From the NCBI GenBank assembly GCA_028875575.1, contig JAPPDF010000045.1, forward strand, positions 1 to 50,436: a DNA stretch of 50,436 nucleotides, in the 5' to 3' direction. The position numbers were made by a program, and so were the translations under genes. Position 1 is the stretch's first letter; the number at the start of each line of letters is the position of its first letter. Positions 1 through 50,436 of the stretch are shown one piece after another. Below the pieces are notes generated by a model. It did not search any database. It was not told where the DNA came from and saw nothing but the letters and a program-made list of their open reading frames with translations. The stretch comes from Acidobacteriota bacterium (GTDB lineage Bacteria; Acidobacteriota; Terriglobia; Versatilivoradales; Versatilivoraceae).

Positions 1-346
1 GGGAGTGAAGCCGGGAGTGCTCCTTCGGTCGGGCTCCGCCCTCCCTGCGGAGCACGCCCGCTCGTTGCCCATCGACCCCCTTGGAGATATGCTTAGCCCT
101 ACATAAAGAAGACTGCCCGTGTAAACCATGTATGCGGTTTATTGTGTAAACCATGAATGGATTGCACAGAGACAAGGGCTCCGCCCGCAGTCGAACCGGT
201 GGGGGGACGGAATCGGCGAGATTGCCACCCAGGAGATCCAGCCCGTCGTCGAGCCGGAGGGGGACAATGCGGCGTTCCGAAACCCAACAAATGCTGGTAA
301 CATGGGCGCCTTTGCGTCGATTCTTCAGCTTAACCAGGGGAATAAC
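1..346. other. upstream non-coding region with paired 12-bp repeats
   Basis: No convincing gene. The stretch leads into the symporter genes. A 12-bp direct repeat GTGTAAACCATG occurs at 119-130 and 144-155, start to start 25 bp, with an inverted GGTTTA between the copies (136-141). This could be an operator for the downstream pair, but the repeats lie about 200 bp from the chosen start. An open frame continues upstream of 347 to 128; it lacks a ribosome-binding site and has non-protein-like composition, so it is not taken as coding. Confidence 0.4.
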
Positions 347-700
347 ATGTCCCACCAGATACCGTCGGAAGACGCACCCGGCCCGACCCGGCCCGCGCGC
401 CTGAACCCGGCTCTCCAGGAGTCGCTGAAGCGCTACTGGCGCACCAACCTGAAGATCATGATGATGTTGCTGGCCGTCTGGGCGGTCGCCGGCCTGGGTT
501 GCGGGGTCCTCTTCGCCGATGCTCTCAACGCCTACAGCCTGGGGGGCTATCCCTTGGGTTTCTGGTTTGCCCAGCAGGGATCCATCATCGTCTTCGTGCT
601 CCTGATACTGATCTATTCGCTGCTGCTCAACCGGCTTGACGCCAGGCACCACGCCGAGATGGAAAGGCTGAAGCAGGGCGGTGGGGAGGAGCATCCATGA
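347..700 (+). CDS. sodium:solute symporter small subunit (DUF4212)
   Basis: Small membrane subunit of a two-part sodium/solute symporter, 117 aa. It matches the DUF4212 family: a YWRTNLKIM segment enters the first membrane helix, followed by a LFAD..N turn and then GYPLGFWFAQQGSI leading into the second helix, with a charged C-terminal tail ending in LDARHHAEMERLKQG. The ATG at 347 is chosen because AGGGGAA lies just upstream and family members begin near this point. The gene overlaps the next one by four bases (ATGA), so the two subunits should be translationally coupled. The substrate is unknown; related pairs are annotated as acetate or other small organic-acid permeases. Confidence 0.9.
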   Translation: MSHQIPSEDAPGPTRPARLNPALQESLKRYWRTNLKIMMMLLAVWAVAGLGCGVLFADALNAYSLGGYPLGFWFAQQGSIIVFVLLILIYSLLLNRLDARHHAEMERLKQGGGEEHP

Positions 701-2511
701 CCGTCAGCGGCTGGACCTTCGTTTTTGTGGGATTGAGCTTCGGCTTGTACCTGCTCATCGCCTGGCTCAGTCGGGTGCGGGACACCCAGGGTTTTTACGT
801 GGCAGGGCGGGGGGTTCCGGCGGCGGCCAACGGCATGGCCACCGCGGCCGATTGGATGAGCGCGGCTTCCTTCATCTCCATGGCCGGGCTGATCAGCTTC
901 ATGGGATACGCCGGCGGGATGTACCTGATGGGATGGACCGGCGGCTACGTGCTGCTGGCCCTCCTGCTGGCGCCCTATCTCCGCAAGTTCGGCCACTTCA
1001 CCGTCCCCGATTTCATCGGCGACCGCTACGCCTCCAATACGGCGCGCCTGGTGGCGGTGATCTCGGCGCTGTTCGTCAGCTTCACCTACGTGGCCGGGCA
1101 GATGCGCGGGGTGGGCGTGGTCTTTTCCCGCTTCCTGGAAGTGGACATCAACGTGGGCGTCGCCATCGGCATGGCCATCGTCTTCATCTACGCCACCCTT
1201 GGAGGTATGAAAGGGATCACCTGGACCCAGGTGGCCCAGTATTGGGTGTTGATCACGGCCTTCCTCATTCCCGCCATCGCCATCAGCATCCGCCTGACCG
1301 GGCATGCCTTTCCCCAGATAGGACTGGGAGCGGAGCTGCTCGAGGGCGGTTACCTGCTGGACAAGCTGGACAAGATCCATGCCGACCTCGGCTTCTCCAG
1401 CTACACGGCGGCCTTCGACGGTCCTTGGGACATGGCCAATGTCTTCCTGGTGACCCTGGCCCTGATGGCCGGCACCGCCGGTCTTCCCCACGTCATCGTG
1501 CGCTTCTACACCGTGAAGACCGTGCGGGCGGCCCGTACATCGGCCTTCTGGGCCCTGTTCTTCATTTCCCTGCTCTATCTGACGGCGCCGGCCACCGGAG
1601 CCTTCGCCCGCTATTACATGATCGACTCGCTTCAGGGCAGGACGGCCGCGCAATTGCCGGACTGGTTCCGAAGTTGGGAGAAGACCGGCCTGATCCTGTG
1701 GCTGGACGACGGCGACCGCCGGCTGCGCTACTCCGGGGGCGCGGACAACGAAATCTTCAGCTACAAGGCCGGCAGGGTGGTGGTTGGGGGTGAATCGATG
1801 TCCCTGGCTCAGATCACCCGGAGCCATCAGGAGTGGATCGCCTCAGGCGGCGCGGAGGGTCGCGACTGGCGTCCCCTGTTCCGGGAGGCCAAGCTCACCG
1901 GCCCGGACCGCGACATCATCGTGCTGGCCACTCCCGAGATGGCGGAGCTCTTCGCCTGGATTGTGGCGCTGGTGGCCGCGGGAGGACTGGCGGCAGCCCT
2001 GTCCACCGCCTCGGGGCTGCTGCTGGTCATCTCCTCGGCCGTGGCTCACGACCTCTACGCCCGGGTGATCAACCCTGCCGCCAGCGAGAAGCAACGGCTG
2101 CTGGTGGGGCGCAGCGTCATCGGGGTGGCGGTGGTGGTGGCAGGACTCTTCGGCATCTTTCCTCCCGGCTTCGTCAGCCAGGTGGTGGCCTTCGCCTTCG
2201 GCTTGGCGGCCGCCTCCTTCTTTCCGGCCATCGTCCTGGGCATCTTCCACAAACGGGTGGGGACGGTGCCGGCCGTGGCTGGGATGATCGTGGGCCTGGC
2301 CTTCACCAGCTTCTACATCGTGGCCAGCGTCTACGGAGGAATGGCCCCCTGGACCTTCGGCGTCTTCGAGAAGGGGATCAGCCCTCAGGGCATCGGAGCC
2401 ATCGGCATGGCTCTCAATTTCCTGGTGACGCTAGGACTGACGCCCTTCTGCCGGGAGCCGAGCGACGAAGTCAAGAACCTGGTGGATTCGGTGCGCGAGC
2501 CCGAGGGTTAG
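697..2511 (+). CDS. sodium:solute symporter large subunit (VC_2705/ActP-like)
   Basis: Transport subunit of the solute:sodium symporter (SSS) family, 604 aa, inner membrane. The N-terminal third has the expected helices and motifs: FYVAGRGVPAAANGMATAADWMSAASF, with the glycine- and serine-rich sodium-site region, and FGHFTVPDFIGDRY. A long hydrophilic insert (about residues 320-400) before the helix beginning ATPEMAELFAWIVAL is typical of the VC_2705 subgroup, which pairs with a DUF4212 subunit. GLPHVIVRFYTV is another family hallmark. The start overlaps the small subunit's stop. A monocarboxylate substrate such as acetate is likely from family knowledge, but specificity is not visible here. 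Confidence 0.9.
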   Translation: MTVSGWTFVFVGLSFGLYLLIAWLSRVRDTQGFYVAGRGVPAAANGMATAADWMSAASFISMAGLISFMGYAGGMYLMGWTGGYVLLALLLAPYLRKFGHFTVPDFIGDRYASNTARLVAVISALFVSFTYVAGQMRGVGVVFSRFLEVDINVGVAIGMAIVFIYATLGGMKGITWTQVAQYWVLITAFLIPAIAISIRLTGHAFPQIGLGAELLEGGYLLDKLDKIHADLGFSSYTAAFDGPWDMANVFLVTLALMAGTAGLPHVIVRFYTVKTVRAARTSAFWALFFISLLYLTAPATGAFARYYMIDSLQGRTAAQLPDWFRSWEKTGLILWLDDGDRRLRYSGGADNEIFSYKAGRVVVGGESMSLAQITRSHQEWIASGGAEGRDWRPLFREAKLTGPDRDIIVLATPEMAELFAWIVALVAAGGLAAALSTASGLLLVISSAVAHDLYARVINPAASEKQRLLVGRSVIGVAVVVAGLFGIFPPGFVSQVVAFAFGLAAASFFPAIVLGIFHKRVGTVPAVAGMIVGLAFTSFYIVASVYGGMAPWTFGVFEKGISPQGIGAIGMALNFLVTLGLTPFCREPSDEVKNLVDSVREPEG

Positions 2512-2753
2512 CCCGCCTTTCTCACCAGGTCGCTGGATTCATAATGAACGGCCATTTATTTTCAGCAACTTGTTGGTCCGAGTGGAATGCCTCGCAGTGA
2601 CACACGGTGCTGGGCGCGCCCTGGCTTGTCCTTTTCCCCTCAGCGCGCACAGGCTCCCTCGACCGTAGAAACCGCTACGCTCTTCGGTCGCGAGCACGCG
2701 CTGAGGGGAAAAGGCCTGCGCCATCATCACGCCCCCTGGTGAGAAAGGCGGGC
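2512..2753. mobile_element. MITE-like palindromic element, copy 1
   Basis: A 242-bp block bounded by exact 19-bp inverted repeats: GCCCGCCTTTCTCACCAGG at 2512-2530 and its complement at about 2735-2753. Inside is a second inverted repeat of 18 bp (CCTTTTCCCCTCAGCGCG at 2629-2646, complement at 2697-2714) whose loop holds a smaller hairpin around CGTAG/CTACG. The right-hand 131 bp (2623-2753) recurs in the opposite orientation at 50308-50436 with scattered substitutions. It has no open frame of note. Terminal repeats, internal stem and dispersed copies suggest a non-autonomous, transposase-mobilised element, although no target-site duplication is evident. It begins directly after the TAG stop of the symporter gene. 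Confidence 0.65.
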
Positions 2754-2832
2754 GAGACCCCGGCGGTGGCCATCGAGTCCGCTTCCGAGCATTGACGACC
2801 GACAGGCGCCGGGGGGTTGGGGAGGAGAACTG

Positions 2833-3018
2833 TCAGGAGTTCTTCAGGGCGGCCGCAACCAGGGAATCGAAGTTGTCCTTGATGTACTTCGGGTTGCGGG
2901 GGATCCTCGTGGACCGCGCGGCTTGGTTGGAGGGCTTCTCCGGGCTGCACTGGTGAGAATCGGTCACCAGTTCCTTGACGGTAAGTCCCCGGTTGCATTT
3001 GGGGCAAGTCACAAACAT
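2833..3018 (-). CDS. small zinc-ribbon-like protein
   Basis: A 61-residue protein of unknown function. It opens with MFVTCPKCNRGL and has a later HQC, giving a C-x2-C plus H/C arrangement consistent with a small zinc-binding ribbon. The rest is basic (STRIPRNPKYIKDNF). The start is well supported: GAAGGAG lies 8 bases before the ATG. It is cytosolic as far as can be seen, with no signal peptide or membrane segment. It stands alone between the palindromic element and the cupin gene, on the same strand as the latter. The family could not be named. Confidence 0.6.
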   Translation of the reverse strand: MFVTCPKCNRGLTVKELVTDSHQCSPEKPSNQAARSTRIPRNPKYIKDNFDSLVAAALKNS

Positions 3019-3331
3019 TCAATACGCTCCTTCAATCGATCACATCATGCCGGCAGGCGCCAGAGCTTGTCCCGTTTCAACCGGGGACAGTGACGTGCCT
3101 CCTACCAAGATGTCTTTTCCGTGCGGAAAGTTGCATCGTCTCAGGATGAATCCTGATGGGAGGAACGGCTGCCTGGTGGGGAAGCGTTAAGGATCCTGCC
3201 GGGAGGGTCTCTCTAAAAACTCCTGCTCGTCGTCGGTGGGAAAACCGAATTGCAACCAGACCGAGTCGATCGCCACATCACTTCGGCGATGCACCGCCCC
3301 GGTCCAATTTTGAGCCGGCGGTGCGAGGGGA
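3019..3331. other. non-coding stretch between small genes
   Basis: No gene seen. The stretch contains a short palindrome TCAGGAT-GA-ATCCTGA at 3141-3156 and a G/C-rich segment around 3070-3110 that resembles decayed repeat sequence. It serves as the leader of the minus-strand zinc-ribbon gene, whose SD lies at its left edge. Confidence 0.35.
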
Positions 3332-3817
3332 TCAAGGGCTCTTGGTCTTCCCCTGGGCCGACAGCAGCTTCTTCAGACCTTCTCCCGTCGGCACGTTGAT
3401 GAACAGTATACCCAAAATCTCCTCGCTGGTGTTACGAATTTCGTGCTCGGCTCCGGGAGGGACATAGAGCACGTCCTCCCTCGCCACCGGATGGTTGCGG
3501 CCGTCAATGCGAGCCTGGCCACTTCCCCGGGTCACCACCAGGATCTCTTCGGCATCGGGGTGGATGTGGAGTTCGGCCACATGACGCCCCCCGGGCGGGA
3601 TCATCATGTGGTGGACGAACTGGGTCGTCTGCAGGCATGTTCGCTCCTCCGGCGCCTCGGTTTCATAAAGCCTTCGTACCGGGGCCGGAATTTCCGCCCG
3701 GTTGCGCCGGCTTCCGTCGCTCTGAGCGACGCTGAACTCGATAACCCGATGGGGGTTGTTGAAAAGCAGGCTTTGAATCCCGCTGTAAGCTTGAGTCTTC
3801 CAATTGGCCAGCGTCAT
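3332..3817 (-). CDS. cupin-domain protein
   Basis: A 161-residue single-domain cupin, probably metal-binding and cytosolic. Cupin motif 1 is visible at about residues 75-100 (GRHVAELHIHPDAEEILVV then G), providing the H-x-H and Glu ligands. Motif 2 is PPGAEHEIRNTSEE at about 119-132, providing the last His. The N-terminal part (residues 1-60) has no recognisable domain. Such proteins range from small-molecule dioxygenases and isomerases to sensory domains, and nothing nearby fixes the substrate. The start is the first Met after a weak GAGGA-like site. It is divergent from chrA. Confidence 0.8.
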   Translation of the reverse strand: MTLANWKTQAYSGIQSLLFNNPHRVIEFSVAQSDGSRRNRAEIPAPVRRLYETEAPEERTCLQTTQFVHHMMIPPGGRHVAELHIHPDAEEILVVTRGSGQARIDGRNHPVAREDVLYVPPGAEHEIRNTSEEILGILFINVPTGEGLKKLLSAQGKTKSP

Positions 3818-3999
3818 TTTCGTGTCCTCGTCGGTTCCGGTCTCTGTCCCGGAAATTCCGAACCCCCGGAACCACCGGGTCCGGCGGCATCATAGTCGAG
3901 TCCGATCGACGGACCCAACTCTTTTCCCCATCCCGCTTCCGGGGCCGGATCTGTGTTAGCATCCTCTCCGACCCTTGTCGGACCCACTCCCTGTAAGCC

Positions 4000-5202
4000 A
4001 TGACCCCAAGCCCAAGCGCCCTCGCCCGCCTCAAGGAGCTGGCCCTGGTTTTCCTGAAGCTGGGAGTCCTGGGCTTCGGGGGGCCGGCGGCCCACATCGC
4101 CATGATGGAAGAGGAGGTGGTGGCGCGGCGCGGCTGGCTGACGCGCCAGCGCTTCCTGGATCTGTTGGGCGCCACCAACCTGATCCCCGGTCCCAACTCA
4201 ACCGAGATGGCCATCCATCTCGGCTATGTCAGAGCCGGTTGGAGCGGCCTGGCGGTTGCGGGGATCTGCTTCATTTTGCCTGCTGTAGGCTTGACGGCCG
4301 GCCTGGCCTGGATATACGTCCATTTTGGCCAACTTCCCCAGGTCGCACCCTGGCTGTTGGGGATCAAGCCGGCCGTGGTGGCCATCATCGCGGTTTCCGT
4401 CTGGCGGCTGGGGAAGAAGGCCTGCAAGACCTGGTCGCTCGGGGTCATCGGCGCCGCCGTTCTGGCAGCTTCCCTGCTGCAGGTCAACGAGGTGGCCGCC
4501 CTGCTGCTGGGGGGCGTGGCCGGCATGCTCTGGTTGCGGGTGCCCCAGGCGTTTCGATCACGACGGGGAAAGATTGTTCCGGTGGTCGCGGGAGCCTGGT
4601 TGGGACAATGGGGGAGCAAGAACGTCGGGGTGTTGCTGGCCGCCGCGGGTGCAGGCGGGGCGGGAGCAGCCTCGGCCTCGTTGTGGAAGCTGGGCCTCTT
4701 CTTCCTGAAGGTCGGCGCCGTCCTCTACGGAAGCGGTTACGTGCTGGTTGCGTTTCTGCAGGGCGGCCTGGTCCACGAATATGGCTGGCTGACTCAGCAG
4801 GAGCTGCTGGACGCCATTGCCATCGGTCAGTTCACCCCTGGACCCGTTTTATCCACCGCAACCTTCATCGGCTACATGATCGCCGGAGCCGGTGGGGCGG
4901 CGGTGGCGACCACTGCCATTTTCGCTCCCTCCTTCCTCTTTGTCGCCCTGGTCAATCCCTGGATTCCCCGCCTGCGCAATTCACCCTGGACGGCTGCCTT
5001 TCTGGACGCGGTCAACGTCAGCGCCGTGGCGCTGATGGCGGCCGTGACCGTGAAGCTGGGCCAGGCCACTCTCACCGCCTGGCCGGTCTGGCTGATCGCC
5101 GTGGCGGCCACCCTGATCGGTCTCCGCTGGAAAGTGAACCTGGCCTGGGTCGTGGTCGGGGGCGGCGTGCTGGGATGGCTGCTGTCGCTGGTTGCGACCT
5201 GA
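4000..5202 (+). CDS. chrA: ChrA-type chromate efflux transporter (long form)
   Basis: Inner-membrane transporter of the CHR family, 400 aa, with the duplicated (bidomain) arrangement. The first half shows the family signature FLKLGVLGFGGPAAHIAMMEEE, then RGWLTRQRFLDLLG and NLIPGPNSTEMAIHLGY. The second half repeats it as FLKVGAVLYGSGYVLVAFLQ, then YGWLTQQELLDAIAIGQFTPGPVLSTATFIGY. Characterised members expel chromate using the membrane potential; others move sulfate or are uncharacterised, so the substrate is inferred. There is no ChrB-type regulator or other resistance gene beside it. The ATG at 4000 gives a normal N-terminus. It is transcribed away from the cupin gene. Confidence 0.88.
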   Translation: MTPSPSALARLKELALVFLKLGVLGFGGPAAHIAMMEEEVVARRGWLTRQRFLDLLGATNLIPGPNSTEMAIHLGYVRAGWSGLAVAGICFILPAVGLTAGLAWIYVHFGQLPQVAPWLLGIKPAVVAIIAVSVWRLGKKACKTWSLGVIGAAVLAASLLQVNEVAALLLGGVAGMLWLRVPQAFRSRRGKIVPVVAGAWLGQWGSKNVGVLLAAAGAGGAGAASASLWKLGLFFLKVGAVLYGSGYVLVAFLQGGLVHEYGWLTQQELLDAIAIGQFTPGPVLSTATFIGYMIAGAGGAAVATTAIFAPSFLFVALVNPWIPRLRNSPWTAAFLDAVNVSAVALMAAVTVKLGQATLTAWPVWLIAVAATLIGLRWKVNLAWVVVGGGVLGWLLSLVAT

Positions 5203-5257
5203 CCGGCGGCCTTGCGGCCGATGTTTCCTCCCCTTCCCGGTCCCGCTCACATAACCG

Positions 5258-5286
5258 TTGACAGAATATTTAGCCTTATCTAAACT
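5258..5286 (+). promoter_or_regulatory. sigma70-like promoter upstream of the outer-membrane receptor gene
   Basis: A perfect -35 hexamer TTGACA at 5258-5263 is followed by exactly 17 bp and TAAACT at 5281-5286 (4 of 6 matches to the -10 consensus). The flanks are AT-rich in an otherwise GC-rich window. It lies about 95 bp upstream of the receptor start and downstream of the chrA stop, on the correct strand. Confidence 0.65.
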
Positions 5287-5378
5287 TTATTTTAAGCTTG
5301 CAAAAGCTTGGATGAACAGGCGGGCGAGCATGCTTCCGAGGAAGAGATTGGGCCCGATGGCTCCAGGAGGACAGGGGG

Positions 5379-7886
5379 ATGCGGCGGAGTGTCCCAGGCA
5401 GGCGTTTCACCGGCAATTCCCGGCAATCCTCGAGCCGGGAAAATCTCCTGCCACCCGCCATGGCATTGGCGGGAATCCAGGCGATGGTCTATTCAATCCT
5501 TTCTGGAATCCTGCTGATTCTCACCGTCCCCTGGCAGGCCAGGGCTCAGGCAACCGCGCAACTGAGCGGAACGGTGGTCGATCCGCTGGGAGCCCCCGTC
5601 TCCGGCGCCAATGTCCGTTTGACCAATTTCCTGACCGGTTTCGAGCGCCAAACCACCACACGTTCCGGTGGCTCCTTCCAGATCGTCAACGTTCCCTTCC
5701 AGACCTATGAGCTGCAGGTAAGCCATTCCGGCTTCGCCACCCACACCCAGGCCGTTCAACTTCGCTCCAACGTCCCCGTCCTCATCCCGGTCCAGCTCTC
5801 GCTGGCGACTCAACAAGAGGCCATTGACGTCTCCCTGGTGGAGCGAATCACGCTGATCGATACCGAGGCCACCGGGACCCGCACCGAGCTCAACCGCGCG
5901 GCCATCGAGCAAATGCCCGTCCAGGCCGGGGCCCGAGGACTGGAGGGAATCCTGCTCAACTTCCCCGGGTTCGCCGCCAATGCCAACGGAGCCGTTCATC
6001 CCCGGGGAGCCCACAATCAGATGACCTATGTGGTCGACGGCATGCCCATCAGCGATCAATTCACCGGCTCGTTCGCGACCTCCATCGATCCATCCATGGT
6101 GCAATCCCTCGAGCTTTACACCGGGGACATTCCGCCGGACTACGGCAGCAAGGTTTCGGGGGTGGCCAACATCACTACCCATTCGGGCTTCGATGGGGGA
6201 GGCGATTTCTTCGGGATGCTCGAGCTCGGCGCCGCCCAGTTCGACACCGGATCGGCCATCCTGCAGCTGGGCGGGGCCGGGGAAAAGCTGGGTTACTTCG
6301 GCTCGGTGTCGGCCGTGAAGAGCAATCGTTTCCTCGACAGCCCCTCGCTCGACAACCTCCACAACGGCGGCAACGCCGAGCGCGGCTTCCTGCGGCTGGA
6401 CTACCACGCCACCCCCAAGGACAGTCTTCGGGTGAGCCTGCTGGCCGGGCGCTCGTCCTTCCAGTTGGCCAACCTGAGGTCCCAGCACCTGAACGGCCAG
6501 CAACAGAGGCGCCACTTGCGCGACGCGGCGGTTTCGCTGGGCTGGGTCCGCCTGATCTCTCCCTCGACCACCTTCGATTCCACCACCTCCTACCGAACCA
6601 CGGTGGCCCAACTCTTCCCCAGCCCGGGAGACACTCCGGTGACGGCCTCGCTGGCCCGGCACCTGTCGACCTTCTCCACCTTCAACCGCTTCAACCTCCT
6701 GCGCGGCCGGCACCATTGGAAGATCGGCTTCGACTACCAGTATTTTCCGGTCAGCGAGAACTTCTTTTTCGCAATTACCGACTCCGGCTTCAACCCTCCT
6801 GTGTCGCGGGACTTCAATCCCAACCTGGCTCCCTTCGACCTCACCCGAGGCGGGCGTTGGTTCCGCTTTACCGACAGGGGGGCCGGCCAACTGCAGACCG
6901 TCTTTCTGCAGGACCGCATCAAGCTGGGCCGGTTCCAGCTCAACCTGGGCGGTCGCTACGATCGCTACCGATTCCTGACGGTTGGATCTCAATTCCAGCC
7001 CCGCCTGGGTGTGGCCTACCATCTCAGAGAGACCGGAACCGTGCTGCGGGCCTCCTACAACCGGAACTACCAGACTCCGCCTAACGAAAACCTGCTGCTG
7101 TCCAACTCGGTTGCGTCCGGACGCTTGGCCCCTCCGGATGTGAGGCGCGACCTCAGCGGCGGGGTCATCCTGATCGGTCCCCAGCGCCAGAACGTCTACG
7201 AGGTGGGGCTGCAGCAGAGGTTGGCCGACCGGGCCAGTCTGAACGCCGTGTTTTTTCACAAGGATTCCCGCGATCTGCAGGACAATGACAACTTCCTCAA
7301 TACCGGAATCATCTTCCCCACCTCGCTGGCCCGCTCCAACGTCAACGGATTCGAGACCCGGCTCACCCTCCCGGAAATTCACCGGTTCGGCGGCTCGGTC
7401 AGCACCACCCACTATCACGTGGTTGTCACCCCGCCCTTTACCGGCGGCCTCTTCCTGGGCAGTGCCACGCTGGACCTCTTGAGCGAAGGGCCCTTCGTGA
7501 TCGACCACGACCAGAAACTGGCGGTCAGCGGCCTGCTCACCTACCGCCCGCGCCGGAACTGGTGGACGAGCTGGCAGGTTCGCTACGACAGTGGTCTGGT
7601 GCCCAATCCCTCCGACCCGGCCCAGGTGGCCCGGGACCCGGACTACTTCGATCAATTGCCCCTGGTCAACCTGACCTCGGACCCGCCTCGGGTCAAGGCC
7701 AGGACTATCCTGGATGCTACCGTCGGCTACCGGCATATTCGCGGCGACCGCCGCGTCTGGGACCTGGTTTTCCAGGCGGCCAACCTGACCAATCGCACGG
7801 CGCTCTACAACTTCCAATCCGTCTTTGTAGGGACCCGCGTGGTACAGCCCCGCACCTTGAGCGCCAAGGTCCGCTGGTACTGGTAA
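5379..7886 (+). CDS. TonB-dependent-receptor-like outer-membrane protein with carboxypeptidase-regulatory-like domain
   Basis: Outer-membrane receptor-type protein, 835 aa, probably for uptake of an organic ligand. A hydrophobic segment ending PWQARA-QATAQ (to about residue 56) looks like a Sec signal. A carboxypeptidase-regulatory-like beta-sandwich follows (LSGTVVDPLGAPVSGANVRL to about residue 140). Then comes a plug domain with YVVDGMPISDQFTG and SLELYTGDIPPDYGSK, and a beta-barrel ending in the aromatic VRWYW expected for barrel assembly. The start at 5379 has AGGAGG 8 bases upstream; a later Met at 5460 would give a more standard signal peptide. The protein is shorter than the 1000-residue Oar-like receptors common in Acidobacteriota. 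The ligand is unknown. No TonB/ExbB genes are nearby. Confidence 0.85.
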   Translation: MRRSVPGRRFTGNSRQSSSRENLLPPAMALAGIQAMVYSILSGILLILTVPWQARAQATAQLSGTVVDPLGAPVSGANVRLTNFLTGFERQTTTRSGGSFQIVNVPFQTYELQVSHSGFATHTQAVQLRSNVPVLIPVQLSLATQQEAIDVSLVERITLIDTEATGTRTELNRAAIEQMPVQAGARGLEGILLNFPGFAANANGAVHPRGAHNQMTYVVDGMPISDQFTGSFATSIDPSMVQSLELYTGDIPPDYGSKVSGVANITTHSGFDGGGDFFGMLELGAAQFDTGSAILQLGGAGEKLGYFGSVSAVKSNRFLDSPSLDNLHNGGNAERGFLRLDYHATPKDSLRVSLLAGRSSFQLANLRSQHLNGQQQRRHLRDAAVSLGWVRLISPSTTFDSTTSYRTTVAQLFPSPGDTPVTASLARHLSTFSTFNRFNLLRGRHHWKIGFDYQYFPVSENFFFAITDSGFNPPVSRDFNPNLAPFDLTRGGRWFRFTDRGAGQLQTVFLQDRIKLGRFQLNLGGRYDRYRFLTVGSQFQPRLGVAYHLRETGTVLRASYNRNYQTPPNENLLLSNSVASGRLAPPDVRRDLSGGVILIGPQRQNVYEVGLQQRLADRASLNAVFFHKDSRDLQDNDNFLNTGIIFPTSLARSNVNGFETRLTLPEIHRFGGSVSTTHYHVVVTPPFTGGLFLGSATLDLLSEGPFVIDHDQKLAVSGLLTYRPRRNWWTSWQVRYDSGLVPNPSDPAQVARDPDYFDQLPLVNLTSDPPRVKARTILDATVGYRHIRGDRRVWDLVFQAANLTNRTALYNFQSVFVGTRVVQPRTLSAKVRWYW

Positions 7887-7904
7887 CACCGACACGACAG
7901 CTCC

Positions 7905-7976
7905 GGGGAGGTTGTTGAATCAAAGCGATTCGACAGAGGCTGATCGAAGTTATTCCAGTAATTCAACAACGTCCCC
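7905..7976. repeat. 16-bp inverted repeat between receptor and propeller genes
   Basis: Arms at 7905-7920 (GGGGAGGTTGTTGAAT) and 7961-7976 (complement with one mismatch) enclose 40 nt. The core arm GTTGTTGAAT / ATTCAACAAC is perfect. There is no T-run after it, so it is not a classic terminator. It may be an mRNA stem-loop or the remains of a small mobile element. Confidence 0.45.
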
Positions 7977-8013
7977 TATTCACTACCTGCGGAATTTTGC
8001 AAAGGGCTCCATA

Positions 8014-8019
8014 TATAAT
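8014..8019 (+). promoter_or_regulatory. possible -10 box of the propeller gene
   Basis: A perfect TATAAT inside ATATATAATGG, 70 bp upstream of the chosen start at 8089. No good -35 hexamer is present at 16-18 bp. The call rests on the -10 match and its position only. Confidence 0.3.
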
Positions 8020-8088
8020 GGTCTCCGTCCTATTTCCGGCGGCTCCGCGGACATGCGGGCCGCCCCTCCTCAGAAGGGAGCCCCGCTC

Positions 8089-11000
8089 ATGAGCATTCCC
8101 CCCTACGATCCCAGCTTCTTGCAGGACCTCCAGTGGCGCTGCATCGGCCCCCCGCGCGGCGGCCGGGTGGTGGCCGTGGCGGGTGACCCGGTGGAACCCA
8201 TGACCGCCTATTTCGGAGCCGTGGCCGGTGGAGTGTGGAAGACCACCGACGGGGGCACCTACTGGGAGAACGTCTCCGACGGCTTCTTGAACACCTCCTC
8301 CATCGGCGCCCTGGCAGTGGCTCCCTCGGACCCCAACGTCATCTACGCCGGCACCGGCGAAACCACCATCCGCCTGGACGTCTCCTACGGGGACGGGGTC
8401 TACAAGTCCACCGACGCAGGCAAGACCTGGACCCACCTGGGACTGGAGGAGACTCGGCACATCGGCGAGATCCGCGTCCATCCGAACGATCCCGACCTGG
8501 TCTACGTGGCAGCCCTGGGCCACGCCTTCGGCCCCAACCCGGAACGGGGCGTCTACCGCTCCAGGGACGGCGGCCGCAACTGGGAGAAGGTGCTCTACCG
8601 CAGCCCCAAGGCCGGTGCGGTGGATCTGGCCATGGACGCCAACAACCCCCGCCTGCTCTACGCCTCCATCTGGGAGACCTACCGTAACTTCTGGTCCCTC
8701 TCCAGCGGGGGACCCGACAGCGGCCTTTTCAAGTCCACCGACGGCGGCGACACCTGGACCGAGATCAGCGACAACGAGGGGCTGCCCAAGGGGATCAAGG
8801 GAAAGATCGGCGTGGCTGTCTCACCGGCCCAGGCGGACCGGGTCTGGGCCATCGTGGAATCGCAGCAGGAAGGCCTCTACCGGTCGGATGACGGCGGACA
8901 GCGGTGGCAGCGGGTCAGCGACAACCGCGACCTGATCCACCGGCCCTGGTACTACTGCCACGTCTTCGCCGACCCCTGCCACGCCGACACCGTCTACGTC
9001 ACCAACCTCAAGATGTGGAAGTCCACCGACGGCGGCCGCCGCTTCGAGCAGGTGACCACCCCCCACGGAGACAACCACGACCTTTGGATCGACCCGAAGG
9101 ATCCCCGTCACCTGGTTCAGGGGAACGACGGGGGCGCCTGTGTCTCCTTCAACGGCGGCCGGAGCTGGTCGAACATCTACAACCAGCTCACGGCGCAGCT
9201 CTACCGCATCGATATCGACAACCAATACCCCTACCGGGTCTACGCCACCCAGCAGGACAACGCCTCCATTTGCGTTCCCAGCGCCACCGAGTACGGCGCC
9301 ATCGCCTGGGGCCACTGCTTTTCCCCCGGCACCGGGGAGAGCGGATTCATCGCCGTCCACCCCGAGAACCCGGACATCGTCTATCTGGGGGCGATAGGGA
9401 GCTCGCCGGGGGGCAACGGGGTGTTGCAGCGTTATGATCGCAAGACCGGGCAGATCCGCCTGGTGAACGTCTGGCCCGAGGAGTCGACGGGCTGGGCGCC
9501 CAAAGACCTCAAGTACCGCTTCGCCTGGACCTATCCCATCGCCATTTCACCCCACGATCCCAACGTGCTCTATGCCGGCGGAAACCTCCTTTTCCGCAGC
9601 CTCGACGGCGGCGGCAGTTGGGAAGCCATCAGTCCGGACCTGTCCCGGAACGACCCCACCAAGCTGGAGGCTTCCGGGGGGCCCGTCACCAAGGACGCCA
9701 GCGGCGCTGAAGGGTATGCCACCCTCTCCACCTTCGTGGAGTCGAAGCACGAGCCGGGCGTGTTCTGGGCAGGCACCGACGATGGACTGGTCCATCTCTC
9801 CCGAGACGGTGGCGGCAACTGGGACAACATCACTCCGCCGGAGCTTCCGGAATGGTCCTACGTGGGTTGCGTGGAGGTCTCCCCCCTGGACCCGGCCTCG
9901 GCTTATGTCTCCGCCACCCGTTACAAGCTGGACGACTACCGCCCCTACCTCTACAAGACCGAAGACTACGGCCGGAGCTGGCGCAGCGTCACCGGGGACT
10001 TTCCCCAGGACCAGATCACCCGGGTGGTGAGAGCCGACCCCGTCCGTGCGGGCCTGCTTTTCGTCGGCACCGAGACCGGGGTCTTCGTCACCTTCGACGA
10101 CGGAGAACACTGGCAGCCGCTGCGGAACAATCTCCCGGTGGTGCCGGTCTACGACCTCAAGATCAAGGACTCCGACCTGGTGGCCGGCACCCACGGGCGT
10201 TCCTTCTGGATCCTGGACGACTTGACCCCCTTGCGCCGGCTGGACGCCCAGGCCGCCGGGGCCGCCGCCGGCCTGTTCCCTCCCCGTCCCACCTATCGCA
10301 CCCGGCTGAACTGGAGCGTCAACATGTTCGCCGACAAGGGAAAGAACTACATGTTGGGACTGGGGGGCAACGCCTGCTACTACCAGGATGAGACCTCCGA
10401 GGGCGAAGCGGTTCGCCGCTTCCTGGACGCCGGCCAGAACCCGCCCTCGGGTGTCATCGTCTACTACCTGCTGGCCGAGGCGCCCGGCGAGCCCATCGCC
10501 TTGACCTTTCTCGACGCCGACGGCCGCGAGATCAAGACCTTCACCAGCAAGCCGGAGGAGTCGGAGCAGGACGAAGGCGCGGAGGCCTCTGCCAAGGCAG
10601 ACCGTTACATCACCGCTTGTCCCGGACTGAACCGGTTCGTCTGGGACATGCACTACCCCGACGCCGAGAAAGTGGAGGAACGGGACAAAGACCAGTCCAC
10701 CCTCTTCGGCACGCGCGAGAAAAGCGGGAACGGCCCCCTGGCACCTCCCGGCGCCTATGGGGTCCGTCTGACCGCGGGCGGGCGGACCTGTACCGAAAGC
10801 TTCGAGATCCTCAAGGACCCCCGGGTGGAGGCAACGCCCGAGGACTTTCAGGCACAGTTCGAGTTGTGGTGCAGAATCCGGGACAAGCTCTCGGAGACCA
10901 ATGGGGCCATCAACCGCACCCGCCGCCTGCAAGAGCAACTGGCCGAGTGGACGCGGCGCTCCGGGAAGGTGAGCCAAGGTGAGCAGGAAGGGCCGAGTCC

Positions 11001-11313
11001 CGTCTCCGAAAAAGCCAAGACCCTGAGAGATCAACTGGATTCCATCGAAAAGGCCTTGATACAGACCAAGGACAAGACCCCCTTCGACCGGCTGCGCCAC
11101 CCCAACCGCCTGAACGCCAAGCTGGGGGGCCTGGTGGCCGTGGTCGGCATTGCCGATGCCGCCCCGCCCAGGCAGGCCTACGAGGTCTTTGACGAAATCT
11201 GCGCCCAGATCGACGTTCAGATCGCCCGGCTGCGGGAACTGTGCCAAGGCGAGGCGGCCTCCTTCAACAAACTGGCCCGCGAGGCGGGATTTGCGCCGCT
11301 GGAAATCGAGTAG
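8089..11313 (+). CDS. VPS10/sortilin-type beta-propeller protein (glycosyl-hydrolase-like)
   Basis: A 1074-residue protein built from sortilin/BNR-type repeats. At least ten S/T-x-D-G-G-x-x-W motifs are visible, including KTTDGGTYW, KSTDAGKTW, RSRDGGRNW, KSTDGGDTW, RSDDGGQRW, RSLDGGGSW, LSRDGGGNW and KTEDYGRSW. They indicate one or two multi-bladed propellers over about residues 10-720. The C-terminal 350 residues hold a beta domain (VRLTAGGRTCTESFEILKDPRVE) and a helical segment with a possible coiled coil. Family members are usually annotated as glycosyl hydrolases, but catalytic residues cannot be assigned. The ATG at 8089 has AAGGGAG 8 bases upstream; the frame is open back to 7912 but that part is not protein-like. 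Unusually, no signal peptide is seen from this start. Confidence 0.85.
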   Translation: MSIPPYDPSFLQDLQWRCIGPPRGGRVVAVAGDPVEPMTAYFGAVAGGVWKTTDGGTYWENVSDGFLNTSSIGALAVAPSDPNVIYAGTGETTIRLDVSYGDGVYKSTDAGKTWTHLGLEETRHIGEIRVHPNDPDLVYVAALGHAFGPNPERGVYRSRDGGRNWEKVLYRSPKAGAVDLAMDANNPRLLYASIWETYRNFWSLSSGGPDSGLFKSTDGGDTWTEISDNEGLPKGIKGKIGVAVSPAQADRVWAIVESQQEGLYRSDDGGQRWQRVSDNRDLIHRPWYYCHVFADPCHADTVYVTNLKMWKSTDGGRRFEQVTTPHGDNHDLWIDPKDPRHLVQGNDGGACVSFNGGRSWSNIYNQLTAQLYRIDIDNQYPYRVYATQQDNASICVPSATEYGAIAWGHCFSPGTGESGFIAVHPENPDIVYLGAIGSSPGGNGVLQRYDRKTGQIRLVNVWPEESTGWAPKDLKYRFAWTYPIAISPHDPNVLYAGGNLLFRSLDGGGSWEAISPDLSRNDPTKLEASGGPVTKDASGAEGYATLSTFVESKHEPGVFWAGTDDGLVHLSRDGGGNWDNITPPELPEWSYVGCVEVSPLDPASAYVSATRYKLDDYRPYLYKTEDYGRSWRSVTGDFPQDQITRVVRADPVRAGLLFVGTETGVFVTFDDGEHWQPLRNNLPVVPVYDLKIKDSDLVAGTHGRSFWILDDLTPLRRLDAQAAGAAAGLFPPRPTYRTRLNWSVNMFADKGKNYMLGLGGNACYYQDETSEGEAVRRFLDAGQNPPSGVIVYYLLAEAPGEPIALTFLDADGREIKTFTSKPEESEQDEGAEASAKADRYITACPGLNRFVWDMHYPDAEKVEERDKDQSTLFGTREKSGNGPLAPPGAYGVRLTAGGRTCTESFEILKDPRVEATPEDFQAQFELWCRIRDKLSETNGAINRTRRLQEQLAEWTRRSGKVSQGEQEGPSPVSEKAKTLRDQLDSIEKALIQTKDKTPFDRLRHPNRLNAKLGGLVAVVGIADAAPPRQAYEVFDEICAQIDVQIARLRELCQGEAASFNKLAREAGFAPLEIE

Positions 11314-11887
11314 GACTCCTGGCGCCAGCCAGGGGGGGCAGCGAGCCGCGAATGCGGCGACTAAACCAAAAAACTTGTACCTGCTCATTATAATAGACTT
11401 AATGTGGATTGTTCTGTTTCAATCCCCTCATTGAATCCCTCTCATTGAACCGGAATCCACTGGGCTATCTTGGATGTTGGCAGACAGGTCAGCCGAGTTT
11501 CAATCCTGAGTCCGAGGCCTTCAAGCGGAATGGCACGCTGCCCGTGCTGCAATTCAGGCCTTCAATAAACCTCACCGCCTCCCCGGCAGGGGGCACACTC
11601 CCCGGCCCGCCTCGAAATTTGAGTAGGGATGAAGGGTTTCTGCAACATCCGCCTGCACCGCGCAGGTAGGCACGCTTTTGCCAACCCGGCAGGTCTGCAA
11701 TTCGCCTGGGTCTCGCTCCGTCAGCCAAGCCTCGCCTACACCACCACCAGTAGGCCCCAAGCAGACTCAGGCAGTCCTAAACTATTCCCTTCCCCTAAAA
11801 AAGTTGTAATCGATCCCCGTTTCGCATGTTTATATGGGTATAGATACAAAAGTCGCATCTACCGTGTGTTAAGGAGGAGGTCAAGTC
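11314..11887. other. non-coding region upstream of the ankyrin gene
   Basis: I see no convincing gene in these 574 bp. A short GC hairpin (CCTGGC-GCCA-GCCAGG) follows the propeller stop, then a palindrome built on CCGCGAATGCGG at about 11346-11357 that recurs in inverted form near 26054. A lone TATAAT occurs at 11389-11394. The middle (11430-11780) is GC-rich with several small hairpins, such as CCTGC-ACCGC-GCAGG, and looks like decayed repeat sequence. The right end turns AT-rich and carries the AGGAGGAGG Shine-Dalgarno of the next gene. Confidence 0.4.
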
Positions 11888-12787
11888 ATGAGATCGCAAC
11901 CGATGATCGTTTTGACGCTGATGGTGTTTATGGGGGGATCTGCAATCGCACTCGGCGGCGAAACTCCAGCAGACAGGGGCGCTGGCTGCGCCGAGTGGAA
12001 TACGGTGGATTTCTTCAAACAGGCTTCGGTCGAGGAGGTCACAGCCTGCCTGGAATCAGGAGCCGATCCCAACGACAGGGATGCAAAGGGGCGTATCCCG
12101 CTGCATCTGGCCGCCGCACACACCCAACGTCCCGCCGTCATCGCTGCGCTGATCCAAGCGGGCGCAGACTTCAGATCAGTGGGCCGAAATGGGGAGAATC
12201 CGCTGCATAGGGCCGCCGCCATAAACGAAAACCCCGGCGTGGTCGCCGCCCTGCTCGAGGCCGGCGCCAACCCGAGGGCCCGGGCCCATGGCAAACACGG
12301 CAGGACACCCCTCGACATGGCGGCGGAACAGAACACGAATCCCGAGGTCCTGGACGCCCTGCTCAAGGCGGGAGCCGACCCGAAGTCGAAAAACAGGTTC
12401 GGCTTGACCCCCCTCCATTTTGCGGCCCGAGGGAACTCGAATCCAGCCATCATCACCGCTCTGGTGAAAGCCGGCGCTGATCCCAACGCCCACGGCGACA
12501 AGTATCCCAGCCGGCAGACCCCCCTGTTCCACGCTATCGAGTGGGGGGCTCATCCGGCCATTGTTTCTGCTCTGGTGGAAGCCGGCGCCGACCCCAATGC
12601 ACGAACAGGAACATTTCGGGTCGGAAAGACTCCGCTGACCCAGGCAATCAAGTCCAACGCCCATCCCGAAGTCATTGACATCCTGATAGAGGCGGGCGGG
12701 GACCCGAAGAAACGGGATTGGTCACCTGTGTTGAACCCAGTCACATTGCCCCTGGTCGCGGCTATGGTCGTGTATATCGTAAACTGA
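11888..12787 (+). CDS. exported ankyrin-repeat protein
   Basis: A 299-residue protein with a cleavable-looking Sec signal (MRSQPMIVLTLMVFMGGSAIALGG, about residues 1-24) followed by about seven ankyrin repeats. Six are clear, each with TPLH-like and AG(A/G)DP landmarks: IPLHLAAAH, NPLHRAAAI, TPLDMAAEQ, TPLHFAARG, TPLFHAIEW and TPLTQAIKS, with AGADPN loops between. The repeats probably form a protein-binding solenoid in the periplasm or outside. The C-terminus ends in a short hydrophobic stretch (LPLVAAMVVYIVN). AGGAGG lies 7 bases before the ATG. It stands alone at the left edge of a gene-poor accessory region. The partner is unknown. Confidence 0.85.
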   Translation: MRSQPMIVLTLMVFMGGSAIALGGETPADRGAGCAEWNTVDFFKQASVEEVTACLESGADPNDRDAKGRIPLHLAAAHTQRPAVIAALIQAGADFRSVGRNGENPLHRAAAINENPGVVAALLEAGANPRARAHGKHGRTPLDMAAEQNTNPEVLDALLKAGADPKSKNRFGLTPLHFAARGNSNPAIITALVKAGADPNAHGDKYPSRQTPLFHAIEWGAHPAIVSALVEAGADPNARTGTFRVGKTPLTQAIKSNAHPEVIDILIEAGGDPKKRDWSPVLNPVTLPLVAAMVVYIVN

Positions 12788-13850
12788 GCGCAAAGCGCCT
12801 GAGGCAAGCCAACGCCCGTCCAACCCGTTCAGGGCATCTGTGGTCTGCTGTTGTTCGAGTCGGCTTCCTGGCCGACTCAACAGCCTTCCCGCCAGGAATC
12901 ACGGTCGAGGGAGCGACCCCCGGAGGGGGAGGGTTAACCGTGAACTGTGAGGTGAAACGGCCAACCCTCCACACTGGGCTTCCATCGATGGCTCAACCGC
13001 CGAGGCACACGTCCCCCTTAAGTGTTCCAGGACACAAGGTCGCTCTCGGTTGCTCTCGGCGGTCTGCCCAACCTCTACGCGATTATCCGCAATAGGTCCT
13101 TCTCGGAAAGGTACAGGGTCGCTCCCTCCACTTTCTCCCCTCCCGTGCGGCGCGCCGTTGCGCTGGGCGGGACGAGGACCCGCGAGGCGCAGCCTCGCTT
13201 CGCGTTCCCTTAGCGGACGAGGGGAATCCGTGTGATCCTGTGCCTGGTGCGGCATTTCGGGAAAGTCCCAAACCACAACGGCGAGGGCTCCACCCTTTGA
13301 CAGCAAAGCGTCTAGGGTGTCGAAATCGGGAAACGGCTGAGTGAACATCGCTGCGTTGTAGCCGTTTCACCCATACGACGCCACGTCCTTGCCCCCGGAG
13401 GCGGAAATCGTCGATCAATGCTGCCGCTGTTGGCCAACTCCACAGGGCTCATGCTCAAGCGGCGACTGAAGGACACCGGGCAGCCCCCGTCCCCCGACCA
13501 ACAGCTCTCGACGAAGTGCGCGCCACCCGCAACCATGGCGACCAGTCCACAGGCCTCCGACCACCCTCCGAAGGTGCGATAGCATCCTTGACTATGAAAA
13601 ATGACAACCCCTTGTTTCCGGTCGTCTCTGAAAAGATGGGGCTTCGGCATGTCGCGTCCAAGGCCAGCTGTCCATAAGAGTCGCTACGTCGCGGCTGAGT
13701 GTACTCTCCGGGCTTTGGAACCCAAGAGTACGGTACGTTAAGCTGATCCTCTAGTGAGAGAATCCCTGAGTGTCGTCAAGGGCTTGTTTAATAGGATCGT
13801 GCGAGAGGATCAGTGGGATTGGTTTGGGAATTTTATACGGAAGTCCCGGA
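12788..13850. other. gene-poor decayed stretch
   Basis: More than 1 kb without a supportable gene. Reading frames on both strands are short, overlapping and without good ribosome-binding sites. The minus strand near 13260-13348 (FTQPFPDFDTLDALLSKGG) has protein-like composition and may be a fragment of a lost gene. A 42-bp block at 13375-13417 recurs at 15458-15502. Base composition drops towards AT after about 13700. Confidence 0.35.
13375..13417. repeat. dispersed direct repeat, copy A
   Basis: An approximately 43-bp sequence beginning ACGACGCCACG and ending GGAAATCGTCGATCA recurs in the same orientation at 15458-15502, with one substitution and a small indel. On the minus strand both begin a frame reading IDDFRLRG. 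The flanks differ, so these may be ends or fragments of the same decayed mobile element. Confidence 0.5.
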
Positions 13851-14111
13851 TCAACCGTCGGCATCAGAGAAACCGGGTCCAGGTTCATCCGGAACCAATT
13901 TGTGAATTCTTATCGGATGTTCGGTTCCCAGGTCGGGTTCCCGTTCGGATGAAGGCTGCAGTGACTTGGTATGCACGTAGTGTGCCACTCCAATAAATGC
14001 ACCAAGAATGAGTAGTAGAGGCAGCAGGGGAGATAGAACCATCCCAAGAAGGTTCGATAGTGAACCGAGGGTGAGCAGAATCACCATGAATGTAGCAACT
14101 GGCTTTTTCAT
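13851..14111 (-). CDS. small two-helix membrane protein
   Basis: An 86-residue hypothetical. Residues 1-46 are strongly hydrophobic (MKKPVATFMVILLTLGSLSN, then LSPLLPLLLILGAFIGVAHYV), giving two likely membrane helices. A polar tail rich in P, E and H follows (SSEREPDLGTEHPIRIHKLV). No clear Shine-Dalgarno precedes the ATG, so the start is tentative. It is the last of a run of minus-strand small genes from 15334. I do not recognise a family. Confidence 0.4.
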   Translation of the reverse strand: MKKPVATFMVILLTLGSLSNLLGMVLSPLLPLLLILGAFIGVAHYVHTKSLQPSSEREPDLGTEHPIRIHKLVPDEPGPGFSDADG

Positions 14112-14207
14112 GCGAATTGGTGAGGTTGCCCGCTCTCTCCTCCCGCACCGTTGGTCTAAACTTCTGGCACAAATAGAGGAACGGAGTTTTGGACAGCCTC
14201 GCAGAAA

Positions 14208-14405
14208 CTACGCCGCCTCTGACTTGGGGTGCTCGGTTGTAATCAGAGTAACAGGTTCAAGCACAGATCGGGCGATCTGCTCAAGTGTCACGACCGAACC
14301 ATCGGCATTGTTCAACGGTGGTTCGACCGGCTCAACTTCTGCCTTTGTCGGCTGGTAGAGGTTCGGAACAAGCCGAACCTCTTTGCGGCGGGTTTTGGTC
14401 GACAT
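14208..14405 (-). CDS. small hypothetical protein
   Basis: A 65-residue polar protein beginning MSTKTRRKEVRLVPNLYQPT and continuing with an acidic, Pro-containing middle and the sequence TLEQIARSVLEP. It has no membrane segment and no signal. A weak AAGG site lies about 9 bases before the ATG. It is separated by 136 bp from the lipoprotein gene upstream and by 96 bp from the membrane protein downstream, all on the same strand. The family is not recognised; composition favours a real gene. Confidence 0.4.
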   Translation of the reverse strand: MSTKTRRKEVRLVPNLYQPTKAEVEPVEPPLNNADGSVVTLEQIARSVLEPVTLITTEHPKSEAA

Positions 14406-14541
14406 TGTGTTCTGCCTTGGTGTGTTCTGCCACTATCGTATCGCTTACAAAAAACTCTGTGATGATCTTCTCGCCTGATTCAGTTTTCGACCGAAATACC
14501 ACCAGCGCTGCCGGTTTGGAAGGAATATCCGGTTCGGGCAG

Positions 14542-14715
14542 TTACGAGCTTACTGTGAATGTGCCGCCGGCTGCATGAAATCTCCCAATCAGTTTTTTGC
14601 TGTCTCCCTTCACCTGGTAGACCCTGACCTCGACTTCCCTCAAATCCGGGCAAGGTTCTCTGGATGTGTTGCATCCGACCGCGAGCAGAACGAAAATTAC
14701 CGTTAGCAGTTTCAT
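14542..14715 (-). CDS. tiny lipoprotein (57 aa)
   Basis: Reading the minus strand from the ATG at 14715 gives 57 codons. The first 15 residues, MKLLTVIFVLLAVGC, form a lipoprotein signal with AVGC as lipobox, so the mature protein is about 43 residues, lipid-anchored at Cys15. The mature part starts NTSREPCPDLREVEVRVYQV and ends GGTFTVSS, probably short beta strands. GAGG lies 6 bases before the ATG. It belongs to the small-gene run with 46-bp spacing from the gene before it. A small lipoprotein near single-helix proteins recalls phage spanin or entry-exclusion genes, but that is only an analogy. Confidence 0.5.
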   Translation of the reverse strand: MKLLTVIFVLLAVGCNTSREPCPDLREVEVRVYQVKGDSKKLIGRFHAAGGTFTVSS

Positions 14716-14761
14716 GGTGGTCCTCGCTATTCATCCACCCATGATGCGACAAAAAGCAGAA

Positions 14762-14890
14762 TTACTTCTTCGGCTTCTTCCACTGGTCTCCGTAGTTCGC
14801 CTCTAGACGGCGCTGCATGAGCCTGTCTCGGTGCCGGACTGCCCAGACTTCTCTGATCAGCACGAACATCTTGTAGAACAGCTTTCTCAC
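14762..14890 (-). CDS. tiny basic protein (42 aa)
   Basis: A GTG start at 14890 is preceded by a near-perfect AGGAGGT 8-9 bases upstream. The product is 42 aa, beginning MRKLFYKMFVLIREVWAVRH and ending GDQWKKPKK. It is basic, with an amphipathic or marginally hydrophobic N-terminal half, and has no recognisable domain. The strength of the ribosome-binding site and the position in a same-strand run of small frames support it being translated. It starts 38 bp after the preceding small membrane peptide. Confidence 0.5.
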   Translation of the reverse strand: MRKLFYKMFVLIREVWAVRHRDRLMQRRLEANYGDQWKKPKK

Positions 14891-14928
14891 GTTCGCTCAC
14901 CTCCTTTTGACTTCTCCAGCTCGAGCTC

Positions 14929-15030
14929 CTAGCGCTCCAGCTCCTCCTCGTAGAATTCCCTGATGGTTCTCCCATAGGAAAAGAGGAACTCCATCACCAG
15001 CCAGGCCAGCAGCACCCAAAAGATAATCAC
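14929..15030 (-). CDS. tiny single-helix membrane peptide (33 aa)
   Basis: A GTG start at 15030, with AAAGGTGG just upstream, gives 33 residues: a hydrophobic helix (MIIFWVLLAWLVMEFLFSYG) followed by a charged tail ending REFYEEELER. This is the pattern of a small bitopic membrane peptide. A competing frame of 51 codons starting with an ATG near 15050 overlaps it but has less protein-like composition. It sits 23 bp after the stop of the 93-residue gene. The function is unknown; small helices of this kind act as holins, toxins or regulators of larger membrane proteins. Confidence 0.4.
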   Translation of the reverse strand: MIIFWVLLAWLVMEFLFSYGRTIREFYEEELER

Positions 15031-15052
15031 CTGTCCACCTTTCCAAGAGCAT

Positions 15053-15334
15053 TTAACTGAACCCTGACAAGAGACCATCAACACCCTTCGGAAGATTGTC
15101 TCTCTCTACGACGAAAATTCTATAAAGGGGAAGATTCTTGACGTCGCTGCCCCGCCATCTTTCGACGATGGCGCTCATTACGGATTTGCCCTGCCCTCCC
15201 ACAAACAACTGGTAGAGGCGATTATCAATTGCCAAAAGGCAAAGTCCCAGGAAAAAGCTCAATATGTAGATGCTATCAACGCTGGGGTAGACCCTGCAAG
15301 AATGCCCCAGCCCGTCGAGTGCATCGACAATCAT
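15053..15334 (-). CDS. hypothetical protein with one hydrophobic segment
   Basis: A 93-residue hypothetical, first of the minus-strand run of small genes. A hydrophobic stretch (YILSFFLGLCLLAI) lies at about residues 23-36. The rest is polar, including SVMSAIVERWRGSDVKNLPL. The ATG lacks a well-spaced Shine-Dalgarno. Its stop overlaps TAAATG, which could couple translation to the next frame. No family is recognised. The case rests on composition and context. Confidence 0.35.
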   Translation of the reverse strand: MIVDALDGLGHSCRVYPSVDSIYILSFFLGLCLLAIDNRLYQLFVGGQGKSVMSAIVERWRGSDVKNLPLYRIFVVERDNLPKGVDGLLSGFS

Positions 15335-15457
15335 TCACAACTGCTTAACCCCAAGGGTTGGAGTTGAATGTTTCGTACTAGGTCATTTAGAAACAGCACC
15401 TTAGGAATGTAAACGGGCTATAGGTGAGCCACCCCCGTTTTGTCAGTGGGCCACCTC

Positions 15458-15502
15458 TACGACGCCACGGCCTTGACCCCCGGAGGCGGAAATCGTCGAT
15501 CA
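15458..15502. repeat. dispersed direct repeat, copy B
   Basis: Second copy of the block at 13375-13417, same orientation, ending GGAAATCGTCGATCA. The two copies flank the run of tiny genes (13851-15334), as would be expected if a segment had been inserted or duplicated between them. Confidence 0.5.
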
Positions 15503-16037
15503 TTTCGCGGCCGTTGGAGCCCGGGGGTGCCTGCTCCCATTGGACGACCTTCTCCATGACGACATCGAAGCCGCCATGGCGTTCGACGGTGCCCCAATCG
15601 GTATGAGTGATGGCTTGGCGGAACATGAGGACCTCTTTGTCGTCCTCGCCCATGTCTCCGGCCGGCCAGGGCACTGGCCCGATCGTTGCGGCGCGGGCAT
15701 CCGTCTTCAGGCCGGGCAACTCCTTGCGGCAAGGCCGGGAGTCTTTCCATGGCCCTCCCATACGGTCCACCGGCATCCGCTGTCGTCCATAAGTGTCCGA
15801 ATAATCAGTCACTTGTCCCGATCCAGGGCCTTGACTCAACCGATCCCGACTCGATAGGATTGCTGTTGCTTCCACAGCCTTGGAGGGGAGGAGGATGTTG
15901 TGAGGAGACCTCACCGTCGGGGATCGGGACCCGCATGCGGTCGCGTTCTCCGGAAGAGGAGGGAGCGGGTCCGGGCGCGCTTCCTGTCGCGAGGCGGGGA
16001 CAGCGGGGCCGGTGCCGCAACGCGTAATAAAGGGGAG

Positions 16038-16068
16038 CCAGCCTACCAATGTAGTACATTGGGGCTGG
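16038..16068. repeat. 31-bp palindrome
   Basis: The core CCAATGTA-G-TACATTGG at 16046-16062 is a perfect palindrome around one base. It is flanked by CCAGCC at 16038-16043 and GGCTGG at 16063-16068, with TA bulged on the left. As DNA it could be a dimeric protein-binding or recombination site; as RNA it is a strong hairpin. There is no T-run. It lies 234 bp upstream of the methyltransferase start. Confidence 0.5.
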
Positions 16069-16301
16069 CGAGGGGATGCTGCGCCCCCCTTCGAGCCCCC
16101 GGCCTCTCGCGCCGCTGACGGAGCAGCGGACGCACGGGGGCGCAGCCCCCGAACCCCCGCACCGGTGCGCTCCTAACGCAGCGGCGCACCGTTGTGGTCA
16201 CCCGCGCCCCTCGGGCGAAGCAGGCCGCCTCCGAGCCCGAAGAGGCACCAGGCTGGTCAGGACGGAGGAGACAGCTACTGTGCCTTCGAGAGAGGAGCGA
16301 G

Positions 16302-17147
16302 ATGACCGACATCAACGAAATCGGGGCGACCGCATTCGTCATCGCGTCCATCCGCGCGTTGGAGGATGAAAAGCCGGAGCCTCTGTTCAGCGACCCGTAT
16401 GCCAGATGGTTCTCCAACGAGCGCGCCCGTGGCGCCGCGCGGCAACTGGACATCGCCTTTCCGCCGTCGACCACCATGGTCCGCTTCCGCACCCGCTACT
16501 TCAACGGCTTCGTCGAGCGCGGGATCGCGGCCGGCGCCCGCCAGGTCGTGCTGCTCGGCGGCGGCTTCGACATGCGGGCCCACCAGTACGGCAATCAGGA
16601 CATCGCTTTCTTCGAGGTCGACCAGAAGGCCATCCTCGATTTCAAGCGTGGGATTCTGGGGCGGAGCGGACTCGCTCAGCCCCCCTCGCTCCTCACCAAC
16701 TACCTCCACGCCGACATCCCCTCCAGCCTCGCGGAACTCGGCTTCGCCCCGGCCGCTTCCACGCTGATCGTCTGGGAAGGCAACACCATGTACCTGCCTC
16801 CCGGGAGCGTCGTGCCGTTCCTCGATCGCCTCGCCGATTCGATGCCTTCGTTCCGCATCGCCTTCGACTACTTCGCGCTCGACCTGCAGGATCGCGAATC
16901 CATAGACCCGCAGGACCGTGAGCGCATTGAGGGGGTGGAACGGGCGATGAGCGCCTCATTCCCCACGGGCTTTTCCGACCTGGCCGTGTTTGAGAACGAG
17001 ACGCCGCTCAGAGTCGTTGAGTCGGGTTCGTTCTCGGAGTTGGCCGAGGAATACGGGCAGACGGAGACGGTGGCCGCCTACCCCGAGGACTGGCGCGAGA
17101 CGCTCAAGCTCTATCGGTATTGCGTCTTGGAGAGGGTGCGGCGGTAA
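16302..17147 (+). CDS. class I SAM-dependent methyltransferase, leucine-carboxyl-methyltransferase-like
   Basis: A 281-residue methyltransferase of the LCM/PPM-type family (TIGR00027-like). Motifs in order: ATAFVIASIRALE at the N-terminus; LFSDPYARWF; RFRTRYFNGFVERGIAAGARQVVLLGGGFDMRAH, containing the glycine-rich SAM site; FFEVDQKAILDFK with the acidic residue that binds the SAM ribose; and TLIVWEGNTMYLPP. It probably methylates a carboxyl or hydroxyl group of a small molecule, using SAM, in the cytosol. The ATG at 16302 is chosen because GAGAGGAG precedes it and family members start at this point; the frame is open further upstream in very G/C-rich sequence. It lies between the small-gene islet and the recombinase. 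Confidence 0.85.
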   Translation: MTDINEIGATAFVIASIRALEDEKPEPLFSDPYARWFSNERARGAARQLDIAFPPSTTMVRFRTRYFNGFVERGIAAGARQVVLLGGGFDMRAHQYGNQDIAFFEVDQKAILDFKRGILGRSGLAQPPSLLTNYLHADIPSSLAELGFAPAASTLIVWEGNTMYLPPGSVVPFLDRLADSMPSFRIAFDYFALDLQDRESIDPQDRERIEGVERAMSASFPTGFSDLAVFENETPLRVVESGSFSELAEEYGQTETVAAYPEDWRETLKLYRYCVLERVRR

Positions 17148-17231
17148 CTCCCGGCAGGCCCACAGCGCCCGACCGCCTCCACCCGACCGGGAAGGCGGAA
17201 ATGCTGAAAACCCGAACCCGGGTTGTCCGGC

Positions 17232-18362
17232 TTAAGCCGACCTGCCCCGGGGGAGGTCGCTTTGCTGGATCTGGTGCGGGCCACCGATCCCTTGGGTCAG
17301 GTAGCGCGCCCAGTCGTTCATCAGGATACGCCGGCGCTCGAACAGGTCGGAGCGGGCATAGGCCGCCTCGACCCGGTTGCCGACCACATGCGCCAGGGCC
17401 GCCTCAATCACCTCCCGGGGATGGCCGGTCTCTTCGGCCGCCCAGTCCCGGAAGCTGGAGCGGAACCGGTACGGCACGGCCGCAATCTCCTGCTCGCGGA
17501 CCAGCCACCGCAGCTCCTTGTCATTGAGCGGCTTCCCCTGCCCACGGGTGAACACCAGAGGACCGGCTCCCTGGCCTAAGGTCCGTGCCGCCTCGAGAAT
17601 CTCCAGGGCACGTCCACACAGCGGCACCCGGTGCTTCCGGTTCGCCTTCATCCGCTTGGCCGGGACGGTCCAGACACCAGCCTCCCGATCGATCTCCTTC
17701 CACTCGGCCCACCGCACCTCACTCCACCTGGCCGCCGTCAGCACCAGAAACCCGAAGGCCGGCTTGGCCACCTCCGGCGCCACCGCTGCCTGCACCGTCC
17801 GGATTGCCACAGCCACCTCCCCAAGGGGCAAGGCCCGCATGTGATCGGTAACGTCATGTCGGGCACCCAGAACCGGGCCGATCCGGTCGCAGGGGTACTC
17901 CATGGCCACGGCCCATTCCAGGACCGTCCACAGGCGCTGGCGCACCCGCCGGGCGCTGGAGGGCTTCCGGTGCCAGATAGGGGTGAGGATCTCAAGCAGG
18001 CCGGCTCTGCTGACCTCGGAGACCGGCATGCTGCCGATGTGGGGGAATGCGAAACGCCTCAGGTTGGACATCCACTCGCGGTCGTAGCACCGGCCGCGCC
18101 ATCCGTCCCGCTTCTGTTCCAGCACACGCGAGGCGGCTGCGGCGAAGGTGGGGATGCCTTGGGTGCGGCGTTTCTCGGCAAGGGGGTCTCCACCCTCACG
18201 AGCGAGCTTGCGGTTGACCAGCACCTTCTCCCTGGCCGCGGCCAGTGGAACCAGGGCGTGGCTGCCGAGACCGAGCCCCCGGCGGCGGCAATCATCCCCG
18301 GTGTTCGATCTCAAACAGGTCGGGGCCCATCCAGCGCAGTTTGGACGCTGAAGGCTCTTCAA
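17232..18362 (-). CDS. tyrosine recombinase (P4-type integrase), N-terminus missing
   Basis: Site-specific recombinase that would mark a genomic island. Numbering from the open frame's first codon, RGLGLGSHALVPLAAAREK at residues 28-46 is the end of the DUF4102 arm-type DNA-binding domain. A core-binding domain follows (residues 70-160), then the catalytic domain with Arg212 in TAARWSEVRW, lysines in KRMKANRKHRVPL, Arg301 in YRFRSSFRDW, His325 in ALAHVVGNR and nucleophile Tyr335 in EAAYARSD. Two oddities: about 45 residues of the N-terminal domain are absent, since frame homology stops near 18310 and there is no start codon with an SD; and the usual His of the H-x-x-R box is Tyr298. It is probably a 5-prime-truncated relic. 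No tRNA gene lies beside it. Confidence 0.75.
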   Translation of the reverse strand: MKSLQRPNCAGWAPTCLRSNTGDDCRRRGLGLGSHALVPLAAAREKVLVNRKLAREGGDPLAEKRRTQGIPTFAAAASRVLEQKRDGWRGRCYDREWMSNLRRFAFPHIGSMPVSEVSRAGLLEILTPIWHRKPSSARRVRQRLWTVLEWAVAMEYPCDRIGPVLGARHDVTDHMRALPLGEVAVAIRTVQAAVAPEVAKPAFGFLVLTAARWSEVRWAEWKEIDREAGVWTVPAKRMKANRKHRVPLCGRALEILEAARTLGQGAGPLVFTRGQGKPLNDKELRWLVREQEIAAVPYRFRSSFRDWAAEETGHPREVIEAALAHVVGNRVEAAYARSDLFERRRILMNDWARYLTQGIGGPHQIQQSDLPRGRSA

Positions 18363-18446
18363 TAAAGCGCCGCAGGATACTGGAGTTAAACACTATCCCA
18401 GTCGTTGCCCAGCGAGCCGGTGAAAAATCTGCGTAGGGAAGGGGCT

Positions 18447-19571
18447 TCAGGAAGACAGCGGGGGTGGGTTGATCCCCTGTCGGGGCAGGAAGGGATGGGC
18501 GGCCACCTGAGGCTGGAAGGATTGGGCCCAGCGCCCGGGAATGGCCAGGCCGCAGCTCGGACAGTTTCCCTCCGGAGTCAGGTGGTACCCTAAGATAAGG
18601 TAGCCGAACCGCACGATCAGCAGGGTCCGGCAGCCCGGGCAGCAGGAGTGCTCCAGATCCCCCACCCGGCCCGGCCGGTTGCCGGCATAGACGTAGCGCA
18701 GTCCCTCCTGCCGGCCGATCTCGGCCGCCGCCACCAGCATTTCGGCGCTGGTATTGTCGGGGTCGGTCAATTTGTAGTCCTGGTGAAAGGCGGTCACATG
18801 CCAGGGAATATCGGGAGACACGCCCGCCAGGAAGGCCGCCAGCCGCCGGACTTCATCCTCTGAATCGTTGAAGCCCGGTATCAGCAGCGTCACGATTTCC
18901 AGCCAGAATCCCTGCCGGTACAGGCTGGAGATGGTCTCCAGGATCGGCTGCAGCCGCCCGCCCAGTCTGCGGTACTGGCGATCCCGGAAACTCTTCAGAT
19001 CCACCTTGTAGAGGTCCACCCAGGGTTTGAGGTATTCCAGCACCTCCGGAGTGCCGTTGCCGTTGGAGACGAACCCGGTGGTCAGGCCCTCCTTGCGGGC
19101 CTCCCTGAACACCGCCACCGCCCACTCGCTGGTGATCAGCGGCTCGTTGTAGGTGCTCACGATCACCCTGGCCCGCTGCCTCACGGCCGCCCGGGCCAGG
19201 GCCTGGGGCGTGGTCCTGCGCGGGGGCGCTACCGCCGCCGGGTCTCGCAAGGCCTGAGAGGTCACCCAGTTCTGACAGTAGGCGCAGTGCAGGTCGCAGC
19301 CCAGCATGCCGAAGCTGTAGGCCAGCGCCCCGGGGTAGGCGTGAAAGAAGGGCTTCTTTTCAATGGGGTCGCACTGCACCCCTCCGGTATATCCCCAGGG
19401 GACCATCAACTTGCCGCCCCGGTTGAACCGAACCCGGCAGACGCCCGGGCGGCCCTCGGGAATCGGGCAACAGTGCCCGCAGGCGTAGCAGCGGATGCGT
19501 TTCTCATCCAGCCGCTCCCAGAGCTCTCCCTCCCTCACCTTCTGTTTCAGGACGTTCTGCAGATTGGGCAT
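18447..19571 (-). CDS. amrS: AmmeMemoRadiSam-system radical SAM enzyme AmrS
   Basis: A 374-residue radical SAM protein. The cluster-binding triad is Cys92, Cys96 and Cys99 (GCDLHCAYCQNW). An N-terminal cysteine group (C28, C31, C34/C35, C45 in RCYACGHCCPIPEGRPGVC) is the AmrS hallmark. STYNEPLITSEW, TGFVSNGN and DLYKVDLKSF are family blocks of the TIM barrel. A C-terminal zinc-ribbon-like set (CCPGC, then CPSCG) follows. The usual AMMECR1 and Memo partners are not in this window. The physiological reaction of AmrS is not established. It starts 68 bp downstream of the mscS stop on the same strand and could be cotranscribed with it. Confidence 0.9.
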   Translation of the reverse strand: MPNLQNVLKQKVREGELWERLDEKRIRCYACGHCCPIPEGRPGVCRVRFNRGGKLMVPWGYTGGVQCDPIEKKPFFHAYPGALAYSFGMLGCDLHCAYCQNWVTSQALRDPAAVAPPRRTTPQALARAAVRQRARVIVSTYNEPLITSEWAVAVFREARKEGLTTGFVSNGNGTPEVLEYLKPWVDLYKVDLKSFRDRQYRRLGGRLQPILETISSLYRQGFWLEIVTLLIPGFNDSEDEVRRLAAFLAGVSPDIPWHVTAFHQDYKLTDPDNTSAEMLVAAAEIGRQEGLRYVYAGNRPGRVGDLEHSCCPGCRTLLIVRFGYLILGYHLTPEGNCPSCGLAIPGRWAQSFQPQVAAHPFLPRQGINPPPLSS

Positions 19572-19639
19572 CGGATCTCACCGCCGGTTCGAGTTCGGAG
19601 CGGATCTGCCGTACCGGTCGCCGCCGACCCCTCAAAGGA

Positions 19640-20743
19640 TCATTCGTAGCCCTCGGAGTCAGCCGTGCTTTCTCCCAGGGGAGCCGGCCGGCGTGGGCGC
19701 CGTTCGGCGGGAGGCTTGGCCGGCTGGGGGCGGACCCTTGGCTTCGGGGTGGAGGGTGCCGCCTTTGTCAGGCTCGCAGGTTCCACCTTTCCGGCTCCCA
19801 AGCCCTTTTCCTCCAGCACTTCGCGGATCATGGCCTTGATTTCGCCGGGATCGGCGCCGACCGGCCGGGTGGCGAAGGCCTTGCTGGCCTCGCCGAAATA
19901 GAGGGAGCGGTGGGGGAAGGGAATCTCGATGCCCAGCTCGTCGAACCTTTTCTTGATGCGGCGATTCATCTCCCGGCCGACCATCCACTGCTTGATGGGC
20001 GCGGTCTTGATGCGGGCCTTGATCATGACGGCGGAGTCGGCGAACTCGTCCACCCCCATCACCTCCAGCGGCGCCAGAATGAACGAGCTATAGGTCTCCT
20101 CCTGCATCATCTCGTCGGCCAGCTCCCTGACCACCGTCGAGACGTGGTCGGTATCCTCCTTGTAGGCCACGCCGATGTTGAAGACGTAGTAGGAGTATTC
20201 CTGGGTCATGTTGGACAGGGTGTTGATGGTGCCGTTGGGAAAGATGTGAACGGTGCCGTCCAGGCTTCGCAGCACGGTGGTTCTCAGGTTGATCTGCTCC
20301 ACCAGCCCCCCGGTGCCGTTGATGATGGCCACGTCGTTGACACGGACCTGGTTCTCGAGCAGCATGAAGAGCCCTGAAATCACGTCCCGTACCAGGTTCT
20401 GAGCCCCGAAGCCGACCGCCAGCCCCGCCACCCCGGCGCCGGCCAGCAGCGGTCCCACGTTGAAGCCCGCTTCCTCCAGGGCCATCATGAAGACCACCAC
20501 CCAGATCAGCACCACCACCGTCTTTCGGAAGATGCCCCCCAGGGTGGCCGCCCGTTTCTCCAGCTCAACGTCCGGCTCGTGCCGTCGGGATTGCATGACT
20601 CTGACCAGCCGCATCCGCAGCTTGGGCACGTAGTGATGAATCATGCGAGAGGCGATCCAAGCCAGGAGAAACAGACCGGTAATTTTGGCGCCCGCACCCG
20701 CATAGCGAGTCGCGAACTCGCCAATTTGAGTCCAATCGATCAA
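19640..20743 (-). CDS. MscS-family mechanosensitive channel
   Basis: A 367-residue small-conductance mechanosensitive channel of the inner membrane. Three N-terminal hydrophobic segments are visible (ITGLFLLAWIAS, TVVVLIWVVVFMMALEEAG, and the pore helix LLAGAGVAGLAVGFGAQNLVRDVISG with the Gly/Ala pattern of TM3). The beta domain follows (VRVNDVAIINGTGGLVEQINLRTTVLR), then GTVHIFPNGTI and the C-terminal alpha/beta domain. The C-tail is Pro- and Arg-rich. A TTG start at 20743 is chosen because AGGAGG lies 7 bases upstream; the open frame extends 40 codons further in non-protein-like sequence. It acts in osmotic-shock release. It lies between the DUF2007 and amrS genes, same strand. Confidence 0.85.
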   Translation of the reverse strand: MIDWTQIGEFATRYAGAGAKITGLFLLAWIASRMIHHYVPKLRMRLVRVMQSRRHEPDVELEKRAATLGGIFRKTVVVLIWVVVFMMALEEAGFNVGPLLAGAGVAGLAVGFGAQNLVRDVISGLFMLLENQVRVNDVAIINGTGGLVEQINLRTTVLRSLDGTVHIFPNGTINTLSNMTQEYSYYVFNIGVAYKEDTDHVSTVVRELADEMMQEETYSSFILAPLEVMGVDEFADSAVMIKARIKTAPIKQWMVGREMNRRIKKRFDELGIEIPFPHRSLYFGEASKAFATRPVGADPGEIKAMIREVLEEKGLGAGKVEPASLTKAAPSTPKPRVRPQPAKPPAERRPRRPAPLGESTADSEGYE

Positions 20744-20878
20744 AGGAGCACCTCCTCGGTTTCCGCGTGGCGGTGGAAGCGGTCGCCGTCCGCCATCGGG
20801 AGACTGCACAAACGGGTTTGTCCCGAGAACCGTGAGCGGTTGAGCCGCCCCGGATGCCGACAAGGAGAAGGCTTGCGC

Positions 20879-21169
20879 TCAATCATCTGCGCCGGCGTCC
20901 TCTTCCGTCTCCTCGTCCAGCACGGCCAGCACTTCTTCGGCATCCGAAGCCTGGTCTTCGGGGACGTGGATTCTGGCTGCGAAGCCGTGGCGGCTCAGGC
21001 CCGCCCCGAAGGGTCCCAGCGGCAACAGCGTCGAGGCTTCCTCGCCCTGCACCGTGTAGTCGATGCCGGCATCCTCGAGCACCGACTTGACCAGCATCAA
21101 CAGGGACACGTCGGTGGTCTCGAATACCATCACCCAGCGCTGGGGGCCGGACTCCTGGTCGGTGGTCAT
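20879..21169 (-). CDS. DUF2007-domain protein
   Basis: A 96-residue soluble protein matching DUF2007, a small ferredoxin-like domain described as putative signal-transducing: WVMVFETTDVSLLMLVKSVLEDAGIDYTVQG, then LPLGPFG and ARIHVPEDQASDAEEVLAVL. The C-tail is strongly acidic (DEETEEDAGADD). The ATG at 21169 is preferred; a GTG four codons upstream is an alternative, and neither has a strong ribosome-binding site. It is first in a minus-strand group with mscS and amrS, 135 bp upstream of the channel gene. The ligand or partner is unknown. Confidence 0.75.
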   Translation of the reverse strand: MTTDQESGPQRWVMVFETTDVSLLMLVKSVLEDAGIDYTVQGEEASTLLPLGPFGAGLSRHGFAARIHVPEDQASDAEEVLAVLDEETEEDAGADD

Positions 21170-21285
21170 CGGAGAATTCACCCGGGGATTGGAAGGCCGC
21201 TAGCCGCTTGCTGCCTTTATGCTAGAATGAACCCCTGCTTAGGTGCAAATAGACCCGAGTGTAACCGAAAAACCGGGGACTTGGT

Positions 21286-24099
21286 TTGAGCCCGAGAGCC
21301 CTTCCCATCCTTGTCTTCATGTTGTCCGCCGGCCCGGCCCAGGGACTGGCGGCCGACGCCCCACTGCCTGAAAAAGCCCAGGCTGTCCTGCAGCAGCATT
21401 GCCTGTCCTGCCACGGGGAGGCGCGCATCTCGGGCCTGGATCTCCGCCAGCGGGAGACCCTGCTCAAGGGCGGCGACAGCGGTCCCGCCATCGTTCCCGG
21501 GCACCCGGAAGAGAGTCTGCTCTACCAGGCTGTCCTTCAGTCCGGAGAGTTGAAAATGCCGGTGGGCGGCGCTCTCTCGCCGGATGAAGTGGAGGTCCTG
21601 AGAGAATGGATCCGGGCGGGCGCTCCCTGGGAGGAAGATCCTCATGGTTCCAACGGGATTTCCAACTGGTGGTCGTTTCAGGCGTTGGGCGACCCCGAGG
21701 CGCCTGAGGTGCGTAATCCGGGCTGGGTTCGGACGCCGGTGGATGCCTTCGTGCTGCACAAGCTGGAGGAAAAAGGCTTGGACCCGGCGCCCCGCGCCGG
21801 CAAGCTGATGCTGCTCCGCCGGGCCAAGTTCGACCTTCACGGCCTGCCCCCCACCGAGGAGGAAATCGAGCAGTTTGTCGGCGACAGGGCTCCCGGGGCC
21901 TTCGCCCGGCTGGTGGACCGCCTGCTGGCCTCGCCCCGCTACGGCGAACGCTGGGGCCGCCACTGGCTGGACGTCGCCCGCTACGCCGATTCCAGCGGCC
22001 TCGACGAAGACATCACCATGCCCTATGCCTGGCGCTACCGGGATTACGTGGTCGACAGCTTCAATCGGGACCTTCCCTACGATCGATTCGTCAAGGACCA
22101 GATCGCAGGCGACCTCTATCCCTCCGGCCGACCGGGGCACCCCAACGTTCGGGCCGTGCTGGGGACCGGGTTTCTGGCAATCGGCCCCCGCGCCATCGCC
22201 CAGCAGGACAAGACCAAGATGGTCTACGACCTGGTGGACGAGCAGATCGACACTCTTTCCAAGGCCTTCCTGGGACTGACCATCGCGTGTGCTCGCTGCC
22301 ACGACCACAAGTTCGACCCGATTTCGACCAAGGACTACTACTCCCTGGCTTCCATCTTCGCCAGCACCCGCAGCTTCGGCGTCCTCATACCGCCCGACAA
22401 GAAGCCGCCCTTCGTGTCCAAGTTCTACTTCGAGCCCCTGGTTCCCAAGGAGGTCCACCAGCGCTACCGGAGCCACCAGGACAAGATCAAGGGGCGGGAG
22501 TCACTGATCGAGGCACTGGTGCTGACCGGGGTCGCCGGGAATCTCGAGGAAAAGCTCTATCCCCTTCTGGCCGAATACATGTTGGCGGCCCGGCGTGTCT
22601 ACGGGCAAGGTGAGTCCCTGAAGCAGGTGGCGGAAGCGGAGGATCTGGACCCGCAACTGCTGCAGCGCTGGATCGAATACCTCCAACCGGGCAACGCTTT
22701 TCGTCCCTACCTGGAGAAGTGGCACCGGGCCGAGTCCTCCGAACTCGCCAGGGTGGCAGGGGAATACCAGGATCTCTTCGACAGGTTGTCCGGAGGGTGG
22801 CACCAGCGCCTGCGTCAATGGAAGCAGAAGGTGGAGGTGGCCGTTCGGGAGGGCAAGGCCCCCCGCAAGAAACCGGCCTTCTTTGACGAGTTCATCACCG
22901 TGGAGGGTCGCTTTTTCAACTCGGTGATCAGTCCTCCTCCCAAGGCCGAGGGGACCAAGGCGGACAGCGGACCCTTCGGGATTCAGGAAGAGGATCAGGA
23001 AGAGCTGCTGCCCAAGGAGACACGGGACCGCATCGGCGAACTGAGAAAAGAGGTGGAGCTTCTGGAGGAGTCCTCGCCTCCGGAGCCACCCCTGGCTTCC
23101 GCCGTGGCCGAGGGGGAACCGGTCGACCAGAGGGTGTTCGTCCGTGGCAGTTACCAGACTCCTGGCGATCCGGTGGCCAAGCAGTTCCCGGTGGTGCTGG
23201 CCGGAAGCCGGCAGACGCCGATCACTCAAGGCAGCGGGCGCAGGGAGCTGGCCGAGTGGCTGACCCGAGCAGACCATCCCCTGACCAGCCGGGTGATGGT
23301 CAACCGCATCTGGCAATGGCACTTCGGCGAGGGCCTGGTGCGCACTCCCAACAACTTCGGCACCACCGGCGAGAGACCCACCCATCCTCGGTTGATGGAC
23401 TACCTGGCGCGCCGATTGGTTGAGAGCGGATGGTCCCTCAAGGCCATGCACCGGATGCTGCTGCTGTCCAACACCTACCAGCAGAGCAGCCAGGCCTCTC
23501 CCAAGACCATGGAATCGGACCTGGACAATCGGCTATGGTCCCGAGCCAGACGCCGCCGGCTCTCGGTGGAGGAAATGCGGGACGCCTTCCTGGCGCTGGA
23601 CGGTTCCCTGGACCTGACCCTAGGAGGGTCGTTGGCCTCCCGGAAAATGGACTATGCCCAGAAGGGTCCGGAACAGGCCTTTCATCCCAACGAAACCCGC
23701 CGGCGCAGCCTCTACGTTCCGGTCATTCGCAACAAGATCCCCGGTGTGATGAAGCTGTTCGACTTCGCCAACAGCTCCTTGAGTTCGGCCAGGCGGACCG
23801 AGAGCAACGTGGCCACCCAAGCGCTCTACATGATGAACAGCGAGAACGTGGCCGATCGGTCGCGCTCCCTGGCCAAACATTTGACGGTGGGCGATGAGGG
23901 GGAGGATTCCGGGCGTGTTCGCAGGGCCTACCTGATTGCCCTGACCCGGCTGCCCACGCCCCAGGAGGTGGAGGAGTCACTCGCCTACCTGCGGAATTAT
24001 CCGGCAGGGACGGGGAAGGACGAAGATTCCCGTCTGGACGCCTGGCAGAGCCTCTGCCGGATTCTGATGACCTCCAACGAGTTCAACTTTGTCAACTGA
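21286..24099 (+). CDS. PSD1/planctomycete-type cytochrome c protein (DUF1549-DUF1553)
   Basis: A 937-residue exported protein. A TTG start gives a Sec signal, SPRALPILVFMLSAGPAQGLAADAP. A cytochrome-c-like domain follows with the haem motif C39-L-S-C42-H43 (PSC1 type). DUF1549 spans about residues 150-360 and includes VDAFVLHKLEEKGLDP, YGERWGRHWLDVARYADSSG and a second CARCH motif in CARCHDHKFDPISTKDYY. DUF1553 lies at about 650-920 (HPLTSRVMVNRIWQWHFGEGLV, then NNFGTTGERPTHPRLMDYLA). The biochemical role of these domains is not established; they are paired with DUF1501 proteins and often linked to polysaccharide degradation. The DUF1501 gene follows after 7 bp. A second, diverged pair lies at 35885-40042. 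Confidence 0.9.
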   Translation: MSPRALPILVFMLSAGPAQGLAADAPLPEKAQAVLQQHCLSCHGEARISGLDLRQRETLLKGGDSGPAIVPGHPEESLLYQAVLQSGELKMPVGGALSPDEVEVLREWIRAGAPWEEDPHGSNGISNWWSFQALGDPEAPEVRNPGWVRTPVDAFVLHKLEEKGLDPAPRAGKLMLLRRAKFDLHGLPPTEEEIEQFVGDRAPGAFARLVDRLLASPRYGERWGRHWLDVARYADSSGLDEDITMPYAWRYRDYVVDSFNRDLPYDRFVKDQIAGDLYPSGRPGHPNVRAVLGTGFLAIGPRAIAQQDKTKMVYDLVDEQIDTLSKAFLGLTIACARCHDHKFDPISTKDYYSLASIFASTRSFGVLIPPDKKPPFVSKFYFEPLVPKEVHQRYRSHQDKIKGRESLIEALVLTGVAGNLEEKLYPLLAEYMLAARRVYGQGESLKQVAEAEDLDPQLLQRWIEYLQPGNAFRPYLEKWHRAESSELARVAGEYQDLFDRLSGGWHQRLRQWKQKVEVAVREGKAPRKKPAFFDEFITVEGRFFNSVISPPPKAEGTKADSGPFGIQEEDQEELLPKETRDRIGELRKEVELLEESSPPEPPLASAVAEGEPVDQRVFVRGSYQTPGDPVAKQFPVVLAGSRQTPITQGSGRRELAEWLTRADHPLTSRVMVNRIWQWHFGEGLVRTPNNFGTTGERPTHPRLMDYLARRLVESGWSLKAMHRMLLLSNTYQQSSQASPKTMESDLDNRLWSRARRRRLSVEEMRDAFLALDGSLDLTLGGSLASRKMDYAQKGPEQAFHPNETRRRSLYVPVIRNKIPGVMKLFDFANSSLSSARRTESNVATQALYMMNSENVADRSRSLAKHLTVGDEGEDSGRVRRAYLIALTRLPTPQEVEESLAYLRNYPAGTGKDEDSRLDAWQSLCRILMTSNEFNFVN

Positions 24100-24106
24100 G
24101 GGAACC

Positions 24107-25531
<1,425 letters not shown>

Positions 25532-25537
25532 GCCGCT

Positions 25538-25572
25538 GAGCCCGGCTCCGCCTGATTCCTCCCTCCGGGCTC
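25538..25572 (+). terminator. possible terminator hairpin
   Basis: GAGCCCGG at 25538-25545 pairs with CCGGGCTC at 25565-25572 across a 19-nt loop, just after the DUF1501 stop. The following bases are C-rich rather than T-rich, so it may only be an mRNA 3-prime stem. Confidence 0.25.
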
Positions 25573-25588
25573 TCCCCCCTCGCAGGTC

Positions 25589-25951
25589 ATGACCGAAAGA
25601 GAGATCCTGATCAAGGCCGTCGATCGGGCCGTGGCCCAGGGTTGGCTGGGCATCCGGGACATGGGCTATCGTTACGACGGGGCGATCCTCCACCAGGGAA
25701 CGGTCCGGGTCAACGCCTCCCGATTGGATAACAAGAGCTGGCTGTTCAACCACCCCGACCGGATCCTGCTATCCGAAGAGTTCGCCGAAGCCTTCTTCGG
25801 CAGCGACCCCCACCATTGGGTGGCCCTGGTCCACTGTTCCCGTTGCCGAGTGGAATTCGAGTCCACCGACACCGAGTGTTGCTGGCAATACCACCTGGAC
25901 CAACTGCTGCTGTCGCCTCAACCCCTGAAGTATCTGGAAAGTTTTCTCTGA
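25589..25951 (+). CDS. hypothetical protein, 120 aa
   Basis: I do not recognise this family. It is a soluble protein beginning MTEREILIKAVDRAVAQGWL. The middle has a beta-like GYRYDGAILHQGTVRVNAS, then PDRILLSEEFAEAFFG, a segment CSRCRVEFESTDTECCW with four cysteines that could bind metal or form disulfides, and a Leu-rich end. It has no signal peptide. It follows the DUF1501 gene by 57 bp on the same strand. Codon use and composition look like the neighbours. The ribosome-binding site is weak (GCAGG before ATG). Confidence 0.6.
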   Translation: MTEREILIKAVDRAVAQGWLGIRDMGYRYDGAILHQGTVRVNASRLDNKSWLFNHPDRILLSEEFAEAFFGSDPHHWVALVHCSRCRVEFESTDTECCWQYHLDQLLLSPQPLKYLESFL

Positions 25952-26371
25952 GTCGCGCCGTCGCACGGTCCGGAGTCGAGCCGGAGGGGGTAAACTCGGC
26001 GTCCCCTACTTTTTTGTGGAGGCATTGCTTTCCGGGAGGGGTGCTTTCTATGCGCCGCATTCGCGGCTAGGTTGGCACGGAACCCATACGACCCCGGGTT
26101 GACACCCGGGGCTACCCTGAGCCGCAGCTACGCAGCTCTATAAGGATGGCCCGTAGGTGGCGTCTTGCCGGGTAACCCACCTCAACCGCAGCTTCGCAGC
26201 TCTCACCGAACTCGCAATGCTGCAAGGGGGAAGGTGCTTGTTTATTGGAATATTTTCCCGGGGGGCAGTCCGGGGATTCCAGTCGAGCCGCGAAGGCGGC
26301 GGCAGCAAGTAGCCCCGGAAGCAGCACCCGAAGGGGACTGCATGGCGCGATGATCGCCGACAAACCCTTGG
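25952..26371. repeat. cluster of degenerate palindromic repeats
   Basis: No gene in 420 bp. The stretch holds a perfect hairpin CCCCGGGT-TGAC-ACCCGGGG at 26092-26111; two near-identical copies of CCGCAGCT(A/T)CGCAGCTCT at 26122-26139 and 26186-26203; CGCCGCATTCGCGGC near 26053; and GAGCCGCGAAGGCGGCG near 26284. The CCGCGAATGCGG motif also occurs at about 11346. This looks like overlapping remains of one or more intergenic repeat families. There is no T-run to mark a terminator for the converging genes on either side. Confidence 0.5.
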
Positions 26372-27238
26372 CTATCCAATGGACTCCTGCTCGACTTCGG
26401 ATTGGCGGGACTTGTCCTGAAGGTCGTAGAGGGAGACGAACTTTCCCTCATAGGTGGGAATGGGAAACTCGTTCATGGTAAAGCGGGCCACACTGCGGTG
26501 CTGCCCCCGGACCAGGCGGACATAGGCCTCGCTGGTGGCGGTGTTCTGGCCGTCGTAAATGCGGAAGGCGTCGGCAGCCCGATAGCTGAGAATGAGCGTT
26601 CGCCGCTGGTGGGAAGAGGTGTTGGGCGCCGAGGCATGGGGAGCCATGCAGTGCATGAAGATGGCGGTTCCGGCTCCGCCCTCCACAGACACCGCCCCGG
26701 ATCCATCCACGTGTTCGGTAACCCGTCCCTGGAAGAGGCCGTCCCGGGTGTGGCTCAGCAAGGGCCCGGTGTGGCGGCCCGGGATGATCTTCAGGCAGCC
26801 GTTGCTTTGGCTGGCATCGTCCAGATAGAACAGGACCGCCAACGAGTCCCGGTTGGTCAGAGGATAGTAGGAAAGGTCCTGGTGCCACTCCACCACCGAG
26901 CCCACGTCGGCGGGCTTCATGTTGATCTTGCTGTACTGGATCAGCAGGTCGGGCCCCAGAAGCTGCTCCACACAGTCCAGCAGCCTGTCCGAATACGAAA
27001 GGCGCCCGAATTCCGGAAAGTGGTGGCAGGGCTGGTAGATGCGCCTCACCCGGTTCCCCTCGGGGAGCTGGGCCGGTTCCATTTCCATCAGGGTGCTGTC
27101 GTGGTTCGCCAGGGTGTTCCCGGCGCAGATACCCTCGATTTCTCCCCTGAATCGGTCGACCTCCCCTTCGGGCAAAAACCCCTGGCAGACGGTGAAGCCG
27201 TCGGTGCGGTATTGGCGGACCTGCTCTGGGCTCAGCAT
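26372..27238 (-). CDS. phytanoyl-CoA dioxygenase family protein (PhyH)
   Basis: A 288-residue non-haem Fe(II)/2-oxoglutarate-dependent dioxygenase, cytosolic. The iron-binding H-x-D is in EWHQDLSYYPLTN. The distal His is in MAPHASAPNTS, followed by the 2-oxoglutarate-binding Arg in RRTLILSYRAADA. The N-terminal block LSPEQVRQYRTDGFTVCQGFLP is typical of the family. Substrates range from phytanoyl-CoA to many small natural products and cannot be read from the sequence. The ATG at 27238 is chosen because GGAGG lies 5 bases upstream; an in-frame start six codons earlier has none. Confidence 0.88.
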   Translation of the reverse strand: MLSPEQVRQYRTDGFTVCQGFLPEGEVDRFRGEIEGICAGNTLANHDSTLMEMEPAQLPEGNRVRRIYQPCHHFPEFGRLSYSDRLLDCVEQLLGPDLLIQYSKINMKPADVGSVVEWHQDLSYYPLTNRDSLAVLFYLDDASQSNGCLKIIPGRHTGPLLSHTRDGLFQGRVTEHVDGSGAVSVEGGAGTAIFMHCMAPHASAPNTSSHQRRTLILSYRAADAFRIYDGQNTATSEAYVRLVRGQHRSVARFTMNEFPIPTYEGKFVSLYDLQDKSRQSEVEQESIG

Positions 27239-27325
27239 GTTTTCCTCCGTTTCCAATGAGTTAGGCTACAGGCAACACCCGGTCGAGGGCAAGCAGGAAC
27301 CCAAGCGGAGCCCCCTTCGCAGCCT

Positions 27326-27499
27326 TCACCGACTCCCTGCCCTTTGGGACGCTTCCCGCTTCCAATCCAGGCGCAGTTGCTGGTAGATCCGCCTGGCTTC
27401 GGCCACCCGGCCCAGCACCCCGTGCCCCGGCAGCCGCTCCAGCGGCGCCGGCAACCAGCACAAGAGACCAGCCAGGATGATTCCTCTTTTCACGGCCAT
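27326..27499 (-). CDS. possible tiny exported protein (57 aa)
   Basis: The minus-strand frame from the ATG at 27499 gives 57 residues: a basic start and short hydrophobic stretch (MAVKRGIILAGLLCWLPAPL) resembling a signal or anchor, then an amphipathic helix (RVAEARRIYQQLRLDWKREA). GGAGGAG is directly upstream but close to the ATG. It sits upstream of the PhyH gene on the same strand in an otherwise empty 400-bp stretch. Not recognised; it may be chance. Confidence 0.3.
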   Translation of the reverse strand: MAVKRGIILAGLLCWLPAPLERLPGHGVLGRVAEARRIYQQLRLDWKREASQRAGSR

Positions 27500-27641
27500 G
27501 CTCCTCCATTCCGCCCGAGAGGCAGTTTATCGCAACCCTCCGGACGGTTGCCAGGTTGGGGGTGTGGGTCACAGCCAGGGCGGTCTGAAATAGAGAGAGA
27601 GCCCGACTTGATCTCTGGTGACATATCTGCCACCATATCCC

Positions 27642-27917
27642 ATGCAAAGCAGAAATACCCGGCCGATCTCTTGGATCAAGGCGGCCCGCAAGGTTTTCGA
27701 CGGCTTCCCCAATGGGGCGCAGGAAAAGATCTTGCGGGTGCTGACGGTCGCGGCCGAAGGCCGCAAGGCCGACATCGCCAAACCGCTGAAGGGTCTCGGG
27801 TCCGGTGTATTTGAGGTGGCTCTCAAGTACCGTACCGATGCGTATCGGACGGTTTACGCTCTGCAATTCAAGGGGCGGATTTGGGTTCTACACGCCTTCC
27901 AGAAAAAGGCGAGGTAG
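27642..27917 (+). CDS. HigB/RelE-superfamily (Gp49-like) toxin, interrupted by TAG
   Basis: Toxin of a toxin-antitoxin pair; the family cleaves mRNA at the ribosome. The 91 residues carry the expected blocks: RPISWIKAARKVFDGFPNGAQ, IAKPLKGLGSGVFEVALKY and AYRTVYALQFKGRIWVLHAFQKKA. The frame then hits TAG at 27915. Reading through it gives a typical family C-terminus (GVKTPKQDIDLIRERL, then RLKKELRQ) ending in TGA at 27993-27995, which overlaps the antitoxin's GTG. The ancestral protein was therefore 117 aa and coupled to the antitoxin. The present product lacks about 26 C-terminal residues and may be inactive. An upstream GTG at 27618 is an alternative start. Confidence 0.75.
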   Translation: MQSRNTRPISWIKAARKVFDGFPNGAQEKILRVLTVAAEGRKADIAKPLKGLGSGVFEVALKYRTDAYRTVYALQFKGRIWVLHAFQKKAR

Positions 27918-27991
27918 GGCGTAAAGACCCCTAAGCAGGATATCGATCTCATCCGCGAACGGCTCAGCCGCTTGAAGAAGGAGTTACGGCA

Positions 27992-28324
27992 GTGAGCAAA
28001 ACAGACGACGATCTTGAGTTGGTGCACGGCAGCGGCAGTGTCTTTCGTGACTTCGGCCGCGCTGACGCCGACGTACAGCAGACCAAGGCACTTCTAGCCG
28101 CCAGAATCATCGGTATTCTTGACGATGAAGGGCTTTCGACGCGCAAGGCCGAGAACCGCACAGGTGTCAGTCACGCGGACTTTACCCGTATTCGCAACGT
28201 GCAGCTTGACCGTTTCACCATTGACCGTCTGATGACCGTGCTCTACAAGCTCGGCCAGCACGTAGACGTGCAGATCCACGTTCACCCGCGCATAGGCGCT
28301 GAAAAAGCACCGGTATCGGCGTGA
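27992..28324 (+). CDS. XRE/HigA-type antitoxin
   Basis: A 110-residue helix-turn-helix protein of the HTH_37/XRE type. DNA-binding region: QTKALLAARIIGILDDEGLS, then TRKAENRTGVSHADFTRIRN (recognition helix) and RFTIDRLMTVLYKLGQHVDVQIHV. The GTG start has AAGGAG 8 bases upstream and overlaps the ancestral toxin stop as GTGA. It would neutralise the toxin by binding and repress the operon. The toxin-first gene order matches the HigBA arrangement. It is intact, unlike its partner. Confidence 0.8.
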   Translation: MSKTDDDLELVHGSGSVFRDFGRADADVQQTKALLAARIIGILDDEGLSTRKAENRTGVSHADFTRIRNVQLDRFTIDRLMTVLYKLGQHVDVQIHVHPRIGAEKAPVSA

Positions 28325-28603
28325 GTTGTCTGCCGTTTGAACAACCGCCCCGGGACCTCGAGGTTGCTGTCCCAAGACCGAGTCCCTGTGAGCGAAGCGA
28401 CCGCACGGATAATGGGCAACAATTGGATCGAAGCTACCTTGGGCCCTTCTTTGTCGACAGAGGCTTGTCCCTCCTCCTGCCAATCCTTGAAGGACGCTGG
28501 CCTTTCGATTAGACTGCCGTGGCGGCCGGAGAACCGGCGGGCCAAGGGCAGGAGGACACGAGGATAGGTCGCAGACCCGTCTGAAGCGAGCGGAGGTTGA
28601 ACC

Positions 28604-29485
28604 ATGGGGCACAAGTATTCGGTGATTCTATGCACACTGGCGTCCACCGGCGGCAATGTCTGGGAGAAGCCGCGGGAAGTGCTGGAAGCGGTGGCCGAAG
28701 CGGGCTATGACGGGGTGGATCTGGATGCCGAGCCGGATCGCATCGAGGCCAGCCGGTTCAACCAGGTCAAGGAAATGGCCTTCTCGCTGGGCCTGAAAGT
28801 TCCTGCCCTGATCGGCGCCTGGGCGCCCTGGCACGCGGGCGAGGTCCGGGACCTGGCCTCCACCGACGAAACGGAGAGGCGCCACGGCGTGGACTATGCC
28901 AAGAAAAGCGTGGACCTGGCGGCGACCTTCGAGGATCCTCCCGTCTTCGAGATCGTGGCCTCGCCGGCACAGTCCGAGTACCCCGTGACCAAGACGCCGA
29001 TCCACCTGCTTCGGGCCAACTTCATCGAGTCCACCCGGGAGATCACCGAGTATGCGGCCGAGCGGAACGTCGATATCGCCATCGAGCCCATCAACCGCTT
29101 CGAAGGGTACGCCGGTTTCCTCAACAGCCTGGTTGAAGGCAAGGGAATCGTGGACGAGATTGACGCCCCCAACCTGGGAGTCCTGGCCGATTTCTTCCAC
29201 GTGAACATGGAAGACGGCCCCTTGAACGACGCCCTGCGGGAGGCCGGCGACCGGCTCATGCACATCCACCTGGCGGACAACAACCGGCAGACGCCCGGGA
29301 CCGGTCACATCGACTTTCTGGATGTGGTGCGGACCCTCAACGCCATGAACTTCTCGGGCTACATTTCACTCGACAGCGTTCCCTGCAAGCCCGACTGGAA
29401 GACCGCTCTCACCGGCACCATCGACTTCATGAAGCAGATGGAGAAAATGGCGTCCTTGCAGGAGAGAATCGCCAAGGCCGTCTGA
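28604..29485 (+). CDS. sugar phosphate isomerase/epimerase-like TIM-barrel protein
   Basis: A 293-residue cytosolic protein of the AP-endonuclease-family-2/xylose-isomerase-like TIM-barrel superfamily. Likely metal ligands lie in IAIEPINRFEGYAGFLN (Glu), GVLADFFHVNMED (Asp/His) and LMHIHLADNNRQTPGTGHIDF (His). The usual last Glu of the fold appears replaced by Asp in GYISLDSVP. GHIDF followed by a Leu-rich helix is typical of hydroxypyruvate-isomerase- and keto-epimerase-like members. GGAGG lies 6 bases before the ATG. It begins a same-strand cluster with RraA-like, transporter and dehydrogenase genes, suggesting a sugar-acid or hydroxy-acid catabolic role. Confidence 0.85.
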   Translation: MGHKYSVILCTLASTGGNVWEKPREVLEAVAEAGYDGVDLDAEPDRIEASRFNQVKEMAFSLGLKVPALIGAWAPWHAGEVRDLASTDETERRHGVDYAKKSVDLAATFEDPPVFEIVASPAQSEYPVTKTPIHLLRANFIESTREITEYAAERNVDIAIEPINRFEGYAGFLNSLVEGKGIVDEIDAPNLGVLADFFHVNMEDGPLNDALREAGDRLMHIHLADNNRQTPGTGHIDFLDVVRTLNAMNFSGYISLDSVPCKPDWKTALTGTIDFMKQMEKMASLQERIAKAV

Positions 29486-29523
29486 GCTCGCTCGGCGAGT
29501 TTGATGAAGATCCAGGAGACCCC

Positions 29524-30222
29524 ATGTCCCCCAATTCGCGCCATTCGCCGGAAGTGCTCCAGGCCCTGCGAGCCTTCGATACGGCCACGGTTTCCAACGC
29601 CATCGAGAAGCTGGCCCTGAGGGACCGTGCCACCGGCTTTGCCTCCAACCGGATCACCTGCCAGTTTCCCCAGCTCGAACCCATGGTCGGCTACGCGGTC
29701 ACGGCAACCGCCGACAGCACCACTCCGGGCGACCGCAGGCCGCCTCGGGTCGACGAACTGCTGGAAGCGCTGGAGGCCGCTCCCCGACCCATCGTCATGG
29801 TGATCCAGCACAGTGGCCACGAACGCGAGCGCTGCTGTGTCATCGGGGACATGTTCTGCTGCGTTCTGGACAAGTTGGGCGGCGTCGGCATCGTTACCGA
29901 CGTCAACGCGCGGGACAAGAGCGGAATCGCCCGCAGGACTCCCGAGTTCCAGGTCTTCTCCGCCGGTTGGGTGGCTTCCCACGGGTATCCGGCCTACCTC
30001 AGCTTCAACACCCCGGTGACCGTGGCCGGCCTCACCATCCACCCCGGCGATCTGCTGCACGGAGACGAGAGTGGCCTGATCACTATCCCGGAGGTGGCCG
30101 TCGATTCCCTGGCGGACGCGGCCCGGCAGGTGCAGGATGAGGAGGCGGAGTTCTTCGACCTGGTGGAAAACCGCTTCAGCCTGGATGCATTGAAACAGCG
30201 CATGCGACCCGACAAAGCCTGA
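29524..30222 (+). CDS. RraA-like aldolase/decarboxylase
   Basis: A 232-residue RraA-family protein. Related enzymes are class II HMG/CHA aldolases and oxaloacetate decarboxylases with a divalent metal. The core is CCVIGDMFCCVLDKLGGVGIVTDVNARDKSGI, containing the G-x-G and D-x-x-x-R-D elements that bind metal and substrate. The C-terminal block PGDLLHGDESGLITIPEVA closes the domain. A longer C-terminal tail after it (to RMRPDKA) is probably an oligomerisation helix. AGGAG precedes the ATG. It follows the isomerase by 38 bp. A cleavage or decarboxylation step in the cluster's pathway is inferred; the classical RNase E-inhibitor role is less likely here. Confidence 0.85.
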   Translation: MSPNSRHSPEVLQALRAFDTATVSNAIEKLALRDRATGFASNRITCQFPQLEPMVGYAVTATADSTTPGDRRPPRVDELLEALEAAPRPIVMVIQHSGHERERCCVIGDMFCCVLDKLGGVGIVTDVNARDKSGIARRTPEFQVFSAGWVASHGYPAYLSFNTPVTVAGLTIHPGDLLHGDESGLITIPEVAVDSLADAARQVQDEEAEFFDLVENRFSLDALKQRMRPDKA

Positions 30223-30255
30223 GCCGGCAAGCTTGCCGCACCACAACCTTCCCCC

Positions 30256-31626
30256 ATGAGTACCGATTCTCCTATCAGAAACGCACCGGTGAGGCCCTGG
30301 CCGATGCTGCTTGCCGTGGGACCGGGGATCGTGCTGGCGGCCGGAGTGATCGGCTCGGGCGAACTGATCAACACGCCGCTGCAGGCGGCCCGCTTCGGCT
30401 TCGTGCTGCTGTGGGCGGTGCTGCTGTCCTGCATGATCAAGTACTTTCTGCAGGTCGAGGTGGGCCGCTATTGCCTGGTCCACAACCGGACCGTCTTCCA
30501 GGCTCTGAGCCCCTTCCCCGGACCCCGTTTGCGGAACACGTCCTGGCTGGTGTGGGCCTTCATGCTGGGATGGCTGTTGGCCCAGGTGGGCTCCTCGGGG
30601 CTGGTGGGAGCCATGGCGGGCCTGATGCACGGGATCCGGCCGCTCTCCTCCGACGCCATCGGATCGGTTCAAATCTGGGCGGTGGTTGTGGTCGCCGGGG
30701 TCCAACTGCTGCTCTGGCGAGGCATCTACGGGCGGCTGGAGAAGATGTTGATCGCCCTGGCCCTGCTGCTGAGCGTCTCGGCGCTGCTGGGCCTGGTCAT
30801 GCTTCAGGGCACGCCCTTTCGGGTGAGCGGAGCTGACTTGTGGTCAGGCCTGGGCTTTTCCCTGGGAGGTACCGACGTTCGCCTGGCGGCCTTTGCCGTT
30901 ATCAGCCTCATCGGCGCCCTGGGGGTTTCCGGTTCGGAACTGGTGGTCTACCCCTACTGGGTGCTGGAGAAGGGCTACGGCAGACATCTGGGGCCGCGGG
31001 ATTCCGAGGGCTGGGTGGAACGGGCGCGGGGCTGGATCCGAATGCTCAAAGTGGATGCCGGCCTGGCCACCCTGCTGGCCACGGTGGTGACGGCGGCCTA
31101 CTTCATCCTGGGAGCGGCCATTCTCTTCCCCCTGGGCATGACGCCGGCGGGCATCGGGGTGGTCGACCAGATTTCCTCCATCTTTACCGAGAGCTACGGC
31201 CCCTGGTCCAAGAGCATCTTCCTGGTCAGCGCCATGGCCACCCTGCTTTCCACCCTGCTGGCGGCCACCGCCGTCAACGGCAGGATCATCACCGATTTTC
31301 TGTGCAGCCTGGGCCTGGTCGACCGAAGTCGCCCCCAGGCCGTGCGAGGATCGCAGCAGGTGGTCCAGACCGCCTTTCTGGTGTCGGTGCTCACCCTCTA
31401 TCTGCTGGTCCCCACCCGGCCCGCCCTGATGGTGCTGATCAGCCACTACATCATCGGCGTGATGGGCACGCCCCTGGCCACCATCGCCATCTGCTGGCTG
31501 GCCTTCCGCACCGAGAAGCCACTGAGAATGAGCCGGCCGGTGGCGGTGCTGCTGCTGGCTTCGGCCGGGGTGATCATGGGATGCGTGCTCTTTGGACTGG
31601 CCGTTCAGGCCGGCTTGATTCGGTAG
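30256..31626 (+). CDS. Nramp-fold transporter lacking canonical metal ligands
   Basis: A 456-residue inner-membrane protein with about 11 hydrophobic segments and overall Nramp-family similarity (GPGIVLAAGVIGSGELINTP at TM1; SGSELVVYPYW near TM6; AATAVNGRIITDF late). In true Nramp metal transporters TM1 carries D-P-G-N and TM6 carries M-P-H. Here these positions read G-S-G-E and S-E-x-x-V-Y-P, so the D, N, M and H ligands are absent. Together with its place between RraA-like and Ldh-family genes, this argues for an organic substrate or an altered cation. It starts 34 bp after the RraA-like stop, in the same apparent operon. Confidence 0.8.
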   Translation: MSTDSPIRNAPVRPWPMLLAVGPGIVLAAGVIGSGELINTPLQAARFGFVLLWAVLLSCMIKYFLQVEVGRYCLVHNRTVFQALSPFPGPRLRNTSWLVWAFMLGWLLAQVGSSGLVGAMAGLMHGIRPLSSDAIGSVQIWAVVVVAGVQLLLWRGIYGRLEKMLIALALLLSVSALLGLVMLQGTPFRVSGADLWSGLGFSLGGTDVRLAAFAVISLIGALGVSGSELVVYPYWVLEKGYGRHLGPRDSEGWVERARGWIRMLKVDAGLATLLATVVTAAYFILGAAILFPLGMTPAGIGVVDQISSIFTESYGPWSKSIFLVSAMATLLSTLLAATAVNGRIITDFLCSLGLVDRSRPQAVRGSQQVVQTAFLVSVLTLYLLVPTRPALMVLISHYIIGVMGTPLATIAICWLAFRTEKPLRMSRPVAVLLLASAGVIMGCVLFGLAVQAGLIR

Positions 31627-31684
31627 GCTGGCAGGGCCGTGGAGTCGTTTTGCCCCCGTCCTTTTTCTGAGGCAGGATACCAAC

Positions 31685-32731
31685 ATGATCATTCGAACGG
31701 CGGAGGCTATCCGCCAGCTCACCTGCCAAATCCTGTCAGCCGCCGGCGCCGACCGGTCCAACGCCCAGGAGGTTGCCGAGCACCTGGTGCTGGCCAACCT
31801 GAAGGGAGTCGACACCCACGGCATCTGGCACATTCCCGGATACGTGAAGGCCATCCGCGCCGGTCAGCTCGCCGCCGCGCAAAAGCCCGGGATTCTCGAG
31901 GAAAAGCCCAACACGGCCCTGATCTCCGGTCACTGGACGTTCGGGCAGGTGGCAGCCCGGTTCGCCATGGAGACCGCCATCCGCAAGGCGGAGCGGGAAC
32001 AGGTGGCTCTGGTGGGCCTGGTCCAGGCCCACCACATCGGACGCCTGGGGCACTACGCGGAAATGGCCGCCGCCGAGAAGATGATCTCCTTGGTCTGGGT
32101 GGGAGGTTTCAGCCAGAACCAGCCCAAGGTGATGCCCTACGGAGGCAGCCGCCGATTGCTGCACACCAATCCCATTGCCCTGGGAATCCCCGCGGGGGAC
32201 GAACCGCCCATGGTGGCCGACTTCGCCACATCGGCCATCTCGGGAGTCAAGGTCGACAACGCCTACAGCCGCGGAGAGTCGCTCCCTCCTGGTTGCATCG
32301 TTGACAAGGAAGGCCGGCCCACCACCGACCCGGCCGACTTTTTCGACGGGGGCGGCCACACCCCTTTCGGGCAGCACAAGGGCTGGGCCATCATGCTGGC
32401 GGCCGAGTTTCTGAGCCGAATCCTGCTGGGCTCCGATTCCTATGCCGACCCCGAGACCTCAGACGAGGTGCTGCGCCACCAGGGAGACACCCTTCTGGTC
32501 TTTCGAGCCGACCTGTTCCAGTCCTACCCGACCTTCGCCAAGCGCGCCGACCAGATGCAGCAGCGGGTGCGGTCGGTACCCCCGGCGCCCGGGTTCAAGG
32601 AGGTGCGGGTTCCGGGAGACCCCGAGGTCGAGACGCAGGCCCGACGGGAACGGGAGGGCATCCCCATCGCGGAGGACATCTGGAGCAAGGTGGTGGAAAC
32701 CGCGGAATCCGTGGGGATCCATGAGTGTTGA
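31685..32731 (+). CDS. Ldh-family NAD(P)-dependent dehydrogenase (malate/L-lactate/ureidoglycolate type)
   Basis: A 348-residue member of the malate/L-lactate dehydrogenase-2 family (YlbC/AllD/ComC fold, not Rossmann). Catalytic His45 is in LKGVDTHGIWHIPGYV. Other family blocks are HHIGRLGHYAEMAAA, HTNPIALGIPAG, PMVADFATSAISGVKV, GQHKGWAIMLAAEFLS, and a C-terminal helix with RREREGIPIAEDIW. It oxidises a 2-hydroxy acid to a 2-keto acid or the reverse. It follows the transporter by 58 bp and ends the catabolic cluster. The substrate is presumably what the transporter imports or an intermediate. Confidence 0.88.
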   Translation: MIIRTAEAIRQLTCQILSAAGADRSNAQEVAEHLVLANLKGVDTHGIWHIPGYVKAIRAGQLAAAQKPGILEEKPNTALISGHWTFGQVAARFAMETAIRKAEREQVALVGLVQAHHIGRLGHYAEMAAAEKMISLVWVGGFSQNQPKVMPYGGSRRLLHTNPIALGIPAGDEPPMVADFATSAISGVKVDNAYSRGESLPPGCIVDKEGRPTTDPADFFDGGGHTPFGQHKGWAIMLAAEFLSRILLGSDSYADPETSDEVLRHQGDTLLVFRADLFQSYPTFAKRADQMQQRVRSVPPAPGFKEVRVPGDPEVETQARREREGIPIAEDIWSKVVETAESVGIHEC

Positions 32732-32850
32732 CGGGGGGACTGTACAAGTTCCCGCAAGCCTGGCGAGGCGACATGCCAAAGACCAGCAAGCATTGAAATA
32801 AGAGAGATATCCACGAAGGGACACTAAAAACGAAGAAGGGACACGAAGGA

Positions 32851-34155
32851 ATGATGAAGCTTCCAGAGGCACGAAAATCCTTAACTTGCCGTCGCCTGCC
32901 CTCCAGACTGTGGCTGTGGGCCGCGGCCGCCGCTTTCCTGTGGACCGCCGGCTGCACCATCCACCCCTCGTGGGGATGGCCCGGCTGGGGCGGCCCCGGC
33001 GGTGACTTCAAGGTCCGGACCGCCGGTCTTTCGACCTCCTGGCCCGCCGAGGGACCTCCGCGACTCTGGAGCCGGGAGCTGGGAGACGGCTATTCCGCCA
33101 TCCTGGCAGACGGAGCGCGCCTCTATGCCTTTTACCGGCAGGAGAAAGACGAGGTGGTAGCTGCCCTGGAGCCCGCGACGGGCCGCACGCTCTGGGAGCA
33201 CCGTTATCCGGCGCCCATCACGGCGAAGCAGGACAACACCCACCGCAAATATGGCGTGGGTCCACAGGCCACCCCCGTGCTGACCCGGGAGGGGGTGGTG
33301 ACCATCGGCTGGAACGGCAACCTTCACTGCCTGAAGAAGGAGACCGGGAAAGTCCTGTGGTCGCACGATCTGGCTCGGGATTTCGGAAGCACCTCCATGG
33401 GCCGGGGGTTCTCCTCCAGCCCCGTTGCCTACAGAGACCTGGTCCTCTGCCTGGTGGGAGGTCCCGGGTCCGGCCTGATGGCCTTCAACGCCGCAGACGG
33501 CCGGGTGGTCTGGGCCCGTCACGACTTCAAGCGTTCCCATTCCTCCCCCATCCTGATCAACGTGGATGGGCAGGACCAGTTTGTGGGCATGATGGCTCAG
33601 CAGGTGGTGGGTGTCGATCCCGAGACCGGGGAACTGCTCTGGAGCCACACCCACGGCCTGGCCGGAGGCCTCACCGTCAGCACCCCGGTCTGGGGAAAGG
33701 ACAACCGCCTGTTCCTCTCCACCGCCTACTCCGGGGGAAGCCGGGCCCTCGAGCTCACTCGCCGCAACGGCAGGACCTCGGTGGAAGAGCTGTGGTTCAC
33801 CAAGCGGATGCGGGTGCACCACGGCAACGTCGTTCGCCTGGACGGCCTGGCCTACGGCTTCAGCGGCGACTTCGGGCCGGCCTTTCTCACCGCCATCCGC
33901 GTCTCCGACGGCGAGGTGGTCTGGCGGCATCGGGGGTTCGCCAAGGGAACCCTGCTCTACGCCGACGGGAAGTTCATCATCCTGGATGAAGACGGCACCC
34001 TGGCCCTGGCCGAGCCGGCCGAAGAGGGGATCGAAGTCCTGGTCCAGGCTCAGCCACTGCAGCACAACTGCTGGACGCCGCCCACCCTGGTCGGGGACAT
34101 CCTCTACGTCCGCAACAGAGAAAAGTTCGTCGCCTTTGACCTGGGCGAGGAATGA
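32851..34155 (+). CDS. PQQ-type beta-propeller lipoprotein
   Basis: A 434-residue protein with a lipoprotein signal (SRLWLWAAAAAFLWTAGC, Cys as anchor) followed by a propeller of PQQ/BamB-like repeats: VVAALEPATGRTLWEHRY, GNLHCLKKETGKVLWSHDL, GLMAFNAADGRVVWARHDF, QVVGVDPETGELLWSHTHG, and VSDGEVVWRHRGF. No enzyme-specific residues for PQQ dehydrogenases are evident, so a scaffold role is more likely than catalysis. Two adjacent ATGs (32851 and 32854) are possible starts. Just upstream (about 32813-32850) are short repeats of CGAAG(G)GACAC, probably a degenerate intergenic repeat. The next gene starts 38 bp after the stop. Confidence 0.8.
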   Translation: MMKLPEARKSLTCRRLPSRLWLWAAAAAFLWTAGCTIHPSWGWPGWGGPGGDFKVRTAGLSTSWPAEGPPRLWSRELGDGYSAILADGARLYAFYRQEKDEVVAALEPATGRTLWEHRYPAPITAKQDNTHRKYGVGPQATPVLTREGVVTIGWNGNLHCLKKETGKVLWSHDLARDFGSTSMGRGFSSSPVAYRDLVLCLVGGPGSGLMAFNAADGRVVWARHDFKRSHSSPILINVDGQDQFVGMMAQQVVGVDPETGELLWSHTHGLAGGLTVSTPVWGKDNRLFLSTAYSGGSRALELTRRNGRTSVEELWFTKRMRVHHGNVVRLDGLAYGFSGDFGPAFLTAIRVSDGEVVWRHRGFAKGTLLYADGKFIILDEDGTLALAEPAEEGIEVLVQAQPLQHNCWTPPTLVGDILYVRNREKFVAFDLGEE

Positions 34156-34192
34156 TGCAACCATGGGTTATGAACCAACCCCGGGGGCAATC

Positions 34193-35158
34193 ATGAATAT
34201 GAGAGGTTCGTGGGCATTGACTGGGTGTCTTGTGCTGATCGGAATGGTCTTTCTGACACCTTCTTCACCTGAGGCAGCCGAACAACCTGAAGTCCAGTTC
34301 GTGTCTCACGGGACGACTCCAGCGCCGGTCGAATATGTGACCACGACCTTTAGTCAGGATTCGACCTCGACCCTGACGGATCTGGTGAGCGTGTTCCGGA
34401 ACATTTCGGACGAACCTGTGACCGCTATTAAGGTACGTTGGACGGTTCACGGTCGTTCAGGCGGGAAGACGAGTGCGACAGTCACCACGGATACACGTCC
34501 TTTTGGAAACGAAGAATCCATGGGAGGGGAGCCATATTTGCCGGGAAGTACTATAGAAATACCCAGCGAAGCAACCCTTGGGATGCCCGCTGGAATTGAG
34601 CGCATCGAAGTCAGATTGGATTTCGTAGAAACGCCAGGCGAGCGGAGTCCTGGTGTCGAATGGTGGCCGAATTACAGCGAGGTGTGGCCCGATCGGAGCG
34701 AATCGTGGCGAAGTATGGCCGCCAAGCGCCGTCGTGTTGCGGCGTTCAGGTCCTTTCTGGTACGGGAGGCCGATAAAAAGGGTCTGGGACGGATTGAAGA
34801 GATTCTCCAGATGGAGAGGGCGAGATTAGGCAGGATCGTCCCAATGACCGCCGAGGCCTCGACCCCGGTATCGGAGACGTGTCGGTCTCACCCAAACCTA
34901 GAGCCGGGAGACCCGCCGGACAAGATGGTCGTCGAGAGTATCGAGATCTGCGGGAAATTTGTCGGCGATCCCGAGTCTTTGAAGGCGCTTATCGCCTCGA
35001 AGATCGAAACCAGGCCCGGAGACAGGTTTGACCCTGACGCCCTGAAGAAGGATGTTCGAGCGGTGTGGTCACTCGGTCGGGTGGACTCGCTGCGTGTCGG
35101 GACCAATAAGGGTCCGCGTGGAATAATCTTGGTATTCGAGGTCGAAGAACGCGGTTAG
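34193..35158 (+). CDS. secreted protein with one C-terminal POTRA-like domain
   Basis: A 321-residue protein of mixed make-up. Residues 1-29 form a Sec signal ending PSSPEAAEQ. Residues 32-150 look like a beta-sandwich (VSVFRNISDEPVTAIKVRWTV). Residues 155-215 are charged and helical. Residues 246-320 match a POTRA/surface-antigen pattern: VVESIEICGKFVGDPESLK, TRPGDRFDPDALKKDVRAVW, LGRVDSLRV, ILVFEVEERG. No beta-barrel follows, unlike BamA or two-partner transporters. GGGGG precedes the ATG at 34193. Its base composition is lower in GC with different codon use than the neighbours, suggesting recent acquisition. It is on the same strand as the PQQ-type lipoprotein. Confidence 0.65.
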   Translation: MNMRGSWALTGCLVLIGMVFLTPSSPEAAEQPEVQFVSHGTTPAPVEYVTTTFSQDSTSTLTDLVSVFRNISDEPVTAIKVRWTVHGRSGGKTSATVTTDTRPFGNEESMGGEPYLPGSTIEIPSEATLGMPAGIERIEVRLDFVETPGERSPGVEWWPNYSEVWPDRSESWRSMAAKRRRVAAFRSFLVREADKKGLGRIEEILQMERARLGRIVPMTAEASTPVSETCRSHPNLEPGDPPDKMVVESIEICGKFVGDPESLKALIASKIETRPGDRFDPDALKKDVRAVWSLGRVDSLRVGTNKGPRGIILVFEVEERG

Positions 35159-35196
35159 CTAGCTGCTCCGCCTTTGCCCACTCCTCCCTGCATTGC

Positions 35197-35709
35197 TCAC
35201 TCCGCACTTCCCGTTCGAAGCAAGGTGAACTGAATGCGCCGGTGCCTTTCGTCCTGGCCGCGTTCGTGAAAGACGAAGTAGACCTCCCGGCTCCGCGGGT
35301 TCAGCGGGCGGTGCACCCTGAGGGTGCCTCTCCAGTCGTAGCTCTCTTCGCGGTATTGCGGTTTTCCGGTCTTGCTGTAGCGCCGGTCGAAGTCGCTGCG
35401 AAGGGGCACGGCCGAGGCCTGCAGAAATACGGTGCCCAACAGGGGAACCGCGCCCGGCAGGTCCTGGGCGTCGTCTTCCAGAACCTTTCCCTCCACGCGG
35501 GCCAAGGCCTGCTCCCCCTGGGAGAACAGTAGCCAGGTCTTTTGCTCGAGTCGTACCTCCAGGTCCACTTTCCCCTTTGGCACCGGTTGACCCTGCCGGG
35601 TCTGCAGCTCCAGCGGCAGGCGGAGGCTTCCCTTGTAAGTCGGCGGCGCCTCCTGGGCCACGGCGCCCAGGGGAAAGAGCCAAAGCAGGAGAAGTATCGT
35701 TACCGGCAT
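35197..35709 (-). CDS. secreted hypothetical protein, 170 aa
   Basis: I do not recognise this family. A Sec signal (MPVTILLLLWLFPLGAVAQE) is followed by a predicted all-beta protein with segments such as YKGSLRLPLELQTRQGQPV, KVDLEVRLEQKTWLLF, TVFLQASAVPLRSDF and YFVFHERGQDERHRRIQFTLL. It is periplasmic or surface-located by inference. It lies 175 bp downstream of the second DUF1501 gene, same strand, and converges with the POTRA-like gene. Confidence 0.65.
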   Translation of the reverse strand: MPVTILLLLWLFPLGAVAQEAPPTYKGSLRLPLELQTRQGQPVPKGKVDLEVRLEQKTWLLFSQGEQALARVEGKVLEDDAQDLPGAVPLLGTVFLQASAVPLRSDFDRRYSKTGKPQYREESYDWRGTLRVHRPLNPRSREVYFVFHERGQDERHRRIQFTLLRTGSAE

Positions 35710-35884
35710 GGCGGACGTCTCAAGAACGGGCGGAGCCCCGGCGCCTCTCCCTTGAACCTGAAAATCCCGTCCGGGGAGGCGGCGGGAAGTCGGCCTCCAA
35801 AAGCCTTGGGCGGCAGGGGCAATGGGCGATGGGAGCTTGTTCGGCCTTGGAACCGAAGGCGGCGGCGCGTTTGCGCTGCCGGGT

Positions 35885-37330
35885 TCAACCGGCGACCAGC
35901 TTACCGGACAGGTCGTTCTGTCCGCCGACGTCGGTGAGCCGTCGGTTGCGGCCTTCGAAGAAGTAGGTCAGCTTCTCGTGGTCCAGACCCAGCAGCGAAA
36001 GGATGGTGGCATGCAGATCGTGGACGTGCACCCGGTCCTCGACGGCCCGGAAGCCCAGCTCGTCTGTGGCGCCGATGGCCTTGCCGCCGCGGATCCCGCC
36101 TCCGGCCATCCAGGTGGTGAAGCCGTAGGGGTTGTGGTCCCGGCCCATCTTTCCCTGGTTGATGGGAGTGCGGCCGAATTCGCCCGTCCAGAGCAGCAGG
36201 GTGCTGTCCAGCAATCCGCGCTGCTTCAGGTCGGCGATCAGGCCGGCGATGGGCTGGTCGATCTTGGCGGCGCTGCCCACGTGTAGTTGATCGTTCTCGG
36301 TATGACCGTCCCAGCCGCTCTTGTAGAGCTGGATGAAGCGGACGCCCCGCTCGACCATCCGCCGCGCCAGCAGGCACATGCGCCCGAACTTGGCCGTGGT
36401 TTCGGAATTCAACCCGTACAACTGTCGAACGTGTTCCGGTTCGCCGGCGATGTCGATCAGCTCGGGGGCTGCCGTCTGCATGCGGAAAGCCAGCTCGTAG
36501 TTGGTCAGGCGGGCGGCCAGGCGGGAGTCGTCCTGCCGCTCCTGGTCCAGGTGCCTCTGGTTCCAGCGGCCCACCTGGTCCAGGATCTTTCGCTGGTTTC
36601 CGGGATCGATGGGGGGCGTCAGGTTCCGAAGGGGATTCCCCTCGGTCCGCATGAAGGTGCCCTGGTAGGCTGCGGGAAGGAACCCGGCTCCATAGACCGC
36701 CTTGGTGGAGACGCCGGCTCCCTCCGACATGGCCACGTAGGCGGGCAGGTTCTCGGTCTCGCTGCCGAGGCCGTAAACCACCCAGGCTCCCACGCTGGGA
36801 TGCCCCAGCCGGACCGATCCCGTCAGCATGACGCTCATGGCGGGCCCGTGGATGAAGGAGTCGTGGTAGCAGGATCGGATCACCGCCAGGTCGTCGGCGT
36901 GTTGGCCCAACCGACTGAACAAGTCGGAGATCTCCAGGCCCGATTGCCCATACGGGCGGAAGGTCCGCCGGGACCCCAGCAGCTTCATGTCCTCGACCTT
37001 GACGAACTGCAAGTCCAGGTCCTTGGTGACGAAGCTGGGCGGGATGGGCTGACCGTCAAGCCGGCTCAGCAGGGGCTTGGGGTCAAAGCTGTCCATCTGA
37101 CTGGGGCCACCCTTCATATACAGACAGATGACACTCTTGGCCTTGGCCGGGAAGTGCGGCGTCCGGGAAGCCAGTGGATCGATGGGCGCGGACGACACAA
37201 CGTTCCCCAGGGCCTGTTCACGATTCAGCAGGTAGCCCAGGGCCAGGCCTCCAAAGCCGAAGCCGGAGGTGGTCAGAAACTCCCTCCGAGACCTGACGGT
37301 CATTTGCCGGTTGCAGCAACTGTGATCCAT
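35885..37330 (-). CDS. DUF1501 protein, Tat-exported (second pair)
   Basis: A 481-residue DUF1501 protein with a clear Tat signal (RSRREFLTTSGFGFGGLALG, residues 13-32). Family blocks: KSVICLYMKGGPSQMDSFDPKP, FRPYGQSGLEISDLFSRLG, HGPAMSVMLTGS, LWTGEFGRTPINQ, GRDHNPYGFTTWMAGGG, HVHDLHATILSLLGLDHE. It is diverged from the copy at 24107-25531 but collinear with it. The start at 37330 is chosen for GAGGAG about 9 bases upstream. It follows the second PSD1 gene by 60 bp. The role is as for the first copy: probably periplasmic, reaction unproven. Confidence 0.9.
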   Translation of the reverse strand: MDHSCCNRQMTVRSRREFLTTSGFGFGGLALGYLLNREQALGNVVSSAPIDPLASRTPHFPAKAKSVICLYMKGGPSQMDSFDPKPLLSRLDGQPIPPSFVTKDLDLQFVKVEDMKLLGSRRTFRPYGQSGLEISDLFSRLGQHADDLAVIRSCYHDSFIHGPAMSVMLTGSVRLGHPSVGAWVVYGLGSETENLPAYVAMSEGAGVSTKAVYGAGFLPAAYQGTFMRTEGNPLRNLTPPIDPGNQRKILDQVGRWNQRHLDQERQDDSRLAARLTNYELAFRMQTAAPELIDIAGEPEHVRQLYGLNSETTAKFGRMCLLARRMVERGVRFIQLYKSGWDGHTENDQLHVGSAAKIDQPIAGLIADLKQRGLLDSTLLLWTGEFGRTPINQGKMGRDHNPYGFTTWMAGGGIRGGKAIGATDELGFRAVEDRVHVHDLHATILSLLGLDHEKLTYFFEGRNRRLTDVGGQNDLSGKLVAG

Positions 37331-37390
37331 TGGAATTGGCTCCTCGTACCCGACATGGTAACAGCCGGCGGCCGGGTTTAACAAGGACTG

Positions 37391-40042
37391 TCAGTCCACG
37401 TAGGAAAACTCGCTCAGGTTGAAGACGGCCAGGCACAACTGGGTGAGGGCCCGGGTGCGAGCCTGACCCTTCTCGGCCAGCGAGTCGGGCTTTCCGGCAT
37501 TGACCTCCGATTCCGTCAGCGACTCCAGCAGCGTTGCGGCCTCGTCCTGCTCTTTGGCGGTGGGTCCCCGTCCCAGGGCAACGCGCCAGGCCTGGCGGAT
37601 CCAGCCGGACGGATTGTCCCCGACCTCGCGGATCAGGCGGGCCGCAAAGGCCTGGGCCTGGCTGAAGACCATCTTGTCGTTCAGGAAAAAGAGGGCCTGG
37701 GGAGGCACGGTGGTGACTTCGCGCACCGAACAGCTTACGGCCGGATCGGGTGTGTCGAAGGTCTCGAACATGGGGAATCCGAAATTCCGCTGCACCAGGA
37801 TGTAGACCGCCCGGCGATTCTGCTCCTCCGGGTCGGCGTAGACCCGGATCCAGTTCTTGCCCGAGAGGTCCCCTTCCTCCGGCGTCGGGCAAAAGGACCG
37901 CCCGCCCAGCTTCCGGTTGAGGGTCCCGGCGGCGGCATGGAGGGCGTCCCACAGGGCCTCGGCCTCCAGGCGGCGCCGGTTCATGCGCCACAGGTAGAGA
38001 TTTTTGGGGTCGGCCAGGGCCGCGGCCGGGTCGGAGTATTGGCTGCTCCTCCGATAGGCCTGGGAGGCCATGATGAGACGGTGCATCGACTTGAGGCTCC
38101 AGCCCCTGCGCACCAGCTCGGTCGCCAGCCAGTCCAGAAGTTCCGGATGGCTGGGCTCGGCTCCCATTCGCCCGAAGTCGTTGGGTGTGCTCACGATGCC
38201 CGATCCGAAATGCCACTGCCAGAGGCGGTTGGCCAGCACTCGCGCGGTCAGGGGATGGTCGGGGCGGCTCAGCCAAAGGGCCAGCTTGGCCCGCGACCGC
38301 GGAACCGCCAGCTCCGAGGCAGGCTGCTCCAGGTCCATTCCGTTGGCCAGGATGCGAGGAAGCCCCGGTTCCACCTTCTCCAGGTTTTTGCCCAGGTCCC
38401 CCCGATCCAGGACGTGGATCGCCGGAACCAGCTCGGCTTGGCGATGGCCCATGACCACCGCCTTGGGGATGTCGAACAGGGCGTCGTAATGGGTCTGGTG
38501 GGAGGCTTCGGTGGTCGGCACCTTCAGCACGGCGTGCCCCAGCTTTTCCACGAGTTCCTTGCGCTGGACCTTTTCCTGCGGGGTCAGGTGCTTTTCCAGG
38601 TCCAGAAGGGTCAATCCGTTCGGGTCGCCCAACTTCTTCAAGGCCTCGGCCAGGGGAGCGGCCAGCCTTTCCTGCTCCAGCGTGCGATCGTCGTCCGGAA
38701 TTGCGAAGGCTTGCACCACCTCCGCCGGAAACTCCGCCTTCTTGGCTTCGAACACGCGCCGGCTGACTTTCTTCTCCAATAGTCGGTGCGTCCAGCGGAG
38801 CTCGGCCAGGGTCAGGAAGCCCGAGTAGGATTCGGACCGGTGAAACATGGAAAGCTTGGTGACCACCGGAATTTCCATGGTGTCGCTGCCCGCGAAGATG
38901 GCCTGGAAGCGGTAATAGTCCTTCTGGGACAGGGGATCGAACTTGTGGTCGTGGCAGCGGGCACAGCCCAGCGTGAGCCCCATGAATGCCGAGGCGGTGG
39001 TGTCGACCCAGTCGGTCAGGATTTCATTGAGCTCCCGGCTGGCGTCCATCTTGGATTCGCCCGTCTGGGGCACCAGCCCGTAGAGCCCCGTGCCTACCCG
39101 GGCTTCCAGCTGCCGCAGCTTCTCCACCGCGATGGCGTAGGTGCCTTCCAGGTCCAGGTTGTTGGGCCAGAGCTCGTCGGCCGCGATCTGCTCCTGGAGG
39201 AATCGGTCGAAGGGCTTGTCCTCGTTGAAGGACTTGATGACGTAGTCCCGGTAGCGCCAGGCATGGGGGAAGAAGGCATCGGTTTCAAACCCGGCCGAGT
39301 CGGCATAGCGCACCACGTCCAGCCAGTGCCGTCCCCAGCGTTCCCCGTAGTGGGGAGATTCCAGCAACTCGTTCACCACCGACTGGAAGGCTCGGGGCGA
39401 GTCGTCCTTGAGGAAGCGGTCCACCTGCTCCGGCGTGGGGGGAAGGCCGATCAGGTCGAAGTAGGCGCGCCGAATCAAGGTGCGCTTGTCGGCGGGAGGC
39501 GCTGCGGGCAACCCTTTTTCCCGCAGCTTGGCCAGCACGAAGGCGTCGATCGGGTTTCCTTGCCACTCCTTCCCGCCTACCAGGGGCAAAGTGGGGCGCC
39601 GCGGCTTGCGGAACGACCACCAGTCGGGCTCCTCCGCTGCCGGGTCGGCGTCGTCGCTGTTGTCTTCCCAGACGGCGCCCGAGTCGATCCATTGACGAAT
39701 GAGGTCCAGCTTCTCCTTGGGCAGGCGGGGTGATTCCGGGGGCATTTGGAGCTCCCCGATGTGGGCGGCGGCCTGGAACAGAAGACTGTCTTCGGCCTTT
39801 CCCGGGACCAGCGACGGTCCGCGGGAGCCCCCCTTCAGGAAGGATTCCCGCTGCCTCAGGTCCAGGCCCGACATCTGGGCCGCCCCGTGGCAGCTCAGGC
39901 AGTTCTCGGCCAGGATGGCCTGGACGGACTCGAACAGCGGCGGCTTGTCTTGGGCCAAGCCGGCGGTCACCGAACTCGAGAGCCCGGCAATCAGGGCCAG
40001 AACCGGAAGGAATTTCGTTCGCATTGGATTGTTGGCCGGCAT
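37391..40042 (-). CDS. PSD1/planctomycete-type cytochrome c protein (second pair)
   Basis: An 883-residue exported protein with the same layout as the one at 21286: signal (FLPVLALIAGLSSSVTAGLA), haem motif C48-L-S-C51-H52, DUF1549 with IDAFVLAKLREKGLPA, HYGERWGRHWLDVVRYADS and CARCHDHKFDPLSQKDYYRF (second C-x-x-C-H), and DUF1553 with HPLTARVLANRLWQWHFGSGIV and NDFGRMGAEPSHPELLDWLA. It is shorter in the middle than the first copy. An alternative ATG at 40024 gives a tighter signal. Its partner DUF1501 gene is downstream; a DUF4864 gene lies 40 bp upstream on the same strand. Confidence 0.9.
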   Translation of the reverse strand: MPANNPMRTKFLPVLALIAGLSSSVTAGLAQDKPPLFESVQAILAENCLSCHGAAQMSGLDLRQRESFLKGGSRGPSLVPGKAEDSLLFQAAAHIGELQMPPESPRLPKEKLDLIRQWIDSGAVWEDNSDDADPAAEEPDWWSFRKPRRPTLPLVGGKEWQGNPIDAFVLAKLREKGLPAAPPADKRTLIRRAYFDLIGLPPTPEQVDRFLKDDSPRAFQSVVNELLESPHYGERWGRHWLDVVRYADSAGFETDAFFPHAWRYRDYVIKSFNEDKPFDRFLQEQIAADELWPNNLDLEGTYAIAVEKLRQLEARVGTGLYGLVPQTGESKMDASRELNEILTDWVDTTASAFMGLTLGCARCHDHKFDPLSQKDYYRFQAIFAGSDTMEIPVVTKLSMFHRSESYSGFLTLAELRWTHRLLEKKVSRRVFEAKKAEFPAEVVQAFAIPDDDRTLEQERLAAPLAEALKKLGDPNGLTLLDLEKHLTPQEKVQRKELVEKLGHAVLKVPTTEASHQTHYDALFDIPKAVVMGHRQAELVPAIHVLDRGDLGKNLEKVEPGLPRILANGMDLEQPASELAVPRSRAKLALWLSRPDHPLTARVLANRLWQWHFGSGIVSTPNDFGRMGAEPSHPELLDWLATELVRRGWSLKSMHRLIMASQAYRRSSQYSDPAAALADPKNLYLWRMNRRRLEAEALWDALHAAAGTLNRKLGGRSFCPTPEEGDLSGKNWIRVYADPEEQNRRAVYILVQRNFGFPMFETFDTPDPAVSCSVREVTTVPPQALFFLNDKMVFSQAQAFAARLIREVGDNPSGWIRQAWRVALGRGPTAKEQDEAATLLESLTESEVNAGKPDSLAEKGQARTRALTQLCLAVFNLSEFSYVD

Positions 40043-40082
40043 CCGTCGCCAGCCGGATGCAAGGCGGCGACCGCAGCCGAGT

Positions 40083-40631
40083 TCAGACCTGCCGGTAATC
40101 CTCTCGAACCTCGAAACGCATCACGCTGTCGGTCATCCAGCAGTCCTTGAAGGGAGCTTCGGACTGCCGTGACAACTGGAACAGATAGCCCACCCGGCTG
40201 CCGTCCCCTGCCTTCAGGATGACCGTCTGGGAGGCCTGATTCCCCTCCCGCTTGAGTTTACCATAGCGGGCCCCGCCATGATTCAACATGGGCCGGTAAG
40301 CTGGATTGTGCACCATCTCGATAAAGCGCGGCAGGGGGCCGGTGGCCTTCTTGTTGGCCGGCGATGCGAAACGGAAGGTGATTTCAATTCCGGCATCCGG
40401 GTGGGGCCGGTCATTGTCTCCCAGGGCCTCGATCTGGATGCGCACCACCTTTTCCGGCGGGTAAGCAGGCCGCGGGCGCAACTCCGACTTGGCTCCGATC
40501 GCTTCCGTGGCAGCCTGCAGACCGGCCGAAAGCCGGCTCCCGTCCGAGGGATTCAAGACCCACCAGATCAGGACTGTTCCGGCGGCGGCCATCGCAAGAA
40601 TACGGGCCAGGGGCCGGCTGCAACACTTCAT
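40083..40631 (-). CDS. DUF4864-like exported or anchored protein
   Basis: A 182-residue protein. The N-terminus LARILAMAAAGTVLIWWVLN is a signal anchor. The rest matches the DUF4864 pattern: VVRIQIEALGDND, AGIEITFRFASPANK, RFIEMVHNPAYRPMLNH, SQTVILKAGDGSRVGYLFQLSRQ, KDCWMTDSVMRFE. The family, an NTF2-like fold, has no assigned biochemical role. It is first in a minus-strand group with the second PSD1 and DUF1501 genes (40-bp gap), so a role in that export or degradation system is possible. Confidence 0.7.
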   Translation of the reverse strand: MKCCSRPLARILAMAAAGTVLIWWVLNPSDGSRLSAGLQAATEAIGAKSELRPRPAYPPEKVVRIQIEALGDNDRPHPDAGIEITFRFASPANKKATGPLPRFIEMVHNPAYRPMLNHGGARYGKLKREGNQASQTVILKAGDGSRVGYLFQLSRQSEAPFKDCWMTDSVMRFEVREDYRQV

Positions 40632-41174
40632 GGCATTGCGCTGCCTTCAAGAGACAGGGGTCCGGTGGCGCGGCGCCTTTGCCTCTCGTGGTTCCCAGTT
40701 AGATTTAGGGTGGCAAGTATAGCGCCTCGAGAGGCGGCTTGCACCCATTGATCAGGGGGTTCCCTCGGTGGGACGATGTCATGGGATGAAGTCCCCCCGG
40801 GAGCGCGGGCGTCCCGCCCGCACAACACTGGCAAGGCCTCGCCCATTTCCTCGACCCGGGTCGACCGGCGACGGCGCCAGGGGTCTGCTTCGACCGGGCC
40901 TATGCCGCTCCCGCCGTGACGGTGGCCGCGTGCCTCATCGCAGGGAAACTGAGCGGCACCCAGCGGGATAGCAGGCGGGCGGGACGCCCGCGCTCCCGGG
41001 CGGTGCCGTCTCGATTTGCCGGCGGGTCCTTCGGGGGTGAAACAAGGCGAGTCTCAGGCGAAGTGTCCGCGAACTCCCCGCATGGTCACTACGGAATGCT
41101 TTTCTCCGGTTGGAGCGTTTGATAGAAATGGACCCCAGCCATACTCATCCCAACCACCCCTCAAGGAGGCTTCG
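40632..41174. other. intergenic region with a GC-rich mobile repeat
   Basis: No gene seen in 543 bp between the divergent DUF4864 and TIM-barrel genes. The centre is occupied by the inverted-repeat element described at 40796-41000. To its right, 41001-41160 is ordinary GC-rich sequence, ending in the AAGGAGG site of the next gene. Confidence 0.4.
40796..41000. mobile_element. 205-bp element with perfect 26-bp terminal inverted repeats
   Basis: The left end (40796-40821, starting CCCGGGAGCGCGGGCGTC) and right end (40975-41000) are exact reverse complements over 26 bp. The 153-bp interior has no coding potential. The end sequence resembles a GC-rich repeat I know from intergenic regions of many environmental bacterial genomes. 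No target-site duplication is obvious. Probably non-autonomous. Confidence 0.6.
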
Positions 41175-42896
41175 ATGAAACGACGCGATTTCGTGAGAAC
41201 CGCACTGGCCGCAGGTTTGGCTCCGGGTCTGCTGGCCCCAGCGGCGTCGGCCAATCCGATTCGGCCACGGTCGGGGGCCGCCCCGAAGAAGCCGCGCATT
41301 ATGTTCTACCACGACAGCCGCCATCCCCTCATGTACATGTACGAGCCCCCCATTCAGAAACAGGAGGTGGAAGCTGCCGTGGATGAGCTGGTAGAAACCT
41401 CGGTGGAAGTGCTCAACTTTTGCCTGGCGGACGGCCGCACCTTTTTTCACGATACGAAGGTGGGAGAGGTGTTCGGACACCACGTCCGCAAGTGGCCCCA
41501 CGTGGTCTTCCAGCGCGCCCAACAGAACGCGAGTTCGTTGCTGGAGGCCGGGCTGGATCAGTTGCAGGTGCTCTGCGAGCGGTCCCACGAAAAGGGCATG
41601 CTGCTCTATCCCGCTCTGCTGGTGAACCAGGGCAGGCGCGGGTCACGCGAGGAGGACGTGCGCAGCTCCCTTTTCCGCCTGGACAACCAGCACCTGGAGA
41701 TCGGCGCCCGCGGCGACCTGGATCCGGAGTTCTCCGGACTCACCAGCCTGGACTTCAAGCATCCGGAGGTCCGGGAGGAGCGTTTCGCCCTGATCGAAGA
41801 GGTGCTCAGGAACTACCCGGTGGATGGATTCGAACTGACGCTGGCCTATCAGAGCCCCTCGCCCCACTTCTTCCATCCCGATGAAGTCGAGGCCGGCCGT
41901 CCCCTCATGACTGCCTGGATCGAGCGGATCCACCGGACCCTGAAGAAGACCGGCCAGGATCGTGAGCTGGCCATCCGGGTCCCCGGAGACCTCGACACCT
42001 GCCTGGGGCTGGGCCTGGACGTAAGGGAGTGGATGCGGCAGGGGATCGTGGACGTCGTCATTGGCGAGACTTTCGGGGTCTACTGGGGTCGGGTGGACCA
42101 TGCGGCCGACTACCGGCCCCTGCTGGAGGCGGCCAGGGGCACCTCAACCCGCGTTTTCGCCGTGCTCAACAGCATGGTCGACTCCGACCGCCTGTCCAAC
42201 GGCTCGATTGAAATGATCCGGGCAGCGGCCTGCAACTACTGGGATCAGGGGGTCGACGGCATCTACCTCAACCAGTGGTTCCAGGGGGCCAACTGGCCCT
42301 ATCGGGCCGCCTTCTACGAACAGCTTCGGGAAATTCCCCATCCCGACATCATGGCCCCCAAGGACAAGCTCTATCTCGTCCCGACCGCGGGCAGCTACCA
42401 ATCCCCGCCCTGGGAACCCGGGATGCCCCTGCCCCGCAAGCTGGCACAGGGCGAACCGTTGCGCCTGGAACTTCCCGTCAGCGACGACCTGCCCTTCTGG
42501 AATCGGGTCAACCGGGTCCACGAGGTGCTGCTGAGGTTTCGGGTGATGAACACCAATCAACTGGACCGGCTGGTCTTCCGCCTGAACGGCCGGTCCCTGC
42601 CGGATTCGGGACTGCGGAAGATCAACCAGCTCTACCGAATGAGCACTCCCAACCGGGGCGGGGGTTTCGGCTACTGGTTCGTCTACCGCCTGGATGCCTC
42701 CCATTGGCCTCGGAAGGGAAAAAACGAAGTGGAGGTTCTACTGGAACACCGGGACGCCACCATCATTCCCGAAATTCTGCTGCACGACGTGGAACTGGAA
42801 ATCCGCTACCTGATGGGCAGGAACTACCATCGCAACGAGGACCCCGACCTGGGTCCCAGCCTGCCCCTGCGGGACACGGTGCTACACCGGTCGTAG
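41175..42896 (+). CDS. Tat-exported TIM-barrel glycoside-hydrolase-like protein
   Basis: A 573-residue protein. The N-terminus MKRRDFVRTALAAGLAPGLLA is a Tat signal with K-R-R-D-F. The body has the alternating pattern of a (beta/alpha)8 barrel: PRIMFYHDSRHPLMYMYE; LTSLDFKHPEVREERFALIEE; NYPVDGFELTLAYQSPSPHFFHP; ELAIRVPGDLDTCLGLGLDV; DVVIGETFGVYWGRVDH; GVDGIYLNQWFQGANWPYR. Conserved-looking acids are the Glu of DGFELT and the Glu of VIGETFG, possible catalytic residues. A C-terminal beta domain (residues 430-560) resembles a jelly-roll. It is similar in style to GHL10/DUF4015-type barrels, but I cannot name the family. AAGGAGG lies 5 bases before the ATG. Confidence 0.7.
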   Translation: MKRRDFVRTALAAGLAPGLLAPAASANPIRPRSGAAPKKPRIMFYHDSRHPLMYMYEPPIQKQEVEAAVDELVETSVEVLNFCLADGRTFFHDTKVGEVFGHHVRKWPHVVFQRAQQNASSLLEAGLDQLQVLCERSHEKGMLLYPALLVNQGRRGSREEDVRSSLFRLDNQHLEIGARGDLDPEFSGLTSLDFKHPEVREERFALIEEVLRNYPVDGFELTLAYQSPSPHFFHPDEVEAGRPLMTAWIERIHRTLKKTGQDRELAIRVPGDLDTCLGLGLDVREWMRQGIVDVVIGETFGVYWGRVDHAADYRPLLEAARGTSTRVFAVLNSMVDSDRLSNGSIEMIRAAACNYWDQGVDGIYLNQWFQGANWPYRAAFYEQLREIPHPDIMAPKDKLYLVPTAGSYQSPPWEPGMPLPRKLAQGEPLRLELPVSDDLPFWNRVNRVHEVLLRFRVMNTNQLDRLVFRLNGRSLPDSGLRKINQLYRMSTPNRGGGFGYWFVYRLDASHWPRKGKNEVEVLLEHRDATIIPEILLHDVELEIRYLMGRNYHRNEDPDLGPSLPLRDTVLHRS

Positions 42897-43036
42897 GGTG
42901 AAATAGTCGTGCATTCCGGGACAAACTGGCCAAGTGCCAGCCTCGCCGAGTACAATTCGCCACCCGGAGGCACTATTCCCCCGATGCAGCGGTGGCGTCA
43001 TTTGCCATCATGGACTTAACCAAGGAGACATGCACC

Positions 43037-43513
43037 ATGCCGGTTTCACCCATTCCCGAGGGGTACCACTCAGTCACTCCCTATCTGATCCTGAAGGACG
43101 CGGCCGCCGCAATCGAGTTCTACAAGAAGGCCCTTGGCGCCGTGGAGCTGTTCCGCATGGAGGCTCCGGGTGGCAAGATCGGGCACGCCGAGATCAAGAT
43201 CGGGGACTCCCACGTCATGCTCGCCGATGAATATCCCGACATGGGTTACAGGGGTCCCGAGTCGCTTGGAGGAACCTCCGTCACCCTGATGGTCTACGTC
43301 GATGACGTCGACACGACATACCCGCAGGCAATTGCAGCCGGTGGCAAGGAACTTCGCCCGCTACAGAATCAGTTCTACGGAGACCGTTCCGGAACGCTGA
43401 CCGATCCCTTCGGCCACGTGTGGACCATCAGCACCCACGTGGAGGACGTTTCCGAGGAGGAGATGGCGAAGCGGGCCGAGGCCGCGATGAAAGAGGCTGG
43501 CGTGTCGGACTAG
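43037..43513 (+). CDS. VOC-family (glyoxalase/PhnB-like) protein
   Basis: A 158-residue vicinal-oxygen-chelate-fold protein of the PhnB-like group: VTPYLILKDAAAAIEFYKKALGAVELFRMEAPGG, GHAEIKIGDSHVMLADEYPD, SVTLMVYVDDVDTTYPQAIAAG, and YGDRSGTLTDPFGHVWTISTH. The His and Glu positions for metal binding are partly present (GHAEI). It is cytosolic, with unknown substrate. The ATG at 43037 has AAGGAG about 9 bases upstream; the frame extends 15 codons earlier without support. Confidence 0.85.
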   Translation: MPVSPIPEGYHSVTPYLILKDAAAAIEFYKKALGAVELFRMEAPGGKIGHAEIKIGDSHVMLADEYPDMGYRGPESLGGTSVTLMVYVDDVDTTYPQAIAAGGKELRPLQNQFYGDRSGTLTDPFGHVWTISTHVEDVSEEEMAKRAEAAMKEAGVSD

Positions 43514-43710
43514 TCTCTCAGGAAAGAGAGGTGACTTCCCACTCGATCCGATTGGCGTCGCATCCGAACGGCGTCTCTGGCGCAACGGTCGGACTTTGGA
43601 GACAATGGGGAGCTACCGATCGAGTCCGAATCCGTTTCAGGTCCGGGGGAAGGCTTCCACTACCCGGGCAACACAGACGAAACCGTTCCCTGATTGAAGA
43701 GGTCGAATTC

Positions 43711-44511
43711 ATGAAAGGCATAAACCCAATCCTTTCCCCGCTGCTTGTGGCTCTGCTCTGCGGCTCCTGTGCGCCCGCTCCGGAAGTCGATCCGGCTCCG
43801 GAGGCCAGCGCCCCGCCGCCGGCCGAAGCAGACCCCATTCCCTGTTACCTGACCAGCGATCCCATCGAGATCGACGGGCGCCCGGACGAGCCGGCCTGGC
43901 GGCAGGCCCCGGAGATCCCGCTCCGGTTCGACGGCGTGGGCAATCCGGTGTCCCCGACGCGGGCTTCGGCCCGGTTCCTCTGGGACGGGAAGGAGCTCTT
44001 CGTGGCCATGACGGCCCAGGATCGAGATGTGGGCTCCACCTTGACCGGCCGCGACGCCCGCTTGTGGGAGGAGGACGTGCTGGAGCTTTTCATCAAGCCG
44101 TTGGAGTCCTCTCCGCTCTACTACGAGTTCGAGTTCAGCCCCAGCAACCAGATCTTCGACGCCTACTTTGTCAAGCGCGGCGCCCCCCTGGACGAGGCCA
44201 CGGCCTGGGACAGCGGGCTCCGGGTGGCGGTGGCCGTGGACGGCACTCTCAACAATCCGGAGGACGACGACCGAGGATGGTCCCTGGAGCTGGCCCTTCC
44301 CCTGGCCGATCTGCATCATGCCGGAAACTCCATCCCGAAGCAGGGGGAGGTCTGGAAGGCGGCAGCCTGCAGGTATGACTATGACGGGCGCTGGGAACAG
44401 CCGCGGAATACCGCCACCGCCCCGGTGACCGAAAGCGGCGGATTCCACTCCTACGAGGTCTACGGTCCCCTGAAGTTCAAGGGGCCGCCGCCAGCCCCAT
44501 CCCAACCATGA
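43711..44511 (+). CDS. CBM9-like carbohydrate-binding lipoprotein
   Basis: A 266-residue exported protein. The signal MKGINPILSPLLVALLCGSC ends in a plausible lipobox Cys; a Pro/Ala/Glu-rich linker runs to about residue 45. The rest is a family-9-like carbohydrate-binding beta-sandwich: YLTSDPIEIDGRPDEPAWRQA, ARFLWDGKELFVAMTAQDRDV, WEEDVLELFIKPLESSPLYYEFEFSP, GWSLELALPLADL, WKAAACRYDYDG and GGFHSYEVYGPLKF. Such domains bind sugars or reducing ends in cell-surface proteins. The stop overlaps the next gene's ATG by four bases (ATGA), so it is coupled to the FG-GAP protein. Confidence 0.8.
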   Translation: MKGINPILSPLLVALLCGSCAPAPEVDPAPEASAPPPAEADPIPCYLTSDPIEIDGRPDEPAWRQAPEIPLRFDGVGNPVSPTRASARFLWDGKELFVAMTAQDRDVGSTLTGRDARLWEEDVLELFIKPLESSPLYYEFEFSPSNQIFDAYFVKRGAPLDEATAWDSGLRVAVAVDGTLNNPEDDDRGWSLELALPLADLHHAGNSIPKQGEVWKAAACRYDYDGRWEQPRNTATAPVTESGGFHSYEVYGPLKFKGPPPAPSQP

Positions 44512-47327
44512 CCAAAACCTCCATCATCGCCGGGTGCCTGGGGGCGGGGCTGCTGCTGTCGGCCGCCTCCGGTCCAGTTTCCCACCAGCCCTGGGTGCGA
44601 CACTCCAGCTTCGAGGATTTCTCGCGGGGAACGCTGGCCGACGGGGGCGCCAATCTCTACGTCGGCCGGGACGGATCCGTCGAGATGATCCACCGCTGGG
44701 ACCTGAATAACGACGGGTTCCTGGACCTGTTCGTGGGACAGGACCACAACCAGGTGGAGAGCGAGGATGTTCTCGTCTACTGGGGGGGACCGCGAGGACT
44801 CCGTTCCCTGCTTCCCGACCTGCCCGACCAGCAGCCGTTGGGCAAGCTGCTGAGCGAGATTCGCCAGCGCGAGGCCGGCGTGACCCGGCTTCCCAGCAAG
44901 GGCGGCGGGCGTTCCCTGCTGGTGGACCTCAATCAGGACAGCTACCTGGACCTGGTCTTCTGCAACTTCATTCACAACTACGGGGTCGAGACCGACGCCA
45001 TGATCTACTGGGGGTCGCGGGAGGGATTTCAGCCCAACCGGAGAACGCTGTTGCCTACCCTGCTGGGCAGCGCGGTGGCGGCGGCCGATTTCAATAGGGA
45101 TGGATTCGTGGACCTGGCCATCGCCAACCACGGCATCGAGGGCTGGAAACGCTTCGGGACCGCCCAACACCTGGAGTCCTATATCTACTGGAACGGTCCC
45201 ACTGGCTTCAGCAGCCAGAGGCGGACGGTGGTGCCCTCGATCAGCGCCCTGGACGTGGCCGCCGGCGACCTCAACCGGGATGGCTTCCCCGAGCTGCTGT
45301 TCGTGAACAACAACCATGAGGAGAAGAGCGTTTTTCTCTACTGGGGCGGCCCCGATGGCTTTTCCGTCGAGCGGCGCCACCGCATGGAGGGCGGAGACCC
45401 GGTGGGGCTGCGCCTGGCTGACCTGGACCGGGACGGCGCCCCGGACCTGGTGGTGACTCACCGCGACGACCGGGCCCAGCTCTTCAAAGGCGGAACCCAA
45501 GACTTTCCCGCGAAACCCTGGTCCGAGCTGCCCACCGCCGGCGCGGTTCGATGCACAGTCGCCGAGTTGAACCGGGACGGCTTTCCCGATCTGATCCTGG
45601 CCAACCGGGGCGAGAAGCCCTCCACCATCTACTGGGGTGGCCCGCAGGGGTACGAGACCGGACGGCGGACCGACCTGCCCACCCTGGACGCCAGCGATGC
45701 CGTGGCGGCCGACTTCAACCGGGACGGTTGGATCGACGTCGCCTTTGCCAATGAAGGCGATGCCCGCACCCACGACGTGCCCTCCTACATTTACTGGAAC
45801 GGTCCCCAGGGCTTCGACCCGGCCCACAGGCTGCAGCTACAGGGGTTCGGCCCCGTCAGTCTCCAGGGCGCCGACCTGAATCGGGACGGCTTTCCCGACC
45901 TGGTGCTGGTCAACCGCAACAGCGGCTCGCGTGATGCCATCGACTCCCTGATCTACTGGGGTAATCCACGCCACCACTACTCGGCCGCATCCGTCTCGAG
46001 GGTGCCGGGAGCCATTGGCGCGGTGCCGGCCATCGCCGACCTGAATCGGGACGGCTGGACGGACATCGCCTTTCCCAACGGCTGGATCTACTGGGGGCAC
46101 GCCGAAGGCTACGGGGCCCAGAGGAGGGAGGAGCTGAACCTGGAGGGGGGGAACGGCGCCTCCACGGCCGATCTCAATCGCGACGGCTACCTGGACCTGG
46201 TCATTCCCTCCGGGTCGGCCTACGGTCAGGAGGCTTCATCCCGGGGCATCCTGCTGTGGGGCGGAGAGGACGGATTCAATGGCCGGCGGCGCACCGAGCT
46301 GAGCCTGAACACCAACATCAGCCAGAGCGCCGCCATCGCCGACCTCAACAAGGACGGGTTTCTGGACCTGATTTTCCCCGACGTGGACCGGGAGAACGTG
46401 GACATCTTCTGGGGCAGCCGCGGCGGCGACTACAGCCGGGACAATCACAGCCTGCTCAAGGTCCATTCGGCCTCCACGGTGGAGATCGCCGATCTCAACG
46501 CCGACGGCTGGCTGGACCTGGTTCTGGGGGGCGTCTACGACATGGCCAGGCACGGGCGCCCCATGCGCCACGCCACCCTTCTCTGGGGTAGCGCCGACGG
46601 ATTCGACCTCTCCCGCAGCCAGAGGCTGGAGGCCTACGAGTCGGAGGAGCAGTCGGTGGCCGATCTCAACAAGGACGGCTACCTGGACATCGTCATGACC
46701 AACTATCACGCCTACACCACCCGCAAGCTGCCCTGCTTCATCTACTGGGGCGGTCCGGAGGGCTACAGCGAGTCCCGCAGGACGGGCCTGCCCGGAGAAT
46801 CGACCCTGGCCCTCACGGTGGCCGATCTGAATCAGGACGGATGGATGGATATCGTCCCATTCAACCACCTGCGCGACGGCGACCACGGGGTCGGAACCAA
46901 CATCTTCTGGGGATCCCCTCAGGGGTATTCCTTCTCCAGGCGGCTCTGGATCCAGACCTTCGGGCCTCATTTCAGCGTCCGCCACGACGTCGGCAACATC
47001 TATCACCGAAAGTTGGAAGAGGAGTACCATTCGCCCCCGTTGAGCATCCCGGCGGGCAAACGCCCCTCCCGGCTCGACTGGCGTGCCCGAACGCCCCACG
47101 GGACGGCGGTCAAGTTTCAACTGCGAAGCGGGCCGACGCAAGGAGCTCTGGGAACCGCCTCCTGGGAAGGGCCGGCCGGCCCCGGCAGCTACTACCGGCA
47201 GCCCTCCGAACTTCCCCCGCCGCCTCCCGGTCACCGCTGGCTTCAGTACCGCGCCCTGCTCACCACCCCCGACGGGGGCAGCACTCCGGTGCTGGAGGAG
47301 GTCAGCATCCAGGTCGGCGACGGATGA
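44508..47327 (+). CDS. large exported FG-GAP/VCBS repeat protein
   Basis: A 939-residue protein with an N-terminal signal (TSIIAGCLGAGLLLSAASG) and a repetitive body. Fourteen calcium-loop motifs of the form D-L/F-N-x-D-G-x-x-D-L/I are visible, for example DLNNDGFLDLF, DFNRDGFVDLA, DLNRDGFPDLV, DLNKDGYLDIV and DLNQDGWMDIV, each followed about 30 residues later by Y/F/L-W-G. They imply two calcium-bound seven-bladed propellers like integrin-alpha repeats. The last 100 residues form a beta domain ending GGSTPVLEEVSIQVGDG. It is probably surface-attached and adhesive or polymer-binding. It is translationally coupled to the CBM9-like lipoprotein, so the two likely act together on an extracellular glycan. 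Confidence 0.88.
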   Translation: MTKTSIIAGCLGAGLLLSAASGPVSHQPWVRHSSFEDFSRGTLADGGANLYVGRDGSVEMIHRWDLNNDGFLDLFVGQDHNQVESEDVLVYWGGPRGLRSLLPDLPDQQPLGKLLSEIRQREAGVTRLPSKGGGRSLLVDLNQDSYLDLVFCNFIHNYGVETDAMIYWGSREGFQPNRRTLLPTLLGSAVAAADFNRDGFVDLAIANHGIEGWKRFGTAQHLESYIYWNGPTGFSSQRRTVVPSISALDVAAGDLNRDGFPELLFVNNNHEEKSVFLYWGGPDGFSVERRHRMEGGDPVGLRLADLDRDGAPDLVVTHRDDRAQLFKGGTQDFPAKPWSELPTAGAVRCTVAELNRDGFPDLILANRGEKPSTIYWGGPQGYETGRRTDLPTLDASDAVAADFNRDGWIDVAFANEGDARTHDVPSYIYWNGPQGFDPAHRLQLQGFGPVSLQGADLNRDGFPDLVLVNRNSGSRDAIDSLIYWGNPRHHYSAASVSRVPGAIGAVPAIADLNRDGWTDIAFPNGWIYWGHAEGYGAQRREELNLEGGNGASTADLNRDGYLDLVIPSGSAYGQEASSRGILLWGGEDGFNGRRRTELSLNTNISQSAAIADLNKDGFLDLIFPDVDRENVDIFWGSRGGDYSRDNHSLLKVHSASTVEIADLNADGWLDLVLGGVYDMARHGRPMRHATLLWGSADGFDLSRSQRLEAYESEEQSVADLNKDGYLDIVMTNYHAYTTRKLPCFIYWGGPEGYSESRRTGLPGESTLALTVADLNQDGWMDIVPFNHLRDGDHGVGTNIFWGSPQGYSFSRRLWIQTFGPHFSVRHDVGNIYHRKLEEEYHSPPLSIPAGKRPSRLDWRARTPHGTAVKFQLRSGPTQGALGTASWEGPAGPGSYYRQPSELPPPPPGHRWLQYRALLTTPDGGSTPVLEEVSIQVGDG

Positions 47328-47505
47328 TACGGAGCCAATCGCCCATTTCTCACCAATGGCCGGAGACGTCGGTTCTCAATCCACGAAGGCCCACATGGTG
47401 ATTGTCCATTCAAGACGGAATAGGGTTTGAGGCCGGCATCCGCCGGTTGTAGACTATCTCTTCCGCAGGAATGCCTCTTACGTCGTCAACAGAAAGGACC
47501 GATTC

Positions 47506-48633
47506 GTGGACGCCCTCCAATACGCCCAAGATATCATCGCCTTCGACACCACCAGCAGCCTCAGCAACGTGGCCCTGACCGACTACCTGGAGGATCGTCT
47601 CAAGCAGATGGGTTGTCGGACCGAACGCTTGGAGTATGAGGACGAGAACGGGGTCCGCAAGGCCAGCGTGGTGGGGAAAAAGGGCGAAGGGCGGGGCGGA
47701 ATGGCCTACTTCGGGCACACCGACGTGGTGCCGGCCATCAACTGGTTCACCGAGGATCACGGACCCTTCACGCCCGCCGTTCGGCAGGGAAAGCTCTACG
47801 GGCGGGGAGCCTGCGACATGAAGGGATCGGTGGCCAGCATGTTGGCCGCGGCCGAGCGTTTCGAAGCCGGTGAGTTGAATCAACCTGTCTACATCGCCTG
47901 CACCGCCGACGAAGAGGTCGGGTACGGAGGGGCCATCCAAGTCAAGGAGGAATCCCTTTTCTATCGGGAGATGGTGGAAGCCCAGACCAGGACCATCGTG
48001 GGAGAGCCCACCCTGCTGGACGTGGTCTACGCCCACAAGGGCGGGTGCTCATTCGAGGCCACGGCCCGGGGAGAGTCGGCCCACTCCAGCACCAGGGTGG
48101 GGCTGAACGCCAACTGGGTCATGATTCCCTTCCTGGTCAGGATGAAGGAGCTTTACGACGAAACCCAGAGCAGTCCCGAGTGGCAGGACCCGGAGTTCGA
48201 CCCTCCGACCCTGGGAGGGAACATCGGTATCGAGGACTACCCCGAGGCCATGAACGTCAAGAAGCCGATCAGCATCTGCCGCATCGGCTTCCGCCCCATG
48301 CCCAGCACCAGCACCGACCGGTTGATCGAACGAGTGACCCGGGCGGCGCAAGAATGCGGAGTGGAACTGAAGGTGGACCGGGGGCACGAAGCCTTTCACG
48401 TGGACCCCACGTCGTCTTTCGTCCGTGAAGTAGTGAAGGTTACGGGGCGGGAGAGTGCTCGTACGGTGGGGTACGGAAGCGAGGCTTCGGTTTATACTGA
48501 CCTCAAGAACCGGGTCCTGATCGGACCGGGAGACGTGGAGCAGGCCCACACCTTCGACGAGTGGATTTCGGTCGAGCAGCTACACCGAGGCGCGGACACC
48601 TATGCTGAGTTCATCCGCACCTGGTGTTGTTAG
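47506..48633 (+). CDS. M20-family peptidase/deacylase (ArgE/DapE-like)
   Basis: A 375-residue cytosolic zinc amidohydrolase. Metal and catalytic motifs: YFGHTDVVPA (His ligand and Asp), YGRGACDMKGSVASML (bridging Asp), ADEEVGYGG (catalytic Glu-Glu), GEPT (Glu/Asp ligand) and a C-terminal QAHTFDEWIS (His ligand). The dimerisation domain contains KGGCSFEATARGESAHSS. It resembles acetylornithine deacetylase/succinyl-diaminopimelate desuccinylase, but no biosynthetic neighbours are present, so the substrate is open. The start is GTG at 47506 with GAAAGGA upstream. Confidence 0.85.
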   Translation: MDALQYAQDIIAFDTTSSLSNVALTDYLEDRLKQMGCRTERLEYEDENGVRKASVVGKKGEGRGGMAYFGHTDVVPAINWFTEDHGPFTPAVRQGKLYGRGACDMKGSVASMLAAAERFEAGELNQPVYIACTADEEVGYGGAIQVKEESLFYREMVEAQTRTIVGEPTLLDVVYAHKGGCSFEATARGESAHSSTRVGLNANWVMIPFLVRMKELYDETQSSPEWQDPEFDPPTLGGNIGIEDYPEAMNVKKPISICRIGFRPMPSTSTDRLIERVTRAAQECGVELKVDRGHEAFHVDPTSSFVREVVKVTGRESARTVGYGSEASVYTDLKNRVLIGPGDVEQAHTFDEWISVEQLHRGADTYAEFIRTWCC

Positions 48634-48665
48634 AAGTGTCGGTTTCAACCACTGACCGGCTCTAA

Positions 48666-48681
48666 TAGCTGCGTCCAGCTA
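48666..48681. terminator. possible bidirectional terminator hairpin
   Basis: TAGCTG-CGTC-CAGCTA forms a 6-bp stem with a 4-nt loop between the converging stops of the M20 gene and the small secreted protein gene. No clear T-run follows on either side, so support is modest. Confidence 0.3.
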
Positions 48682-48966
48682 GTTGAGCAAGGCGACGGAA
48701 TCCACCTTGCCGTGCTCGCTGATCACCTTGACCATCTTGCCCTTCATGTCGGCAACCTTGTCGGCGCCGATGGCCTTGGTGCCCATGGTCAGAGACAGCT
48801 TGGTCTCTTCACCCTTGCTGGCGACCACGATGGTCTTCTTGTCGGCATCCACGCTCTTCAGGGTGCCCTTGTTGGTCACCTTCTTGCCACAGCCGGCGTA
48901 GGCCGGACCCAGGCTGACGCCAAAGGCAAGAACGGCAGCCAGGATCATCGAAACGAAGAGTTTCAT
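48679..48966 (-). CDS. small secreted protein, 95 aa
   Basis: A Sec signal (MKLFVSMILAAVLAFGVSLGPAYA) is followed by about 71 mature residues: GCGKKVTNKGTLKSVDADKKTIVVAS, then KLSLTMGTKAIGADKVADM and KGKMVKVISEHGKVDSVALL. This has an OB-like or small-beta pattern, resembling periplasmic proteins annotated only as hypothetical. The Cys after the signal could also be a lipidation site, but the lipobox is poor. AAGGAGAA lies close upstream of the ATG. It converges with the M20 gene. The function is unknown. Confidence 0.75.
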   Translation of the reverse strand: MKLFVSMILAAVLAFGVSLGPAYAGCGKKVTNKGTLKSVDADKKTIVVASKGEETKLSLTMGTKAIGADKVADMKGKMVKVISEHGKVDSVALLN

Positions 48967-49158
48967 CGGATTCTCCTTATTTGCTGACAGCGGTCAGGCC
49001 GCATACCAATTGTCTTTGGACCTAACTACTCATAGTAAAGCATAGGGAGCGCCATGAGACAACATCCAAGTTGCCCTGTCCCAAATGCCGGTCAGGTCCC
49101 GGAGCCCGGCCGCGGCCCGCGAACCAGCCGAACCCCTGCTCCGTCCATCCTTGCAAGG

Positions 49159-50307
49159 ATGGCGCTGAGGTTCTGGCTGCTGCTGTCCCTCGTCCCAATC
49201 GCCGTCGCCCATCCCATCCCCGACGTGCCCCTGCGGTCCTTTTTCGAGGCCGACGGCTCGGCAGTCATCAAGATCGAGCTGGACACCCGCTGCTTCAGCC
49301 AGGATCCGGAAGCCGAGCCCTATCTGTTCCTGGAGGATTACCTGCTGCTGAGCGAGGCGGACCGGGACCAATTGCGGGCCCAGGCGCGAGCCTACGCCGA
49401 CAAGGTCCTCCAGCTCTCCTTCGAGCCCGGGGGAGCGGCCCGGCCCGAATGGGAATTCGAGTTCACCACCTTCCGGGGCCGGCCACTCACCCGGGCCGAC
49501 GATCCGGTGATGATGACCGGGTCCTGGCGTCTGAAGGACACCTCGGGACTGACGGGCTACCAGGCCCGCTCCCTGCCCGAGGCCGAATTGAGCCTGCTGT
49601 TTCTAAACTACTACCAGGGGGAAATCCTGCGGGGAATCCAGGTGCTGTTCCCGGATGAGACCAGTCGGGTCCTCGACCTCGCCAACCTGGCCCAGGCGGA
49701 AACCGGCGACCCCGACCAGAACCTGATCGAAGGCATCACCGCCCCCGGCAACTGGGCCACCTTCACCAGCTTCATTCGCTCGGGCTTCGTGCACGTGGTG
49801 CCCCTCGGAATGGACCACATCCTCTTCGTTCTGGGCCTTTTCCTGCTCAGCCGGCACTGGAAGCCCCTGTTGCTTCAGGTGACCGCCTTCACCCTGGCCC
49901 ACACCCTCACCCTGGGCCTGGCCGCCACCGGGGTGGTGCACGTCCCCGCCTCGGTGGTGGAGCCGATCATTGCCGGAAGCATCGTGGTGATCGCCCTGGA
50001 AAACATCTTCTATCCCAGGTACACCCCCTGGCGGCTGCTGGTGGTCTTCGTCTTCGGCCTGGTGCACGGGCTGGGGTTCGCGGGGGCCCTGAGCCAGTTG
50101 GACCTGCCGGCAGCGGCCCTGCTGGTGGGACTGCTGGGATTCAACCTGGGGGTGGAGCTGGGCCAGTTGACCGTGATCGCCGCCGGCCTGCTGCTGACGA
50201 TCTGGCTGCGCGATCCGGACCGCTACCGCAAGGCCGTGGTCATTCCCGGGTCCCTGGCCATTGCCGCCATGGGCGCCTACTGGATGATCCAGCGGGTGTT
50301 TTTCTAG
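49159..50307 (+). CDS. HupE/UreJ-family membrane protein with N-terminal extracytoplasmic domain
   Basis: A 382-residue protein. A signal-like start (ALRFWLLLSLVPIAVAHPIP) leads to an extracytoplasmic domain of about 175 residues (SFFEADGSAVIKIELDTRCF, then EFEFTTFRGRPLTRADDPVMM). The C-terminal half is the HupE/UreJ-2 membrane domain with about six helices: SGFVHVVPLGMDHILFVLGLFLLSR, LLQVTAFTLAHTLTLGLAATG, EPIIAGSIVVIALENIF, VFGLVHGLGFAGAL and LLGFNLGVELGQLTVIA. Its conserved His and Glu residues could bind Ni or Co. The family is linked to nickel/cobalt uptake, but this role is inferred. The ATG at 49159 follows CAAGG. No hydrogenase or urease genes are in the window. Confidence 0.85.
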   Translation: MALRFWLLLSLVPIAVAHPIPDVPLRSFFEADGSAVIKIELDTRCFSQDPEAEPYLFLEDYLLLSEADRDQLRAQARAYADKVLQLSFEPGGAARPEWEFEFTTFRGRPLTRADDPVMMTGSWRLKDTSGLTGYQARSLPEAELSLLFLNYYQGEILRGIQVLFPDETSRVLDLANLAQAETGDPDQNLIEGITAPGNWATFTSFIRSGFVHVVPLGMDHILFVLGLFLLSRHWKPLLLQVTAFTLAHTLTLGLAATGVVHVPASVVEPIIAGSIVVIALENIFYPRYTPWRLLVVFVFGLVHGLGFAGALSQLDLPAAALLVGLLGFNLGVELGQLTVIAAGLLLTIWLRDPDRYRKAVVIPGSLAIAAMGAYWMIQRVFF

Positions 50308-50436
50308 CCCGCATTTCTCACCTGGGGCGTGATGATGGCGCAGGCATTTTCCCCTCAGCACGTGCTCGGGAGCGAAGAGCATAGCGGTCACTACGGTCGA
50401 GCGAGCATGGATGGGCTGAGGGGAAAAGGACAAGCC
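50308..50436. mobile_element. MITE-like palindromic element, copy 2 (runs off the window end)
   Basis: Starts GCCCGCATTTCTCACC directly after the TAG stop of the HupE-type gene, then GGCGTGATGATGGCGCAGGC and the stem arm TTTTCCCCTCAGC. The complementary arm GCTGAGGGGAAAA is at about 50416-50428. It matches the reverse complement of 2623-2753 along its whole visible length with scattered changes. The sequence beyond 50436 is not available, so its far end is unknown. Confidence 0.65.

Follow-up and report, generated by a model that had tools for sequence, protein, structure and literature searches.

A probable IS1380-type MITE found preferentially on stop codons in an Acidobacteriota genus

The stretch of DNA analyzed here (the window; 50,436 nucleotides, contig JAPPDF010000045.1 of assembly GCA_028875575.1, from an Acidobacteriota bacterium) carries two copies of a short, gene-less element that is repeated about 90 times in the genome. 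We assign to it, with a probability of about 0.88, the identity of an IS1380-type miniature inverted-repeat transposable element (MITE) that is mobilized by an IS1380-family DDE transposase acting in trans, with YTAR as its target. Its copies are concentrated on the stop codons of genes. A MITE-like nature had been part of the original prediction made from the window, and it is borne out by the terminal repeats, target duplications, copy number, empty sites, and matching IS1380-family transposons described below.

Copy 1, the complete copy in the window, is bounded by 18-bp terminal inverted repeats, CCCGC[A/C]TTTCTCACCAGG (Table 1). Its length leaves no room for a transposase gene, and most other copies are 239 to 245 bp long. 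The element had been drawn as a block at 2512-2753 that recurs inverted at 50308-50436; both copies were seen, and the element was trimmed to 2512-2752 and its repeats to 18 bp, base 2753 (C) being part of the flanking tetramer on comparison of copies. The arms of the internal stem are complementary at 18/18 positions, and the fold of copy 1 is very stable, with an energy z score of -7.4 as RNA and -8.2 as DNA (0/200 shuffles equal). Copy 2 matches positions 2623-2752, inverted, at 114/130 positions (88% identity), and only the contig end truncates it.

Table 1. Coordinates of the two element copies in the window and of their parts and flanks
Feature	Position	Strand	Remarks
MITE copy 1, complete	2512-2752	+	241 bp, non-coding; left end placed at 2512 by convention
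Left terminal inverted repeat CCCGCCTTTCTCACCAGG	2512-2529	+	A to C at position 6, mirrored by T to G in the right repeat
Right terminal inverted repeat	2735-2752	-	CCTGGTGAGAAAGGCGGG
Left flanking tetramer TTAG	2508-2511	+	TAG is the present symporter stop; missing at the empty sites of sister species
Right flanking tetramer CGAG	2753-2756	+	Ancestral target; empty sites read GGCGAGACC / GGCGAGGCC
Internal stem, 5' arm	2630-2647	+	Complementarity; compensating changes among copies
Internal stem, 3' arm	2697-2714	+	Complementarity; compensating changes among copies
Apex palindrome GTAG-N6-CTAC	2665-2678	+	Distance from right end fixed among copies
MITE copy 2, inverted	50308-50436	-	Ended by contig end; missing in five sister species
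Flanking CTAG of copy 2	50304-50307	+	Its TAG serves the HupE/UreJ gene (49054-50307) as native stop

Both copies adjoin a TAG that ends a gene, as originally noted, but only the TAG at 50308 is an original stop. In the five sister species without copy 2, a native stop CTAG or TTAG is in place at the corresponding site, which indicates that copy 2 landed on a stop codon. The gene before copy 1 encodes an SSF symporter (697-2511). Copy 1 is absent from the orthologous site in three sister species (G001, G004, and G006), and there the symporter runs 13 codons longer, with a C terminus of ...EGETPAVAIESASEH before the stop in two of the three and a close variant in the other, versus ...EG in the four genomes in which the site is occupied. 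Insertion of copy 1 thus cut 13 codons off the gene, and the symporter TAG at 2512 is a consequence of it and not a native stop. The target was CGAG, and the TTAG to the left of the element arrived with or after the insertion. In G002 (locus L385, contig C307), the site orthologous to window position 2512 holds a different sub-lineage of the element whose left part is unlike copy 1, which suggests either that one copy has converted another or that a second element has inserted at this site. In G005 (locus L386, contig C457, 868-1015), the orthologous copy is internally deleted, with 148 bp left and both ends intact.

The window's own genome (G000; 4.49 Mb in 101 contigs) contains 181 matches to the 18-bp end with no more than two mismatches, versus 0 for the reversed control, and thus carries about 90 copies of the element; among the candidates that were scored, 40/40 matched it. 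The element survey and the flank counts rest on 2.2 Mb of this genome, in which we found 61 paired elements, including a few of only 126 to 128 bp. Each of the other six genus genomes also has the element. Three of these, Acidobacteria bacterium jk18x1bzbins.7 (G004), a Terriglobia MAG with chromosome OX638355.1 (G001), and "Candidatus Versatilivorator vitaminiformans" (G005), come from organisms that we take to be sponge symbionts. The sampled other genera of the family and class gave no match to the element, and viral contigs gave 0 exact matches to its end. Besides the window, which ends inside an element at 50436, contigs C20, C24, C28, C66, and C95 of the same genome start inside one; since contigs begin or end within copies, the element causes breaks in assembly.

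Typical copies are flanked on both sides by CTAG or on both sides by TTAA, and 29/61 have an identical YTAR tetramer on either side. Empty alleles in sister species hold a single tetramer (sites C87:17242, C87:70462, and C42:48837). The predicted insertion specificity for CTAG/TTAG-like sites therefore holds in the form of YTAR, including TTAA. Intact IS1380 elements likewise sit between two copies of CTAG or of TTAG. Annotated IS1380 insertion sequences (PF13701) on plasmids of Pseudomonas and Stutzerimonas (Pseudomonas putida pKF715A and Stutzerimonas zhaodongensis A252) are 1655 bp long, begin with CCCGCATTTCTCAC, end with GTGAGAAATGCGGG, and lie between duplicated CTAG tetramers; their outer 14 bp are identical to the MITE consensus end (14/14). 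A gammaproteobacterial MAG holds an intact 1736-bp element with a 485-aa PF13701 protein, CTAG on both sides, and ends CCTGGATTTCTCACCG, and a Bradyrhizobium plasmid element and two elements from relatives in the class follow the same plan of ends and target. Within the genus, remnants of PF13701 (DDE_Tnp_1_4, IS1380-family transposase) lie between nearly the same ends, for example CCCGCATTTCTCACCAGA, and share about 14 to 17 of the 18 end positions with the MITE.

These shared ends, together with the CTAG target, place the element as an IS1380-type MITE. IS1380 genes are common in relatives without the MITE (19/34 class relatives), so the case rests on the ends and the target and not on co-occurrence. 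G000 and the other genus genomes contain no intact IS1380 element with exactly the MITE ends, only fragments, the G000 assembly being broken at repeats, and two of the seven genus genomes (G001 and G006) have no PF13701 match. Two other candidates for the mobilizing gene were rejected. Recurrent open reading frames in the 3-kb neighborhoods of the ends were only host genes and read-through frames, and DDE_Tnp_1 (PF01609) loci in the genus lack paired ends, their single-end matches overlapping a PF13701 locus (L210/L216). A literature search on bacteria with the 12-base core of the element end returned only unrelated matches, and no paper was found whose title or abstract gives CTAG as the target of IS1380.

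The MITE differs from the insertion sequences in lacking a transposase gene, and its interior has no evident sequence in common with the IS1380 fragments of the genus or the IS copies seen, so none of these gave rise to it by a simple internal deletion. Two genus loci hold internally deleted IS1380 elements of 712 to 756 bp (L205, 1242-1997; L207, 1268-1979) whose transposase genes are partial and whose ends are nearly identical; these are possible intermediates between IS and MITE. Among copies of the MITE, identity is about 96% in the ends, only 61% at positions 19-95, and 88 to 91% in the remainder. The apex palindrome GTAG-N6-CTAC starts 74 to 76 bases from the right end in 52/54 G000 copies. 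Gammaproteobacterial relatives with the same ends and lengths of 238 to 243 bp have [AG]TAG-N6-CTA[CT] starting at base 74 to 75 from one end, a placement shared by 51/54 G000 copies, although the left halves of the G000 and gammaproteobacterial elements are near chance identity. RNA alifold on the cross-phylum alignment recovered mainly the terminal stem and the apex, a limited recovery due to stems that shift register. By this comparison, the architecture is common to the phyla, unlike a random deletion product. It might even mark an old gene-less transposon lineage common to Acidobacteriota and Gammaproteobacteria, in which selection, acting on mobility or on a function as a portable 3'-UTR structure, maintains the length of roughly 240 bp and the fixed-distance hairpin, and which colonizes stops since the target duplication rebuilds them; we regard this extended reading as possible but somewhat doubtful.

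To quantify the association with stop codons, we applied a simple hexamer gene caller to the sequence after removal of the elements. Exactly on a gene stop were 27/55 copies versus 288/2556 unoccupied YTAR sites (49% versus 11%; odds ratio 7.6, P = 9e-12), where the YTAR side was taken as the target if the other flank was non-YTAR, slightly favoring stops, and copy 1 was counted among the stop insertions despite its different native stop. The bias is seen within CTAG (19/34 versus 122/578) and within TTAA (6/9 versus 36/675). Copies are thus neither few nor randomly placed relative to stop codons, and the predicted association survived the genome-wide tabulation. Outside the genus, in other phyla, an independent and cruder test placed 15/47 copies versus 191/2371 sites on stops (32% versus 8%; P = 4e-6). 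Occupancy of YTAR sites is 8.6% at stops, 4.1% in the 1 to 60 bp 3' of genes, 1.7% on the 5' side, 1.1% in other intergenic DNA, and 0.4% in coding sequence, the difference between stops and the next 60 bp being not significant (P = 0.07). Selection for insertion just outside genes had been among the proposed causes, and the enrichment at stops and 3' ends and the low coding occupancy support it. Given the drop from stops to coding sequence, harmless landing combined with purifying selection on YTAR insertions is the simplest cause of the bias.

The same figures could be read as targeting of gene ends (stops, terminators, or transcript ends) by the transposase machinery beyond YTAR, as stops are occupied far more often than other non-coding YTAR sites (1.1 to 1.7%), even within one tetramer, and the bias recurs in other phyla. 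However, a gradient from stop to 3' flank to 5' region to coding sequence is what purifying selection predicts, coding and promoter DNA do hold some copies, and no extended target motif was established. We consider gene-end targeting unlikely and infer that selection, not a recognition of gene ends, produces the bias. The transposase, acting in trans, would recognize the roughly 18-bp ends and insert the element at YTAR, mainly CTAG and next TTAA, duplicating 4 bp. As YTAR includes TAG or TAA, an insertion exactly at a stop codon would regenerate the stop from the duplicated tetramer, and such an insertion would be harmless and hence kept. A palindromic tetramer could rebuild the stops of two converging genes at once. 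Copies in coding DNA and promoters would be lost.

Paired changes have accumulated in the stems of the element. Stem column pair 134-200 is C-G in 24 copies and T-A in 13, pair 152-182 is C-G in 20 and G-C in 19, and at end position 6, A-T has become C-G in three copies, that of the window among them. Double-changed stem pairs number 8 versus 3.0 in shuffles (0/500 as high, which is not a probability since the copies are related). Copying between arms could be an alternative source of these changes. The hairpin may persist because it aids the movement or survival of the element or because each arm serves to correct the other in replication. A benefit to the host is a further reading, in which the element is retained at gene ends since its transcribed hairpin acts as a portable 3'-UTR structure that blocks 3'-5' mRNA decay or insulates converging transcripts, much as proposed for REP/BIME. 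The very stable fold, the compensating arm changes, the half of copies that begin directly after a stop codon, and the placement between converging genes of 19/50 non-coding copies, versus 203/1498 sites in the background, speak for it. Against it, insertions differ among sister species (the window copies are missing in three and five relatives), particular genes show no sign of keeping copies, exact stops are not clearly above the next 60 bp, as tolerance predicts, and the arm matching is also explicable by copying between arms. We judge retention for host benefit distinctly unlikely. Rfam gave no match at gathering score in 2400-2900. The role as a transcription terminator that had been suggested finds no support: the long stems lack a following T-run, and the only terminator-like match, a weak one, falls on an internal stem of 6 pairs.

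The two flanking tetramers differ in about half of the copies, and many of these unequal flanks border perfect ends. A piggyBac-like chemistry, in which a 4-nt donor overhang is carried along, would account for this, one flank coming from the donor and the other from the target. Copy 1 would fit, as it has TTAG on the left and CGAG on the right and three empty relatives have CGAG; the same holds for C2:26643 and C42:22167, where the empty site has the non-canonical tetramer. However, the empty allele is the non-canonical side at only 3/9 readable unequal sites and canonical YTAR at 6/9, where the odd flank most likely reflects later mutation, and we find a carried donor overhang very unlikely. 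CTAG occurs at 0.30 per kb in G000 (1.16 Mb sampled, 61.5% G+C), about a tenth of the expectation from composition; this scarcity may favor mutation away from CTAG, altering CTAG target duplications.

It is hardly credible that the stop association is a trivial by-product of the target, for although every YTAR insertion sets a TAG or TAA beside the element, so that adjacency to such a triplet means nothing, the excess over unoccupied YTAR sites under the same gene caller and again in other genomes refutes this unless our in-house gene caller is badly biased.

As a MITE of a known IS family, the element is of an ordinary kind. Like MITEAba12, it is short and gene-less, with IS-like ends, target duplications, and tens of copies. 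MITEAba12 is mostly 113 bp and is ascribed to ISAba12, and its 9-bp duplications show no trend in sequence (PMC6382973), whereas the present element combines a YTAR target with a strong stop bias and with an internal hairpin that is conserved across phyla. Correia/NEMIS, RUP, RPE, and similar small repeats are likewise mobile and have terminal repeats and stem-loops, although their ends and targets presumably differ from those described here. Some of these repeats are transcribed with neighboring genes (PMC2229807). REP/BIME are also repeated palindromes, extragenic, GTAG-/CGTC-tagged, and 20 to 40 bp long, for which termination or mRNA stabilization has been hypothesized (PMC3733652), but a 241-bp unit with 18-bp inverted ends and duplicated tetramers falls outside that class. 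Eukaryotic piggyBac transposons resemble the element in their 4-bp TTAA-type target and in ends that often start with CCC, and IS1380 transposases form the outgroup in piggyBac trees (PMC10813416).

Two features stand out, the quantified colonization of stop codons via a self-repairing target and the hairpin conserved across phyla. The first offers a clear case in which a stop-containing target lets a transposon settle harmlessly in a compact genome, converging genes included, and the occupied and empty alleles in sister species make effects on upstream genes testable. In light of the second, some MITEs may be lineages in their own right, more than passive remnants of insertion sequences. The element also has variants of other lengths. 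The 126- to 128-bp variant has the same ends and mostly YTAR flanks (G000:C101:81672-81797, C88:10472-10599, and C88:19267-19393; also L116 and L155), and gammaproteobacterial genomes contain further variants of about 160, 311, and 349 bp.
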